Shown here in pieces: positions 1-64,000 of a stretch of 64,000 nt of DNA. The stretch comes from Closterium sp. NIES-65. Its lineage: Eukaryota; Streptophyta; Zygnematophyceae; Desmidiales; Closteriaceae. Every line of letters starts with the position of its first letter. Positions within the stretch are counted from its first letter, which is position 1. The stretch spans positions 1,240,001-1,304,000 of the forward strand of contig CANXME010000095.1 of assembly GCA_948144175.1 (NCBI GenBank). The letters are read 5' to 3'. Under the pieces are notes generated by a model that searched no databases, was not told the DNA's origin, and saw only the letters and a list, made by a program, of their open reading frames with translations. A program made the position numbers and the translations under genes.

Positions 1-335
1 TTTTAAATATGACGTCCCCAATGCTCTGTTCAGGACGGGCGTGTGGAACTGAACACGCCTTCTTGCATGCTGGTCAGTTCACGTCAAGATGGTCACTTGT
101 GTCAAGGCGCGGTGAAAGTGGAGAATCGATCGCCTAAGGATCGTTTTGTAGCGCGGTTATAAAAGGTTGTATACCTTTCGTGTCTAGAACGCGAGGTTCA
201 GTGCGGTGACCGAATCGATCGACCCCCGATCGAGCACTTTCACCGCGTCCTCAGCCCTTTTCATGGAATTACTTACACTTGGTCGCATGCACTCAAACTT
301 TGAGTGTAGGAATTGTTGAGTTCTTTTGAGTGAGC
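1..335. other. Left-edge DNA outside the identified elements
   Basis: No convincing coding region is visible. A 12-bp inverted repeat (CGCGGTGAAAGT at 108-119 and its complement at 236-247) encloses about 116 bp containing several CGATCG motifs. The segment ends at the GAATG target-site duplication (336-340) of element C, so it is probably pre-existing host or older repeat DNA. Confidence 0.5.
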
Positions 336-340
336 GAATG

Positions 341-613
341 TGTTATGAATGAACTTGCAGAGTGCGCAGAATATCGAATATCGAGAATGAGTACTGAATT
401 CACTGAATCCACAATGAAGTAACGAGGCCTAGATAGGAGAAAACCTAGCTAGGCGGGGGTTCGGGATGGGATGGCTCGGTGATGGTTGCGATTGGAGCGG
501 AGGCCGACTCGGGAGTGGCTCGGTGCTACGAAATAGGAAGGTCAGGTTCGTCGCGTGACCCTCGGGATGGCCTCGCTAACGAGTGCCTCAGTAAGGATTT
601 GTAAATCCTTACA
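341..613 (-). repeat. 3' LTR of element C
   Basis: This 273-bp repeat matches 11199-11476 with a few substitutions and a short indel. Its outer end is nearly palindromic (TAAGGATTT, two bases, AAATCCTTA), so the U3 end of the element could form a hairpin. It is preceded by duplication GAATG and followed internally by a polypurine tract on the minus strand (614-625). Confidence 0.85.
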
Positions 614-885
614 CTCTCCCACCTTCTAAATAAGGCAGCCCTGTACTGAAAACAGGCCCCACACTAGCGAGGATGCCGTAGATCTCCCCTTCAGCTGAAT
701 CCGACGGCTGAAATGCCTTTGACAATTTTTTTGAAAAGGTTGGAATGTAGGGCGTTGATGAAGTACGATTTCGATCTGACGGTCGAAGATGAACAGGCCC
801 AATATGAAGTAGAGGTTCGAATGTGGGCCGTTGATCGAGCAAATGTAGATCTGACGGTCGAAGCAGTTGCGAGTTTGGAGGGAAG
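614..885 (-). other. Element C internal region, 3' part
   Basis: This short stretch lies between C's 3' LTR and the insertion point of element A. It ends with GGAAG (881-885), the left copy of A's target-site duplication. A small imperfect direct repeat (GATCTGACGGTCGAAG) occurs near 773 and 849. The short open frames here are not supported as genes. Confidence 0.6.
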
Positions 886-1058
886 TGTCAGAATGAGGAA
901 TGGTGTTTCCATTGATGTTGGTTGGGGTACATATGACAAACCCTAACTTCTGTACCCCCTAAGACAAACCTCACTACAGGCTACAACATTTGACAATGAC
1001 AAACCCTAACTTCTGTACCCCCTAAGACAAACCTCACTACAGGCTACAACATTTGACA
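886..1058 (-). repeat. 3' LTR of element A
   Basis: This 173-bp LTR contains two adjacent copies of a 63-bp unit (933-995 and 996-1058), each with the conserved core seen in the other copia LTRs of this window. The same internal duplication occurs in the 5' LTR, so it predates this insertion. A purine tract (minus strand of 1059-1070) adjoins it. Confidence 0.92.
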
Positions 1059-1261
1059 CACCCCCATAGCCTAAGTGAGGGGTGTCTAGCAAAATCAAAA
1101 AGAGTACGGTCACAAGACCAGTCCAAAAGAAAACAAAGCTCAGGGTGGATCACAACGTCACCACACACTCTGAGCACAAGCAACAGTGGCCACAAGGCCA
1201 GTCCAAGAGATCACAAGTATATATAGCAAGTGTACAGACGAAGCAGGCAATAAACTCAAGT
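1059..1261 (-). other. Element A 3' untranslated region and polypurine tract
   Basis: This lies between the gag-pol stop and the 3' LTR. On the minus strand it ends in a TATGGGGGTG purine tract that directly abuts the LTR, the expected plus-strand primer. It resembles the corresponding segments of B, E, F, G, H and I, which share a GTGATCCACCCTGAGC motif. Confidence 0.75.
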
Positions 1262-4200
1262 CTACACATGACTAGAACCTGTGTCAACAAGGCCTAACTG
1301 CACACAACACCTCTGGTGGTCACAAGGCGAAAGCGCCTTGGTGAAGATGTCTGCAGTGTTGGCCTCGGACTCCACGAACTCGAAGCGAGCCTGTCCACGT
1401 CTCTGCAACTCTCGCAGAAGAAAGTACCTGACGTGAATGTGCTTCACTCTGCTCTCCAGTCGCGGCTCACGACAGAGGAGGATCGACGCCTTGTTGTCAG
1501 TAAACAAGGTCGGTGCAGAGCTCGGCCGCTCACCAAGGTCGGCGAGCAAGAAGGTCAACCACCGCAACTCCTGTGCCGCCATGACACCAGCGTAAATCTC
1601 AGCCTCAGCTGTAGAGGTCGAGACAGAAGAGGAGCGCGTGGAACGCCAGGAAACAGCTCCAGAACCCAGACTGAAACAGTACCCCTGAGTAGACCTGTGA
1701 GTCTCAGCGTCGTCAGCGTAAGAGGAGTCACAGTGACCAGTGAGTACGACAGACTGCTGCCCTCCAAGAACTACCCCCACGCCTGATGTAGTCGCTAGGT
1801 ACTTCGCCACCCTCACAGCTGCCGTCCAGTGAACAGGACGATGTCTCCCTGGCGCAACAAAGCGCGCAAGGATGCTGAGAGGGAAGGCGAGGTCCGGGCG
1901 AGTACAAGTCATCAGGTACATGAGGCAACCCACAAGCTCTGCGTAGGGACCACTAGGCTCAAACGGCTCGTCAGGAAAGGGACCAGTGAGTCTGTGGTCA
2001 ACAGCGAGAGGTGTGCGCTGTACGGTGGAGTGCTGAAGCCCGAACCGCTGAAGGACCTGCTGCACCATGTGTGACTGTGAGAGTGTAATGGTGCGAGCGG
2101 CTCTGTCCCTGGTGATCTGCAGACCAAGGTAGTGGCGCAGCTCACCAAGATCAGTGCACGTGTGTCTCTTCTGCAGTTCGGACTTCACGTCTGCCAAAGC
2201 AACCCTGTCCGGAGTGGCGAAAACGAGGTCGTCGACGTAGACCAGAACAAAGAACGGTGTGGAGCCACGACGAACGAACAGCGACGGGTCGGCAGAAGAC
2301 GGTTGGAACCCAAGGTCAGAGAGGGTAGAACGCAGAGTGTCGTGCCACTCGCGAGGGGCCTGGCGAAGACCGTAAACAGGTCGCCTCAGCCTCCACTGGG
2401 TCCCAAGAGGGAAGGTGCTAGTGAAGGCCGAGGGACGACGCAACCAGACCTCCTCGTGTAGGCTGCCCTGAAGGAAAGCAGTGGAGAAGTCGAGAGAGTG
2501 TAACTCGTAGTCTCTCTGTGCTGCTACGTGTAGTAACACCCGAAGAGTGGTCATCTTCGGGGTAGGTGCGAAGGTCTGAAAGAAGTCAACTCCCTCGCGC
2601 TGACTGAAACCTCTAGCCACGTAGCGCGCCTTGAAGAGCGGGGGAGATCCCGGTGGCCGCTTCACCCTGTAGATCCACATGCCGTCGACTACGTTCGCCC
2701 CAGGGGGGGGAACCTCATCGACGTAGGTGCCTGTGGATCTGTAGGAGGCCATCTCTGCGTCCATGGCAGCTCTCCACTGAGAGGCCCAAGGCCATGACAC
2801 TGCCTCAGCGTAAGTGCGAGGAGTCGGAATGTCAAGGGCGTCGGGGTCACCCTCAGGGGCGAGGAGCATGGCACAGAGATGAGGGGAAGCGGCCGCCAGG
2901 AACTCTAGCTCAAACTGCCTGTCCTCTAGGGCGTCACAGCCAAGGGCAGACACACCCCCGACAGCCAGAGGATTGGTAGGAGGAGCAGCCACAAGCGTGG
3001 TGGCGTAGTCAAGGCGGCGGGTAGCGGCAAAGTCAGTAACCGCGGCAGTAAGAGCAGACACAGAGGACACAGAGGCACGAGGGTGAGTAACAAGAGAGGC
3101 GAGAACACGAGAGAGAACAGGACGGTACGTGCGGTAGTAGTCAGTGACAGGAGCAGGGAGCGACACGGTGAGGGCCGACTCAGGAGGAGACGGAAGCACA
3201 GACTGAGACGGACGAGGTGGACTGGAACAAAGTAAGGCAGTACGAAGGTCAGTGAAGGGAACAGGAGACGAGGGACGAGCACGAGGGGAGCGACGAGTAG
3301 CCCAAGAACGAGACGGAGGAGGAGAGGACAAAGGCGGAGAACTAGAGAAAACAGCGGGGGAGGAGTCAGGCGGAGGAAACGTGGGACCGTAGACAGGAGG
3401 AGAGGCGGAGGAGGGAGGAGAAGGGGAGGGGAGACCAAGGGCCCGAAGACCCGAGACAGGAGGAGGAAGTGGCTGCTGCTGCTGCTGCTGCTGCGACTGC
3501 TGCTGCTGCGGACGCGGCTGCTGCTGGGACTGCTGCTCCTGCGGGTCCAGCTGCTGCTGCTGCTCCGCCAGCCGCTGTAACTCCCTCTCCTCTCTCTCCA
3601 ACTCCAGCTGCTCGTCACGCGCACGGCGAACACGAGCCTGGTGCCTAGTCGGGTAGGGGTGGGGGGGCGGAGTAGTGTCCGAAGCAGCGGCAGCTCCAGA
3701 GTCAACCCCCGAAGAACCAGGCGCACCACCCCCAGAGGCAGCACTAACACCAGCTCCAGACCCAGGCGCACCAGAACCCGAAGCAGGCGCACCCTCACCC
3801 CCAGAGGGAGCACCCCCAGAGTCCGCGCGGCCAGCACCGGCTCCCGGACGACAAGAGTCCTCTGCACCCACCGGGTCAGCTCCAACTCCAGAACCAGAAA
3901 CTCCAGCTCCAACTCCAGCACCCCCAGAACAAGAAACTCCAGTGCCTACTCCAGCTCCACCTCCAGCTCCAACACCAGCTACAACTCCAGCACCCCCAGA
4001 ACCAGAAACCGGTACAGGAACAGGCGCAGCACCAACCTCTCGAGAGCTAGCACCAGCGGCACGCTGCGAGGAGGACTGTGGGGAGGGAGGCTGTACCGGA
4101 GGGGCTACCGAAGGAAGAGGGGTAGCCTGGGACACACCTGACGGGGCTGGGCCAGGGGGGGGAGGCTGTACCGGGGGAGCAGGAGGGGCAGCGGCAGTCA

Positions 4201-7200
4201 GGAAGAGGGGGGGAGGAGGAACCGGGAGACCTCGACTGGGGTACCTGACGTAGTACGGAGTGGACTCCTCGAAACGGACGTCACGGGAGTCAAAGAACCG
4301 GTGAGAGGGAGGGTGGTAAAAGGTGAAGTCAGAGGAGTCCTCAGGGAAACCAAGGAAGACACAGGGGACAGCACGAGGCGAGAGCTTGTCCGCGGAGGTG
4401 TCGCGGACAAGAGCCAAGCACCCCCAGACACGAAACCGCGACGCAACACCAGGGGACCCTGTCCAAAGACTGGTCGGTGAAACCTCTGGTCGAGAGACAC
4501 GTGGCCAGAGGTTCAGCTGGTGCGCGGCGTACCTGACCGCGTAGGGCCACAGAAAATGGGGGGCACAAGTGTGAGTCAGGGAGGTGCGGGCGATCTCCAT
4601 GACCAGGCCTATGCGGCGCTTAGCAACCCCATTCTGCTGTGGGGACTCTGGAAGCGTCCAGGACTGACGAATGCCCTGCTCGCGACAGAATCCAGCGAGA
4701 ATGCCGGAGCGAAACTCACCCCCACGGTCGGAGTGGAGACAGCTGACACGACGACCACGAGTGTCCACGGTGGTGAGCAACCACCTGATCAGCGTAGAAG
4801 TCACCTCAGACTTTTTCGCCAGTGGGAACACTGTGGTGTAGCGGGAGAAGTCGTCAACGACCACCAGAAAGTAACGCTCACGCTCAGGGCCTAGACGAGG
4901 GGCGGGGCCCCAGACGTCCAAGTGAAGCGTCTCAAAAGGCTCGGTGGCCGGACGAAGGGAGGAGGAGTGAGGGGTGGCGCGCAGCCTACCCTCGACGCAG
5001 GGACGACACGGCGGCGCAAGCGAAGGCGGCAGCGACGGCAAGACACGTGGGAAGCCTAGGACAAGACGCTGACTAGACATAGCACGCAGACGAGGAAGGG
5101 ACGGGTGCCCCATCCGGTGGAGCCACAGAACGGTGGGGTGGGCAAGCGACCGGCAGGAGCACGACGCAGCAACTGGAACAGACGTAGGAACCTGACATGA
5201 CACAGACACCTGGGGGGACGAAGCAACCTGGTGAGATACGGGGACCCGAACGGGGGGGGGAACCGGGGGCAGTGGCAGTAGGGGGGGCTGCTGGTGCGGC
5301 CGCTGGTGCTGCTGCTGCTGCTGCTGCTGCTGCTGCGGCTGCGGCTGCTGCTGCTGCTGCGGCTGCTGCTGCGGCGCACGCGGGCCAGTGTGAAGAGTGT
5401 AGAGACCCGAGCCCGGCTCAGCAGTAAAGGTAGCAAGAGGCTGGTAAGAGTCTCCGTCAACACACACCGCAGTCTCTCCAGAAGGCTCAAACCACACACC
5501 CACGTGCTGACTCACGAGGGGTCGCACGCCCACCAAGTTCCGGGAGAACGAGGGGACGTGAAACCCAGTGAGAGACCCGGAGGGAGCAGCAGGACACGGT
5601 AAAGTGGTAGTGTGACGGGCAGTGACTGGTCCCGTAGTGGGATCAGCCAACGCTACAGAAACAGGCGCAGGAAGTGGTGTAAGTGTCGTGCTGTCCCGGA
5701 AGAAGCAGTGGGAGGCTCCAGAGTCCAGTGTGAACGACAGCGAAGCGTCCCCTGAGGTAGTCGCTGGTCTAGAGTCTACACAAGTACCTACACTAGCAAC
5801 AGGCAACTGAGCAAGACTAGCACCAAAGCTAACAACACCAGAGTAAACAGAGTCAGAAACACTAGAGTCAACAACAGCATACATAGCATGAGGAGCACTA
5901 ATCAGATCAACTAACTGCTCAGCAGACATGCCCCACAGAGCGGAGCCGTAGCGCTGAACCAGAGGAAGCCAGTCAGGAGCAGGACCGCCAACCCCGTAGG
6001 TCAACCGGACCGTGTCAGTGAGCTGAGCAAAGCACTGACCAGGGGGGTGAGAGCGGCCACAAGGGTGGCCCCGACGAGGACCTGTCTGAACCTGGTAGGG
6101 GCAGGGAGGGTAAGCCGCACCGCGCTGGGGCTGACGCAGCCCCGACCCCGGAGCCAGCTGCTGACGCTGCTGCTGCTGAGGCTGCTGGGAGGAAAGGGGC
6201 TGCTGCTGCTGCTGAAGGTGCTGCTGACGCTGAGCCTGGTACCACGCCGCTGCTCCACCTAGCGGGGCCGGCAGTACAGGAGGCGACTGACGAGCTCGGG
6301 GGTCGCCGCCACCAGCAGGTGCAGTGGAGTCACCAGCCGCTGCACGAGGGGTCTCTCCAGACGCTGCACTCCCACCACCCCCAGTCGCAACAGCACCCCC
6401 ACTACCTCCGCTACCTCCGCCTCCACCTCCACCAGAACCACCTTTCTTGCCCCCCCTGCCGCGGGACCGCGACGCAGTCGTAACAGCAGCCGCAGTCGCG
6501 TCAGTAGCGGCAGTGGCAAGAGAGGCAGTGAAGGTGGGTAACTGCGGGACAGTGCACCCGTGGAAGAGTGGGGGGGACACAGTACCAGAGGCGGCAGCTA
6601 CCGAACGAAGGTTGCTCTCGACGTCCTTGAGTGCAGACTCAAGGACCTCGATAGTCAGCTCACTAGGGTGCTTCAGCAGAAGCGCGTCACGAACGGAGGC
6701 AAGGCGGTCAGGGAGGCTAGTGGCGATGAAATAGACAGTGATCGCCATGGTGGGAGGAAGGAGTGTAAGCTGTGCCTCAGTGCAAGCAGCGCGGTAACTA
6801 GCGTCGAGCGAGCGGAGGTGAGCGATCAAGTCAGCAGAGCGCTCAAACGAGGCAAGATCAGGAAACAGGAACGGGAGGAAAAGACGGCCAAGAGAGACAG
6901 TAGCGGGAGTAGAGTAGCGGGCCTTAATCGCAGTGAGGTACGCAGCAGCGGTGCGAACCTGAGTAAAGTGGACCTCCTCGGACTCAGGGAGGAGGCTGCT
7001 GAGTGCGATGCAGGCCGCAGCGTCACGCGACGTCCAAGCCGTCCGGTCAGCGCGCTGACGGGCAAAGCGAGCCGTAGCAGCGTCGTCAGGAGCAGGGCCT
7101 AAAGCTGTAGGCTTGGGGGGCTCAGGGAGGTCACCAGTAGCGTGTGACCAGAGGGTCTCGCCCCCCTGGACCTGACTCTCTAACAGACGGCGAGCGCGAA

Positions 7201-7267
7201 GAAGCCAGACGGAAAAGTCAAGGGGTCTACCGTCAGCGTCGAAACGAAGAACTCGCGGAGTCGCCAT
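1262..7267 (-). CDS. Ty1/copia gag-pol polyprotein, element A (open)
   Basis: A single frame of about 2001 aa encodes a complete copia polyprotein. The chosen start reads MATPRVLRFD and matches the starts of the other gag proteins here; an in-frame Met 12 codons upstream is less likely. In order: gag helical domain (about 1-240); Ser/Gly-rich and Gln-rich tracts; atypical zinc knuckle C-x13-C-x3-H-x4-C (about 388-412); protease with LDSGAS (about 510); integrase with an HHCC region and catalytic Asp in LHLDVWGP (about 780) and LHSDRGGEF (about 842); a Pro/Gly/Gln-rich linker with polyQ from CAG runs; RT with YVDDLVFA (about 1672); RNase H with CDSSYADD and TDNKAS. The integrase third acidic residue is Lys (NGVAKRR, about 877), where most relatives here have NG(I/V)AERR. 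The protein would form virus-like particles and make and integrate cDNA. The frame is intact, but integrase activity is doubtful. Confidence 0.93.
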   Translation of the reverse strand: MATPRVLRFDADGRPLDFSVWLLRARRLLESQVQGGETLWSHATGDLPEPPKPTALGPAPDDAATARFARQRADRTAWTSRDAAACIALSSLLPESEEVHFTQVRTAAAYLTAIKARYSTPATVSLGRLFLPFLFPDLASFERSADLIAHLRSLDASYRAACTEAQLTLLPPTMAITVYFIATSLPDRLASVRDALLLKHPSELTIEVLESALKDVESNLRSVAAASGTVSPPLFHGCTVPQLPTFTASLATAATDATAAAVTTASRSRGRGGKKGGSGGGGGGGSGGSGGAVATGGGGSAASGETPRAAAGDSTAPAGGGDPRARQSPPVLPAPLGGAAAWYQAQRQQHLQQQQQPLSSQQPQQQQRQQLAPGSGLRQPQRGAAYPPCPYQVQTGPRRGHPCGRSHPPGQCFAQLTDTVRLTYGVGGPAPDWLPLVQRYGSALWGMSAEQLVDLISAPHAMYAVVDSSVSDSVYSGVVSFGASLAQLPVASVGTCVDSRPATTSGDASLSFTLDSGASHCFFRDSTTLTPLPAPVSVALADPTTGPVTARHTTTLPCPAAPSGSLTGFHVPSFSRNLVGVRPLVSQHVGVWFEPSGETAVCVDGDSYQPLATFTAEPGSGLYTLHTGPRAPQQQPQQQQQPQPQQQQQQQQQHQRPHQQPPLLPLPPVPPPVRVPVSHQVASSPQVSVSCQVPTSVPVAASCSCRSLAHPTVLWLHRMGHPSLPRLRAMSSQRLVLGFPRVLPSLPPSLAPPCRPCVEGRLRATPHSSSLRPATEPFETLHLDVWGPAPRLGPERERYFLVVVDDFSRYTTVFPLAKKSEVTSTLIRWLLTTVDTRGRRVSCLHSDRGGEFRSGILAGFCREQGIRQSWTLPESPQQNGVAKRRIGLVMEIARTSLTHTCAPHFLWPYAVRYAAHQLNLWPRVSRPEVSPTSLWTGSPGVASRFRVWGCLALVRDTSADKLSPRAVPCVFLGFPEDSSDFTFYHPPSHRFFDSRDVRFEESTPYYVRYPSRGLPVPPPPLFLTAAAPPAPPVQPPPPGPAPSGVSQATPLPSVAPPVQPPSPQSSSQRAAGASSREVGAAPVPVPVSGSGGAGVVAGVGAGGGAGVGTGVSCSGGAGVGAGVSGSGVGADPVGAEDSCRPGAGAGRADSGGAPSGGEGAPASGSGAPGSGAGVSAASGGGAPGSSGVDSGAAAASDTTPPPHPYPTRHQARVRRARDEQLELEREERELQRLAEQQQQLDPQEQQSQQQPRPQQQQSQQQQQQQPLPPPVSGLRALGLPSPSPPSSASPPVYGPTFPPPDSSPAVFSSSPPLSSPPPSRSWATRRSPRARPSSPVPFTDLRTALLCSSPPRPSQSVLPSPPESALTVSLPAPVTDYYRTYRPVLSRVLASLVTHPRASVSSVSALTAAVTDFAATRRLDYATTLVAAPPTNPLAVGGVSALGCDALEDRQFELEFLAAASPHLCAMLLAPEGDPDALDIPTPRTYAEAVSWPWASQWRAAMDAEMASYRSTGTYVDEVPPPGANVVDGMWIYRVKRPPGSPPLFKARYVARGFSQREGVDFFQTFAPTPKMTTLRVLLHVAAQRDYELHSLDFSTAFLQGSLHEEVWLRRPSAFTSTFPLGTQWRLRRPVYGLRQAPREWHDTLRSTLSDLGFQPSSADPSLFVRRGSTPFFVLVYVDDLVFATPDRVALADVKSELQKRHTCTDLGELRHYLGLQITRDRAARTITLSQSHMVQQVLQRFGLQHSTVQRTPLAVDHRLTGPFPDEPFEPSGPYAELVGCLMYLMTCTRPDLAFPLSILARFVAPGRHRPVHWTAAVRVAKYLATTSGVGVVLGGQQSVVLTGHCDSSYADDAETHRSTQGYCFSLGSGAVSWRSTRSSSVSTSTAEAEIYAGVMAAQELRWLTFLLADLGERPSSAPTLFTDNKASILLCREPRLESRVKHIHVRYFLLRELQRRGQARFEFVESEANTADIFTKALSPCDHQRCCVQLGLVDTGSSHV

Positions 7268-8157
7268 AGTGAGGACTAAAGCGAACGAACAGGCGAGTAA
7301 CAACCGGGGGGGAAGAGGACTCAGTCGCAGCGGAAGAGCGGGCTAGAGCGACGGGCCAGGACGTAGGGTAGGGCAACGGGCCAGGGCCTAGGGTAGGGCG
7401 ACGGGCCAGGGCTTAGGGAGGGCAACGGGCCAGAGCCTAGGGTAGGGCGACGGGCCAGGGCGTAGGGAGGGCGACGGGCCAGGGCCTAGGGTAGGGCGAC
7501 GGGCCAGGGCCTAGGGTAGGGCGACGGGCCAGGGCCTAGGGTAGGGCGACGGGCCAGGACTTAGGGAGGGCGACGGGCCAGGGCTTAGGGTAGGGCGACG
7601 GGCCAGGGCTTAGGGCAGGGCGACGGGCCAGGGCGTAGGGCAGGGCGACGCGACGGGGGAAAGGGCGGGAGCGACGCGACGGGGCAGGGCGACGCGAAGG
7701 GACAGGGCGACGCGACGGGGCAGGGCGACGGGACGGGGCAGGGCGACGCGACTGGGTAGGGTGACGCGACGGGACAGGGCGACGGGACGGGACAGGGCGA
7801 CGGGACGGGGTAGGGCGACGCGACGGGACAGGGCGACGGGACGGGGGGGGAACAGGCGGGCATGACGCGACGGGGGGAACGGGCGCGACGCGACGGGGGG
7901 AAAGGGCGTGACGGGGGGGGGGGGGGAAAGGGCGCGACGCGACGGGGGGGGGGGGGGAAAGGGCGCGACGCGACGGGGGGGGGGGGGGGGGGGGGGGCGC
8001 TAGGCGACGGGGAGAAAGGGCGCTAAGCGACGGGGGAAAGGGCGCTAGGCTCGGTAACAACGGAACTGGTACGAACGAGAGGTAGGATCAGGCTCGGGAG
8101 GCACGAACGGAGAACGGAGGAACGGGATCCCACAGGATCCTAACCTAGCTGATACCA
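7268..8157 (-). repeat. Element A leader: minisatellite, G/C homopolymers and PBS
   Basis: Between the gag start and the 5' LTR, about ten units of 24-31 bp around the core GCGACGGGCCAGGG run from about 7340 to 7640. Related shorter units around GGGCGACGCGACGGG follow to about 7860, then long G runs (about 7908-7998). The end next to the LTR carries the minus-strand PBS TGGTATCAGCTAGG (8144-8157). The transcript leader would be very C-rich. The open frames called through this stretch are low-complexity artefacts. Confidence 0.85.
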
Positions 8158-8330
8158 TGTCAGAATGAGGAATGGTGTTTCCATTGATGTTGGTTGGGGT
8201 ACATATGACAAACCCTAAATTCTGTACCCCCTAAGACAAACCTCACTACAGGCTACAACATTTGACAATGACAAACCCTAACTTCTGTACCCCCTAAGAC
8301 AAACCTCACTACAGGCTACAACAATTGACA
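8158..8330 (-). repeat. 5' LTR of element A
   Basis: This 173-bp copy matches 886-1058 with two substitutions and includes the same duplicated 63-bp core (8205-8267 and 8268-8330). GGAAG follows at 8331-8335, pairing with 881-885. Confidence 0.92.
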
Positions 8331-8335
8331 GGAAG

Positions 8336-11198
8336 CTGCTGACGCGAAATTCAATCGCGATGTAGCAGAAACCGTTGATCGTGTCGGTGCGATCGCGAGC
8401 GTCCGTCGTGCTGACGCAAACTGACAAAGTCAGAAAGGACCGAGAAAACGCCAAGGAAAGAACAATGCAAAGCACTTTCTCCCCCCCTCCAAGAAAACAC
8501 TCCAGAAAGTTTCCCGCAGCTGCGCCGAGATGAAAACCAACAAAACCAGATGTTAAGTCCCACTGAGAAAACCGTGGAGCGGAGAATTCCGGGTGAAATT
8601 GCGTCGGTGTGGAAAGTCGATGGCGAAACCAAGTAGTACGTGCCCCAAAAATCGTCGGGGACGAACCAGAAGATGTAGCCCGAAAACCGAAATTCATGTT
8701 ATCGAATACTCGAACTGAACCTGTGTTGTCTTCACGTGCTAGAATCCTGCAGTATCTTCAGCAGTTGCAGCTGGCAGCACCTGACGTGGTCAGAAATAAA
8801 TGCAGTTGCGTGGGCTGGTCGGGTGGATGGGTTTGTCGCTAGTAGAGTTGGAGCGGTTGTATCCCGGAATCCTCTGGCCGTAAAATCGGGAATGTTACGA
8901 GTGTCGTCGAAGTCGGCGATCGAAGGCGATTGGCAGCGAACGTGATAACGAGAGATGGCGAAGGTCGTCAAAGTAGTAACCGTACCGAAAATCACTCTGG
9001 TCGAATTTGCCGAATGCTGTATCCGTGTCGAATGACGTCACCACCTCCGGCGGGTTTGTCCAAACTCGCCGAACCCTTTGTCGTAATCAGCCGATGACTC
9101 CTGGGCAGATATGAAAAATTACAGCTGTTTCTCCCCCCCTCCACTGTTGCTGCTGCCACCTCCAGTTCGTCGTAAGTCGTTCGTACCCCTGAAAACATCC
9201 GTGTAGTTCCTGCGCTGTTGCCCCACGTAAATGTCGCGCGCGTTTAACCAAACGCCGAATGCTCCTCCGAAATTGTCGGCGCTCCTTGCCGGAAACCCTG
9301 TAAGTCTCACGGACAAACTCCGAAATTTTCGCTCGAATCTAACCTCGTAAATCCGCAGTTGCAGTTGCAGTTCGCCTCCGAAAACCTCGGACGTGCTATA
9401 GCCGCCCACTCGGTCACCATCAGTTTCCTTCAGTTTACCCGACCCCAGCATGTGGGTACAATCGAGAACCGGGGACTGCCATGGGTTATTCCGAGACCGA
9501 ATTTCACGGAACCTAGTGGCATCAACGCCGTTGACATCGTCGTCGAAAACTGCTTCCGCCGATGTTACTTAACAAAATAAGCCGTTTCTCCCACCAGCGC
9601 TTTGCAGATGTTTCACCGCATCGCTCGTCGCCGGTCGATAAGTTCCCGAAGCTACGACTGCTCCCATGCTCCCTTTTTTCTGAAGAATTTCCAGAGGTGT
9701 GCGTTTAAACACCGGGGGTCCTAGGCATCCTTGCCGCTGTGTTTCTTGCCAGGCAACTTCGAAAAGTGCCCTTCAGGCGAAGTCCCCCAACGACTCAACC
9801 GCACTCCAAGAAGCGAAGAAATGCCCGCAGCTTCATATTTTTTTGGTCGTTTCACCCCCCGAGAATTCCGCTTTTGTCGGAGTAGAACAGTGCCACAACT
9901 CCCCTTTTTTGTTTTTTTCTGTACAGCTGTTGAACTAGCACCATCCCAGGTGCCTTTAACCAGCGCAGGGTAGGCCCGTGTTCACCCCCGATATTCGGCC
10001 AAGTAAGTTGACTGCATGAGTCAGAACTAAAACTTGGTGGAGATGGTGAGGTTCGGGCGACGGAAGGTCACAGGCCGTTCACACCGGCTTTTAACATGCC
10101 CTTCACGCCGTTTCTCGACCCCCGCTTAGCCGTCGGGCAGTTTCTTCCCGTGTGTCCCGGCGGCCTGTACCGACTCCTCTGTAAATGTCGGGGCAGTACG
10201 TTGAACGCCGTTTAATCGTGGGTCGCTTGCAGCTGTCCCCGAAAACGACTTCTCTGGTAGGAGAAACCGCTCTCGAAACTGCCGGCTAGCTTGCAACAAC
10301 TCCAGGCACGCAGCGTCGCACGAGTCGTTTTCCGAGGTTACTGGCCCCGGTTTCCCTCGTCGCCTGCGCCCCACTTCTGCTAAGTGCGATATGGCCACTC
10401 CGCTTTTCGTTGCAGCCCGTAAGTGTCGGCGGGTCCGAAAATCCCGTCTGTCCACGTGCACTTCTGCCGAAAACGTTGATGACGCGCCCGCCAATGCAGT
10501 AAAGGCCGCTGCACTTAACAGGCCGGGCGGGACGGCAGTTGACTCCCGCATAAATCGGTCAGTCCTCGTGGCGTCTCTCCTCGTCACCAGCTTTTTCAGA
10601 CGCAAACTTCATTTGCGCCTGGCGAGTTCCCCAGCCGACTTTTTCTTCACAGCAGATCCGAAATTGTCGCCCACAGTGACGCACGTCCGTTGTCGCCAGC
10701 TGCCGAAACACATTCCGCGAGTCATACGCGCAAAATGACGACGAGCCACCGTTGTCACTTGCCGCATGAGACGGACTCCGAAATTGTCGCGCAGTTGTTG
10801 ACTCAGGTCCGACGGCGTCAACTGCCACACACGTTGACGACTCCGCGAATTTCGTGCAGGTGCCGACGCAGGTCCGCTGACGCCAGCTGCCACACGAAAC
10901 TTCTGAAATCGTCGGTAAATCGCAGCGGAAATAACTCACGTTTAACGTCGCGATAGCTACAGCTGTCCGTTGCCCGGGGGGAGGGAGGCCACGGTCGATC
11001 GCGACCGTTCGAGGCAAGGATCTGGCGGTGCTGAAGGAGTACCCGTAAAACAATGGCCGCGAGGAGCAACTAACTCGTTCTCTTGGCCGGCCTACGCAAC
11101 ACCTGGACCCCAAGACATCCTTCCTCGTCCCCCCCCCCCCCAAGGGGTATTACACTCTAAAAAGCGGGGTAGGCTAGGAAAGTAGCTCTGATACCAGG
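8336..11198 (-). other. Element C internal region, 5' part (no recognisable genes)
   Basis: About 2.9 kb without a protein I can recognise. Open frames up to roughly 190 codons occur (for example 10559-11143 minus), but none shows retroviral-type motifs. Phrases such as CCGAAATTGTCG and CAGCTGCC recur, and between about 10680 and 10910 there are three diverged copies of a block starting near GTCCG and containing CAGCTGCC, so the region looks built from decayed tandem repeats. The PBS is at 11185-11196, with two extra bases before the LTR. Confidence 0.6.
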
Positions 11199-11476
11199 TG
11201 TTATGAATGAACTTGCAGAGTGCGCAGAATATCGAATATCGAGAATGAACTGAGTACTGAGTTCACTGAATCCACAATGAAGTAACGAGGCCTAAATAGG
11301 GCAAAACCTAGCTAGGCGGGGGTTCGGGATGGGATGGCTCGGTGATGGTTGCGATTGGAGCGGAGGCCGACTCGGGAGTGGCTCGGTGCGACGAAATAGG
11401 AAGGTCAGGTTCGTCGCGCGACCCTCGGGATGGCCTCGCTAACGAGTGCCTCAGTAAGGATTTACAAATCCTTACA
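11199..11476 (-). repeat. 5' LTR of element C
   Basis: This 278-bp repeat is homologous to 341-613. The minus-strand sequence directly inside it reads CC then TGGTATCAGAGC, the initiator tRNA-Met primer-binding site. The duplication GAATG follows at 11477-11481. Confidence 0.85.
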
Positions 11477-11481
11477 GAATG

Positions 11482-12117
11482 AGAATTGCACCAATGGAGC
11501 AAAAGAGTACAATGAGCAAAGGTATGAGAAAAAGGTTAAATATTGAAAGCAAATGGTACTGGTAACGGGTGCTCGCGAAGGATGTCGTATGGGCAAGACC
11601 CAAAACATCAGGGTAAAATTAAAATTTCTGCCCTTTTTACAAGTCGTTTATTGGAGATTACCATGTTCTAGGCAATGTGAAGATTTTGTTACCCTTATTC
11701 AAAAATGCGTTTTTTTTTTACACCTGCAGAAACATGTTACGATACATGTTAATCCGCATTTGGGCTGTAAAATATTACCACTAATAATTTTGGCCCCATT
11801 CTTGCCAACGCAACACACCGAAGGAAATTGCCAACGCACCCGATGAAAACGACCAACCTTGCCTTGTAACGTGCGAATGAAGAAATGGAGCTGTACACAC
11901 CTATTCAAACGTGAATCGTGTTGTTCAGCATGGCTCTTTGCAATTTTAGCGCACAAATTGACAACCACGCATCCGCCACAATCCATGGGCATTAATATGT
12001 TTGAGTGCGTTTTGGGGTGCATAGTTTCCCTATAAGGCCTTATCCACTTCAACATCCTCTTCCTACGCGCGAGGGTCTTTTTTCATGCAATACATTATCA
12101 CGCCTGCCAAGCAAGAT
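11482..12117. other. AT-richer spacer without recognised features
   Basis: This lies between the right flank of element C and the TRIM array. The short open frames on both strands (up to about 118 codons) show no recognisable motif. It may be host intergenic DNA or an old repeat. Confidence 0.4.
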
Positions 12118-12296
12118 CCACATGTCAGAATCCCAACCACTAGACCATTGGGATAAAAGGGCTTGTTAAGTAACGGGTCGGTGCGCCCATAACCCCCCAG
12201 GCCAACATGTCTGTAACCCTTCCCTAGGATCAATCGGGGATCACCGGTGGACCTCTGACACCCCCCCGCACTGGGATGCCCGAAGTGCATACACCG

Positions 12297-12354
12297 GGAT
12301 TCGAACCCGAGACCTTCGCTCTGATAACATGTCAGAATCCCAACCACTAGACCA
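12297..12354 (-). promoter_or_regulatory. tRNA-like pol III A and B boxes across the TRIM LTR/PBS junction
   Basis: On the minus strand, A box TGGTCTAGTGG (12344-12354, inside the LTR) is followed 36 nt later by B box GGTTCGAATCC (12297-12307, in the internal segment). Both fit the eukaryotic tRNA promoter consensus. The T-arm can form a 5-bp stem around TTCGAAT. The LTR end plus PBS forms an anticodon-arm-like hairpin in which TCTGA pairs with TCAGA around a 7-nt loop in the better copy. The D-arm resembles tRNA-Glu, but I cannot pair an acceptor stem, so this is not called as a functional tRNA gene. Confidence 0.65.
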
Positions 12355-12504
12355 TTGGGATAAAAGGGCTTGTTTAAGTAGCGGGTGAGTGCGCCCATAA
12401 CCCCCCAGGCAACCGTGCCTGTAACCCTTCCCTAGGATCAATCGGGGATCACCAGTGGACCTCTGACACCCCCCCGCACTGGGATGTCCGAAGTGCATAC
12501 ACCG

Positions 12505-12562
12505 GGATTCAAACCCGAGACCTTCGCTCTGATACCATGTCAGAATCCCAACCACTAGACCA
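12505..12562 (-). promoter_or_regulatory. Second tRNA-like A/B box pair in the TRIM array
   Basis: The A box is identical (12552-12562); the B box has one substitution (GGTTTGAATCC, 12505-12515). The anticodon-arm-like palindrome TCTGATACCATGTCAGA is perfect at 12528-12544. The outermost LTR at low coordinates has the A box but no internal segment, hence no B box. Confidence 0.55.
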
Positions 12563-12680
12563 TTGGGATAAAAGGGCTTGTTAAGTAGCGGGTCTGTGCG
12601 TCCATAACCCCCCAGGCCAACATGCCTGTAACCCTTCCCTAGGATCAATCGGGGATCACCAGTGGACCTCTGACACCACA

Positions 12681-13022
12681 ACTGTCTGGTGGCATCCAAA
12701 ACGAGCTCTCTGTTCTCTGTGTTTTGCCTCGCCTCTCTGAAAACTAGAGTGTTCATGTCGCCTAGGTTTAAGTAACGCCTCTCCTATGCGACACGTCGGT
12801 ATAGTCTACCCGTTCAAGCCACCAAACTTACCGACTGCGCTCGAGCTAGACCCCTCACTCCTGGTTATTCCAAGCGGTGGGGGAGGATTGCCTAAGCCCG
12901 ACACGGCGACAACGTCAACAGTGAACAGCACGCTCGTGAAACGACAGCGGGTTCACGTAAAGTAAACGCCGAAGAGGCTATGGGGCGCCCATTCACTCAG
13001 TAAGGAGGCATTACCGCAATGC
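12681..13022. other. Spacer without recognised features
   Basis: Right flank of the TRIM array, beginning just after CCACA at 12676-12680. I see no motif, RNA or coding signal I can support. Confidence 0.4.
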
Positions 13023-13598
13023 ATGGCTGCTCTAAAAAAATCCGCAGAAGCTGATTACGATGTGTTGAAATAATAGTTAACTTAGGAGGCATGGAAAAGC
13101 CTAGAAAAGGAGATTGACGAGAGTATAAAAAACGAGAGAGATGCCAAAGAGTGGTTTCAATATTGAGAAAGTTACAAGATATAGAAACGAATAAGGCAAG
13201 AACAAATGGTAGAAACGCCGTCAATGGTGGTAGACTCCGACGATGACGGAACAGATGACGCAAACGCCGGTACTATACAGTCAGATACGGCAGCGGCGAC
13301 CAAAGGGACAGTCACCATACGAGTTGCAGCTGGAGATACAGTTGCAGACCCAGCTCCGTCCAGTCTTGCAAATCATGTGGATCCGCAAACCGCAGCAAAA
13401 ACGGATAATGGAGATCCTGTTGCGCCACGGAGTGTGTCCACCAGTGCAAGTGACTGTGCATATGATATGTTCGCATTCGTTTTCGGTGGTCATAGTGGCC
13501 GTGCGAATCGGGTCCTAGACGATGATCAAGGTTCCGATCCTCCCGCTAACTCTATACCTAGCTCGGCGGATGCAACGTCTCCGAGTACCAGTGAATTT
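13023..13598 (+). pseudogene. Decayed coding fragment, function unknown
   Basis: One plus-strand frame from 13023 reads as a plausible charged, helical protein interrupted by several stops: MAALKKSAEADYDVLK, then after stops AWKSLEKEIDESIKNERDAK. From 13206 the same frame is open, beginning MVETPSMVVDSDDDGTDD and continuing Ser/Thr/Ala/Asp-rich. The open frame runs on to 13733 only because it reads antisense through copia gag D, whose breakpoint is near 13598. Same-frame continuity suggests a former gene or transposon exon that has decayed. I do not recognise the family. Confidence 0.35.
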
Positions 13599-15054
13599 AC
13601 CGCAGGCGTAGTACCTGAGAGAGCAGACTCACCAGCACCTGGGGCAGCAGACTCACCAACACCTGGAGCAGCAGACTCACTAGCACCTAGAGCAGCAGCC
13701 TCAATGCCTGGGTCGGGCGGAACACACAGGTAAAAGTCTTCCTCAGCATTAATAGACACAGCATACATAGCAGCAAGGATAGCATCATAATCAAGATCAA
13801 AGATAGCAACCCCCGACTTAAGCAGATCACCCCACCGTGGGATCTCAGTAGAGTCAAGAAACTGTGCAAGCCAGGCGTCAGTCAAGCGGCCAAAACAGTG
13901 CTGCGTGGCGTGCGGCCCTCCACATGTCTCCCCACTGCGCTCGCCGGTTCGGAGAACGTAAGCGCAGGGACTAGCACCCCCAGACCTCCCACGCCCCGCG
14001 TACCACTCACGAAGCTGCTGGGGCGATAGGGTCTCACGAGAACGCTGCTGCTGCTGGCGCTGGCCACCACCAAAGCCTCCACGCTGCACAGCGCCACCCC
14101 GACCAGCACCACCGCCGCTGCCACCCCCACTGCCGCTGCCGCCACCGCCTCCATCCCCACTACCGCCACCGAAGCCCCCACTCCCGCCAACACCCCCACC
14201 TCCACCTCCACCCCCTCCGCCGCCTCCACCGCCACCACCGTCGCCCCCCACGTCTCCTCCAGCACCCTTGCCCCCCTTGCTCCTGCCGCTGCGGTGCCTC
14301 CTACTAGGAGCAGATGCAGCGCCGACCGACTCAGTGCCAACGAGGTTGACAGTAGCAGCAGAGGCAACAGAAGGCAACAGGGGAATAGGGGAGCACCCCT
14401 CAAAGAAAATGGCACGAGGGTCGCCACGAGAGGCTCCTACAGCGACTATAGTCTTCTCAGCTGCAAGGAGGCGCTCCTCGAGGAGGTCAACGGTGAGGGT
14501 GGTGGGGCAAAGGGAGAAGAAGTGGTCCCTTACCGAGCGAAGTGAGTCAGGGAGCCGGGTGACGAGGTAGTAGAGAGTGATGTACATAGGGGGGGAGGGT
14601 TCGCGGCACAGAACTCGGCAGGAAGCGCAGCGCGGTAGCGCGTGTCACTAGTGCGAAGGTGCGTAATGAGGTCAGCAAGTGTGGCAAAAGCAGCTAGGAC
14701 AGGGAACAGGTACGGAAGCATGAGGCGGATAAGGGCGGCAGTGGCAGGGGAGGAGTAGCGCGCAACAATAGCGTCGTATAGAGTCCTAGCGGTCTTGTAC
14801 TGGCTAAAGTGCGTGCGCTCAGCAGACGGCAGGTGACTATGAATAGCAAGACGGGCAGGAACATCGCGCGTGGTCCATTGCGAGCAAACAGCACTGTCAG
14901 CATCGGCAGCAGGTCCAGCAGAGGCGCCAGACGTGAGATAAAAAAGCAAGACTCCGTCCTTGCTATCGCAGTGCAGAAACAGCTGTAGATCATCGACCTA
15001 GACCTCGAAATCAACTGCCCGACCCTCAGCATCGAAGGTAAGTACATTAGGGGT
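13599..15054 (-). pseudogene. Broken gag of element D
   Basis: Reading on the minus strand from 15054, the gag start has ATG changed to ATC, followed by ATPNVLTFDAEGRAVDF, then a TGG-to-TAG nonsense. The helical gag domain reads to about 14590, where one extra C in a C run shifts the frame (ANPPP, then MYITLYYLVTRLP in the next frame). A long Gly-rich tract and the zinc knuckle (C-x13-C-x3-H-x4-C) follow. The homology ends at GESALSGTT near 13599, where relatives continue into the protease. Non-functional. Confidence 0.8.
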
Positions 15055-15526
15055 AGCGATGACAGCAGTAGCAGTAGCAGTTTCAGCAGCAGCAGTAGCA
15101 AGAGCAGCGCGACTTGGCAGGGCGGCACGGCTCGGCAGGGCGGCGCGGCTCGGCAAGGCTGCGCGGCTTGGCAAGGCGGTGCGGGTGCAGCAGTGCGCTT
15201 ACCAGGTCGGGATTGGGGTAGGGCTGCAGCTGGAAGGGCAGGGCCGTGGCGCGCCGGTAGGTCAGGGCCGCGTCAGGCAGGGCCGCGACGGTAGGGCGGC
15301 AGGGCCGCGACCGCAAGGCAGGGCCGCGACGACAGGGTCGCGACAGTGCCAGGCAGGGCCGCGTCAACATGATAGGTGCACGGGGCGCAGGTGAGGGAGG
15401 TGCGAGGCGCGCGACAGTGGCATGAACGCGTTTCGGGCAGGGCAGGGATTTTTTTTTTTTTTTTTTTTTTGGAAGTGGTGGGCTCTTAAAAAAAAACGGT
15501 CCCACTAGGGAACCCGCTCTATACCA
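15055..15526 (-). repeat. Element D leader with minisatellite and poly(A/T) tract
   Basis: The GC-rich leader has short tandem units around GGCACGGCTCGGCAGG (15110-15180) and GGGCCGCGAC (15240-15360), plus a T homopolymer (about 15450-15471). The PBS TGGTATAGAGCGGG (minus) adjoins the LTR remnant and lacks one base of the canonical site. Confidence 0.7.
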
Positions 15527-15555
15527 TGTGAGAATAGTACGAGGAATGAATGAAC
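15527..15555 (-). repeat. 29-bp LTR remnant of element D
   Basis: It starts TGTGAGAATAG on the plus strand, like the LTR at 33488, then breaks off after AATGAATGAAC where G's leader begins in opposite orientation. It marks a recombination junction. Confidence 0.7.
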
Positions 15556-16220
15556 AACGCATGCCCTGCCTTGCCCCGCGTCGCACTGCCTCGCACACGC
15601 CCTGCCCTGCGCAAGCGCCCTGCCCCGCGCCGGCGCCCTCCCCCGCGCTGGCGCCCTGCCCTGCGCCAGCGCCCTGCCCTGTGCCAGCGCCCTGCTCTGC
15701 GCTGGCGCCCTGCCCTGCGCCAGCGCCCTGCCTTGCGCCAGCGCCCTGCCCTGCGCCAGCGCCCTGCCCTGCACCAGCACCCTGCCCTTCGCCAGTGCCC
15801 TGCCCTACGCCTGCGCCCTGCCCTATGCCCGTGCTGCTGTCCTGTGCGTCGCGCCCTACGGCAGCCCGCGCGTCGCGCACTGCTGCCCCGCGCGTCGCGC
15901 CCTACGGCAGCCCACGAGTCACGCGCTGCTGCCTCGCGCGTCGCGCTCTGCTGTAGCCCGCGCGTCGCACCCTAAGGCAGCGCGTTGCGCTCTGCTGCTC
16001 CTCGCGTCACGCACTGCTGCAGCCTGCGCCAGCGCCCTGCCCTGCGCCAGCGCCCTGCCCTGCGCGCGCTGGCGCCCTACCCTGCGCCCGCACCCTGCCC
16101 TGCACCAGCGCCCTGCCCTGCGCCATCGCCCTGCTAAACCCTAAATAAAATAATAATAATAATGATAATAATAATAATGATGATAATAATAATAATAATA
16201 AAGAAGGGGCCCTAGGTGGC
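15556..16220 (+). repeat. Element G leader: 18-bp minisatellite and AAT microsatellite
   Basis: Units of 18 bp around GCCCTGCCCTGCGCCAGC repeat from about 15596 to 15820 and again from 16024 to 16133. An (AAT/GAT)n microsatellite follows at about 16146-16201. The long open frames across this stretch in several registers are low-complexity artefacts. Confidence 0.75.
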
Positions 16221-17161
16221 TTTTCCCTAGGAGCTACTGCCTGCTGCTTCCTGCTACTGCCCTGCTGTGGTTGCACGCCGCCTCGCTCTGGCCGCGCGCC
16301 GCCGAGCTACTCTTACTGCTGCTGCTGCTTCTTGTGCTACTGCCTTCATTCCGTACTGCCCTAGAGGTCGCGCTCCTCCTAGCTTGCCCGCCATGACTTC
16401 ACTTTGTCGTACCGGTGGGAGTGGTGAGACGGCGGTGGTGGCAGCAGTGGGAGTAGTGGCGGCCGTAGTAGCAGTCACTGTGACGTTGTTTGGTGCGGAG
16501 TGTCTGGCGGAGGCTAGATGCAGCTACGCCGGCGTCTGACCCTTACGCCCTAGCAGCTTCATGGGTGGCTTTACCAGCGTAGGCCGTCTCCGAGTCCTGG
16601 TTACTGCCCGTACGTCATTCGCATAGGTCGTCGAGCTGGTGAGACCTGTGGGACACCTGGTCACGCACAGTCCCACTGCTTCGCCTATTTGACTGACGCC
16701 TGGCGCACAGAGTTTGGCGACGAGGCTGAGATCCCCCCCTGGCTTGAGCTGCTTAGGTCGGGCGTTGCTGTCTTTGCTTTAGACTATGACGTCATCCTTA
16801 CTGACATGTCTGCTTTGCCTGGTGGTGCTGAGAGTGAGTGTCACCTGTGTGTGCAGTACGACCCCGGTGTAGAGGTTGCTGCTCTAGGTGCTAGTGAGGC
16901 TGCTACCTTAGGTGTTAGCGAATCCACTTCCTCAGTTACTGCGCCTGCTGAGGCCTTGCACACCTTCACGCTTGACTCAGGTTCTTCCCGCACCTTCTTT
17001 CGTGACAGAACTGCACTCACACCACTCCCTGCACCTGTTGCAGTCTCTCTGGCTGACCCCTCAGGAGGCCCAGTTCTTTCACAGTCCACCACTGTGCTTC
17101 CGTGCCCGGCGGTTCCGTCTGGCTCCCGGACTGGCCGCCACCTGGCCACATTTACCCATCG
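16221..17161 (+). pseudogene. Gag C-terminal part and protease of element G
   Basis: The stretch reads into an atypical zinc knuckle (about 16606-16680: Cys, 13 residues, Cys, 4, His, 4, Cys), then YLTDAWRTEFGDEAEIPPW and the protease (FTLDSGSSRTFFRD near 16970). The frame is open from 16689 to the break but shifted relative to the preceding stretch. The gag N-terminal domain of about 240 residues found in A, B, F and H is not present upstream; only Cys/Leu/Ala-rich low complexity is seen. Coding stops at RHLATFTH, where F's 5' LTR begins, and continues at 45050. Confidence 0.75.
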
Positions 17162-17292
17162 TGTCAAATTATATATATGCTATATGGTTAGGCTATAGTG
17201 GGGTAGCCAATATGGGGTACAACCCCTTCTAGGGTTTCATATTTGTACCCAACTTTTTCATAGTTCAACCATTCCTGCCTAAGATTCTAACA
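17162..17292 (+). repeat. 5' LTR of element F
   Basis: 131 bp, TGTCAAAT...TCTAACA, followed directly by the PBS TGGTTTCAGAGCAGG (one mismatch to the canonical site). It contains the conserved copia LTR core (AGGCTATAGTGGGGTAGCC, then GGGGTAC and TAGGGTTT). Confidence 0.85.
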
Positions 17293-17515
17293 TGGTTTCA
17301 GAGCAGGAGGTCCCTAAGACCTAACTCTGTGGGCCCACCGTCCTTTTTTGGGTTGCGAAGCAACCTCTTACAATCGATTTGTCCAGTTTTTTTTTTTTTC
17401 ACATTTTATTTATTTAAAATAAATTATGAAAAAAAAACTGGATCCACTAATAGCTAGCTACATAAACGGTATGTCCTCTTTAGTTCAACTATACTAACAT
17501 GGTGGTAGTAATTTA
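17293..17515 (+). other. Element F leader start, then AT-rich segment with a foldback
   Basis: The first 57 bp look like other copia leaders (GGGCCCACC motif). From about 17350 the composition turns AT-rich. A 59-bp imperfect inverted repeat (17383-17441; CCAGTTTTT against AAAAACTGG) would fold into a hairpin. The DIRS-like element begins near 17516. Confidence 0.6.
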
Positions 17516-17517
17516 GA

Positions 17518-17567
17518 AAGCTTGCTTTCTCTTACTTATCATTTGGCATCGTTCTCATTTCAACTGG
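17518..17567 (-). repeat. Split direct repeat B2 (3' end of DIRS-like element)
   Basis: 50 bp identical to 17938-17987, in the same orientation, defining the 3' terminus of the element. Confidence 0.85.
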
Positions 17568-17748
17568 CAAATTACAACATGCACCTCGAGCTAGGAAGCA
17601 GAAGTGCTAGTACATGTTACTATACTGCGTATCAATCATTGTACTAGCGATTCCTCATGCTACTTGATGTCTATCATGCTACAAGCTATCGATCTTCTCG
17701 TTCAAGCAGCGTCGATGATGCCCGTCAGTGTTGGGGCGGGGGGTGGGA
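17568..17748 (-). other. Unique segment between A2 and B2 of the DIRS-like element
   Basis: 181 bp without a second copy in the window and without a coding signal. Its position inside the terminal B1-A2-B2 cluster makes it part of the element's 3' end. Confidence 0.6.
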
Positions 17749-17934
17749 GAGTTGCATGAGCCGTTGGAAAACGAGAGACGTGGGTGGAGGGAAATGAGCT
17801 CCAACCCACGATTTGTAGTTGGAGAAGGGCGTTTAGCGCGCTTCGACGATGCCAAAACATGCGTTACAAGCAGCTGCGCTTTCGAAATACGTAATTTTGA
17901 AAAACACTTCGTGTGTTTAAAAATTATAATATTT
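17749..17934 (-). repeat. Split direct repeat A2 (DIRS-like element)
   Basis: 186 bp identical to A1 at 23120-23305. It is separated from B1 (starting at 17938) by only three A residues. This B1/A2 joint should mirror the junction of the circular intermediate, with AAA or TTT as the likely 3-nt crossover. Confidence 0.88.
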
Positions 17935-17937
17935 AAA

Positions 17938-17987
17938 AAGCTTGCTTTCTCTTACTTATCATTTGGCATCGTTCTCATTTCAACTGG
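17938..17987 (-). repeat. Split direct repeat B1 (DIRS-like element)
   Basis: 50 bp identical to B2 (17518-17567). It overlaps the last codons of the recombinase gene by a few bases. Confidence 0.85.
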
Positions 17988-18978
17988 GGTTCTTGAGACA
18001 TGGGTAGCCGGGCTTCCGATGACGGATGAGTGCCTCTGCGTGCTGTGCTGAGGACGGGGCATGATTCAGGTCCTGCAACTGGCGGGAGGCGTTGATGAGA
18101 TGTTCGGCATTTGGCGTGACGTACATCTCCTTGGCTGCGTCACTACGCCATCGGCCCAGCCGTTTGAAGATTCTGTCTGGCACGCCGGTGTTTGCCGCGG
18201 CAGTGGCTGCACCCTTGCGAAAGGAATGAGTGCCCAGCTGTTGTTCTCCAAGTCCGATCTTCCCAAAGGCCTCTTTGCACCAGTTTCGGATTGTCGGATA
18301 CGACGGTGGCCTTGATTGGCCACCTTGGGTGGAACCATGACCGAAGGTGCGAATCAGCGGCCCCCTTGATTGCTGATCATATCCGGCGAGTCGAATGAGT
18401 CGTTGAGTGCCGCGGACAGGGCAGAACGGATCGTGTGTTGCGGCGATAGGTATCCATGTGCCTTTTCCAGCTTGGTCCGTCTTGGAGTACGGAATTAGGA
18501 TCCACATGACCTCGTCGTCAAACTGGATGTCTTGCCACTCGATGGCGACGAGGTCTGAGTATCGCAGGAATCCGGAGTACATGAGAATGGGGATGAGCCC
18601 CTTTTGGAATTCGCCGGGGTTGTCAGATCGCAGGTATCCTGCCCACATGTCACGGACTTGTTGCAGCGAGACTGGCTCCTTCACTCTCGTGGGGCGAGGA
18701 CAGTGTCGTTTCGCAAAGTCGCGTACTTGAGTGGTGAATGGTCCTGCCGTTGGGCATGCGCTCCCAGTCATGCGGTGGGCGAAGCTCACGGCTGAGCAGG
18801 TGAGTTGTACCATGGATAGGGTGGCCTTGCGTTTGATGGCGTACACCAGGTATAGTGCGAGGGTCATGTCTGCCGCGGGGAGGAATGGGAGGTCCACCTT
18901 TGCACAGAAGGCTCGAAACTTGACCCAGTATGGCTCGTACGTTTGGATCGTTGAGTCAGCACGAGACTGTGAGAGCAT
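17980..18978 (-). CDS. Tyrosine recombinase of the DIRS-like element
   Basis: A 332-aa protein starting MLSQSRADSTIQTYEPYW, typical of the SAM-like N-terminal domain of phage-integrase-type recombinases. The catalytic set is visible: Arg in YSGFLRYSDLV (about 137), His and Arg in THSFRKGAA (about 250 and 253), a following LGRW motif, and Tyr in EMYV (about 286). It should join the circular cDNA to the chromosome by site-specific recombination, replacing the DDE integrase of LTR elements. It starts about 60 bp after the RT stop on the same strand, and its 3' end runs into repeat B1. The frame is intact. Confidence 0.9.
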   Translation of the reverse strand: MLSQSRADSTIQTYEPYWVKFRAFCAKVDLPFLPAADMTLALYLVYAIKRKATLSMVQLTCSAVSFAHRMTGSACPTAGPFTTQVRDFAKRHCPRPTRVKEPVSLQQVRDMWAGYLRSDNPGEFQKGLIPILMYSGFLRYSDLVAIEWQDIQFDDEVMWILIPYSKTDQAGKGTWIPIAATHDPFCPVRGTQRLIRLAGYDQQSRGPLIRTFGHGSTQGGQSRPPSYPTIRNWCKEAFGKIGLGEQQLGTHSFRKGAATAAANTGVPDRIFKRLGRWRSDAAKEMYVTPNAEHLINASRQLQDLNHAPSSAQHAEALIRHRKPGYPCLKNPS

Positions 18979-19037
18979 CTTTAGAAGCTGTACTTGTAGC
19001 TTTGGCAGTATGTCTGCGCGAAGGAGGACGAGATGGG

Positions 19038-21062
19038 TTAGTTGAAGACCACTCGTAATGCGACGATTGTACTATGAGGCAATCCTGTGCCTGAGAAAGC
19101 GGTGCGGTGCGAGCCTACTGCTAAACATTGGCTGCCGTGCGTCAAGGGAATTTGTGCTTGGATATGCGGGGCCCAGCTAGGTGGGGAGGGTTGTAGGAGC
19201 GGCCACCAGGTTGCCCCTGGCCAATGTGGGACAACGAGGGTGAGTGAGGCGTGGGTGCGTTGTGCGTGGTGGATGACTGCTGGGATTAACTGGGGTGGCG
19301 GGAACGCGAAGCCATTCTCGGTCGACCATGAAATCGAGAATGCGTCGATTGCAGTGGCCTCCGGGTGTGGTATATTTGAGCAGAATCGTGGCAGCTGCGA
19401 GTTGTTTGGGCTTGCGAAAAGGTTGATTGAGTGGGGACCCCAACGACGATTGAGGATGCGGAACCATGGTTGTTTCAAGGAGTAATCGTCGTGGTCGATC
19501 ATTTTGGACAGCTCATCTGCATGGGAGTTTAGCTCGCGCGGGATCCATTCAACAATTAATCGAGTGCCGAGCTCCATGCACGTGCGGATGATGTCCTTGC
19601 AAGCGGTGGTGAGGTCGGGGGTGCGAGAGCCGCCTTTGCGGAGGATGAAAAAGACCCCTTGGTTGTCCACCCTCACGAGCACGTGTTTTTGCTGAACCTT
19701 GTTCGCGTACGTTCGAAGGGCCCAAAGGACGCCTTCAATTTCCCTCCGAGTGCTGGACGTCATTCGCAATGGTTCTGGCATGGCTGCGCTTGCCTCTTCG
19801 AGTTCACCAGGGAAGGTGAGAAGGGTGGCGCCCCAACTATGAGAGCTGGCGTCCACGTGAATTACCGCGTCATAACTATTCCGAACGTGGAATGGTGCGC
19901 CATTAAATTTGTCGAACTCTTCAAGCCAGAACTGCAACTCTTCAGCAACGGAGGGGGAAATGCTCAAGCTGCTTCCCCAGGATGGCGCGTCGTTAATTGC
20001 TTGTAGCATGGCATGGCTGAATGCACGCGTCGTGGCGCCGAGTGCGACGGCCATCGACGCGAGTGTGCCGGTGATTCTGGCCAGGTGGCGGACTGGAACC
20101 TGTCGGCGCGCTTTGCTTGCGTCCAGTAGGTTCCGAATGTGTGCGTGAAGTGATGCCCGTCGATCGGTGCCAATTGAGAATTGACCAGATTTGGTGTCCA
20201 ACTCGACGCCCAAGAATCGCAGATGTTGGGATGGCAGCAGCTGTGACTTTTTCGCGTTAATCACCAAGCCCGCCATCTTGAGGTCCGAAATTATATGCTG
20301 GCATGTTGCTTGTGCGTGGGCCTTGGACGTGCATAAGAACAGGATGTCGTCCACATAGGGTATCACTCGAACGCCTTGTTCACGCCAGCGCCTGGCTAGT
20401 TGTTTGATGAGCTGCGTGAAGACAAATGGTGCCGTGGCGAGGCCAAAGGGTAGTGAACGGAAGGCGTACGTACGCCCTTCAAATTCGAAGCCCAAGAATT
20501 TCCAGCAAGAGTTGTGTATGTCGATATGGTGGTATCCCGATTTGAGGTCGATGGAGAACATCCAATCTCCCATGCGTGCCAGGTCGGCCACGCGGCTTAG
20601 GCCTTCGTATTTGAATTTAGGGATGGTCAGGTGCGCGTTCACTTTTCTGAGGTCGAGGATTAGCCTGCATTTTTCTCGTTGCTCAACCACGTTGAGTGGG
20701 CTTATGCATGTGAGCTTCGCTGCTGGGGTGACCACCGCCGCGCCGGTCTCGATAAGTTCGCGAATGGCAGTGCGTGTGAACGCAGCATGCGTGTGCGCCC
20801 CGAGGTGGTTGCGCTCGTGAAACGGTTGTGGTGGGTTGTGGCTCCATGGCAGCCAGTAACCGTTAGCGATGACGGAGAGGATGAGGCTGCTAGGGCACCA
20901 CGAGCTCCACCATGCAAGGGTTGCGCGAAGCCGCCCGCGCATTTGCGTGACAGATTTGTCAGTGACGGCGAACTCGTACGGATCTCCGTCGCCTAGCGTC
21001 TCGTGTCGTGTTATCTCTGCATGTTTGCCGAGTGACAATGGCGCAGAGGTGTTAGAATGCAA
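19038..21062 (-). CDS. Reverse transcriptase-RNase H of the DIRS-like element
   Basis: A 674-aa protein. RT motifs: CRLILDLRKVN (about 132-142), FSIDLKSGYHHI with catalytic Asp (about 172), LPFGLATAPFVF (about 204-214), YVDDILFL (236-243) and FLGVELD (about 283-289). RNase H follows: VDASSHSWGATL (Asp 404), REIEGVLWAL (Glu near 441-443), VRVDNQG (Asp 466), NSHADELSK (Asp 516). A C-terminal region of about 150 residues is Trp/Pro-rich. This order and the YVDDIL type fit the DIRS order rather than copia. No methyltransferase domain is seen, which favours the PAT/Ngaro side of DIRS. Uninterrupted. Confidence 0.9.
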   Translation of the reverse strand: MHSNTSAPLSLGKHAEITRHETLGDGDPYEFAVTDKSVTQMRGRLRATLAWWSSWCPSSLILSVIANGYWLPWSHNPPQPFHERNHLGAHTHAAFTRTAIRELIETGAAVVTPAAKLTCISPLNVVEQREKCRLILDLRKVNAHLTIPKFKYEGLSRVADLARMGDWMFSIDLKSGYHHIDIHNSCWKFLGFEFEGRTYAFRSLPFGLATAPFVFTQLIKQLARRWREQGVRVIPYVDDILFLCTSKAHAQATCQHIISDLKMAGLVINAKKSQLLPSQHLRFLGVELDTKSGQFSIGTDRRASLHAHIRNLLDASKARRQVPVRHLARITGTLASMAVALGATTRAFSHAMLQAINDAPSWGSSLSISPSVAEELQFWLEEFDKFNGAPFHVRNSYDAVIHVDASSHSWGATLLTFPGELEEASAAMPEPLRMTSSTRREIEGVLWALRTYANKVQQKHVLVRVDNQGVFFILRKGGSRTPDLTTACKDIIRTCMELGTRLIVEWIPRELNSHADELSKMIDHDDYSLKQPWFRILNRRWGPHSINLFASPNNSQLPRFCSNIPHPEATAIDAFSISWSTENGFAFPPPQLIPAVIHHAQRTHASLTLVVPHWPGATWWPLLQPSPPSWAPHIQAQIPLTHGSQCLAVGSHRTAFSGTGLPHSTIVALRVVFN

Positions 21063-21798
<736 letters not shown>

Positions 21799-23001
21799 CT
21801 ACACCACGGGTGCGGGTCCTTGGCCACCATTGCCGTTCCGCGGGCAGCCACTTGCCACATGCCCCGGCTGGCCGCAGCGGAAGCATGTCCCACGGAAGCC
21901 GTGGAAGCTCCCCATAGGCGGGCCGCGCTTGGGGTTGAACGCCATGGGCCCGCGACCTCCGCCGCGGTGGGATCGAGCGTGCGCACCCTCCGCGCGATCT
22001 ATCGCTGCCACGTCGGCGACGGCTTGCTTGAACGGGCGGGAGGTAAGGAGGCTCTTCTGCTTGTACATCTTGAACCGCTTGGCGACGCGATCGTCGGTGG
22101 CGTCCTCGACTTGAAGCATGTCGTAGCGCTCCGAAATGTAGTCGAGGGCGCTCGCGACCATTTCAAGTCCGCCCGCCGCGTCGCCGCGCTGCAGTTTGTA
22201 CTCCGCGTGCTTCAGGTAGGCCCTCAGGTCCTCCAGGGGCTCCACTTTCGCTCGCACGAGCGGGTCAATGAAGTTTGCCGCCGAAAAAGTGGGGTTAGTG
22301 CAAGGGAGGGGAGGGAGATTTTCCATGGGGGGAAAATTTGTTGTGTTGTTCGGAGCCTCACCGGCGTCGTCGTCTGAGTCGTCGGAGTCGTTGTTGACTG
22401 CTGCAGCTTCAGGAGCGCTGGTAACGGCCTCCTTGTCGTGGCGGCGCGTTGATGGTCCTTTTGCTCCTTTTTCCTTTTTTGCAATGTCGTTTTTAGCCGA
22501 TGCAGATGCCGCAGGTTGTGTAGTTTCGGCGGCGATCGCGCTAGCGGGGTGCTGCTGTAACAGGGACAGGAGGGCCTTGACTTGGTCCGGGGTCAACGCC
22601 TCGGTCAAGGCCTGGTCAGCCGTCGCGTCAGACGAGGCAGCCGTACGGCGCCTCTGGCGCTGACGCGACGGCCGGCCGGAGGCGTGTGCCGCTGGCGCGT
22701 GCTCCGCGTCCGCGGCGTGTGTCGCCACGTTCGCCACTAGCGCCACAGGCGCCACTGGCGCCACAGGTGCCACTGGCGCCACAGGCGCCGAAGGGTGCTG
22801 GGGGTGCTGCTCGGCGTTTTTGTTGACTTCGAGCCCGCCGAACAGCACGTCCACGGCGGTCGGGGCGGATGTTTCGCCGTCTGCCCGGCGCTTGTTGCGA
22901 CGCTCGCCCGTCGTTTCACGGGCATTACGGTCGCTGTCGGAAATTATCAGGTCGTCGGCAACGATGTTGTTAGCACGGTTAAGCGTCGGCGTCGCAGCCA
23001 T
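21799..23001 (-). CDS. Gag of the DIRS-like element
   Basis: A 400-aa protein. The start at 23001 (MAATPTLNRANNIVADD) is chosen because the longer in-frame extension upstream runs through repeat A1 and looks non-coding. It has an Ala/Pro/Val repeat (VAPVAPVAPV, about 80-95), Lys/Arg-rich segments, a helical region around ENLPPLPCTNPTFSAANFIDPLV, and one classical zinc knuckle near the C terminus, CFRCGQPGHVASGC (C-x2-C-x4-H-x4-C, about 373-386). It should package the element RNA. This knuckle is canonical, unlike those of the copia elements around it. Confidence 0.85.
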   Translation of the reverse strand: MAATPTLNRANNIVADDLIISDSDRNARETTGERRNKRRADGETSAPTAVDVLFGGLEVNKNAEQHPQHPSAPVAPVAPVAPVAPVALVANVATHAADAEHAPAAHASGRPSRQRQRRRTAASSDATADQALTEALTPDQVKALLSLLQQHPASAIAAETTQPAASASAKNDIAKKEKGAKGPSTRRHDKEAVTSAPEAAAVNNDSDDSDDDAGEAPNNTTNFPPMENLPPLPCTNPTFSAANFIDPLVRAKVEPLEDLRAYLKHAEYKLQRGDAAGGLEMVASALDYISERYDMLQVEDATDDRVAKRFKMYKQKSLLTSRPFKQAVADVAAIDRAEGAHARSHRGGGRGPMAFNPKRGPPMGSFHGFRGTCFRCGQPGHVASGCPRNGNGGQGPAPVV

Positions 23002-23119
23002 CGTTGAGCGGTTTTGGTTAAGGATGTCGGCTAATAAAGTTGAAGGAGAAACGCCTCTAGGTAATGAGCGAGTCCTCGCCAGCTTGAGCGGTAAAACTAG
23101 AAGTGAGCTCGAGAAAATG

Positions 23120-23305
23120 GAGTTGCATGAGCCGTTGGAAAACGAGAGACGTGGGTGGAGGGAAATGAGCTCCAACCCACGATTTGTAGTTGGAGAAGGG
23201 CGTTTAGCGCGCTTCGACGATGCCAAAACATGCGTTACAAGCAGCTGCGCTTTCGAAATACGTAATTTTGAAAAACACTTCGTGTGTTTAAAAATTATAA
23301 TATTT
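23120..23305 (-). repeat. Split direct repeat A1 (5' end of DIRS-like element)
   Basis: 186 bp identical to 17749-17934. It lies about 120 bp upstream of the gag start and probably carries the promoter. Confidence 0.88.
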
Positions 23306-23690
23306 TTATGACTACGTTGTTTCCGTGATTTACTTTGTTGTGATTTACTACCGTATAACATGCACATAATATGATGGGATGAATAATGATTGGTTGGTGA
23401 TATAGATGAATATAATGACATAAAATGCATCAAGTTATGATAGAAATGATATGATAAATAATAGATGATGTGTCAAATATGATATGATAAATGATATAAA
23501 TAATGCTGACTTGTTACTGACAATTCATGATGCATATTATAATGATTAAAATGCGTGAAAGCTAACAATCCAAAAACTATGCTACCGCATCCCCTGCCTA
23601 GCATGGGGGGGAGCTAATAGCATAATCTTTGAACAATCAGCAGTCACATGAAACAATACAATCTGTGAACTCTAAAAAATTGGTCAACTC
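23306..23690. other. AT-rich non-coding DNA between the DIRS-like element and B
   Basis: Low-complexity AT-rich DNA with repeated ATGATATGATAAAT-like phrases and no coding signal. It is continuous with 31089 onward across insertion B, ending in B's duplication AACTC (23686-23690). Confidence 0.6.
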
Positions 23691-23822
23691 TGTGGAAACA
23701 AAGAACGAGAATGAAATGACTATGAACGAAGTGAGTACAAATAGGAAACCCTAATTGGGTTGTACCCCCTATGGGATACCCCACTATAGCCTACAGAAAC
23801 AAGTAAGCTATATGTTCTGACA
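23691..23822 (-). repeat. 3' LTR of element B
   Basis: 132 bp, TGTGGAAACAAAG...GTTCTGACA; one mismatch to 30952-31083 (fourth base). It holds the conserved copia LTR core in reverse orientation. Confidence 0.92.
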
Positions 23823-24021
23823 CACCCCCATAGGCAAAGTGGGGGAGAACAAGGGGTCACAAGACCAGTCAAGCAAAGCAAAGCAAAGCTCAGGGTGGAT
23901 CACAAAGTCACCACGCATTCCGAGCACAAGTTCAAAGGCCACAAGGCCAGTTCACATGCAAGATCATATATAGAGATATACAAGAGCAAGAGTATATATA
24001 TATGTGAAGGTACAAGCAAGG
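23823..24021 (-). other. Element B 3' untranslated region and polypurine tract
   Basis: The minus-strand end TTGCCTATGGGGGTG abuts the LTR. The region carries the GTGATCCACCCTGAGC motif also found near the 3' ends of E, F, G, H, I and K. Confidence 0.7.
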
Positions 24022-27000
24022 TCAAGAGGAGAGCAAGTGAGGCAAGACAGGCACAAGACCCAACTGCGTGCAGCAACGCTGATGATCACAAGGCGCAAGT
24101 GCCTTGGTGAAGACATCAGCAGTGTTGGCCTCAGAGGCCACGTACGCAAGTCGCAGCTGTCCACGCTGCTGTAGCTCACGAGCAAGAAAGTAGCGAAGAG
24201 CAATGTGCTTCGTTCTGTGCTCCAGTCGCTGCTCTCGACACAAGGCCAGCATGGCCTTGTTGTCTACGTACAGGACTGGAGGAGAACGAGGCTGCTCTCC
24301 AAGGTCGGTCAGCAGGTAGGTGAGCCAGCGTAACTCCTGTGCAGCCATAGCCCCAGCGTAGATCTCAGCCTCACAACTGGAGCCGAGAACAGAAGACGAG
24401 CGGGTAGCCCGCCACGAGACAGAGCCGGAACCAAGGCTGAAGGTGTAACCCTGAGACGACCGCTGCGTAGCCTGGTCGTCAGCCCAAGAAGCGTCTGCGT
24501 GCCCAGTGAGGACCACTGGACTGCGCCCTCCAAGCACTAGTCCCATGCCCGACGTACTGCACAAGTAGCGCAACACCCTCTTCGCTGCAGCCATGTGCTC
24601 TGGTCGGTGTCTCCCAGGAGCAACAAAGCGTGCGAGAATGCTAAGAGGGTATGCGAGGTCAGGTCGTGTGCAGGTCATCAGGTACATGAGGCAGCCAACA
24701 AGCTCTGCAAACGGGCCACTCGACTCTACGGACTCATCCGAAGGCAGAGCTGAGAGCGAGTGGCGAGTAGGCAGAGGAGTGGCCTGAGGCGAGGAGTACG
24801 TGAAGCCGAAGCGCTGAAGGACCTGCTGCACCATGTGTGACTGAGTCAGGGTAATGGTGCGGCGTGCTCTGTCCCGGGTGATCTGCAAGCCAAGGTAGCT
24901 GTGCAGTTCACCCAGGTCAGTGCACGTGTGTCTCTTCTGCAGCTCGGACTTCACGTAGGCGAGTCCAGCAGTGTCAGCTGTGGCAAAGACCAAGTCGTCG
25001 ACGTACACGAGGATGTAGAACGGCGGCAGAGAGGTGTCGGTGCGCAGAAACAGCGACGGGTCGGCAGTGGAAGGAGCAAACCCAAGTGCCGCGAGCGTAG
25101 TCCTCAGTGTGTCGTGCCACTCACGTGGCGCCTCGCGGAGACCGTAGACTGGACGCCGGAGACTCCACTGGGTACCAGGAGGGAAAGACCCAGTGAAGCC
25201 AGGTGGGCGACGCAGCCAGATCTCCTCGTGCAGGCTGCCCTGCAAGAAAGCTGTGCTGAAGTCGAGAGAGTGCAGCTCGTGGTCACGGTGAGCAGCAACG
25301 TGTAGCAGAACCCGAAGAGTGGTCATCTTCGGGGTGGGGGAGAAGGTCTGAAAGTAGTCAACCCCCTGCCGCTGACTGAAGCCACGAGCCACGTAACGCG
25401 CCTTGAAGACAGGCGGAGAACCCGGCGGCCGCTTCACCCTGAAAATCCACATGCCACTGACGATGTTCGCCCCAGGAGGGGGAACAGCGTCAACGTAGGT
25501 GCCTGTGGACTTCCAGGAAGCCATCTCTGCATCCATAGCTGCCTGCCACTGAGAGGAGTAGGGACCCTCTATCGCCTCCGCGTAAGAACGCGGAGTCGGG
25601 ATGTCTGGTGCATCCGGGTCTCCCTCAGGGGCTAGCAGTACAGACGCGAGACGAGGTGAAGCGGCGGCCAGACACTGGAACTCCTCCTGCCTGTCCTCAA
25701 GGACGTCCGTGCCAATGGCACACTCACCCCCGACGGACGGAGGACAGGCGGACTCAGACTCAGTGACAAGACGAGCGGCGTAGTCTAGACGACAGCGCGC
25801 AGCAAAGTCGACAAGCTCAGTGACAAGGGCAGACGCAGCAGACGACTCGAAGGAGGGGTCAGTGACAGCAGTAGCCAGGAGACGCGTGACAGTAGGACTG
25901 GCAGCACGAAGAGCGTCCGACTCCGGGTCGGCAAGAGCAGGAAGAGAGGAAGCAGGAGGAGAAGGCAAAGGGGCACGCAGAGGAGCAGTGGACGGACGCA
26001 GTGACATCCGGTGCGTGCCAGGGACAGGAGGAGGACGCTGACGCGACCCGCGACCACTAGCGCGCTCAGTACGAACAGGCGACACAGGACGAGACGCAGG
26101 CTCACGATGCTCAGTAAGACCTCCAGTCGGACCAGCGTAGGGAGAAGGAGCAGGCAAAGGGGAGGCAGGCTGTAGCTGTGGCTGTGACCGGACAGGCTGC
26201 GGACCCTCTAAGGGAGGAGGAGGAGGTGTAAGACCAAGAACCTGCTGCAGGAGCGGAACGAAGTACGGTCGGGGCCGCGCGGCGACGCTAGAAACAGCAG
26301 GAACAGCACCAGTAGCCCCGGCAGGAGCACCCACTCCAGCAGCACCTCCAGCAGCACCACCAGAAGCTCCAGAACCTCCAGCTGCAGCACCAGGAGCACT
26401 ATCAGTAGGGCCGCCAACGGCAGGCTCAGCGCCAACACCCTCAGCAGGACCAGCTCCAGGAGAACTCTCAGACTCAGCAGCTCCAGCACCCACACTACGA
26501 GCGCCGGCGGGGCGCGCAGCAGCAGTACCCTCTGCAGTCGAAGAACCACCAGCACCAGCAGCACGCCTCCAGCGCCCGGCAAACCACTCACGCAGCTCCT
26601 GTGGGGAGAGTGGCTCCCGGCGAGATGAAGCACCCCCAGGCACAGCACCTCCAGGCTCAGCACCCCTAGACACAGCACCCCCAGGCACGGCACCCCCAGG
26701 CTCAGCACCCCCAGGCTCAGCACCCCCAGGCACAGCACCCCCAGACTCGGTACCTCCAGGCTCAGCACCCCCAGGCACAGCACCCCCAGGCTCAGCACCC
26801 CCAGGCTCAGCACCCCCAGACTCGGCACCTCCAGGCTCAGCACCCCCAGACTCCGCACCCCCAGGCTCAGCTCCCGCAACAGCACCAGAGTCACCAGTGA
26901 CCTCGACAGGCTCGACCGCGTCTACCTGGGACACACCTGAAGGGGCAGGACCCTGAGGGGGGAGGGGGACTACTGGGGGGGGACCTGGTACCAAGAAGAG

Positions 27001-29994
27001 CGGGGGTGGGGGGAGGGACGGAGTGCGGTAGGGGAGGAGGCGGTAGTAGGGTACCGACTCGTCGAACGTGACGTCCTGGGAGGACAGAACACGTCGAGAG
27101 GTGGGGTGGTAAAACTGCCACCCAGGGGCGTCGGGGGGGAACCCCAGGAAGACGCAGGGAGAAGCACGAGGGGACAGCTTGTCCGCAGACAGGTCGCGAA
27201 CAAACGCCCGAGATCCCCAGACCCGGAACGCCGACGCATCGCCAACCTTCCCCGTCCACAGCAGGGCTGGGGAGGTCTCCGGTCGAGAGACCCTGGGGTG
27301 GAGGTTGATCTGGTGCGCAGCGTACCTGACCGCAAACGGCCACAGAAAATGGGGAGCAGCCGCATGCATCATGGACGTACGAGCGACGTCCATGACCATG
27401 CCAATGCGGCGCTCAGCAATCCCATTCTGCTGCGGTGAGTCCGGAAGCGTGAAGGTCTGACGGATGCCTCGCGCACGACAGTAGGCACTCAGGAGGCCAG
27501 AGGAGAACTCTCCGCCTCTGTCCGAGTGCAGACGCAAAACAGGGAAGTCAGAGCCAAAGCTCCTCCGAAGCTGGAGACGAGCTGCGCGGATCCAGTCGAT
27601 CAACACCGCAGTGACCTCACCCTTGCTGCGCAAGGGGAAGACTGTGGTGTAACGCGAGTAGTCGTCAACCACCAGCAGGAAGTAGCGCTCCTGACCCTGT
27701 CCACGGACGCGGGCTGGGCCCCACACATCCATGTGAAGCGTTTGCAACGGGGCCTCTGTCGGAGGAAACTGGGAGGAGTGAGGGGCAGCACGCTGGCGCC
27801 CCTCGACACAGGGGACACAGGTGGGGCCAGGGCCCGGAGGGAGGGGAGGGAGAGACCGGGGAAGACCAGACACAAGGACTCGCGAGGCCATGCCTCTGAG
27901 CCGAAGCAGAGAGGGGTGGCCAAGGCGGTGGTGCCAGAGGAGGGTCTCGTGAGACAGACGACGGCACGAGCAGGGGGCAGACTCAGGACCAGACCTGGAC
28001 GCTGCAGCAAACACCTGACCAGACGAAGTGACCCTACCAGACTCAGCACCTGGAGGAGAAGCAGTGGTCAGAGTGTACAGGCTCGACCCTGGCCGACGTG
28101 TAAACGTAGCCAGGTGGCGACCTGTATCCGCCTCCGTGCAGTGGGTCACCCGCTGACGAGCAGGGGTGAACTGGTGGACACCCGCATCCTGGAGGTCAGC
28201 ACCACTCACCAAGTTCGTCGAGAACGAGGGGAGGTAAAGACCAGTCAGGGTGCCAGAGGGGGCCGCCGGACACGGGAGGACAGTGGAGAAGCGAGACAGG
28301 ACAGGCCCCCCAGAGGGGTCAGCCAGGGACACCGCAACCGGCCGACTCAGCGGCGTGAGAGTGGTGCGGTCCCGAAAGAAGGAGCGAGACGCTCCAGAGT
28401 CAAGGGTGAAGGTGTGAGAGGCCGAAGCCGACACAGTACCTGAGAGGGCAGACTCACCAGCACCTGAGAGCACAGACGCACTGGCACCTAGAGCAGCAGC
28501 CTCACTAGTACCTGACGCGGCAGTACCAATGCCCGGGTCGGGCGGGAAACACCGGTAACAGTCATCCTCATCACTACCAATCGCAGCATACATAGCAGAG
28601 AGAATAGCATCAAAATCAAGATCATAAATAGCTACACCAGCCCTAGACAGCTCTCCCCAGCGGGGGATCTCAGCTGCCTCCAGAAACTGCTGACGCCAGG
28701 CGTCAGTCAGGCGGCCAAAGCAGCGGCGGGCAGTGTGGGCGCCTCCACACCTCTCCCCTGCACGGTCACCGGTGCGGAGAACGTAGGGGCAAGGACCAAG
28801 CGCACCACCACGCTGACGCTGCGAGTACCACTCACGGAGCTGCTGAGGGGCGGGGACGGTGCGAGAGCGCTGCTGCTGCTGTGGCTGCTGCTGCGGCTGC
28901 TGCTGCTGCTTCTGCTGGCGCTGACCACCCCCGGAGCTGCTCCGCTGGGACGAGCCACTCCGACCCCCGCCTCCACTGCCACCCCCGCCTCCACCGCCAC
29001 CCCCGTCTCCACCTCCACCTCCCCCACCAAGACCGTCGCTCCCACCGCTCCCACCGCCTCCTCCGCTACCACCTCCGCCGCCACCTCCGCCTCCACCGCC
29101 GCCACCAGTACCTCCACTCCCGCCACCACCCCCACCGCCACCCCCACTCCCCCCGCCACCCCCACCGCCTCCTCCACCGCCCCCTCTAGCTCCACCCGCT
29201 CCCTTGCCCCCCTTGCCCTTGCCAGCGCGGCGTCTGCCGCTGGGGGCAGACGCCGCGCCGACCGACTCAAAACCAGTGAGGTCGGCCGCAGCGGCAGAGG
29301 CGACAGAGGGCAGCAGGGGGGAAGGACCACACCCCTCAAAGATGGGGGTGCGAGGGTCACCCCGAGAGGCCCCTACAGCGACAATACTCTTCTCAGCCGC
29401 TAGCAGGGACTCCTCAAGGAGGTCGACAGTGAGAGTGGTGGGACAGACAGAGAGAAACTGGTCCCTAACGACACGAAGGGACTCAGGGAGACGGGTGACG
29501 AGAAAGTAGAGAGTGATGTACATGGGAGGAGGGTTCGCAGCGCGGAACTCAGCAGGAAGGGCAGCGCGGTAGCGGGTGTCACTAGCACGGAGGTGGGTAA
29601 CGAGGTCAGCGACAGTGGGAAAGGAAGCGAGGTCAGGGAAGAGAAACGGTAGCATGAGGCGGCTAAGGGTAGCGGAGGAAGGGGAGGAGTAGCGTGCAAC
29701 TACAGCGTCGTACAAGGCCTGAGCGGTCTTGCACTGACTAAAGTGGGCACGCTCAGAGGAAGGGAGGTGGCGACGCACAGCAAGACGTGCAGCAGCATCG
29801 CGGGTCGCCCACTTGGAGCGAACGGCAGAGTCAGCATCAGCAGGTGGGGCAGGGACAGCGCCAGAGACAAAGTCAAAGAGAGAGACCTCATCTATCGCAT
29901 CACACAGTAATTACAGCTGCAGGTCTTCAATCCAGACGGCAAAGTCAATGGCCCTCCCCTCAGCGTCAAAGGTAAGAACATTGGGGGTGGCCAT
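24022..29994 (-). pseudogene. Ty1/copia gag-pol of element B with one premature stop
   Basis: From the start MATPNVLTFDAEG at 29994 the frame is open to 24022 (about 1990 codons) except for a TAA at codon 28 (29911-29913), where the homologous H gag has Tyr. Domains after the stop: helical gag; Gly-rich stretch (about 215-330); atypical zinc knuckle (about 400-424); protease LDSGAS (about 527); integrase with Asp in LHMDVWGP (about 750), LHSDRGGEF (about 820) and Glu in NGIAERR (about 856); GGAEP-repeat linker; RT YVDDLVFA (about 1663); RNase H ADASWADD (about 1832). All catalytic residues seen are kept. A single nonsense change separates it from an intact copy, and the in-frame Met at 29778 would give only a truncated gag. 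Confidence 0.9.
26630..26880 (-). repeat. 15-bp coding repeats in the element B linker (GGAEP units)
   Basis: About 16 tandem 15-bp units (plus strand around CCCCCAGGCTCAGCA) encode the pentapeptide GGAEP and variants GGAES and GGAVP, between integrase and RT. The same pentapeptide array sits at the same place in E, F, G, H and I with different copy numbers. Confidence 0.85.
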
Positions 29995-30951
29995 GACAGC
30001 AGCTGAAAATCTCACCGGGCTGGGAGAGGCGGGTAGGTCAGCAGCAGAGGAACAGCAGAACGGCTCCGCAGGCGGCTCGGGCGGCGCGGGCGGCTCGGGC
30101 GGCACGGGCGGCTCGGCGGCGGCTCGGGCGGCGGCTCGGTGGCGGCTCGGCGGCGACTCGGCGGCGGCTCGGCGGCGGCTCAGGCGGCGGCGGCTCGGCG
30201 GCGGCTCGGCTGCTGCTGGGCGGCGCGGGCGGCTCGGGCGTCACGGGCGGCTCGGCGGCGGCTCGGGCGGCACGGGCGGCTCGGCGGCGGCTCGGGCGGC
30301 GGCTCGGCGGCGGCTCGGCGGCAGCTCGGCGGCGGCTCGGCGGCGGCTCGGCGGCGGCTCGGCGGTGGCTCAGGCGGCGGCGGCTGCTGCTGGGCGGATC
30401 GGCGGGGCCGCGTAGCAGAGTGGCGGCGGGGCCGCGACCGAAGAGAGCGGCGGGGCCGCGTAGCAGAGGGCGGCGGGGCCGCGTAGCAGAGGGCGGCGGG
30501 GCCGCGTAGCAGAGGGCGGCGGGGCCGCTACCGAAGAGAGCGGCGGGGCCGCGTAGCAGGGGGTGGCGGGGCCGCGTAGCAGAGGGCGGCGGGGCCGCGT
30601 AGCAGAGGGCGGCGGGGCCGCGATCGAAGGGCGGCGGGGCCGCGTAGCAGAGAGCGGCGGGGCCGCGTAGCAGAGGGCGGCGGGGCCGCGTGGCAAAGGG
30701 CGGCGGGGCCGCGATCGAAGGGCGGCGGGGCCGCGTAGCAGAGGGCGGCGGGGCCGCGTAGCAGAGGGCGGCGGGGCCGCGTAGCAGAGGGCGGCGGGGC
30801 CGCGAGGCAGAGGGCGGCGGGGCCGCGTGGGGAAGGGCGGCGCAACGGTCCGCTAGGGGCGACACGACGGGTCGCTAAAAAAAACGCGCCTCGGGGCGCG
30901 GTTCGGTGGGCCCTAGAAGCAGTCCCTAGGAGGGAACCTGCTCTGATTCCA
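29995..30951 (-). repeat. Element B leader: two minisatellites and PBS
   Basis: From about 30060 to 30375 are short units around GGCGGCTCGGCGGCGGCTC. From about 30400 to 30830 a 24-bp unit (GGCGGGGCCGCGTAGCAGAG) repeats some 18 times with occasional variants. The PBS TGGAATCAGAGCAGG (minus strand, 30937-30951) adjoins the LTR; one base differs from the canonical site. The open frames here are artefacts of the repeats. Confidence 0.85.
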
Positions 30952-31083
30952 TGTCGAAACAAAGAACGAGAATGAAATGACTATGAACGAAGTGAGTACA
31001 AATAGGAAACCCTAATTGGGTTGTACCCCCTATGGGATACCCCACTATAGCCTACAGAAACAAGTAAGCTATATGTTCTGACA
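30952..31083 (-). repeat. 5' LTR of element B
   Basis: 132 bp, identical to 23691-23822 except one base; followed by AACTC. Confidence 0.92.
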
Positions 31084-31088
31084 AACTC

Positions 31089-31889
31089 TATCATTTCCAG
31101 TTCAAGTGGGCTCCCGACAGGCGCGCCAATGAACCTTCTAATGAAATGGTAGAGCTGATTCACATTTTTAAAATCCACAGACATGCATTGTTAATGCAAC
31201 CATACATGGACATGAATGCACATGCACACATACAAACATGCAAACACAACCACACACATACGCACACAAACCTCAACACTCGAACGAAATAAACAGAAAC
31301 ATGCAAGGAAATATACCAACACAAAACAATTATCCTACAGAACATCAGCCACTGGTATAGTTTCATATTCCAAATGAAAGTGGACTTCTTGAAGGATACA
31401 GCAAAGTCTCTGAGGAGAAAACAGGGAGAGAAATGGGAAATAGAATGGGAAGAAAAAAAAAGAGACTGTGAAATAACCGATGAAAACGATTTGGAGATTG
31501 AAAACGACGGATGAAAACGGATTTGTAAGAATCAGCAGATACACATTTGAACATCAGTGAATAAAGTTGGAATCAAGAACACAAGACTTACACACCACAC
31601 ACTAATCTGCTGCTGCCTATAAAGAAAGGGTAACGAAGAGCTATAGAAAGTGGGCGGGAGAGAACTACATGAACAAAAAAAAACGGTAGTTTGGATGCAA
31701 CCAGAAACGGTAGCTTTGATTGAAACGAGAGTGATAGAAAGTGAGAGAGAACGAAAGAGAGAGAACGAGAGTGATAGAACGACAAAGAGAGAACGAGAGT
31801 GAGAGAACGACAGAGGGAATACGACAACGAGAGAACGAGAACGAGAGAACGAGAGAGACAGAACGGAAAAGAGAGAACGAGAAAGAGAT

Positions 31890-31976
<87 letters not shown>

Positions 31977-32819
31977 ACGAGAGAGAGAGAACGAGAACGA
32001 GAGAGCGCGAACGAGAGAGATAGAACGAGAACGAGAGAGAAAGAAAGAGGGAGAGAGACATAGAGAGAGAGAGAACAAGAGCACGAGAGAGATAGAACGA
32101 GAATGTAAGAGAGAGAGAACGAGAGAACGAGAGAGATAGAACGAGAGAGAGAGAGAACGACATGCTGCTCGGGTCGAGTTAATTTCAATCTGGCTATCAA
32201 GGCAAAGAAGGTTGGCGTTCAAATCGACCTAACAAAAACATAAGATGAAAGGAAGTAAAAACGTCAATGAAATATGCAAATACGAGACTGTAAGCATGCA
32301 ACACAGGAAAGAGGCGATGAATACTTGAAGCATGGATGCAATCTAGTGAAAGACCTAAAGCTAAAGTATCTACAACAATCCTAGAACCTACGCCTTAAAA
32401 AACCTGCGGCCAATACTATGTTAAACGACTACGATATGAGAGTGAGAAATGTTAGTCTAGCTTGTAACGATCTGATTTTGTTTGATTTGATTTTCTTACC
32501 TTGCACTAGTAGGTGGAGCGTGTCTGGCGGGGAGCTCATCTAGCGAGAAGGAGCAGCGAGAAAAAAAAAGGAACAAACAAACCCTAGAGCAGTTTCTGAT
32601 TCGTCGCAAAGCTTCAAGTCCAATCAAATTAATTGTTCATGCACAACATCAGTACTATTGCAGATGATTGAAGTTGGATGGGAAATCGAAAGGTCTCCGG
32701 CTTGACTCCTGCAGTTGCGCTTTTTCATTACTCTCCAAGTGAGAGGAAGTACCTCTTAGTGTCATACTACAGCATCATGTACAGATTTAGTTGTACAAAT
32801 GTATGTAAATACGCAAAAC
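31089..32819. other. AT-rich non-coding DNA with a (GA)n microsatellite
   Basis: Continuation of the AT-rich segment across insertion B. It contains irregular GAGAGAAC repeats from about 31736 to 32160, with pure (GA)n at about 31892-31970. The long Ser/Leu and Arg/Glu frames are microsatellite artefacts. No transposase, RNA gene or intact ORF is recognised. Confidence 0.6.
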
Positions 32820-32831
32820 GCTTCGCAACCC

Positions 32832-33481
32832 TAAGACGATTTCGTCGCCTCTTGTTTTTTTTCCGCCGCGTTGCGCCCTACTGTCGCCCCTAGCGGGCCC
32901 TACTCCTGCGTCGCGCCCTGCTGCTGCGTCGCGCCCTGCTGCTGCGCCGCGCCCTGCTGCTTCGTCACGCCCTGTGGCCGCGTCGCGCCCTGCTGCTGCG
33001 TCGCGCCCTGCTGCCGCGTCACGCCCTGCTGCCGCGTTGCGCCCACTGCTGCTACGTCTCCCGACCGCCGCGTCGCCCGCCCGCCGCGTCCCGCGCCCCT
33101 CAGCCGCGTCGCCCGCCCTACTGCGCCGCCCGCGCCTTGCTGCGCCGCCCGCGCCTTGCTGCGCCGCCCGCGCCCTGCTGCGCCGCCCGCGCCCTGCTGC
33201 GCCGCCCGCGCCCTGCTGCGCCGCCCGCGTCCTGCTGTGCCGCCCACGCCCTACTGCGCCGCCCGCGCCCTGCTGCGCCGCCAGCGCCTTGCTGCGCCGC
33301 CCGCGCCCTGTTGCGCCGCCCGCGCCCTGCTGCGTCGCCCGCGCCCTGCTGCGCCGCCAGCGCCTTGCTGCGCCGCCCGCGCCCTGCTGCGCCGCCCGCG
33401 CCCTGCTGCGCCGTTGCGCGTCCTTCTGCCGCCTCGCCTGCCCTGCGTCGCGCGTCCTGCTGCTCGTCACCGCCTAGCACT
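32832..33481 (+). repeat. Element F leader minisatellite
   Basis: The GC-rich leader directly precedes F's gag. Units around CTGCTGCGTCGCGCC come first, then an 18-bp unit (CTGCGCCGCCCGCGCC core) repeats about 17 times between 33118 and 33420. It ends at the original gag start (ATGGCC, 33482-33487), which was then split by element E. Confidence 0.8.
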
Positions 33482-33487
33482 ATGGCC

Positions 33488-33620
33488 TGTGAGAATAAGC
33501 GAACAGGAAATGAATGAACTAGCAGTGAAATGAGTACAAGTAGGAAACCCTAGAATTGTGTACCCCCTATAGGCTAACCCACTGTAGCCTACACAAGAAT
33601 AACATATATAATGTTTGACA
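33488..33620 (-). repeat. Complete LTR of element E
   Basis: 133 bp, TGTGAGAATAAGC...TTTGACA, with the purine tract (minus GGGGGTG) directly inside it. It belongs to the same LTR subgroup as remnants at 15527 and 60543. Confidence 0.88.
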
Positions 33621-33826
33621 CACCCCCATAGGCAAAGTGGGGGAGAACAAGGGGTCACAAGACCAGTCAAGCAAAGCAAAGCAAGCTCCGGGTGGATCAC
33701 AAAGTCACCACACAGTCCGAGCACAAGAGCAGGGCCAGAGGCCAGTTCACATGCAGGAGTACAGACATATATATAAAACTAGACAAGCAAGAGCAGGTAT
33801 ATATATATGTCACAGTACAAGTGAAG

Positions 33827-35400
33827 TCAAGAGGAGAGCAAGTGAGGCAAGACAGGCACAAGACCCAGCTGGGTGCAAAAGCGCTGATGGTCACAAGGCG
33901 CGAGTGCCTTGGTGAACACATCAGCAGTGTTGGCCTCAGAGGCCACGTACGCAAGTCGCAACTGACCACGCTGCTGCAGCTCACGAGCAAGGAAGTAGCG
34001 GAGAGCAATGTGCTTCGTTCTGTGCTCCAAGCGCTGCTCTCGACACAAGGCCAGCATGGCCTTGTTGTCTACGTACAGCACTGGAGGAGAACGAGGCGGC
34101 TCTCCAAGGTCAGTCAGCAGGTAGGTGAGCCAGCGAAGCTCCTATGCAGCCATGGCCCCGGCGTAGATCTCAGCCTCACAACTGGAGCCGAGAACCGAAG
34201 ACGAGCGAGTAGACCGCCACGAGACAGAGCCGGAACCAAGGCTGAAGGTGTAACCCTGTGACGACCGCTGCGTAGCCTGGTCGTCAGCCCAAGAAGCGTC
34301 CGCGTGGCCGGTAAGGACCACTGGACTCCGCCCTCCAAGCACTAGCCCCATGCCCGACGTACTGCACAGGTAGCGCAATACCCTCTTCGCTGCAGCCATG
34401 TGCTCTGGTCTGTGTCTCCCAGGAGCAACATAGCGTGCAAGAATGCTCAGAGGGTATGCAAGGTCAGGTCGTGTGCAGGTCATCAGGTACATGAGGCAGC
34501 CAACAAGCTCTACATACGGACCACTCGACTCTACGGACTCATCCGAAGGCAGAGCTGAGAGTGAGTGGCGAGTAGGCAGAGGAGTGGCCTGAGGCGAGGA
34601 GTACGTGAAGCCGAAGCGCTGAAGGACCTGCTGCACCATGTGTGACTGAGTCAAGGTAATGGTGCGGCGTGCTCTGTCCCGAGTGATCTGCAAGCCAAGG
34701 TAGCTGCGCAGTTCACCCAGGTCTGTGCACGTGTGTCTCTTCAGCAGCTCGGACTTCACGTAGGCGAGTCCAGCAGTGTCCGCTGTGGCAAAGACCAAGT
34801 CGTCGACGTACACGAGGATGTAGAACGGCGGCAGGGAAGTGTCGGTGCGAAGAAACAGCGACGGGTCAGCAGTAGAAGGAGCAAACCCAAGAGCCGCAAG
34901 CGTAGTCCTCAGTGTGTCGTGCCACTTACGCGGTGCCTGGCGGAGACCGTAGACTGGCCGTCGGAGGCTCCACTGGGTGCCAGGAGGGAAAGTCCCAGTG
35001 AAGCCAGGTGGACGGCGAAGCCAGAGGAGATCTCCCAGTGAAACCCTAAGCCTTCGTCCTAGAGGAGATCTCCCAGTGAAACCCTCATTCTCCTCACTAT
35101 AAGTCACAGCATACATAGCAGCAAGGATAGCATCAAAATCAAGATCAAAGATCGCTACACCAGCCCTAAGAAGCTCATCCCAGTGGGGGATCTCACTAGC
35201 CCCAGGGAACTGCTGACGCCAAGCGTCCGTCAGGCGGCCAAAGCAGCGCTGGGTGGCGTGGGCACCCCCACACTGCTCACCCGCGCGGTCGCCGGAACGA
35301 AGAACGTAGGTGCAGGGACCAGTACCCCCACCCCTCTGACGCCCAGCGTACCACTCACGAAGCTGCTGAGGCGGAGGAATGTCCCGCGAGCGCTGCTGCG
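33827..35400 (-). pseudogene. Gag zinc-knuckle region fused to RT-RNase H (element E, left half)
   Basis: On the minus strand, gag sequence (QQLREWYAGRQR, zinc knuckle, CFGRLTDAWRQQF, ILAAMYAV) runs in frame into WLRRPPGFTGTFPPG of RT, skipping protease, integrase, linker and the first part of RT. A 24-bp repeat (AGGAGATCTCCCAGTGAAAC core) flanks the joint. YVDDLVFA and RNase H motifs follow. One CAG-to-TAG change (34142-34144) interrupts RNase H before ELRWLTYLL, and the frame then runs to the stop at 33827. A deletion derivative that cannot be autonomous. Confidence 0.8.
34896..35024 (-). repeat. Left inverted-repeat arm of element E
   Basis: 129 bp of RT coding sequence, the reverse complement of 37008-37136 with one mismatch. 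Confidence 0.85.
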
Positions 35401-37136
35401 GGTGCTGAGCCTGGGGATGCTGACTCTGGGGGTGCTGTGCGCGGGGGTGCTGAGCCTGGGGGTGCTACTGCTGGGGGTGCTGGGCCTGGGGGTGCTACTG
35501 CGGAGGGTGCGGAGCCTGGGGGTGCTGAGCCGGGGGGTGCTGTGCCTGGAGGTGCTGGGTCTGGGGGTACTGGGTCGGGAGCTGCTGAGCCTGGGGGTGC
35601 TGAGCTGGGAGCTGCTGAGCCTGGGGGTGCTGCGTCTGGAGCTGCTGAGCCTGGGGTTTCTTCTGCTGCTGCGTCTCGCCGGGAGCCCCTCTCTCCACAG
35701 GAGCTGCGCGAGTGGTTCGCTCGCCGCTGGAGGCGTGCTGCTGAGTCTGGAGGTGCTGCTGGAGCTGGAGCTGGAGCTTCTTCGACCGTCGAGGGTGCGG
35801 GTGCTGCCGGTCCCGGAGCTGCTGGACCTGGAGCTGGAGCTGCTGAGGGCGTTGGTGTTGAGCCTACTGCTGTTGGTCCTGCCGCTGGAGGTGTGGGTGG
35901 CGCTGGTGCTGTCGCTGAGGGTGCTGGTGCTGTCCCTGCTGAGTCTGGAGCTGCCGCGCGGCCTCGGCCGTACTTCGTTCCGCTCCTGCAGCAGGTTCTT
36001 GGTCTTTCTCCTCCAGTAGAGGGTCCACCGCCTGTCCAGTCGCAGTCCCTGCTGAAGCCTTCCTCTCCACTGCCTGCTCCCTCTCCTTACACTGGTCCTA
36101 CTGGAGGTCTTGCTGAGCGTCGTGAGCCTGCGTCTCGTCCCGCGTCGCCTGTTCGTGCTGCTCGCGCTAGTGGTCGCAGTTCGCGTCAGCGTCCTCCTCC
36201 TGTCCCTGGCACGCACCGGATGTCTTTGCGTCCGTCCACTGCTCCTCTGCGTGCCCCTTTGCCTTCTCCTCCTGAGTCCTCTCTTCTTGCGCTTGCCGAC
36301 CCTGAGTCGGACTCTCTTCGTGCTGCCAGTCCTACTGTCACGCGTCTGCTTGCTACTGTCGTCACTGACCCCTCTTTTGAGTCCACTGCTGCGTCTGCTC
36401 TAGACGCTGAGCTCGTCGACTTTGCTGCTCGCTGTCGTCTCGACTACGCTGCTAGTCTTGTTGCTGAGTCTGCGTCTGTCTGTCCTCCGTCCGTCGGGGG
36501 TGAGTGTGCTCTTGGCACGGACGTCCTAGAGGACAGGCAGGAGGAGTTCCAGTGTCTAGCGGCTGCTTCACCTCATCTCGCGTCTGTACTGCTTGCCCCT
36601 GAGGGAGACCCGGATGCACTAGACATCCCGACTCCGCGTTCTTACGCGGAGGCCGTAGAGGGTCCCTACTCCTCTCAGTGGCAGGCAGCTATGGATGCAG
36701 AGATGGCTTCCTGGAAGTCCACAGGCACCTACGTTGACGCGGTTCCCCCTCCTGGGGCGAACATCGTCAGTGGCATGTGGATCTTCAGGGTGAAGCGGCC
36801 GCCGGGCTCTCCACCTGTCTTCAAGGCACGGTACGTTGCTCGTGGCTTCAGTCAGCGGCAGGGAGTTGACTACTTTCAGTCCTTCTCTCCCACCCCGAAG
36901 ATGACTACTCTTCGGGTGCTGCTGCACATAGCCGCTCAGCGCGACTACGAGCTTCACTCTCTCGACTTCAGCACTGCGTTCTTGCAGGGTAGCCTGCACG
37001 AGGAGATCTGGCTTCGCCGTCCACCTGGCTTCACTGGGACTTTCCCTCCTGGCACCCAGTGGAGCCTCCGACGGCCAGTCTACGGTCTCCGCCAGGCACC
37101 GCGTGAGTGGCACGACACACTGAGGACTACGCTTGC
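35401..37136 (+). pseudogene. Linker and partial RT (element E, right half, inverted)
   Basis: A plus-strand frame open from 35437 encodes GGAEP-type linker repeats, EPLSPQELREWFARRWRR, a Pro/Ala-rich linker, then RT from TPRSYAEAVEGPYSSQW through ARYVARGFSQRQGVDYF and HSLDFSTAFLQGSLHEEIW to DTLRTTLA. It is cut before the YVDD motif and runs into 22 bp of LTR, where a stop occurs. Catalytic Asp of motif A (LDFSTAF) is kept, but the domain is incomplete. Confidence 0.8.
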
Positions 37137-37158
37137 ATAACATATATAATGTTTGACA
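37008..37158 (-). repeat. Right inverted-repeat arm plus 22-bp LTR end of element E
   Basis: 37008-37136 is the second 129-bp arm. 37137-37158 (ATAACATATATAATGTTTGACA, split ATAACATATA and TAATGTTTGACA) matches the last 22 bp of the LTR at 33488-33620. TGGCC follows. Confidence 0.85.
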
Positions 37159-38936
37159 TGGCCACCCTTCGTGTTCTTTCCTTCAACACTGAGGGCCGCC
37201 CTGTAGATTTCGACGCCTGGCTCGATGACTTGCAGCTCTACCTCCTTAGCACTAGCAAAGACGAGATCTCCCTCTTTGATCACACCTCCGGTGCTCTAGC
37301 CGCTCCTGCTGACACAGCTGCCCTTAGCGAGCGCTCTCAGTGGCTGACAGACGATGCTGCTGCCCGCCTTGCTATTCGCAACCACCTGCCGCTGGCGGAA
37401 CTTAAGCACTTTGTCGAGCACAAAACCGCTAAGGCCCTGTACGACGCTGTAGTTGCTCGCTACTCCTCCCCTGCCACTGCTGCGCTCAGCCGCCTCATGC
37501 TGCCGTACCTGTTCCCCGAGCTGTCGAGCTTTGCCACCGTAGCCGACCTCATCACTCACCTTTGCTCTAGTGACGCTCGTGTCCGTGCATTCCGCAAGGA
37601 GTTTGCTGCCCAGCACCCCCCTCCGATGTACTGGACGCTCCACTTTATAGTGACCCGCCTCCCTGACACCCTTCACTCAGTCAGGGATCACTTCCTAGCG
37701 CGCTGTCCCTCCGACCTCACCATAGACCTCCTAGAGGAGCACCTCTTAGCCACTGAGAGCAACATTGTTAGTGTGGCTGCTGCTCGTGGCGCTCCTCGCA
37801 CCCCCATCTTTGAGGGGTGCGCTTCTTCCCCTCTTGCCCCCTCCTACGCCACTGTTGCCGCTGTAGACTTCCTCGGAGCCGACTCGGTTGGTGCTGCCTC
37901 CACTTCTGCTGGGCGGCGCCGCACCGGCAAGGGCAAGGGGGGAAAGGGCGGTGGTGGCGGTGGCGGCGGAGGAGGAGGTGGAGGAGGTGGGGGTGGCGGT
38001 GGGAGTGGAGGCTGTGGCGGCGGGAGTGCTGGTGGGAGTGGTAGCGGCGGTGGTGGAAGTGGTGGTGGTGGTGGCGGTGGGAGTGGCGGTGGTGGCGGTA
38101 GCGGCGGTGGTGGAGGCAGCGGAGGCAGTGGCGGTCGTGGTGGAGGCGCTGGTCAGAGACAGCAGGAGCAGCGGTCCCTTACGCCTCAGCAGCTTTGTGA
38201 GTGGTTGGCTCAGAGGAGTACGTCTGGAGGTCCTCGCTGTTCGTATGTCATTCGCATCGGTGAGCGTGCTGGTCAGACATGCGGCAAGCTCCACCCCCAG
38301 CAGCGTTGCTTCTCCCGCCTTGACGATGCCTGTCGTGAGGAGATGGGTGCAGAGGTTGAGACCCCTCGCTGGTTTGATCTGCTTAAGAAGGGTGTAGACA
38401 TCTTTGCTCTTGACTATGATGCTATTCTTATTGCCATGTATGCATTGTCTGTTAGTGCTGAGGGTGAGTGCTACCTGTGTCTACCGCCTGATCCAGGTAT
38501 AGAGCCAGCAGCTCTTGGTGCTTGCGAGTCTGCGCTCTCAGGTACCGCGTCCGCTGCCTCAGGTGCGGGTGAGTCTGCACTGTCAGGTACTGCGCCTTCT
38601 ACCGCCTTGCACACCTTCACTCTTGACTCAGGTGCTTCCAGGTGTTTCTTCCGTGACAGCACAACCCTCACACCGCTCCCTGCACCAGTTGTAGTCTCCC
38701 TGGCTGACCCCTCGGGGGGTCCAGTCCTTGCATGGTCTACCAATGTGCTTCCTTGCCCAGCGGTCCCGTCTGGTTCGCTGTCACGTCTCCACCTCCCCTC
38801 GTTCTCTACGATCTTGGTGAGCAACGCTGTCCTTCAGGACCACTGGGTTGATACCTTCACCCCTGGAGGACAGCGTGTGGCGATCTGTACGTACTCCAGG
38901 ACTGGGCGACACCTGGCCACGTTCACGCGTGCGTAA
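37158..38936 (+). CDS. Gag-protease of element F (open, truncated)
   Basis: A 592-aa open frame starting MATLRVLSFNTEGRPVDF. The ATG is rebuilt from the last base of element E's LTR plus the TGGCC duplication, so gag coding survived the insertion, but it is now separated from F's promoter by E. Features: helical gag domain (about 1-230), Gly-rich tract (about 265-330), an LTPQQLCEWLAQR motif, an atypical zinc knuckle (C-x13-C-x3-H-x4-C), and protease FTLDSGASRCFFRD. A TAA after TFTRA ends the frame where relatives continue into integrase, so the pol part is not translated. Confidence 0.8.
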   Translation: MATLRVLSFNTEGRPVDFDAWLDDLQLYLLSTSKDEISLFDHTSGALAAPADTAALSERSQWLTDDAAARLAIRNHLPLAELKHFVEHKTAKALYDAVVARYSSPATAALSRLMLPYLFPELSSFATVADLITHLCSSDARVRAFRKEFAAQHPPPMYWTLHFIVTRLPDTLHSVRDHFLARCPSDLTIDLLEEHLLATESNIVSVAAARGAPRTPIFEGCASSPLAPSYATVAAVDFLGADSVGAASTSAGRRRTGKGKGGKGGGGGGGGGGGGGGGGGGGSGGCGGGSAGGSGSGGGGSGGGGGGGSGGGGGSGGGGGSGGSGGRGGGAGQRQQEQRSLTPQQLCEWLAQRSTSGGPRCSYVIRIGERAGQTCGKLHPQQRCFSRLDDACREEMGAEVETPRWFDLLKKGVDIFALDYDAILIAMYALSVSAEGECYLCLPPDPGIEPAALGACESALSGTASAASGAGESALSGTAPSTALHTFTLDSGASRCFFRDSTTLTPLPAPVVVSLADPSGGPVLAWSTNVLPCPAVPSGSLSRLHLPSFSTILVSNAVLQDHWVDTFTPGGQRVAICTYSRTGRHLATFTRA

Positions 38937-41745
38937 GGGTCGAGCCTTTACACACTGACCACTGTGTCTCCCCAGGTAGCTGCTGTTGGTCAGGCGTCTG
39001 CGTTAAGTCAGCTGGACTCCCCCTGCTCGTGTCGCTCCCTGTCGCACCAGACCGTTCTCTGACACCACCGTCTGGGCCACCCCTCCCTGCCACGTCTTCG
39101 TGACATGCACCGTCGCGTCCTTGTGTTTGGTCTTCCCCAGACCCTGCCTCCCCTCCCTGCTTCGCCTGCCCCGGCCTGCCTTCCTTGCGTCGAGGGGTGG
39201 CAGCGCGCCGCTACTCACTCCTCCTCGTTTCCTCCGACAGAGGCTCTTCTGCAGACTCTCCACATGGATGTATGGGGCCCCGCCCGCGTCAGCGGACGGG
39301 GTGGAGAGCGGTACTTCCTGCTGGTAGTTGACCACTACTCGCGTTACACCACGGTGTTCCCCTTGCGCACCAAGGGTGAGGTCCCTGCTGTCCTGATCCC
39401 TTGGATCCGAGCAGTTTGTCTCCAGCTCCGCGAGCGGTTCCGCCAGGACCTCCCTATCCTGCGTCTGCACTCTGACAAAGGTGGTGAGTTCTCCTCCGAC
39501 CTCATGCGGACCTTCTGTCAGGGGGAGGGCATCCTCCAGTCGTTCACGATTCCGGGCTCACCGCAGAAAAATGGGGTTGCTAAGCGTTGCATTGGCTTGG
39601 TCATAGAGATCGCTCGTACCTCCTTGATCCATGCTGCAGCTCCCCATTTTCTGTGGCCGTTTGCGGTCCGGTACGCCGCGCAGTAGCTCAACCTCTGGCC
39701 CCGTGTCTCCTTGCCGGAGACCTCGCCCACACTGCGTTGGACGGGGGAGGTTGGCGATGCGTCGGAGTTCCGGGTCTGGAGTGCTCGTGCCCTTGTCCGC
39801 GATACATCCGCGGACAAGCTCTCCCCCCGCACCATTCGTGTCTTCCTCGGCTTCCCCCCTTACGCGCCTGGCTAGCAGTTTTACCACCCCACCTCGCGCA
39901 GTGTTTTGTCCTCTCAGCACGTCACCTTTGACGGTGTTCTGGGTCTGGGGTGCCCGTGCTCTTGTTCGCGATACGTCCGCGGACAAGCTCTCCGCCCGCA
40001 CCCTTCCTTGTGTCTTCCTCGGCTTTCCGACTGACACGCCTGGCTGGCAGTTTTACCACGCCGCCTCGCGCAGTGTCCTGTCTTCTCAGGACGTCACCTT
40101 TGACGAGTCAGTCCCTTTCTACCGCCTCTTTCCCTACCGCACTCCTCCTCTCCCTCCCCCGCCACTCTTCCTCGCTCCAGGTCCCCCTTCGGTAGACCCC
40201 CTTCCCCCCCAGGGTCCTGCTCCTTCAGGTGTGTCTCAGGTAGACCCACCCCCTTTAGCTGAGCCTGTCGAGGTCACTAGCATCTCAGGTGCTGCTGAGG
40301 GTGGTCCTGCTCGAGGTGTTCCGTCTGGAGGTGCTGAGCCACGGCGTGAGGTTCTGGAGGGTGAGGTGCTTGAGGGTGCTGAGCCGGTGCGTGAGGTGCT
40401 GGAGGGTGCGGAGCCTGGGGGTGCTATGCCGGTGCGTGAGGTTCTGGAGGGTGCAGAGCCTGGGGGCGCTGAGACTGAGGGTGCTGGACTGGTTTTTCGC
40501 CGGCCCCTTACACCAGCGGAGCTGCGAGAGTGGTTTGCGGTTCGTCAGCGACTGAGGATGCGTCCTGGAGTTGGCAGTACTATAGCTGGTGCTCGAGACA
40601 CTCGTGCTACCACAGGCCCTGGAGGTGCTTGTACTGGAGGTACTTGAGCTGCCGGGGCCGGTGGTTTTGGGGGTGCTGCTGGTGGTGCTGCTGGTGCTGG
40701 AGCTGCTGGAGGTGCTGGTGGAGCTGCTGGTGGAGCTGGTGGAGCTGCAGCAGCTGGTGGTGGTGCTGCTGTTGGTGCTGCTATTGCTGGAGCTGCTGGT
40801 GGTGCTGCTGTTGGCTCTGGGGGTGCTGGAGCTACTAGAGGTGCTGCTGGAGCTGCTGGTGGTGCTGCTGTTGGTGCTACTGGTGCTGGAGTTGCTGGTG
40901 GTGCTGCTGTTGGTGCTACTGGTGCTGGAGCTGCTGGTGGTGCTGCTGTTGGCTCTGGGGGTGCTGAGCGGCCACGACCGTACTTCGTTCCGCTCCTTGC
41001 AGGTTCTTGGTCTCCCGCCTTCTCCTGCTCCACCCCCCTCCTTATAGTGTCCACCGCCTGTCCTGTCGTCGTCACAGCTATAGCCCACCTCCCCACTGCC
41101 TGCTCTGTCTCCATACGCTGGTCCGACAGGAGGTCATGCTGAGCGTCGTGATCCTGCGTCTCGACCTACGTCGCCTGTTCGTGCTGCTAGCGCTAGTCGT
41201 CGTGGTCCGCGTCCTCCTCCTGTCGCTGGCATGCATCAGATGACTCTGCGTCCTTCTGTTGCTCCGCAACGTGTCCCTCTGCCGTCGCCTCGTGAGTCCT
41301 CTCTTCCTGCCCTTGCTGACCCGGAGTCTGACTCCCTTCGTGCTGCTAGTCCCACTGTCACGCGTCTCCTAGCTACTGTTGTCACTGGCCCTTCCTTTGA
41401 ATCTGCTGCTGCGTCTGCTCTGGTTGCCGAGCTTGTCGACTTTGCTGCTCGCTGTCGTCTAGACTACGCTGCTAGTCTTGTTGCTGAGTCTGAGTCTGTC
41501 TGTCCTCCGTCCGTCGGGGGTGAGTGTGCCCTTGGCACGGACGTCCTTGAGGACAGGCAGGAGGAGTTCCAGTGTTTGGCTGCTGCTTCACCTCATCTCG
41601 TGTCCATGCTGCGTGCCCCTGAGGGAGACCCGGATGCACTTGACATCCCGACTCCACGCTCTTACGCAGAGGCGGTTGAGGGTCCCTACTCCTCTCAGTG
41701 GCAGGCAGCCATGGATGCAGAGATGGCTTCATGGAGGTCCACAGG
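38937..41745 (+). pseudogene. Integrase, linker and start of RT, element F (decayed)
   Basis: The best open part (39105-39686) encodes the integrase core: Asp in LHMDVWGPARV, LHSDKGGEF, and NGVAKRCIG, where the catalytic Glu is Lys as in A. A TAG breaks YAAQLNLWP. The region after the core carries a tandem duplication (39766-40103). The GGAEP-like linker (40250-40620), a long GGTGCTGCTG-type Ala/Gly tract (40640-40960) and the linker to TPRSYAEAVEGPYSSQW follow in several frames. At MASWRSTG the sequence is split by element K and resumes at 43275. Confidence 0.8.
39766..40103 (+). repeat. 169-bp tandem duplication in element F integrase C-terminal region
   Basis: 39766-39934 and 39935-40103 are diverged direct copies of the segment encoding RVWGALVRDTSADKLS through the SQ-x-VTFD motif. 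The two copies have different errors, so the duplication is old. Confidence 0.75.
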
Positions 41746-41868
41746 TGTCACAATATTATGCTCTAGCCTGTAGTGGGGTGCTCCATAGCGAGTACAACCC
41801 TTCTAGGGTTTGCTATTTGTATCCCCATTCTTGCTAGTTCAACCCCCTTCTCTCTTCTAAATTTCACA
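41746..41868 (+). repeat. 5' LTR of element K
   Basis: TGTCACAATATTATGC...AATTTCACA, followed by the PBS (one mismatch from TGGTATCAGAGC). Confidence 0.88.
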
Positions 41869-43151
41869 TGCTATCAGAGCAGGTCGATCCCCTGGGATCG
41901 ATCCTGTGGGTGGGCTTGCCACCTCGTTGCTTCCGCTGCAACTACTACTTCTACTCTCTGTGCCGCACGCCAGTTTTTCTTCCCGCCGTGCGCCCCGAGG
42001 CGCGCGGCGGTTTTCTGCCCGCCGTGCGCCCCGAGGCGCGCGGCGGTTTTCTGCCCGCCGTGCGCCCCGAGGCGCGCGGCGGTTTTCTGCCCGCCGTGCG
42101 CCCCGAGGCGCGCGGCGGTTCTCTGCCCGCCGTGCTCCCCAAGGCGCGCGGCGGGTTTCGGCCCCGTCACGCCGCGCGTCGCTCTCGGGAGGCGCTGCGA
42201 CGGGCGACGGGGACCCGCGCGTTGCTCTCGGGAGGCGCTGCGATGGGCGACGGGGACCCGCGCGTCCCCCCCTCCCCCCCATCGCCGCTCCTATCGGCCC
42301 CGTCGCCGCCGCCAGCGGCCCCGTCGTCGCCGCCCTTGCACGGCCCCGGCCCCGCCCCGGCCATTTCCCGTCGCCCGTCGAGGCGACCCTCGGGGGCCGG
42401 GGGGCGGGCGCCGCCCCTTCTGCCACCTGTTTTGGCGCCCTGGGAGGCCGCGCATCGGTCCCCCCCCCCCCCTCCCTCTCCCCCCCGTAACCTCCCTACC
42501 CGCCATCCCGCCCTGCCCTGTGTTAGGGTTTGGGGGTGGCGAGTAGGGGGTGGCGGGTGTGTGGTCTCTCCTGCTCCTCCTCCTCCTCTGTCTCCCACTG
42601 CTGCAGCTACCGCTGAGGGGGGTGGGTGTGTGGGAGTCGACGGAGTGGTGCTAGGGGGTGGGGTGTGAGTGACCCTAGGGGTCCAGTAGGGGGTGTGTGT
42701 CAGGGGGGGTGAGACCGTTTGGGAAGCTGAACGGAGGTTGCCGTCGTGTCGCCAGCAGCACCTGTAGTCCGGGGAGTTGCTCCGGTAGCCCAGTCGTAGC
42801 CACCTGTGCCAGTCGCCCGTGGGTCCGTTGCTCGTCTGCGGCTACTTTAGCCGTGGGGCCAATTACTCCAGTAGTCCGGAGCGTTTCTTCGGTAGCCACT
42901 GTGCCAATGTGCCTCCTGTTGCCCGTGTGTCTGCAGCTTCAGCCGTCGCCTCCTATCTCCTCTCCTCTCACTCTCACCTCCTCCTCCTCACTTGCCCTCT
43001 GCGATAGCCTCTAGCTTTGCTCATAGTTGTTAACTTTAAACTATTGCTTCTTGAACTTGTGCTCAGAATGTGTGGTGATATTGTGATCCACCCTGAGCTT
43101 GTACTGCTTTGCTTGCTCTGCTGATTACACCCCACTTTGGCTATGGAGGTG
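41869..43151 (+). repeat. Element K internal region with 36-bp minisatellite
   Basis: About five copies of a 36-bp unit (CGCCGTGCGCCCCGAGGCGC core) run from about 41980 to 42150, followed by a longer two-copy repeat around CTCTCGGGAGGCGCTGCGA (42180-42260) and C-rich DNA. Open frames up to 266 codons in all registers result from high GC and repeats; none resembles a known protein. Confidence 0.75.
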
Positions 43152-43274
43152 TGTCAGAATATTATGCTTTAGCCTGTAGTGGGGTGCTCCATAGCGAGTA
43201 CAAACCTTCTAGGGTTTGCTATTTGTATCCCCATTCTTGCTAGTTCAACCCCCTTCTCTCTTCTAAATTTCACA
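43152..43274 (+). repeat. 3' LTR of element K
   Basis: Three substitutions relative to 41746-41868; followed by ACAGG, after which F's RT reading resumes at TYVDEVPPP. Confidence 0.88.
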
Positions 43275-44712
43275 ACAGGCACCTACGTCGACGAGGTTCC
43301 CCCACCTAGGGCGAACATTGTTGATGGCATGTGGATCTTCACGGTGAAGCGGCCGCCGGGTTCTCCGCCTGTCTTCAAGGCACGTTACGTGGCTCGTGGC
43401 TTTAGTCAGCGACATGGAGTTGACTACTTTCAGACCTTCTCTCCCACCCCGAAGATGACCACTCTTCGGGTACTACTGCACGTTGCTGCTGAGCGTGACT
43501 ACGAGCTTCACTCTCTTGAGCCTTTCTACAGGGCAGCCTGCACGAGGAGATCTGGCTGCGCCGCCCACCTGGATTCACTGGGTCGTTTCCCCTTGGTACC
43601 CAGTGGAGCCTCCAGCGGCCAGTCTACGGTCTCCGCCAGGCACCTCGTGAGTGGCACGACACACTGAGGACTACACTTGCGGCTCTTGGGTTTGCGCCTT
43701 CTACTGCTAACCCGTCGCTGTTTCTACGCACCGACACTTCTCTGCCGCCGTTCTACATCCTCATGTACGTCGACAACTTGGTCTTTGCTAATGCTGACAC
43801 TGAGGCACTGACTCTAGTGAAGTCGGAGCTGCAGAAGAGACACACGTGCACAGACCTGGGTGAGCTGCGCAACTATCTTTTCTTGCAGATCACTCGGGAC
43901 AGAGCACGCCGCACCATCACTCTGACCCAGTCACACATGGTGCAGCAGGTCCTTCAGCGCTTCGACTTCTAGTTCTCTTCGCCACAGTCCACTCCTCTGC
44001 CTAGCAGTCCGTAGAGCCGAGTGGCCCATATCCAGAGCTTGTGGGCTGCCTCATGTACCTGATGACCTGCACTCGCCCTGACCTCGCTTACCCTCTTAGC
44101 ATCCTTGCACGCTACGTTGCGCCCGGGAGACACCATCCAGAGCACTGGAAGGTAGCTAAGAGGGTGATGCGTTACTTGTGCAGTACATCAGGCATGGCGC
44201 TCGTGCTTGGAGGACGGGGTCCAGTTGTCCTCACTGGTCACGCAGTCGCTTCTTAGGTTGACGACCAGGCAACGCAGCGGTCGTCACAGGGTTACACCTT
44301 CAGCCTTGGCTCCAGTTCTGTTTCTTGGCGCTCTACCCGCTCTTCTTCCGTTCTCAGCTCCAGCTGTGAGGCTGAGATCTACGTAGGGGCCATGGCTGTA
44401 CAGGAGCTGCGTTGGCTCACCTACCTGCTGACCGACTTGGGCGAGGTGCCTCGTTCTCCTCCAGTTCTGTACGTCGATAACGAGGCAATGCTTGCCTTGT
44501 GTCGCGAACAGAGATTGGAGCACAGAACGAAGCACATCGCTCTTTGCTACTTCCTTGCTAGGGAGCTGCAGCAGCGTGATCAGCTTCGTCTTGCCTACGT
44601 GGCCTCTCACGCCAACACTGCTGATGTGTTCACCAAGGCACTTCCGCCTCGTGACCATCAGCGTTCCTGTGTCTTCTCACTTACTTACTTCTTGACCTTG
44701 CATGTACTCTAA
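43275..44712 (+). pseudogene. RT-RNase H of element F (decayed)
   Basis: Continues F's RT after K: TYVDEVPPP, GMWIFTVKRPPGSPP, ARYVARGFSQRHGVDYF. A deletion at LHSLE shifts the frame and removes motif A (LDFSTAF). The catalytic motif reads YVDNLVFA, with the second Asp lost. Further stops follow QRFDF and GHAVAS. RNase H fragments include LYVDNEAMLALCREQ and ANTADVFTKALPP. Clearly inactive. Confidence 0.85.
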
Positions 44713-44916
44713 TCTATATTGTACACTTGCACTTGTTAGGTAGTGATCACTGTACTGTAGCTTTTGCATATATATACCTCTGCATGCGGACTGGCCTTGT
44801 GGCCCTTTGCTTGTGCTAAGATTGTGTGGTGACGTTGTGATCCACCTTGAGCTTGCTTTGCTTCACTTGACTGGTCTTGTGACCCCTTGTTCTCCCCCAC
44901 TTTGCCTATGGGGGTG
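44713..44916 (+). other. Element F 3' untranslated region and polypurine tract
   Basis: Contains the conserved GTGATCCACC motif and ends in CTATGGGGGTG against the LTR. Confidence 0.7.
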
Positions 44917-45049
44917 TGTCAAATTATATGTATGCTATATATGGTTAGGCTGTAGCGGGGTAGCCAATATGGGGTACAGCCCCTTCTAGGGTTTCATATT
45001 TGTACCCAACTATTTCATAGTTCAATCATTCTTGCGAAGGATTCTAACA
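44917..45049 (+). repeat. 3' LTR of element F
   Basis: 133 bp, TGTCAAATTATATG...GATTCTAACA, about ten differences from 17162-17292. The next bases CGTCGGCCAGGG resume element G's coding sequence. Confidence 0.87.
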
Positions 45050-47324
45050 CGTCGGCCAGGGTCAAATCTTTACACACTGACGACTGCGCCTCCTCAGGTA
45101 GCTGCTACTGGTCAGGTTTCTGCGTCAGGTCAGGTAGCCTCCCCTTGTGAGTGTCGCTCCCTGTCGCACCAAACTCTTCTTTGGCACCACCGCCTCGGCC
45201 ACCCCTCCCTACCACATCTACGTGGCATGCACCGTCGCCTCCTTATGTCTGGTTTTCCTAGGTCTCTCCCTCCCCTCCCTGCCTCGCCTGCGCCGCCCTG
45301 CCTTCCTTGCGTCGAGGGGCGGCAGCGCGCCGCTCCTCACTCCTCCTCGTTTCCCCCGACAGAGGCTCCTCTGCAGACCCTCCATCAGGACGTGTGGGGC
45401 CCAGCCGGCGCTTGTGGATAGGGCGGTGAGCGGTACTTTCTGCTGGTTGTTGACGACTACTCGCGGTATACCACGATCTTCCCCTTGCGCACCAAGGGTT
45501 AGGTCCCTGCTGTCGTGACCCCTTGGATCCGAGCAGTTCGTCTCCGGCTCCGCTGAAGGTTCCGCCAGGACCTTCCTGTCCTGCGTCTGCACTCTGAAAG
45601 AGGTGGTGAGTTCACCTCCAACTTCTTGTGGGCCTTCTGTCAGGGGGAGGGCATCGAGCAGTCATTCACGCTTCCAAGCTCACCACAGAAAAATGGGGTT
45701 GCTGAGCGCCGCATTGGCTTAGTCATGGAGGTCGCTCGTACCTCCTTGATTCATTCGGCGGCTCCCCATTTTCTGGTACGCCGCGCAGCAGCTCAACCTC
45801 TGGCCCCGTGTCTCCTTGCCTGAGACCTCGCCCACACTACGTTGGACGGGGGAGGTTGGCGATGTGTCACGTTTACAGGTTTGGGGTGCTCGTGCCCTTG
45901 TCCGCGATACGTCCGGGGACAAGCTCTCCTCCCGCACCATTCCCTGTATCTTCCTTGGCTTAGTCCCTGACGCGCCTAGCTGGCAGTTTTACCACCCCAC
46001 CTCGCGCCGTCTCTTCCCCTCTTAGGACGTCACCTTTGATGAGGCGGTTCCTTTCTACCATCTCTTCCCCTACCGCACTGCCCCTCTCCCTCCCCCGCCG
46101 CTTTTCCTCGCTCCAGGTCCCCCTCCGGTAGACCCCCTCCCCCCTGAGGGTCCTGCTCCTTCAGGTGTGTCTCAGGTAGACCCGCCCCCCTTGGCTGAGT
46201 CTGTAGAGGCCACTAGCGACTCAGGTGCTGCTGCGGCAGGTGCTGCTGGGGGTGCTGAGCGTGCGCGTGAGGTGCTGGGGAGTGCGGAGCCTGGGGGTGC
46301 TGAGTCTGCGGCTGCAGAGTCTGGGGGTGCCGAGCCTCTCCGTGAGGTGCCGGGGGGTGCGGAGCCTGGGGGTGCTGAGTCTACTGGCGTTCCTCTAGGT
46401 CTCGTTTCACGACGCGGGCCTGTCTCACCACAGCAAGCACGAGAGTGGCTTGCGTCGCGTACCCGCCTGAGGAGTCGTGCTGCTGAAGCTGCTTGTCATG
46501 GAGGCGCTAAGAGTGATGGTGTCTCTGGTCCTGGAGGTGCTCGTACTGGAGGTACTGGAGCTGCCGGAATTGGTACTACTCATGGAGCTGGAGGTGCCGG
46601 TTCTGGGGGTGCTGCTGGTGGAGGTACTGGGGCTGGAGGCCCTGGAGCTAGTGCTGTTGACCCTGGCGTTGGCGACCCTGGAGCTGGAGGTGCCGGTCCT
46701 GGGGGTGCTGCTGCTGGAGGCCCTGGCGCTGGTCCTGTCGACCCTAGAGTTGGGGACCTTGAGGCTGGAGGTGCCGGTTCTAGGGGTGCTGCTACTGGTG
46801 GCACTAGAGCTGGAGGTTCTGGAGCTGGTGGAGGCACTAGAGCTGGAGGTTGTGGAGCTGCTGGAGGCGCTGGAGCTAGAGGTGTTGCTGCTGGAGTCGC
46901 TGGAGCTGGAGATTCTGGAGCCGCTAGAGGCGCTGGAGCTGGAGGTGCTGCTGCTGGAGTCACTTGAGCTGGAGGTGCTGCTGCTGGAGGCACTGGAGCT
47001 GGAGGATCTGAAGCTGCTGGAGGCGCTAGAGCTACTGGTACTAGTGGCACTGCACACTCGCGGTTGTTTTTCGCTCCGCCGTCACCTTCGTCTCTGCCAC
47101 CGCCTGACTCCGTGCTTCGCCAGGTTCTTAGCCTCCCGTCTTCTACTGGCCTCCCATTATAGCCCAGCGCACCACTACCCACTCCTTCTCCTTACACTGA
47201 GCAGACAGACTCGCTTACAGAGCGTCGTGAGCCTGCGTCTCGTCCTGCCTCGCCCATTTGCGCGCGTCGCAGTGGTCGTCGTGTTCCTCGTGAGCGTCCG
47301 CCTCCTTTCCCTGGCACGCACGCT
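45050..47324 (+). pseudogene. Integrase and linker of element G (decayed)
   Basis: Resumes after F with RRPGSNLYTLTTAPP, the integrase zinc region (LWHHRLGHPSLPHLRGM, then CLPCVEGRQRA) and LHQDVWGP, where the first catalytic Asp is kept. Stops follow at GACG and in the core. LHSERGGEF replaces the second catalytic Asp by Glu. NGVAERRIG keeps the Glu. A short deletion removes the WPFAVRY segment near 45776. The linker (46167-46967) has GGAEPGGAES repeats, SPQQAREWLASRTRLR and a long Gly/Ala tract. Confidence 0.8.
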
Positions 47325-49310
47325 ATGGCACTTCGTCCTTCCTCTGTTCCACAGCGTGTTCCCCTACTGTCTCCTCCAGCGTCTTCTCTGCCTGACGTTC
47401 AAGACCCTGAGTCTGACCTGGTTCGTGCTGCTCACCCTACTGTCATGCGTTTGCTCGCCACTGCTGTCACTGACCCGTCGTTTGAGTTTGCTGTTGCGTC
47501 TGCCTTAGTCTCTGAGCTTGTTGACTTTGCTGCAGCCTGTCGTCTAGACTATGCTGCTAGTCTTGTTGCTGAGTCTAAGTCTGTCTGTCCTCCGTCCGTC
47601 AGGGGTGAGTGTGCTCTTGGCACGAACGTCCTTGAGGACAGGTACGAGGACTTTGAGTGTCTTGCAGCCGCTTCGCCTCATCTCTTGGCCATGCTGCTTG
47701 CCCCTGAGGGAGACCCGGATGCACCTGACATCCCGACTCCGCGTTCTTACACTGAAGGGATCGCGGGTCCCTACTCCTCTCAGTGGCAGACAGCCATAGA
47801 CGCAGAGATGGCATCTTGGAAGTCCACAGGCACTTACGTCGATGAGGTTCCCCCTCCTGGGGCGAACATCGTCGATGGCATGTGGATTTTTAGGGTGAAG
47901 CGGCCGCTGGGTTCTCCGCCTCTCTTTAAGGCTCGTTACGTTGCACGAAGCTTCATTCAGCGACAGGGAGTTGACTTCTTCCAGACCATCTCCCCCACCC
48001 CAAAGATGACCACACTTCGGGTGCTGCTGCACGTTGTCGCTCAGCGTGACTACGAGCTTCACTCTCTCGACTTCAGCACAGCGTTCTTACAGAGCAGCCT
48101 GCACGAGGAGATCTGGCTGCGCCGCCCACCTGGCTTCACTGGGTCGTTCCCTCCTGGTGCCCAGTGGAGCCTCCGGCGGCCAGTCTACAGTCCTCGTCAG
48201 GCTCCTCATGAGTGGCACGACATACTAAGGACGACACTTGCGGCTCTTGGGTTTGCCTCTTCCACTGCTGACCCGTCGCTGTTTCTACGCATCGACACTT
48301 CACTGCAACCGTTCTACGTCCTCGTGTACATCAACGACTTGGTCTTTGCCACTGCTGACACTGAGGCGCTCGCCCTTGTAAAGTTGGAGCTGGAGAAGAG
48401 ACACATGTTCACAGACCTGGGTGAGGTGCGCAGTTACCTTGGCTTGCAGGTCACCCGGGACAGAGCACGCCATACCATCACCCTAGCTCAGTCACACATG
48501 GTGCAACAAGTCCTTCAGCGCGGCGGCTTCACTTGGTTGTCGCCACAGTCCACTCGTCTGGCTACAGGTCACTCGCTCTCAGCTCCACCTTCGGACGAGT
48601 CTATAGAGCTGAGTGGCCCGTACCCAGAGCTAGTGGGCTGCATCATGTACCTGATGACCTGCACTCGTCCTGACCTTGCGTACCCTCTTGGCCTTCTGGC
48701 ACACTACATGGCTCCTTGTAGGCACCGAAAGGTGCACATGGATGCTACGAAGTGGGTACTGCGCTACTTGTGCAGTACATCGGGCATGGGGCTCGTGCTT
48801 GGAGGGCGGAGCTCAGTTGTCCTCACTGGACACTTAGGCGCTTCATGGGTTGATGACCTGGCTACGCAGCGGTCGTCACAGGGTTACACTTTCAGCCTTG
48901 GCTGCGGCTCTGTTTCTTGGTGGTCTACCCGCTCGTCTTCTGTTCTCAGCTCCAGCTGTGAGGCTGAGATATACGCCACAGCCATGGCTGCACAGGAGTT
49001 ACGCTGGCTCACCTACCTGCTGACCGACTTGGGAGAGTGGCCTCGTTCTCCTCCATTTCTGTACGTAGACAACAAGGCCGCCATTGCCTTGTGTCGGGAG
49101 CACAGACTGGAGCACAGAACGAAGCACATCGCTCTGCGTTACTTCTTTGCTTGAGAGTTGCAGCAGCGTGGTCAGCTTTGTCTTGCTTACGTGGCCACTC
49201 GGGCCAACACTGCTGATATATTCACCAAGGCACTTCCGTCTGGTGATCATCAGCGCTTCTGTACTATGTTAGGCCTTGTGCCTATTTCGTCTCACTTGTT
49301 CACTACGTGA
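47325..49310 (+). pseudogene. RT-RNase H of element G (inactive)
   Basis: A 609-codon open stretch (47325-49154) runs from the end of the linker through RT to the middle of RNase H: ARYVARSFIQRQGVDFF, LHSLDFSTAFLQSSLHEEIW, YINDLVFA (first Asp of YVDD changed to Asn), GHLGASWVDD, YVDNKAAIALCREH. A TGA at 49152-49154 interrupts it before ELQQRGQLCLAYVAT; the remaining ANTADIFTKALPS reads to about 49310. Because of the YIND change, polymerase activity is not expected even though the frame is mostly open. Confidence 0.83.
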
Positions 49311-49545
49311 CTTTTCTTGTACTGTGATCTATATATATATATATATATACGTGCATGCTTGCTCTAGCTAGGTAGTGATCACTGTACTGTTGTTGTTGCA
49401 TATATACCTGCGCATGTGAACTGGCCTTGTGGCCCTTTGCTTATGCTCGAGTGTGTGGTGACGTTGTGATCCACCCCGAGCTTGCTTTGCTTTTCTTGAC
49501 TGGTCTTGTGACCCCTTGTTCTCCCCCACTTTGCCTATGGGGGTG
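49311..49545 (+). other. Element G 3' untranslated region and polypurine tract
   Basis: Has an (AT)n run near 49330-49350, the GTGATCCACC motif and CTATGGGGGTG next to the LTR. Confidence 0.7.
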
Positions 49546-49678
49546 TGTCAAACTATATATGTGTTAGCTCTGTGTAGGCTATAGTGGGGTAGCCCGTGTG
49601 GGGTACAACCCAAAGTTAGGGTTAGTACTTGTACCTACATTTCATTTAATGCAATCATTCCTGCTTGCTATCTTGACA
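49546..49678 (+). repeat. 3' LTR of element G
   Basis: 133 bp, TGTCAAACTATATATG...TCTTGACA, with the shared LTR core. No matching 5' LTR is left in the window, so no duplication can be paired. Confidence 0.8.
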
Positions 49679-49879
49679 TGTAGTTATCTGGGGAACCAGT
49701 AGTAGACTAACAACACATGTTGCATACCTGTCCCATAGGATACACGGAGAGCAGGACCAACGAGTATGGGCGCCGTCTGATGAGGCGAAGGCAACTCATG
49801 TGTCGAACTCAGAGGGTAAGAGGTTGTATGCTAAGTGTCTGAGGTGGTGCTACACCTGTAGTGACCTGTGAACTTCGTG
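49679..49879. other. Flanking DNA between elements G and H
   Basis: About 200 bp without recognised features. It ends in TCGTG (49875-49879), the duplication made by H, so it is contiguous with 57345 onward. Confidence 0.6.
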
Positions 49880-50001
49880 TGTCAAATTATAATCTTGTGT
49901 AGGCTATAGTGGGGTGGCTCATATGGGGTACACATTTCTAGGGTTGCATATTTGTATCACTTCCATTTCCATAGTCATTCATTATCGTTCTACTTTCCTC
50001 A
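49880..50001 (+). repeat. 5' LTR of element H
   Basis: 122 bp, TGTCAAATTATAATC...TTTCCTCA, followed by the PBS at 50002. Contains the shared core AGGCTATAGTGGGGT, then GGGGTAC and TAGGGTT. Confidence 0.9.
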
Positions 50002-51111
50002 TGGTATCGAGCAGGTTCCCCCCTGGGAACTGTGCCTAGGGCCCACCACATCGAGTTATTTTTTTTTCATGCCCGAAGCGCGCTCAGCCTGAGTCGCGCT
50101 CCGGGCTCTCACTTCGTCGAGCCGCCCTAGCGGCCCCAACGCCCTAGCGGCTCCATCGCCCTAGTGGCCCCGCCGCCCGTCGATTAGGCCCCGCCGCCGT
50201 CACGGCCCCGCCGCCCGTCGATTCGGCCCCGCCGCCCGTCGATTAGGCCCCGCCGCCCTAACGGCCCCGCCGCCCGTCGATTAAGCCTCGCCGCCCTAAC
50301 GGCCCCACCGCCCGTCGATTCAGCCCCGCCGCCTCTCTAGCTGCGGCCCCGCCACCTTCTCAGCGGCCCCGCCGCCCTTCGCTGCGGCCTCGCCGCCTCC
50401 CAGTGAGGCCCCGCCGCCCTTCGTCGCGGCCTCGCCGCCCTTCGTCGCGGCCCCGCCGCCCTTCGTCGCGGCCCCACTGCCCTTCATCGCGGCCCCGCCG
50501 CCCTTCGTCGCGGCCCCGCCACCTCTCTCGCAGCGGCGCCGCCGCCCTTCTCAGCGGCTCCCCCCGCCCTTCACTACGACCCCGCCGCCTCTCCCACTGC
50601 GGCCCCGCCGCCGTTCGCCGCGGCCCCGCCACCTCCTTCTCTGCGGACCTGCCGCCTCTCCTACTGCGGCCCCGCCTCCTACCTTGCGGCTCCGCCGCCC
50701 TTCACCGCCCGCTCCGCCCGAGCACCCCCAGCCACCTGAGCCGCTGAGGAGCCGAGCCGCCCGAGCCGCCTGAGGAGCCGAGCCGCCTGAGGAGCCGCCT
50801 GTGCCGCTAAGAGCCGAGCCGCCCGAGCCGCCTGAGCCGCCCGAGCTGCCCGACCCAGCTGAGCCTCCCGAGCCGCCTGAGCCACTGGGAGCCGAGCCGC
50901 CCGAGCCGCTGAGGAGCCGAGCCGCCCGAGCCGCCTGAGGAGCCGAGCCGCTGGTACTGCGGAGCCGCTATTACTGCTGAGCCGTCCGAGCAGCAGTATT
51001 GCCGTTTTGATGTGCTGCTCAGCTGCCCCAAACGCCCTGTCTGGTGAGAACAGCGCCTCTGTCACTGCACTACCCCTGTCCTACAGTTGGTACTGCTAGT
51101 CTACTGTTGTC
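50002..51111 (+). repeat. Element H leader: PBS and minisatellites
   Basis: After the PBS, units around GGCCCCGCCGCCCGTCGATT (50170-50330), CGGCCCCGCCGCCCTTCGTCG (50340-50700) and GAGCCGCCCGAGCCGCCTGA (50740-50960) fill the leader up to gag. They differ in sequence from the leader repeats of the other elements but share period and composition. Confidence 0.8.
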
Positions 51112-54037
51112 ATGGCTACCCCTAGTGTCCTCGCTTTTGACGCTGAGGGTCGCGCCATTGACTTTGAGGTCTGGGTCCACGACCTGCAGCTGTACTTACA
51201 GTGCGATAGGGCAGACGGTCTCTCTCTCTTTGACCTTACCTCTGGCGCCTCTCCTGCCCCTGCTGCTGATGCTGACCCCACTGTTCGCTCCCAGTGGGCC
51301 ACGCGCGATGCTGCTGCACGTCTTGGTGTGCGTCGCCACCTGCCTACCGCTGAGCGCGCGCAATTTAGTCAGTACAAGAGTGCTCAGACCTTGTACGACG
51401 ATGTAGTTGCGCGCTACGCTTCCCCTGCCACTGCTGCACTGAGCCGCCTCTTGCTACCCTTCCTCTTCCCTGACCTTGCTGCCTTTCCCACAGACGCTGA
51501 CCTCATTACGCACCTCCGCACTAGTGACACTCGCTACCGCGCCGCGCTTCCTGCTGAGTTCCGCGCCAAGAACCCCCCCCCCCCATGTACATCACTCTCT
51601 ATTTTCTAGTCACCCGCCTCCCTGACTCCCTTCGTGTAGTCAGGGACCACTTCCTCTCGGTCTGTCCCACCACTCTCACTATTGACCTCTTAGAGAAGGC
51701 CCTCCTAGCAGCGGAGAAGAGCATCGTTGCTGTAGGTGCCTCTCGTGGTGACCCTCGCACCCCCATCTTTGAGGGGTGTTCTCCTTCCCCCCTTTTGCCC
51801 TCTGTCGCCCTTGCCGCTGCGGCCGACGTCATTGGTCTTGAGTCGGTCGGTGCGACGTCTGCCCCTAGCGGGAGGCGCCGCCCTGGCAAGGGCAAGGGGG
51901 GCAAGGGTGCGGGTGGAGCTAGCGGGGGCGGTGGAGGTGGCGGTTGAGGCGGCGGAGGGAGTGGGGGTGGAGGTGGGAGTGGTGGTGGGGGTGGAGGTGT
52001 CGGTGGCAGCAGTGGAGGCGGAGGAGGCGGAGGCGGCGGCGGTCCTAAAGGAGGCAGCGGTGGTGGCGGAGGTGGAGGAGGCGGTGGAGGAGGAGGTGGA
52101 GGTGGTCGGGGTGGCGCTTCGCAGCGGAGCAGCACTGGTGGTGGTCAGCGCCAGCAGCAGCAGTAGCAGCAGCAGCGTTCTCGGGACATCCCCCCCCCTC
52201 AGCAGCTCCGTGAGTGGTACACGCAACGTGCGTGGTGGGGGCTTTGGTCCCTGCACCTAGGTTCTTCGCACCGGCGACCGCGCGGGTGAGCAGTGTGGGG
52301 ATGCCCACACCACCCAGCGCTGCTTTGGCCGCCTGACGGACGCTTGGCGTCAGCAGTTCCCGGAGGCCAGTGAGATCCCCCGCTGGGGAGAGCTGTCTAG
52401 GGCAGGTGTAGCTATCTATGATCTTGAATTTGATGCTATCCTTGCTGCAATGTATGCTGTGACTATTAGTGATGAGGGTGACTGTTACCGGTGTTTCCCG
52501 CCGGACCCGGACATTGGTAGTGCTGCTCTAGGTGCTGGTGAGGCTGCTGCTCTAGGTGCCAGTGCGTCTGCGCCCTCAGGTACTGGTGAGTCTGCGCTCT
52601 CAGGTACTACGTCGACTTCGGCCTCCCTCGCCTTCACCCTTGACTCTGGGGCTTCTCGCTCCTTCTTTCGGGACCGCATCACACTCACGCCGCTTAGTCC
52701 GCCGGTTGCGGTGTCTCTGGCTGACCCCTCTGGGGGCCGTGTCCTGTCTCGCTTCTCCACAGTCCTCCCGTGTCCGGCGGCTCCCTCTGGCACCCTGTCT
52801 GGTCTCTACCTCCCCTCGTTCTCTACGAACCTGGTGAGTGGTGCTGACCTACAGGATGGTGGTGTCCACCAGTTCAAACCTGCGCGCCAGCGGGTGACGC
52901 ACTGCACCGAGGCTAGCACAGGCCGACACCTGGCTACGTTTACCCGTCAGCTAGGGTCGAGCCTGTACACACTGACCACTGCGTCTCCTCCCGTTGCTGA
53001 GTCTGGTCGGGTAGCTGCGTTGGGTCAGGTGTTTGCTGCAGCGTTCAGGTCTGGTCCTGAGTCTGCCCCCTGTTCGTGTTGTCTCCTGTCTCACGAGACT
53101 CTCCTCTGGCACCACCGCCTTGGTCACCCCTCTCTGCTTCGGCTCAGAGGCATGGCCTCCCATCTTCTTGTGTCTGGTCTTCCCCGGTCCCTCCCTCCCC
53201 TTCCTCAGGGCCCTGGCCCTGCCTGTGTCCCCTATGTCAAGGGGCGCCAGCGTGCTGCCCCTCACTCCTCCTAGTTTCCTCCGACAGAGGCCCCGTTGCA
53301 GACGCTTCACATGGACGTGTGGGGCCCAACCCGCATCCGTGGACAGGGTCACGAGCGCTACTTCCTACTTGTTGTTGACGACTACTCGCATTACACCACA
53401 GTCTTCCCCTTGCACAGCAAGGGTGATGTCACAGAGGTGCTGATCGACTGGATCCGCGCAGCTCATCTCCAGCTCAGGTAGAGCTTTGGCTCGGACTTTC
53501 CTGCACTCGGACAGAGGCGGAGAGTTCTCCTCTGGCCTTCTGCGAGCCTACTGTCGTGCACGAGGCATCCGTCAGACCTTCACGCTTCTGGACTCACCGC
53601 AGCAAAATGGGATTGCAGAGCGCCGCATTGGCATGATCATGGACGTTGCTCGTACGTCTATGATGCATGCGGCTGCCCCCCATTTTCTGTGGCCGTTTGC
53701 GGTCAGGTACGCGGCGCATCAGATCAACCTTCACCCCAGGGTCTCCAGGCCAGAGACCTCCCCAGCCCTGCTGTGGACGGGGAAGGTTGGCGATGCGTCG
53801 GCGTTCCGGGTCTGGGGATCTCGGGCGTTTGTCCGCGACTTGTCTGCGGACAAGCTCTGCCCTCGCGCTGCTCCTTGCGTCTTCATGGGGTTCCCCCCCG
53901 ACGCGCCTAGGTGGCAGTTCTAGCACCCCACCTCTCGCCGTGTTCTGTCCTCCCAGGACGTCACGTTCAACGAGTCGGTCCCCTACTACCGCCTCTTCCC
54001 CTACCGCACTCCGTCCCTCCCCCGGCCCCCGCTCTTC
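51112..54037 (+). pseudogene. Gag, protease and integrase of element H (frameshifted)
   Basis: Gag starts MATPSVLAFDAEGRAIDF and is open to an expanded C run (about 51573-51585), which shifts the frame; MYITLYFLVTRLP continues in the next frame (51585-51947). A stop follows in the Gly-rich tract and another in QQ-stop-QQQ near 52165. The protease (FTLDSGASRSFFRD) and pre-integrase region are open in 52450-53274; then come a stop at HSS, a frameshift at LQLR near 53480, the integrase core (LHMDVWGPTRI, LHSDRGGEF, NGIAERRIG with all three acidic residues), and a TAG in WQFYHPTSRR at 53921-53923. Inactive as it stands. Confidence 0.87.
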
Positions 54038-57007
54038 TTGGTACCAGATCCCCCCCCGGTAGACCCCCTCCCCCCTCAGGGTCCTGCCCCTTCAGGTGTG
54101 TCCCAGGTAGACGCAGTCGAGCCGGTCGAGGTTACTGGTGACTCTGGTGCTGCTGGGGGTGCTGAGCCTAGGGGTGCTGAGACTGGGGGTGCTGAGCCTG
54201 GGGGTGCGGAGCCTAGGGGTGCTGAGCCTAGGGTTGCTGAGCCTCGGGGTGCTACGCCTGGGGGTGCTGAGCCTGGGGGTACTGAGCCTGGGGGTGCTGA
54301 GCCTGGGGGTGCTGAGCCTGGAGGTGCTTTGCCTGGGGGTGCTTTGCCTGGGGGTGCTGGGCCTGGGGGTGCTGAGCGTAGAGGTGCTCCGCTTGGAGGT
54401 TCTCCGGGTGCTTCGTCTTGCCGGGAGCCACTCTCTCCACACGAGCTGCGTGAGTGGTTTGCCCGGCGCTGGAGCCGTGCTGCTGGTGCTGGAGGTTCTT
54501 CGGCTACTGAGGGTGCTGCTGTCGCGGGTCCCGGAGGTGCTTGTACTGGGAGTGATGGAGCTGCTGGGCCTGCGAGTTTGACTGGAGCTGGTACTGCTGA
54601 GGGTGTTGGCGCTGAGACTACCACTGGCGGTCCTGCTGGGGGTGCTCCTGGTGGTGCTGGAGGTTCTGGAGCTGCTGGAGGTGCTGCTGGAGCGGGTGCT
54701 CCTGCTGGGAGTACTCGTGCTGTCCTTGCTGTGTCTGGCGTCGCCACGCGGCCTCGACCGTACTTCCTTCCACTCCTGCAACAGGTTCTTGGTCTTCCAC
54801 CTTCTACTGGTCCTCCTCCTCCCTTTGAGGGTCCACAGCCTGTCGGGTCACAGCCACAGATACAGCCTGCCTCCCCTTTACCTGCTCCTTCTCCCTATGC
54901 TGGTCCTACTGGAGGTCTTACTGAGCGTCGTGAGCCTGCGTCTCGTCCTGCATCGCCTGTTCGTGCTGCTCGCGCTAGTGGTCGCGGTTCTCGTCCTCCT
55001 CTTGTCCCTGGCATGCACCGGATGTCTCTGCGTCCGTCTACTGCTCCTCTACGTGCCCCTTTGCCTTCTCCTCCTTCGTCCTCTCTTCCTGCTCTTGTCG
55101 ACCCGGAGTCGGACTCTCTTCGTGCTGCCAGTCCTACTGTCACGCGTCTCCTTGCTACTGTCGTCACTGACCCTTCTTTCGAGTCTAATGCTGCGTCTGC
55201 CCTCGTTACTGAGCTCGTCGACTTTGCTGTTCGTTGTCGCTTAGACTACGCTGCTAGTCTTGTTGCTGAGTCTGCGTCTGTCTGTCCTCCGTCCGTCGGG
55301 GGTGAGTGTGCCCTTGGCACGGACGTCCTTGAGGACAGGCAGGAGGAGTTCCAGTGTTTGGCAGCTGCTTCACCTCATCTCGTGTCCGTACTGCTTACCC
55401 CTGAGGGAGACCCGGATGCACTTGACATCCCGACTCCGCGCTCTTACGTGGAGGCGATAGAGGGTCCCTACTCCTCTCAGTGGCAGACAGCTATGGATGC
55501 AGAGATGACTTCCTGGAAGTGCACATGCACCTACGTTGACGCTGTCCCCCCTCCTGGGGCGAACATCGTCAGTGGCATGTGGATCTTCAGGGTGAAGCGG
55601 CCGCCGGGTTCTCCGCCTGTCTTCAAGGCGCGTTACGTGGCTCGTGGCTTCAGTCAGCGGCAGGGAGTTGACTACTTTCAGACCTTCTCCCCCACCCCGA
55701 AGATGACCACTCTTCGGGTACTGCTGCACGTTGCTGCTCACCGTGACTACGAGGTGCACTCTCTTGACTTCAGCACTGCTTTCTTGCAGGGCAACCTGCA
55801 CGAGGAGATCTCGCTGCGCCGCCCACCTGGCTTCACTGGGTCTTTCCCTCCTGGTACCCAGTGGAGTCTCCGGCGTCCAGTCTACGGTCTCCGCCAAGCG
55901 CCACGCGAGTGGCACGACACACTGAGGACTACACTTGCGGCTCTTGGGTTTGCTCCTTCTACTGCCGACCCGTCGCTGTTTCTGCGCACCGACACCTCTC
56001 TGCTGCCGTTCTACATCCTCGTGTACGTCGACGACTTGGTCTTTGCCACAACTGACACTGCTGGACTCGCCTACGTGAAGTCTGAACTGCAGAAGAGACA
56101 CACGTGCACTGACCTGGGTGAACTGCGCAGCTACCTTGGCTTGCAGATCAACCGGGACAGAGCACGCCGCACCATTACCCTTACTCAGTCACACATGGTG
56201 CAGCAGGTCCTTCAGCGCTTCGGCTTCACGTACTCCTCGCCTCAGGCCACTCCTATGCCTACTCGCCACTCACTCTCAGCTTTGCCTTCGGATGAGTCCG
56301 TAGAGTCGAGTGGCCCGTATCCAGAGCTTGTTGGTTGCCTCATGTACCTGATGACCTGCACGCGACCTGAGCTTGCATACCCTCTTAGCATTCTTGCACG
56401 CTATGTTGCTCCTGGGAGACACCGACCAGAGCACATGGCTGCAGCGAAGAGGGTGTTGCGCTACTTGTGCAGTACGTCGGGCATGGGGCTAGTGCTTGGA
56501 GGGCGGAGTCCAGTGGTCCTCACTGGGCACGCGGATGCTTCTTGGGCTGACGACCAGGCTACGCAGCGGTCGTCACAGGGTTACACCTTCAGCCTTGGTT
56601 CCGGTTCTGTTTCGTGGCGGGCTACTCGCTCGTCTTCTGTTCTCGGCTCCAGTTGTGAGGCTGAGATCTACGCCGGGGCCATGGCTGCCCAGGAGCTTCG
56701 CTGGCTCACCTACCTTCGAACCTACCTTGGCGAGCCGCCTCGTTCTCCTCCAGTCCTATACGTAGATAACAAGGCCATGCTGGCCTTGTGTCGAGAGCAG
56801 CGACTGGAGCACAGAACAAAGCACATTGCTCTTCGGCACTTCCTTGCTCGTGAGCTACAGCAGCGTGGTCAGTTGCGGCTTGCGTACGTGGCCTCTGAGG
56901 CCAACAGTGCTGATGTTTTCACCAAGGCGCTTGTGCCTTGTGATCATCAGCGTTTCTGTACCCAGCTTGGTCTTGTGCCTGTCTTGCCTCACTTACTCAC
57001 TTCTTGA
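54038..57007 (+). CDS. Linker, RT and RNase H of element H (open 3' part of pol)
   Basis: A 989-aa open frame covering the end of integrase, a GGAEP pentapeptide array (about 40-115), EPLSPHELREWFARRWSRAAG, a Pro-rich linker, RT (ARYVARGFSQRQGVDYF, LDFSTAFLQGNLHEEI, YVDDLVFATTDT) and RNase H (ADASWADDQATQRSSQGY, YVDNKAMLALCREQRLEHR, ANSADVFTKALVP), ending VLPHLLTS like element B. All RT and RNase H catalytic residues seen are kept. Upstream frameshifts mean it would not be made as part of a normal polyprotein. The given start is simply the first Met in the frame. Confidence 0.82.
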   Translation: MVPDPPPVDPLPPQGPAPSGVSQVDAVEPVEVTGDSGAAGGAEPRGAETGGAEPGGAEPRGAEPRVAEPRGATPGGAEPGGTEPGGAEPGGAEPGGALPGGALPGGAGPGGAERRGAPLGGSPGASSCREPLSPHELREWFARRWSRAAGAGGSSATEGAAVAGPGGACTGSDGAAGPASLTGAGTAEGVGAETTTGGPAGGAPGGAGGSGAAGGAAGAGAPAGSTRAVLAVSGVATRPRPYFLPLLQQVLGLPPSTGPPPPFEGPQPVGSQPQIQPASPLPAPSPYAGPTGGLTERREPASRPASPVRAARASGRGSRPPLVPGMHRMSLRPSTAPLRAPLPSPPSSSLPALVDPESDSLRAASPTVTRLLATVVTDPSFESNAASALVTELVDFAVRCRLDYAASLVAESASVCPPSVGGECALGTDVLEDRQEEFQCLAAASPHLVSVLLTPEGDPDALDIPTPRSYVEAIEGPYSSQWQTAMDAEMTSWKCTCTYVDAVPPPGANIVSGMWIFRVKRPPGSPPVFKARYVARGFSQRQGVDYFQTFSPTPKMTTLRVLLHVAAHRDYEVHSLDFSTAFLQGNLHEEISLRRPPGFTGSFPPGTQWSLRRPVYGLRQAPREWHDTLRTTLAALGFAPSTADPSLFLRTDTSLLPFYILVYVDDLVFATTDTAGLAYVKSELQKRHTCTDLGELRSYLGLQINRDRARRTITLTQSHMVQQVLQRFGFTYSSPQATPMPTRHSLSALPSDESVESSGPYPELVGCLMYLMTCTRPELAYPLSILARYVAPGRHRPEHMAAAKRVLRYLCSTSGMGLVLGGRSPVVLTGHADASWADDQATQRSSQGYTFSLGSGSVSWRATRSSSVLGSSCEAEIYAGAMAAQELRWLTYLRTYLGEPPRSPPVLYVDNKAMLALCREQRLEHRTKHIALRHFLARELQQRGQLRLAYVASEANSADVFTKALVPCDHQRFCTQLGLVPVLPHLLTS

Positions 57008-57217
57008 CCTTGCTTGTACTCTCACATATATATACTCTTGCTCTTGCTTGCTTAGCCTCTTATATATATATATGTGCTCCTGCATGTGAACTGGCCTTCT
57101 GGCCTTGAACTTGTGCTCGGAATGTGTGGTGACTTTGTGATCCACCCTGAGCTTTGCTTTCTTTTGCTTGACTGGTCTTGTGACCCCTTGTTCTCCCCCA
57201 CTTTGCCTATGGGGGTG

Positions 57218-57339
57218 TGTCAAATTATAATCTTGTGTAGGCTATAGTGGGGTAGCTCATATGGGGTACACATTTCTAGGGTTGCATATTTGTATCACTT
57301 CCATTTCCATAGTCATTCATTCTCGTTCTACTTTCCTCA
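57218..57339 (+). repeat. 3' LTR of element H
   Basis: Two differences from 49880-50001; preceded by CTATGGGGGTG purine tract and followed by TCGTG. The roughly 210 bp before it (57008-57217) are 3' untranslated sequence with short AT runs. Confidence 0.9.
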
Positions 57340-57344
57340 TCGTG

Positions 57345-58076
57345 GTGATGTGGCAGATGAGAGAAGGCCTGATAATTACGATGGAGCGTTGCTCCTAATG
57401 GACCTGGTTGACCATCTCTTGCCGCGACGTCGTACCAAGCTTGTGCGCCATGGAAGGTATGAGTGAGATCTCCGTTATGTTCTGGCACCATGTGTGTGAT
57501 AGCCATGGTGGACCTTGTGACCTTGTGTTGAGATGGCGGTTATTCAAAACCCTTGTTGCGATCCTCGGGTTCATGTATTGTTCATCAATTTGGTGAACGA
57601 AATGGAAAGATACTGATCCTTAATCTCTTCGTGAAGTGAATCAGGTTTTACCATTGCACAAACATTACAAGGTAATACCAAGTACAGTAAGATAGAGAAG
57701 TTGTGCGGCGGTTTACTGTACCGAGGATACAATTCACGGATGTTCCGATCGCAACCGCTTCGAGCGAGTGGCCAAACCTTTCATAGATGGTTATTGCTGG
57801 TACGCGAGTTGGTTAGGGTTCCAAGTTACCAAAATCCTCCCTAGGTGCGACTTATTCAGCCCAAATGGCGTTGACCTGACAGTATACAATAGGCGCGCGT
57901 GGTGTAACGTAGGAGATGGACATGCGTTGCGCGTAGTGTACCTCAAAGATAGACGTGCGGTGCTCGTGGAGTAATGTAGGAGATGGACGTGTGTGCGCGT
58001 AATGTAGTGTAGGAGATGGACGTGCGGGGCACGTGGTGTATTGTTCTTGATGGTCGTGCGTAGCGAGAGACATGTA
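57345..58076. other. Flanking DNA between H and I, with a short minisatellite
   Basis: No gene recognised; open frames are under 100 codons. From about 57900 to 58060 there are three to four degenerate copies of a block around GTAGGAGATGGACGTGCG. Confidence 0.5.
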
Positions 58077-58212
58077 TGTGGAAAATAGAACGAGAATGAA
58101 TGAACTATGAGTGAAGTGAGTACAAATAGGAAAACCCTAATTGGGTTGTACCCCCTATGGTATACCCCACTGTAGCCTACACAACAGCATAAGTTACATA
58201 TATGTTCTGACA
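58077..58212 (-). repeat. 3' LTR of element I
   Basis: 136 bp, TGTGGAAAATAGAACG...GTTCTGACA, closely related to the LTRs of B. Followed inward by the GGGGGTG purine tract (minus strand). Confidence 0.85.
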
Positions 58213-58466
58213 CACCCCCATAGGCAAAGTGGGGGAGAACAAGGGGTCACAAGACCAGTCAAGCAAAGCAAAGCAAAGCAAGCTCAGGGTGGATCACAAA
58301 GTCACCACACAGTCCGAGCACAAGAGCAAGGCCACAAGGCCAGTTCACATGCAGGAGTACACACATATATATATAAAGCAAGACAAGCAAGAGCAGGTAT
58401 ATATATGTGACAGTACAAGTAAAGTCAAGAGGAGAGCAAGTGAGGCAAGACAGGCACTAGACCCAG

Positions 58467-60540
58467 CTAGGTGCAAAAGCGCTGATGGTCACAAGGCGCG
58501 AGTGCCTTGGTGAACACATCAGCAGTGTTGGCCTCAGAGGCCACGTACGCAAGCCGCAATTGTCCATGCTGCTGTAGCTCACGAGCATGGAAGTAGCGAA
58601 GAGCAATGTGCTTCGTTCTGTGCTCCAGATGCTGCTCTCGACACAAGGCCAGCATGGCCTTGTTGTCTACGTACAGCACTGGAGGAGAACGAGGCGGCTC
58701 TCCAAGGTCAGTCAGCAGGTAGGTGAGCCAACGAAGCTCCTGTGCAGCCATGGCCCCTGCGTAGATCTCAGCCTCACAACTCGAGCTGAGAACCGAAGAC
58801 GAGCGAGTAGCCCGCCACGAGACAGAGCCGGAGCCAAGGCTGAAGGTGTAACCCTGTGACGACCGCTGCGTAGCCTGGTCGTCAGCCCAAGAAGCGTCCG
58901 CGTGACCTGTAAGTACCACCTGACTCCGCCCTCCAAGCACTAGCCCCATGCCCGACGTACTACACAGGTAGCGCAATACCCTCTTCGCTGCTGCCATGTG
59001 CTCTGGTCGGTGTCTCCCAGGAGCAACATAGCGTGCAAGAATGCTAAGAGGGTATGCAAGGTCAGGTCGTGTGCAGGTCATCAGGTACATGAGGCAGCCA
59101 ACAAACTCTGGGTACGGGCCACTCGACTCTACGGACTCATCCGAAGGCAGAGCTGAGAGCGAGTGACGAGTAGACAGAGGAGTGGCCTGAGGCGAGGAGT
59201 ACGTGAAGCCGAAGCGCTGAAGGACCTGCTGCACCATGTGTGACTGAGTCAAGGTAATGGTGCGGCGTGCTCTTTCCCGAGTGATCTGCAAGCCAAGGTA
59301 GCTGCGCAGTTCACCCAGGTCTATGCACGTGTGTCTCTTCAGCAGCTCGGACTTCACGTAGGCGAGTCCAGCAGTGTCCGCTGTGGCAAAGACCAAGTCG
59401 TCGACGTACACGAGGATGTAGAACGGCGGCAGTGAAGTGTCGGTGCGCAGAAACAGCGACGGGTCAGCAGTAGAAGGAGCAAACCCAAGGGCCGCAAGCG
59501 TAGTCCTCAGTGTGTCGTGCCACTCACGTGGTGCCTGGCGGAGACCGTAGACTGGCCGTCGGAGGCTCCACTGGGTGCCAGGAGGGAAAGTCCCAGTGAA
59601 GCCAGGTGGACGGCGCAGCCAGATATCCTCGTGCAGGCTCCCCTGCAAGAATACAATACTGAAGTCGAGAGAGTGAAGCTCGTAGTCGCGCTGAGCGGCT
59701 ATGTGCAGTAGCACCCAAAGAGTGGTCATCTTCGGGGTGGGAGAGAAGGTCTGAAAGTAGTCAACTCCCTGCCGCTGACTGAAGCCACGAGCGACGTACC
59801 GCGCCTTGAAGACAGGTGGAGAGCCCGGCGGCCGCTTCACCCTGAAGATCCACATGCCACTGACGATGTTCGCCCCAGGAGGGGGAACCGCGTCAATGTA
59901 GGTGCCTGTGGACTTCCAGGAAGCCATCTCTGCATCCATAGCTGCTTGCCACTGAGAGGAGTAGGGACCCTCTATCGCCTCCGCGTAAGAGCGCGGAGTC
60001 GGGATGTCTAGTGCATCCGGGTCTCCCTCAGGAGCAAGCAGTACAGACGAGAGATGAGGTGAAGCAGCAGCCAGACACTGTTACTCCTCCAGCCTGTCCT
60101 CTAGGACGTCCGTGCCAAGAGCACACTCACCCCCGACGGACGGAGGACAGACAGACGCAGACTCAGCAATAAGACTAGCAGCGTAGTCTAGACGGCAGCG
60201 AGCAGCAAAGTCGACGAGCTCAGCGACAAGAGCAGACGCAGCAGCGGACTCAAAAGAGGGGTCAGTGACGACAGTAGCAAGCAGACGCGTGGCAGCACGA
60301 AGGGAGTTTGACTCTGGGTCGGTAAGCACAGGAAGGGAGGACTCAGGAGGAGAAGGCAAAAGGGCACGCAGAGGAGCAGTGGACGGACGCAGAGACATCC
60401 GGTGCGTGCCAGGGACAGGAGGAGGACGCGGACGCAAACCACGACCACTAGCGCGGGCAGCACGAACAGGCGACGCGGGACGAGACGCAGGCTCATGACG
60501 CTCAGCAAGACCTCCAGTAGGACCAGTGTAAGGAGAGGGA
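58467..60540 (-). pseudogene. Linker end, RT and RNase H of element I
   Basis: One frame on the minus strand with two nonsense changes: TTC to TAA in EEFQCLA (near 60081) and CAG to TAG after RFCT (58467). RT keeps ARYVARGFSQRQGVDYF, LDFSIVFLQGSLHEDIW and YVDDLVFATADT; RNase H keeps ADASWADDQATQ, VDNKAMLALCREQ and ANTADVFTKALAP. It is close to B and E in sequence. The 490-codon open part (58467-59939) covers all RT and RNase H motifs. Confidence 0.83.
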
Positions 60541-60542
60541 GC

Positions 60543-60582
60543 CGTGAGAATAGGAAAACAGGAATGAATGAACTATGAATGA
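60543..60582 (-). repeat. 40-bp LTR remnant at a chimeric joint in element I
   Basis: GTGAGAATAGGAAAACAGGA and the following AATGAATGAAC match the outer end of the E-type LTR (33488) and the D remnant (15527). It lies inside the linker coding region and is translated as LSFIVHSFLFSYSH in the frame of the neighbouring ORF. Confidence 0.65.
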
Positions 60583-63294
60583 AAGCCCAGGAGCAGGAGC
60601 TCCAGCACCCCAAGGCTCCCTCAAGCTAGTGGGGAGCTGAGCTCTAGCTCTGAGCCTTGGGGTGCTGAGCCTGGAGGGGCTGCGTGCTGAGCCTTGCTCA
60701 GGAGCTGCTGAGCCTTGGGGTGCTGAGCCTCTAGCTCCAGCAGCACGCCTCCAGCGGCGAGCAAACCACTCGCGCAGCTCCTGTGGAGAGAGCGGCTCCC
60801 GCCGAGACGGAGCAACCGGAGAGCCCCCAGGTCTAGTAGTCGCAGGCTCCGCACCTCCACGCTCAGCACCCCAAGGCTCAGCAGCTCCTGACGTAGCACC
60901 TCCCGGCTCAGCACCCCCAGTAGCAGCACCCCCAAGCTCAGCACCCCCCGGCCTCGCACCCCCAGGCTCAGCACCCCCAGCAGCAGCACCCCCAAGCTCA
61001 GCACCCGCAGGCGTAGCACCCCCAGACTCTGCACCCGCAGCAGGACCAGACTCAGCAGCAACCTCGACTGGCTCGACTGTGTCTACCTGGGACACACCTG
61101 AAGGGGCAGGAACCTGAGGGGGGAGGGGGTCTACCGGGGGGGGAACTGGCACCAGGAAGTCCGGTGGGGGGGGGAGGGAAGGAGTACGGTAGGGGAAGAG
61201 GCGGTAGAAGAAGACTGACTCGTCGAACGTGACGTCCTGGGAGGACAGAACACGACGAGAGGAGGGGTGGTAGAACTGCCACCCTGGACCGTCAGGGGGG
61301 AAGCCAAGGAAGACACAGGGAGCAGCACGGGGGGACAGCTTGTCCGCAGACAAGTCGCGGACAAACGCCCGAGATCCCCAGACACGGAACGCAGACGCAT
61401 CGCCGACCTTCCCCGTCCACAGTAACACTGGGGACATCGCGGGCCGAGAGACCCTGGGGTGAAGGTTGAGCTGATGCGCCGCGTACCGAACCGCAAACGG
61501 CCACAGAAAATGGGGGGCAGCCGCATGCATCATGGACGTACGAGCGACATCCATGACCATGCCAATGCGGCGCTCAGCAATCCCATTTTGCTGTGGAGAG
61601 TCCGGAAGCGTAAAGGTCTGGCGGATCCCCTGTGCACGACAGTAGTCTCGCAGAAGGCGAGAGGAGAACTCCCCACCTCGGTCAGAGTGCAGACGCAGAA
61701 CAGGAAAGTCCGAGCCGAAGCTCCTCCTGAGCTGGAGACGAGCCTCGCGGATCCAGTCGATCAGCACCTCAGTGACAGCACCCTTGCTGCGCAAGGGGAA
61801 GACTGTGGTGTAACGCGAGTAGTCGTCAACCACCAACAGGAAGTAGCGCTCGTGACCCTGTCCACGGACGGGGGCCGGGCCCCACACGTCCATGTGAAGT
61901 GTCTGCAGAGGAGCCTCTGTCGGGGGAAACTGGGAGGAGTGAGGAGCAGCCCTGAGGCGCCCCTCGACACAGGGGACACAGGAAGGTCCTGGTCCCGAAG
62001 GAAGGGGAGGGAGAGACTGGGGAAGACCAGAGACAAGGACACGGGAAGCCATGCCCCGAAGACGGAGCAAGGAGGGGTGGCCGAGACGGTGGTGCCACAG
62101 GAGAGTCTCGTGAGACAGGAGGCGACACGAACAGGGGGCAGACTCAGGACCAGACCTGGACGCAGCAGCAAACACCTGACCTGACGCTGCTACCCGACCG
62201 GACGCAGGGACAGGAGGAGACTCAGTGGTCAGGGTGTAGAGGCTCGACCCCGGCCGACGCGAGAACGTGGCCAGGTGCCGGCCTGTGCGTGCGTCCGTGC
62301 AGTGGGTCACCCGCTGACTCGCAGGAGTGAACTGGTGAACCCCCGCATCCTGCAGGTCTGCACCACTCACCAAGTTCGTCGAGAACGAGGGGAGGTACAG
62401 GCCAGACAGGGTGCCCGAGGGGGCAGCCGGACACGGGAGGATAGTGGAAAAGTGAGCGAGGACAGGACCCCCAGAGGGGTCAGCCAGGGAGACTGCAACA
62501 GGCCGACCAAGCGGCGTGAGTGTGGTGCGGTCCCGAAAGAAGGAGCGAGAAGCCCCAGAGTCAAGTGTAAAGGTGAGGGAGGCCGAAGCCAATGTGGTAC
62601 CGGAGAGCGCAGCCTCACCCGCACCTGAGGACGCAGACTCACTAGCACCTAGAGCAGCAGCCGCACCTGTACCTGGAGCAGGAGACTCACTAGCACCCAG
62701 AGCAGCAGCAGCCTCACCAGTAGCTAGAGCAGCAGGTCCTATACCCGGGTCAGGCGGTACGCACAGGTGACCGGCACGGTCAGCACTAGTAGGTAATGCA
62801 TACATGGCAGTGAGAATAGCATCATAGTCAAGAGCAAATATATCTACCCTCTGCCTAAGCAACTCCACCCAGTCGGGGAGCTCAGCCTCGTCGCCAAACA
62901 CGGTACGCCAGGCGTCGCTCAGACGGGCGAAGCAGCGGGACTGTGTATGACCAGGTGTCCCACAAGGCTGACCAGTCCGAGCACCAGTGAGAATCACGTA
63001 AGAGCAACGAACAGAACTGAGAGACCCTCTACTCTGAGCGTACCACTCACGAAGCTGCTGAGGCGTGAGAGACGCGCGGGGGGGTCGCGGGAGCTGCATC
63101 TGGCCGCCACCAGTAGTAGAAGCAGCAGGAGTGGTAGCAGTAGTAGCGCCACCACCCCTACAGCCCCAACCAGCGTACCACTCTCGCAGCTGCTGGGGCG
63201 TGAGGGACTCACGCAGACGTCGATGGGGCTGCATCTGGCTCCACCAGTGGAGGCAGGAGCTGGAGTAGCAGCAGTAAGGCAGGCAGCCAGGCAA
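60583..63294 (-). CDS. Shortened gag, protease and integrase of element I (open)
   Basis: An open frame of about 900 codons (it reads on to 60502 through the LTR remnant). It begins with Cys/Leu-rich sequence, then two copies of LTPQQLREWYA, an atypical zinc knuckle (C-x13-C-x4-H-x4-C, SYVILTGARTGQP spacer), CFARLSDAWRTVFGDEAEL, protease FTLDSGASRSFFRD, and integrase with its zinc region, Asp in LHMDVWGPAPV, LHSDRGGEF, and Glu in NGIAERRIG. All integrase residues are intact. It ends in a GGAEP-type linker with EPLSPQELREWFARRWRR. The gag N-terminal domain of A, B, F and H is missing, as in G. Confidence 0.8.
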
Positions 63295-64000
63295 GCCAAA
63301 AAGGGAGGCAGGCAGGCAAGCAGGCGACGCGCAGCGTGCTAGCAGGGCAGGGGCTCACCAGTGGTGGGTAGAGTAGGCTTGGCGACTCAGCAGCTCGGCA
63401 GCACGGCGGCTCTGCGGCTCGGGCGACTCGGGCGGCTCGGCGGCAGAGCGGCTCGGCAGCAACTGCAGCTCGGCAGCTCGGCGACCCGGCGGCGCGGCTG
63501 TAGGGCGGCTCGGCTGCTGGGAGGCTCGGGTGTAGAGCGGCTCGGCTGCAGGGCGGCTCGGCTGCTGGGAGGCTCGGGTGTAGAGCGGCTCGGTGGCGAG
63601 GCGGCTCGGCTGCAGGGCGGCTCAAGACGAAGGAGGAGGAGAAGCAGGGGAGACCACACACCTGCCACCCCGCAAGCGGCCCCCTCAGGTAGCCTCGACA
63701 GGCGACGGGAAAAGGGGGGGGTGGGAGGCGGCTCGGGCGGCTCGGGCGGCTCAGGCTGCACGGCGGCTAACGGGCGGCGTGGGGGGGGCCGGGACGGCGG
63801 CGTGCAGCAGGGACGGGCGGCGCACGGGCGGTGTGAGGCCGGGACGGGTGAGGGGGGGGCCAGGACGGGCGGTGTCCTGGCGCCGAGGGGCCGAGACAGG
63901 AGAGCGCGGCCGGGGCGGGCGGCACAGGGCGGCTTGGGGCCGAGACGGGCGCGCGCGGGTGGCTAGGGGCCGGGACGGGCGGTGCGCGGGCGGCTAGGGG
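63295..64000 (-). repeat. GC-rich leader of element I with minisatellites
   Basis: Units around GGCGGCTCGGCTGCTGGGAG (63410-63640) are followed by GGGACGGGCGG-type repeats (63780-64000). This looks like the leaders of B and H and continues past the window edge. The open frames in it are not supported as genes. Confidence 0.65.

Follow-up and report, generated by a model that had tools for sequence, protein, structure and literature searches.

The window, a stretch of 64 kb of Closterium DNA, contains on its minus strand, at positions 12118–12680, a TRIM array in which LTR, internal segment, LTR, internal segment and LTR follow one another between two copies of CCACA. The 5′ LTR (12675–12538), the middle LTR (12468–12330), which is common to both units of the array, and the 3′ LTR (12260–12123) are 138, 139 and 138 bp long, respectively. 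Each has TG...CA ends, starting with TGTCAGAG and finishing with TTCTGACA. Pairwise comparison over 139 columns gives 5, 7 and 9 differences, the 5′ and 3′ LTRs differing from each other at 5 columns and the middle LTR from these two at 7 and 9. The middle LTR is therefore the most divergent one, suggesting that it probably entered by recombination or template switching. The two internal segments (12537–12469 and 12329–12261) are 69 bp each and differ from each other at three positions. The CCACA copies at 12118–12122 and 12676–12680 form the target-site duplication, and so the three LTRs, the two internal segments and the duplication reported in the initial annotation are all borne out.

Each internal segment runs from a primer-binding site (PBS) to a run of seven G. 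The PBS is exact in the first segment (TGGTATCAGAGC, 12526–12537) and carries one change in the second (TGTTATCAGAGC, 12318–12329), and its primer is presumably the initiator tRNA-Met. The polypurine tracts (PPT), GGGGGGG, are located at 12469–12475 and 12261–12267. One LTR–internal–LTR unit is 346 bp long and the whole array 553 bp. The element has the features by which a TRIM is recognized: two LTRs with TG...CA ends, a total length below 1000 bp, a PBS adjoining the 5′ LTR, a PPT adjoining the 3′ LTR, a short target-site duplication and mobility at many sites. No mobility gene is found among the long reading frames of the element itself, as judged by eye.

One minus-strand frame of the unit is free of stop codons over long stretches, and hence Closterium gene models contain translated copies of the element. 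A first protein search gave 97 proteins at E ≤1, including 93 at E ≤1e-3, and a second one gave 12 further proteins, 9 of them at E ≤1e-3. All 109 matching proteins (P0121–P0229) belong to Closterium NIES-53 or NIES-54, a count that is a lower bound given the length limits of the search. The copies are read from gene-model proteins and not from DNA, and copies with stop codons are missed, so that they represent a biased sample of the family. Three proteins with shorter-looking units (P0177, P0220 and P0223) were not considered, since a GT within the PBS or the LTR may have served as a splice site in the gene models. Many of the translated TRIM pieces in the proteins begin right after the TATCAG of the PBS, as if it were used as a splice acceptor. 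The TGT-for-TGG variant of the PBS seen at 12318–12329 recurs in P0124, P0125, P0127, P0130 and P0137 (C for W), which is odd for a site that is usually recopied from the tRNA primer. In a second subfamily, represented by P0183, P0208 and P0218, the middle of the internal segment differs, whereas the part from the PBS to the B box and the PPT are kept; P0218 has one changed residue in the B box. Exact DNA patterns from the element have no match in viral contigs or in plasmids.

The A-box part, the LTR end, the PBS and the B-box part are contiguous at 34 junctions in 30 of the 109 proteins. The LTR end is followed by 43 different strings, about six of which (WYKSGLGF, WRVRLGGY, WRTDPLLT, WYRAGPS, VLRRVRLG and GRCRCAFA) are apparently internal or spliced continuations. 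A 5-bp target-site duplication fits, at the codon level, 6 of 7 relatives chosen by eye for readable outer ends on both sides, P0132 being the one that does not fit, compared with 2 of 42 mispaired flanks. Duplications of 3, 4 and 6 bp fit 1, 2 and 1 of the seven, respectively. P0185, which starts inside the LTR, and P0192, the left side of which resembles the internal segment, had at first been left out by eye; neither fits a 5-bp duplication, and the count becomes 6 of 9 with both included. Two host contexts are also found uninterrupted. DPDALDIPTP occurs in 27 of the 229 fetched proteins, none of which contains the element motif by search pattern, and ALAPGDH occurs in 9 of the 229, including P0175, in which the element is inserted elsewhere. 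These observations bear on the explanation that a single LTR element has inserted into a tRNA pseudogene, or that the locus is a plain tandem satellite. The tandem arrangement of the element would agree with such an origin, but the same junction recurs in 30 of 109 proteins, the LTR ends sharply and is followed by differing flanks, and the copies are accompanied by duplications of 5 bp. This explanation, of which the pseudogene version had been foreseen in the initial annotation, is refuted in practice by the flanks with their duplications and by the recurrent junction, and we regard it as extremely improbable.

The A box TGGTCTAGTGG, which the initial annotation had placed in the LTR, is identical in all three LTRs of the array (12552–12562, 12344–12354 and 12137–12147). 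The B box GGTTCGAATCC, which had been placed in the internal segment, is exact in only one of the two segments (12297–12307), and the other segment reads GGTTTGAATCC, with one change, at 12505–12515. There is no further B box elsewhere in the window, and GGTTCGANNC has no other occurrence in the 64 kb on either strand. The A and B boxes are separated by 36 nt. When first-order Markov sequences were searched on both strands with A- and B-box patterns of our own choice, 11 of 200,000 contained an exact pair 25–45 nt apart, and 109 of 200,000 contained a pair when the B pattern was looser. The tRNA-gene-like spacing of the boxes is consistent with the earlier description.

The similarity to a tRNA extends beyond the boxes. 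The tRNA strings used for comparison come from papers on mammals and are not Closterium tRNAs; we take the longer 5′ string to be tRNA Glu-TTC, and the label of the 3′ string is likewise our assumption. The LTR stretch TCCCAATGGTCTAGTGGTTGGGATTC is identical to the 5′ string printed in PMC12025293 in 24 of 27 columns and to the string labelled Glu-CTC in PMC10879880 in 19 of 20. This 5′ half, corresponding to tRNA nucleotides 1–27, lies at 12543–12568 in the 5′ LTR, at 12335–12360 in the middle LTR and at 12128–12153 in the 3′ LTR, the last without a 3′ half following it. The T-arm CGGGTTCGAATCCCGGTGT (12291–12309) is identical to the 3′ piece from PMC12025293 at 18 of 19 positions, in agreement with the T-arm claimed at the outset, and the copy in the first internal segment (12499–12517) has one C to T change. 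The scores of the 5′ piece, 20 and 18 for the two isoacceptor strings, were each reached in none of 20,000 simulations, and 2 of 20,000 attained the score of 17 of the 3′ piece. Scores of only 9–10, as opposed to 18–20, were obtained with four other tRNA 5′ pieces, and of 13 and 10, as opposed to 17, with two other 3′ pieces. T-arms resemble one another from tRNA to tRNA, so that it is mainly the 5′ half that identifies the isoacceptor; by these comparisons, the portion within the LTR is specifically similar to tRNA-Glu.

Where a tRNA would have its anticodon arm, the element has, flanked by the two tRNA parts, the last five bases of the LTR (TGACA) and the PBS. A hairpin with a 5-bp stem and a 7-nt loop is predicted there, in line with the anticodon-arm-like hairpin of the initial annotation, but the folding of the whole tRNA-like stretch is no better than that of shuffled sequences (z = −0.36, 0.16 and −0.11). 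Detection of a tRNA in the unit failed. ARAGORN found none, and the match of the Rfam tRNA model to 12293–12355 on the minus strand scores 15.9 bits, whereas the gathering score of the model is 29. The E value of this match is 3.8 over 4227 families, which by division corresponds to about 9e-4 for the tRNA model alone. Such a score below the threshold is expected of a decayed tRNA. Rfam gives no gathering-level match anywhere in the window, and the stretch is not recognized as a tRNA gene.

The anatomy of the array, the tRNA similarity of its two halves, the family and the 5-bp duplications describe a non-autonomous Closterium TRIM, whose RNA is probably produced by RNA polymerase III from the tRNA-Glu-like internal promoter. 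The tRNA-like sequence spans the LTR/internal boundary, with nucleotides 1–27 and the A box forming the end region of the LTR, TGACA and the PBS replacing the anticodon arm, and the T-arm, which includes the B box, lying just inside the internal segment. TFIIIC would bind to the A and B boxes, and RNA polymerase III may start at CAA (12580–12578), 10–12 nt upstream of tRNA nucleotide 1. The transcript would then cross the internal segment and end at TTTT of the next LTR (12365–12362), giving an RNA of about 218 nt with about 10 identical nucleotides at both ends. The layout suggests a pol III transcript with terminal repeats of about 10 nt. The proposed R would lie within 12570–12580 of the 5′ LTR, from CAA to TTTT (12573–12570), and the corresponding CAA and TTTT motifs of the middle LTR (12362–12372) are the predicted end of an RNA started in the 5′ LTR. 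Each LTR contains a single TTTT, which immediately precedes tRNA nucleotide 1 and has CAA upstream, and these three are the only ones in the 553-bp array. In plant tRNA genes, upstream CAA motifs are described as start sites and are accompanied by downstream runs of at least four T (PMC11700998). A CAA at 10–12 nt upstream is at the edge of the usual 1–10 nt, and the TTTT, at positions +7 to +10 of the transcript, could cause premature termination.

The B box lies outside the LTR, and so a 3′ LTR or a solo LTR has only half of the promoter; the 3′ LTR should therefore not start transcripts into the flanking DNA. Reverse transcriptase and integrase would be supplied by a helper, and a tRNA primer would anneal to the PBS. 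Recombination between LTRs or template switching, both of which have been proposed for Cassandra, probably gave rise to the array. A helper with the LTR or the post-PBS sequence of the TRIM was not found in the window; the Copia elements examined there have the PBS in common with the TRIM but neither its LTR nor its post-PBS sequence. One minus-strand Copia element has 173-bp end repeats (886–1058 and 8158–8330) that are 98.8% alike, and it appears to be nested in another LTR element with repeats at 340–613 and 11198–11476 (95.3%). The best 120 of 5469 protein matches of the Copia polymerase at 1265–7342 on the minus strand are all from Closterium, a desmid belonging to the Zygnematophyceae. 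The window also holds a DIRS-like element at 17749–23305 with a perfect 186-bp direct repeat (17749–17934 and 23120–23305) and with minus-strand reading frames for a tyrosine recombinase (17983–19071), a reverse transcriptase/RNase H (19041–21110) and a zinc-knuckle protein (21802–23472).

Among A-box sites read from the proteins of the relatives, 64 of 88 fit the consensus, and the last G is lost in 19 of 88. Among B-box matches, 78 of 96 fit, and the 18 that do not include 3 apparently false matches. Across 96 aligned segments, codons of the A box have a mean identity of 0.87, compared with 0.89 for the LTR. For codons of the B box the value is 0.90, compared with 0.81 for the internal segment, and the overall mean is 0.86. 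Conservation of the A box thus does not clearly exceed the background, and that of the B box exceeds it mildly at most. Between the three LTRs of the array, 10 columns vary, all within the first 94 of 139, and no variation occurs in the last 45 bases, which begin with AACAAG and reach the end of the LTR. By simple arithmetic, the chance that all 10 fall within the first 94 columns is (94/139)^10, or about 0.02. The codon for TTTT is changed in 8 of 19 copies in one frame, and the two residues are kept in 104 of 111 in another frame. This pattern of conservation is compatible with function and is no proof of it.

Alternatively, the element might be an ordinary TRIM transcribed by RNA polymerase II with a tRNA relic that had been captured once and had spread by hitch-hiking, its boxes no longer driving transcription. 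In favour of this, the boxes are not clearly singled out by conservation, a substantial subfamily lacks the last G of the A box (19 of 88), and only one of the window's two B boxes is intact. Against it speaks the co-occurrence of the A and B boxes, the tRNA spacing, the CAA and the sole TTTT of each LTR. The part from the PBS to the B box is also kept across differing subfamilies (P0183 and P0208 compared with P0121, and with one change in P0218), and outside the PBS region the LTR shows no similarity in sequence to the window's Copia elements. Such a relic seems to us unlikely, though it is a serious alternative to transcription by RNA polymerase III.

The Copia leaders at 17293(+), 30951(−), 41869(+) and 50002(+), taken with the next 50 bases, carry noteworthy stretches after the PBS. 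These stretches, such as GGGCCCACC at 17293, 30951 and 50002 and CCTGTGGG at 41869, look complementary to what we take to be inner parts of the initiator tRNA-Met. They are reminiscent of yeast Ty1, in which there are extra contacts with the primer. The B-box-like stretch of the TRIM might likewise be an extended PBS, that is, the complement of the T-arm of the initiator tRNA, which is itself T-arm-like, with the A box present by chance, and the apparent complementarity of the Copia leaders to the presumed tRNA-Met would agree with this. But the TRIM stretch resembles, in the sense orientation, the T-arm of a tRNA at 18 of 19 positions, and the LTR contains the match to nucleotides 1–27 of tRNA-Glu. 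An extended PBS is therefore disfavoured and very improbable as the origin of the B box.

A TRIM with a promoter derived from a tRNA resembles several known systems. The initial annotation had held that a tRNA-like analogue of Cassandra may be undescribed, which does not stand, as TRIMs with tRNA-derived LTRs were described in 2024 as Helenus (PMC10886601). The description of Helenus by Kojima (2024, PMC10886601) has boxes A and B and mostly no functional tRNA in these LTRs, 5-bp duplications in plants and fungi, tandem arrays in the zebrafish family LTR-11_DR and, as the sole plant listed, a Selaginella member with an LTR of 120 bp and an internal part of 85 bp. The Closterium TRIM is similar to Helenus in its TRIM anatomy, its tRNA-derived sequence with A and B boxes, its 5-bp duplications and its tandem array, and each of its LTRs contains the tRNA-Glu-like nucleotides 1–27. 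The tRNA-derived boxes of Helenus are described as lying in the LTR, whereas in the Closterium TRIM, compared with that description, only the A box is in the LTR, the B box (12297–12307) is internal and the PBS takes the place of the anticodon arm. The hosts also differ, the only plant host listed for Helenus being Selaginella and that of the present element a desmid.

The Closterium TRIM shares with Cassandra a pol III-type promoter from a small-RNA gene within a TRIM, the PBS TGGTATCAGAGC and tandem arrays of single LTRs and internal domains. The RNA of Cassandra, as cited by Kojima, starts and stops inside the 5S sequence and has an R of 18 bp (PMC10886601), and for the present element we likewise propose that the RNA starts and stops in the promoter region, which would make R very short. 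Cassandra has 5S rRNA sequence with the promoter within each LTR, whereas the Closterium TRIM has tRNA sequence and a split promoter, and Rfam gives no 5S rRNA match in the window. TRIMs transcribed by RNA polymerase III are known as TRIMp3, a group for which the Closterium element is a candidate. With tRNA-derived SINEs (SINE2), the element shares a tRNA-derived pol III-type promoter, short length and lack of genes, but it differs from them in its LTRs, PBS, PPT and 5-bp duplications, which are marks of integrase-type mobility. Among the listed titles and abstract openings of open-licence papers, none describes the split layout or an element of this kind in Closterium, and the word retrotransposon is absent from the main text of a paper on the Closterium genomes (PMC10407611). 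What appears to be new here is the promoter split across the LTR/PBS junction, the general idea of tRNA-derived TRIM LTRs having already been published.

The split layout leads to a tentative suggestion on its origin, which we put forward as possible but doubtful. A PBS gained in the anticodon arm may have turned a tRNA-Glu SINE-like pol III transcript into an LTR retrotransposon. The end of the LTR would then be determined by this PBS within the tRNA, the R would be the approximately 10 nt between start and terminator, and only an LTR together with an internal segment would make a complete promoter. Kojima (2024) instead explains the step between SINE and TRIM by a SINE inserting into an LTR (PMC10886601).

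For the annotation of Closterium genomes, the finding raises the issue that 109 protein predictions match translated pieces of the element. If confirmed, transcription of this TRIM by RNA polymerase III would extend LTR elements of the tRNA type to the algae closest to land plants, reveal a promoter arrangement in which neither a 3′ LTR nor a solo LTR has the whole promoter, and offer a concrete route from SINE to TRIM.
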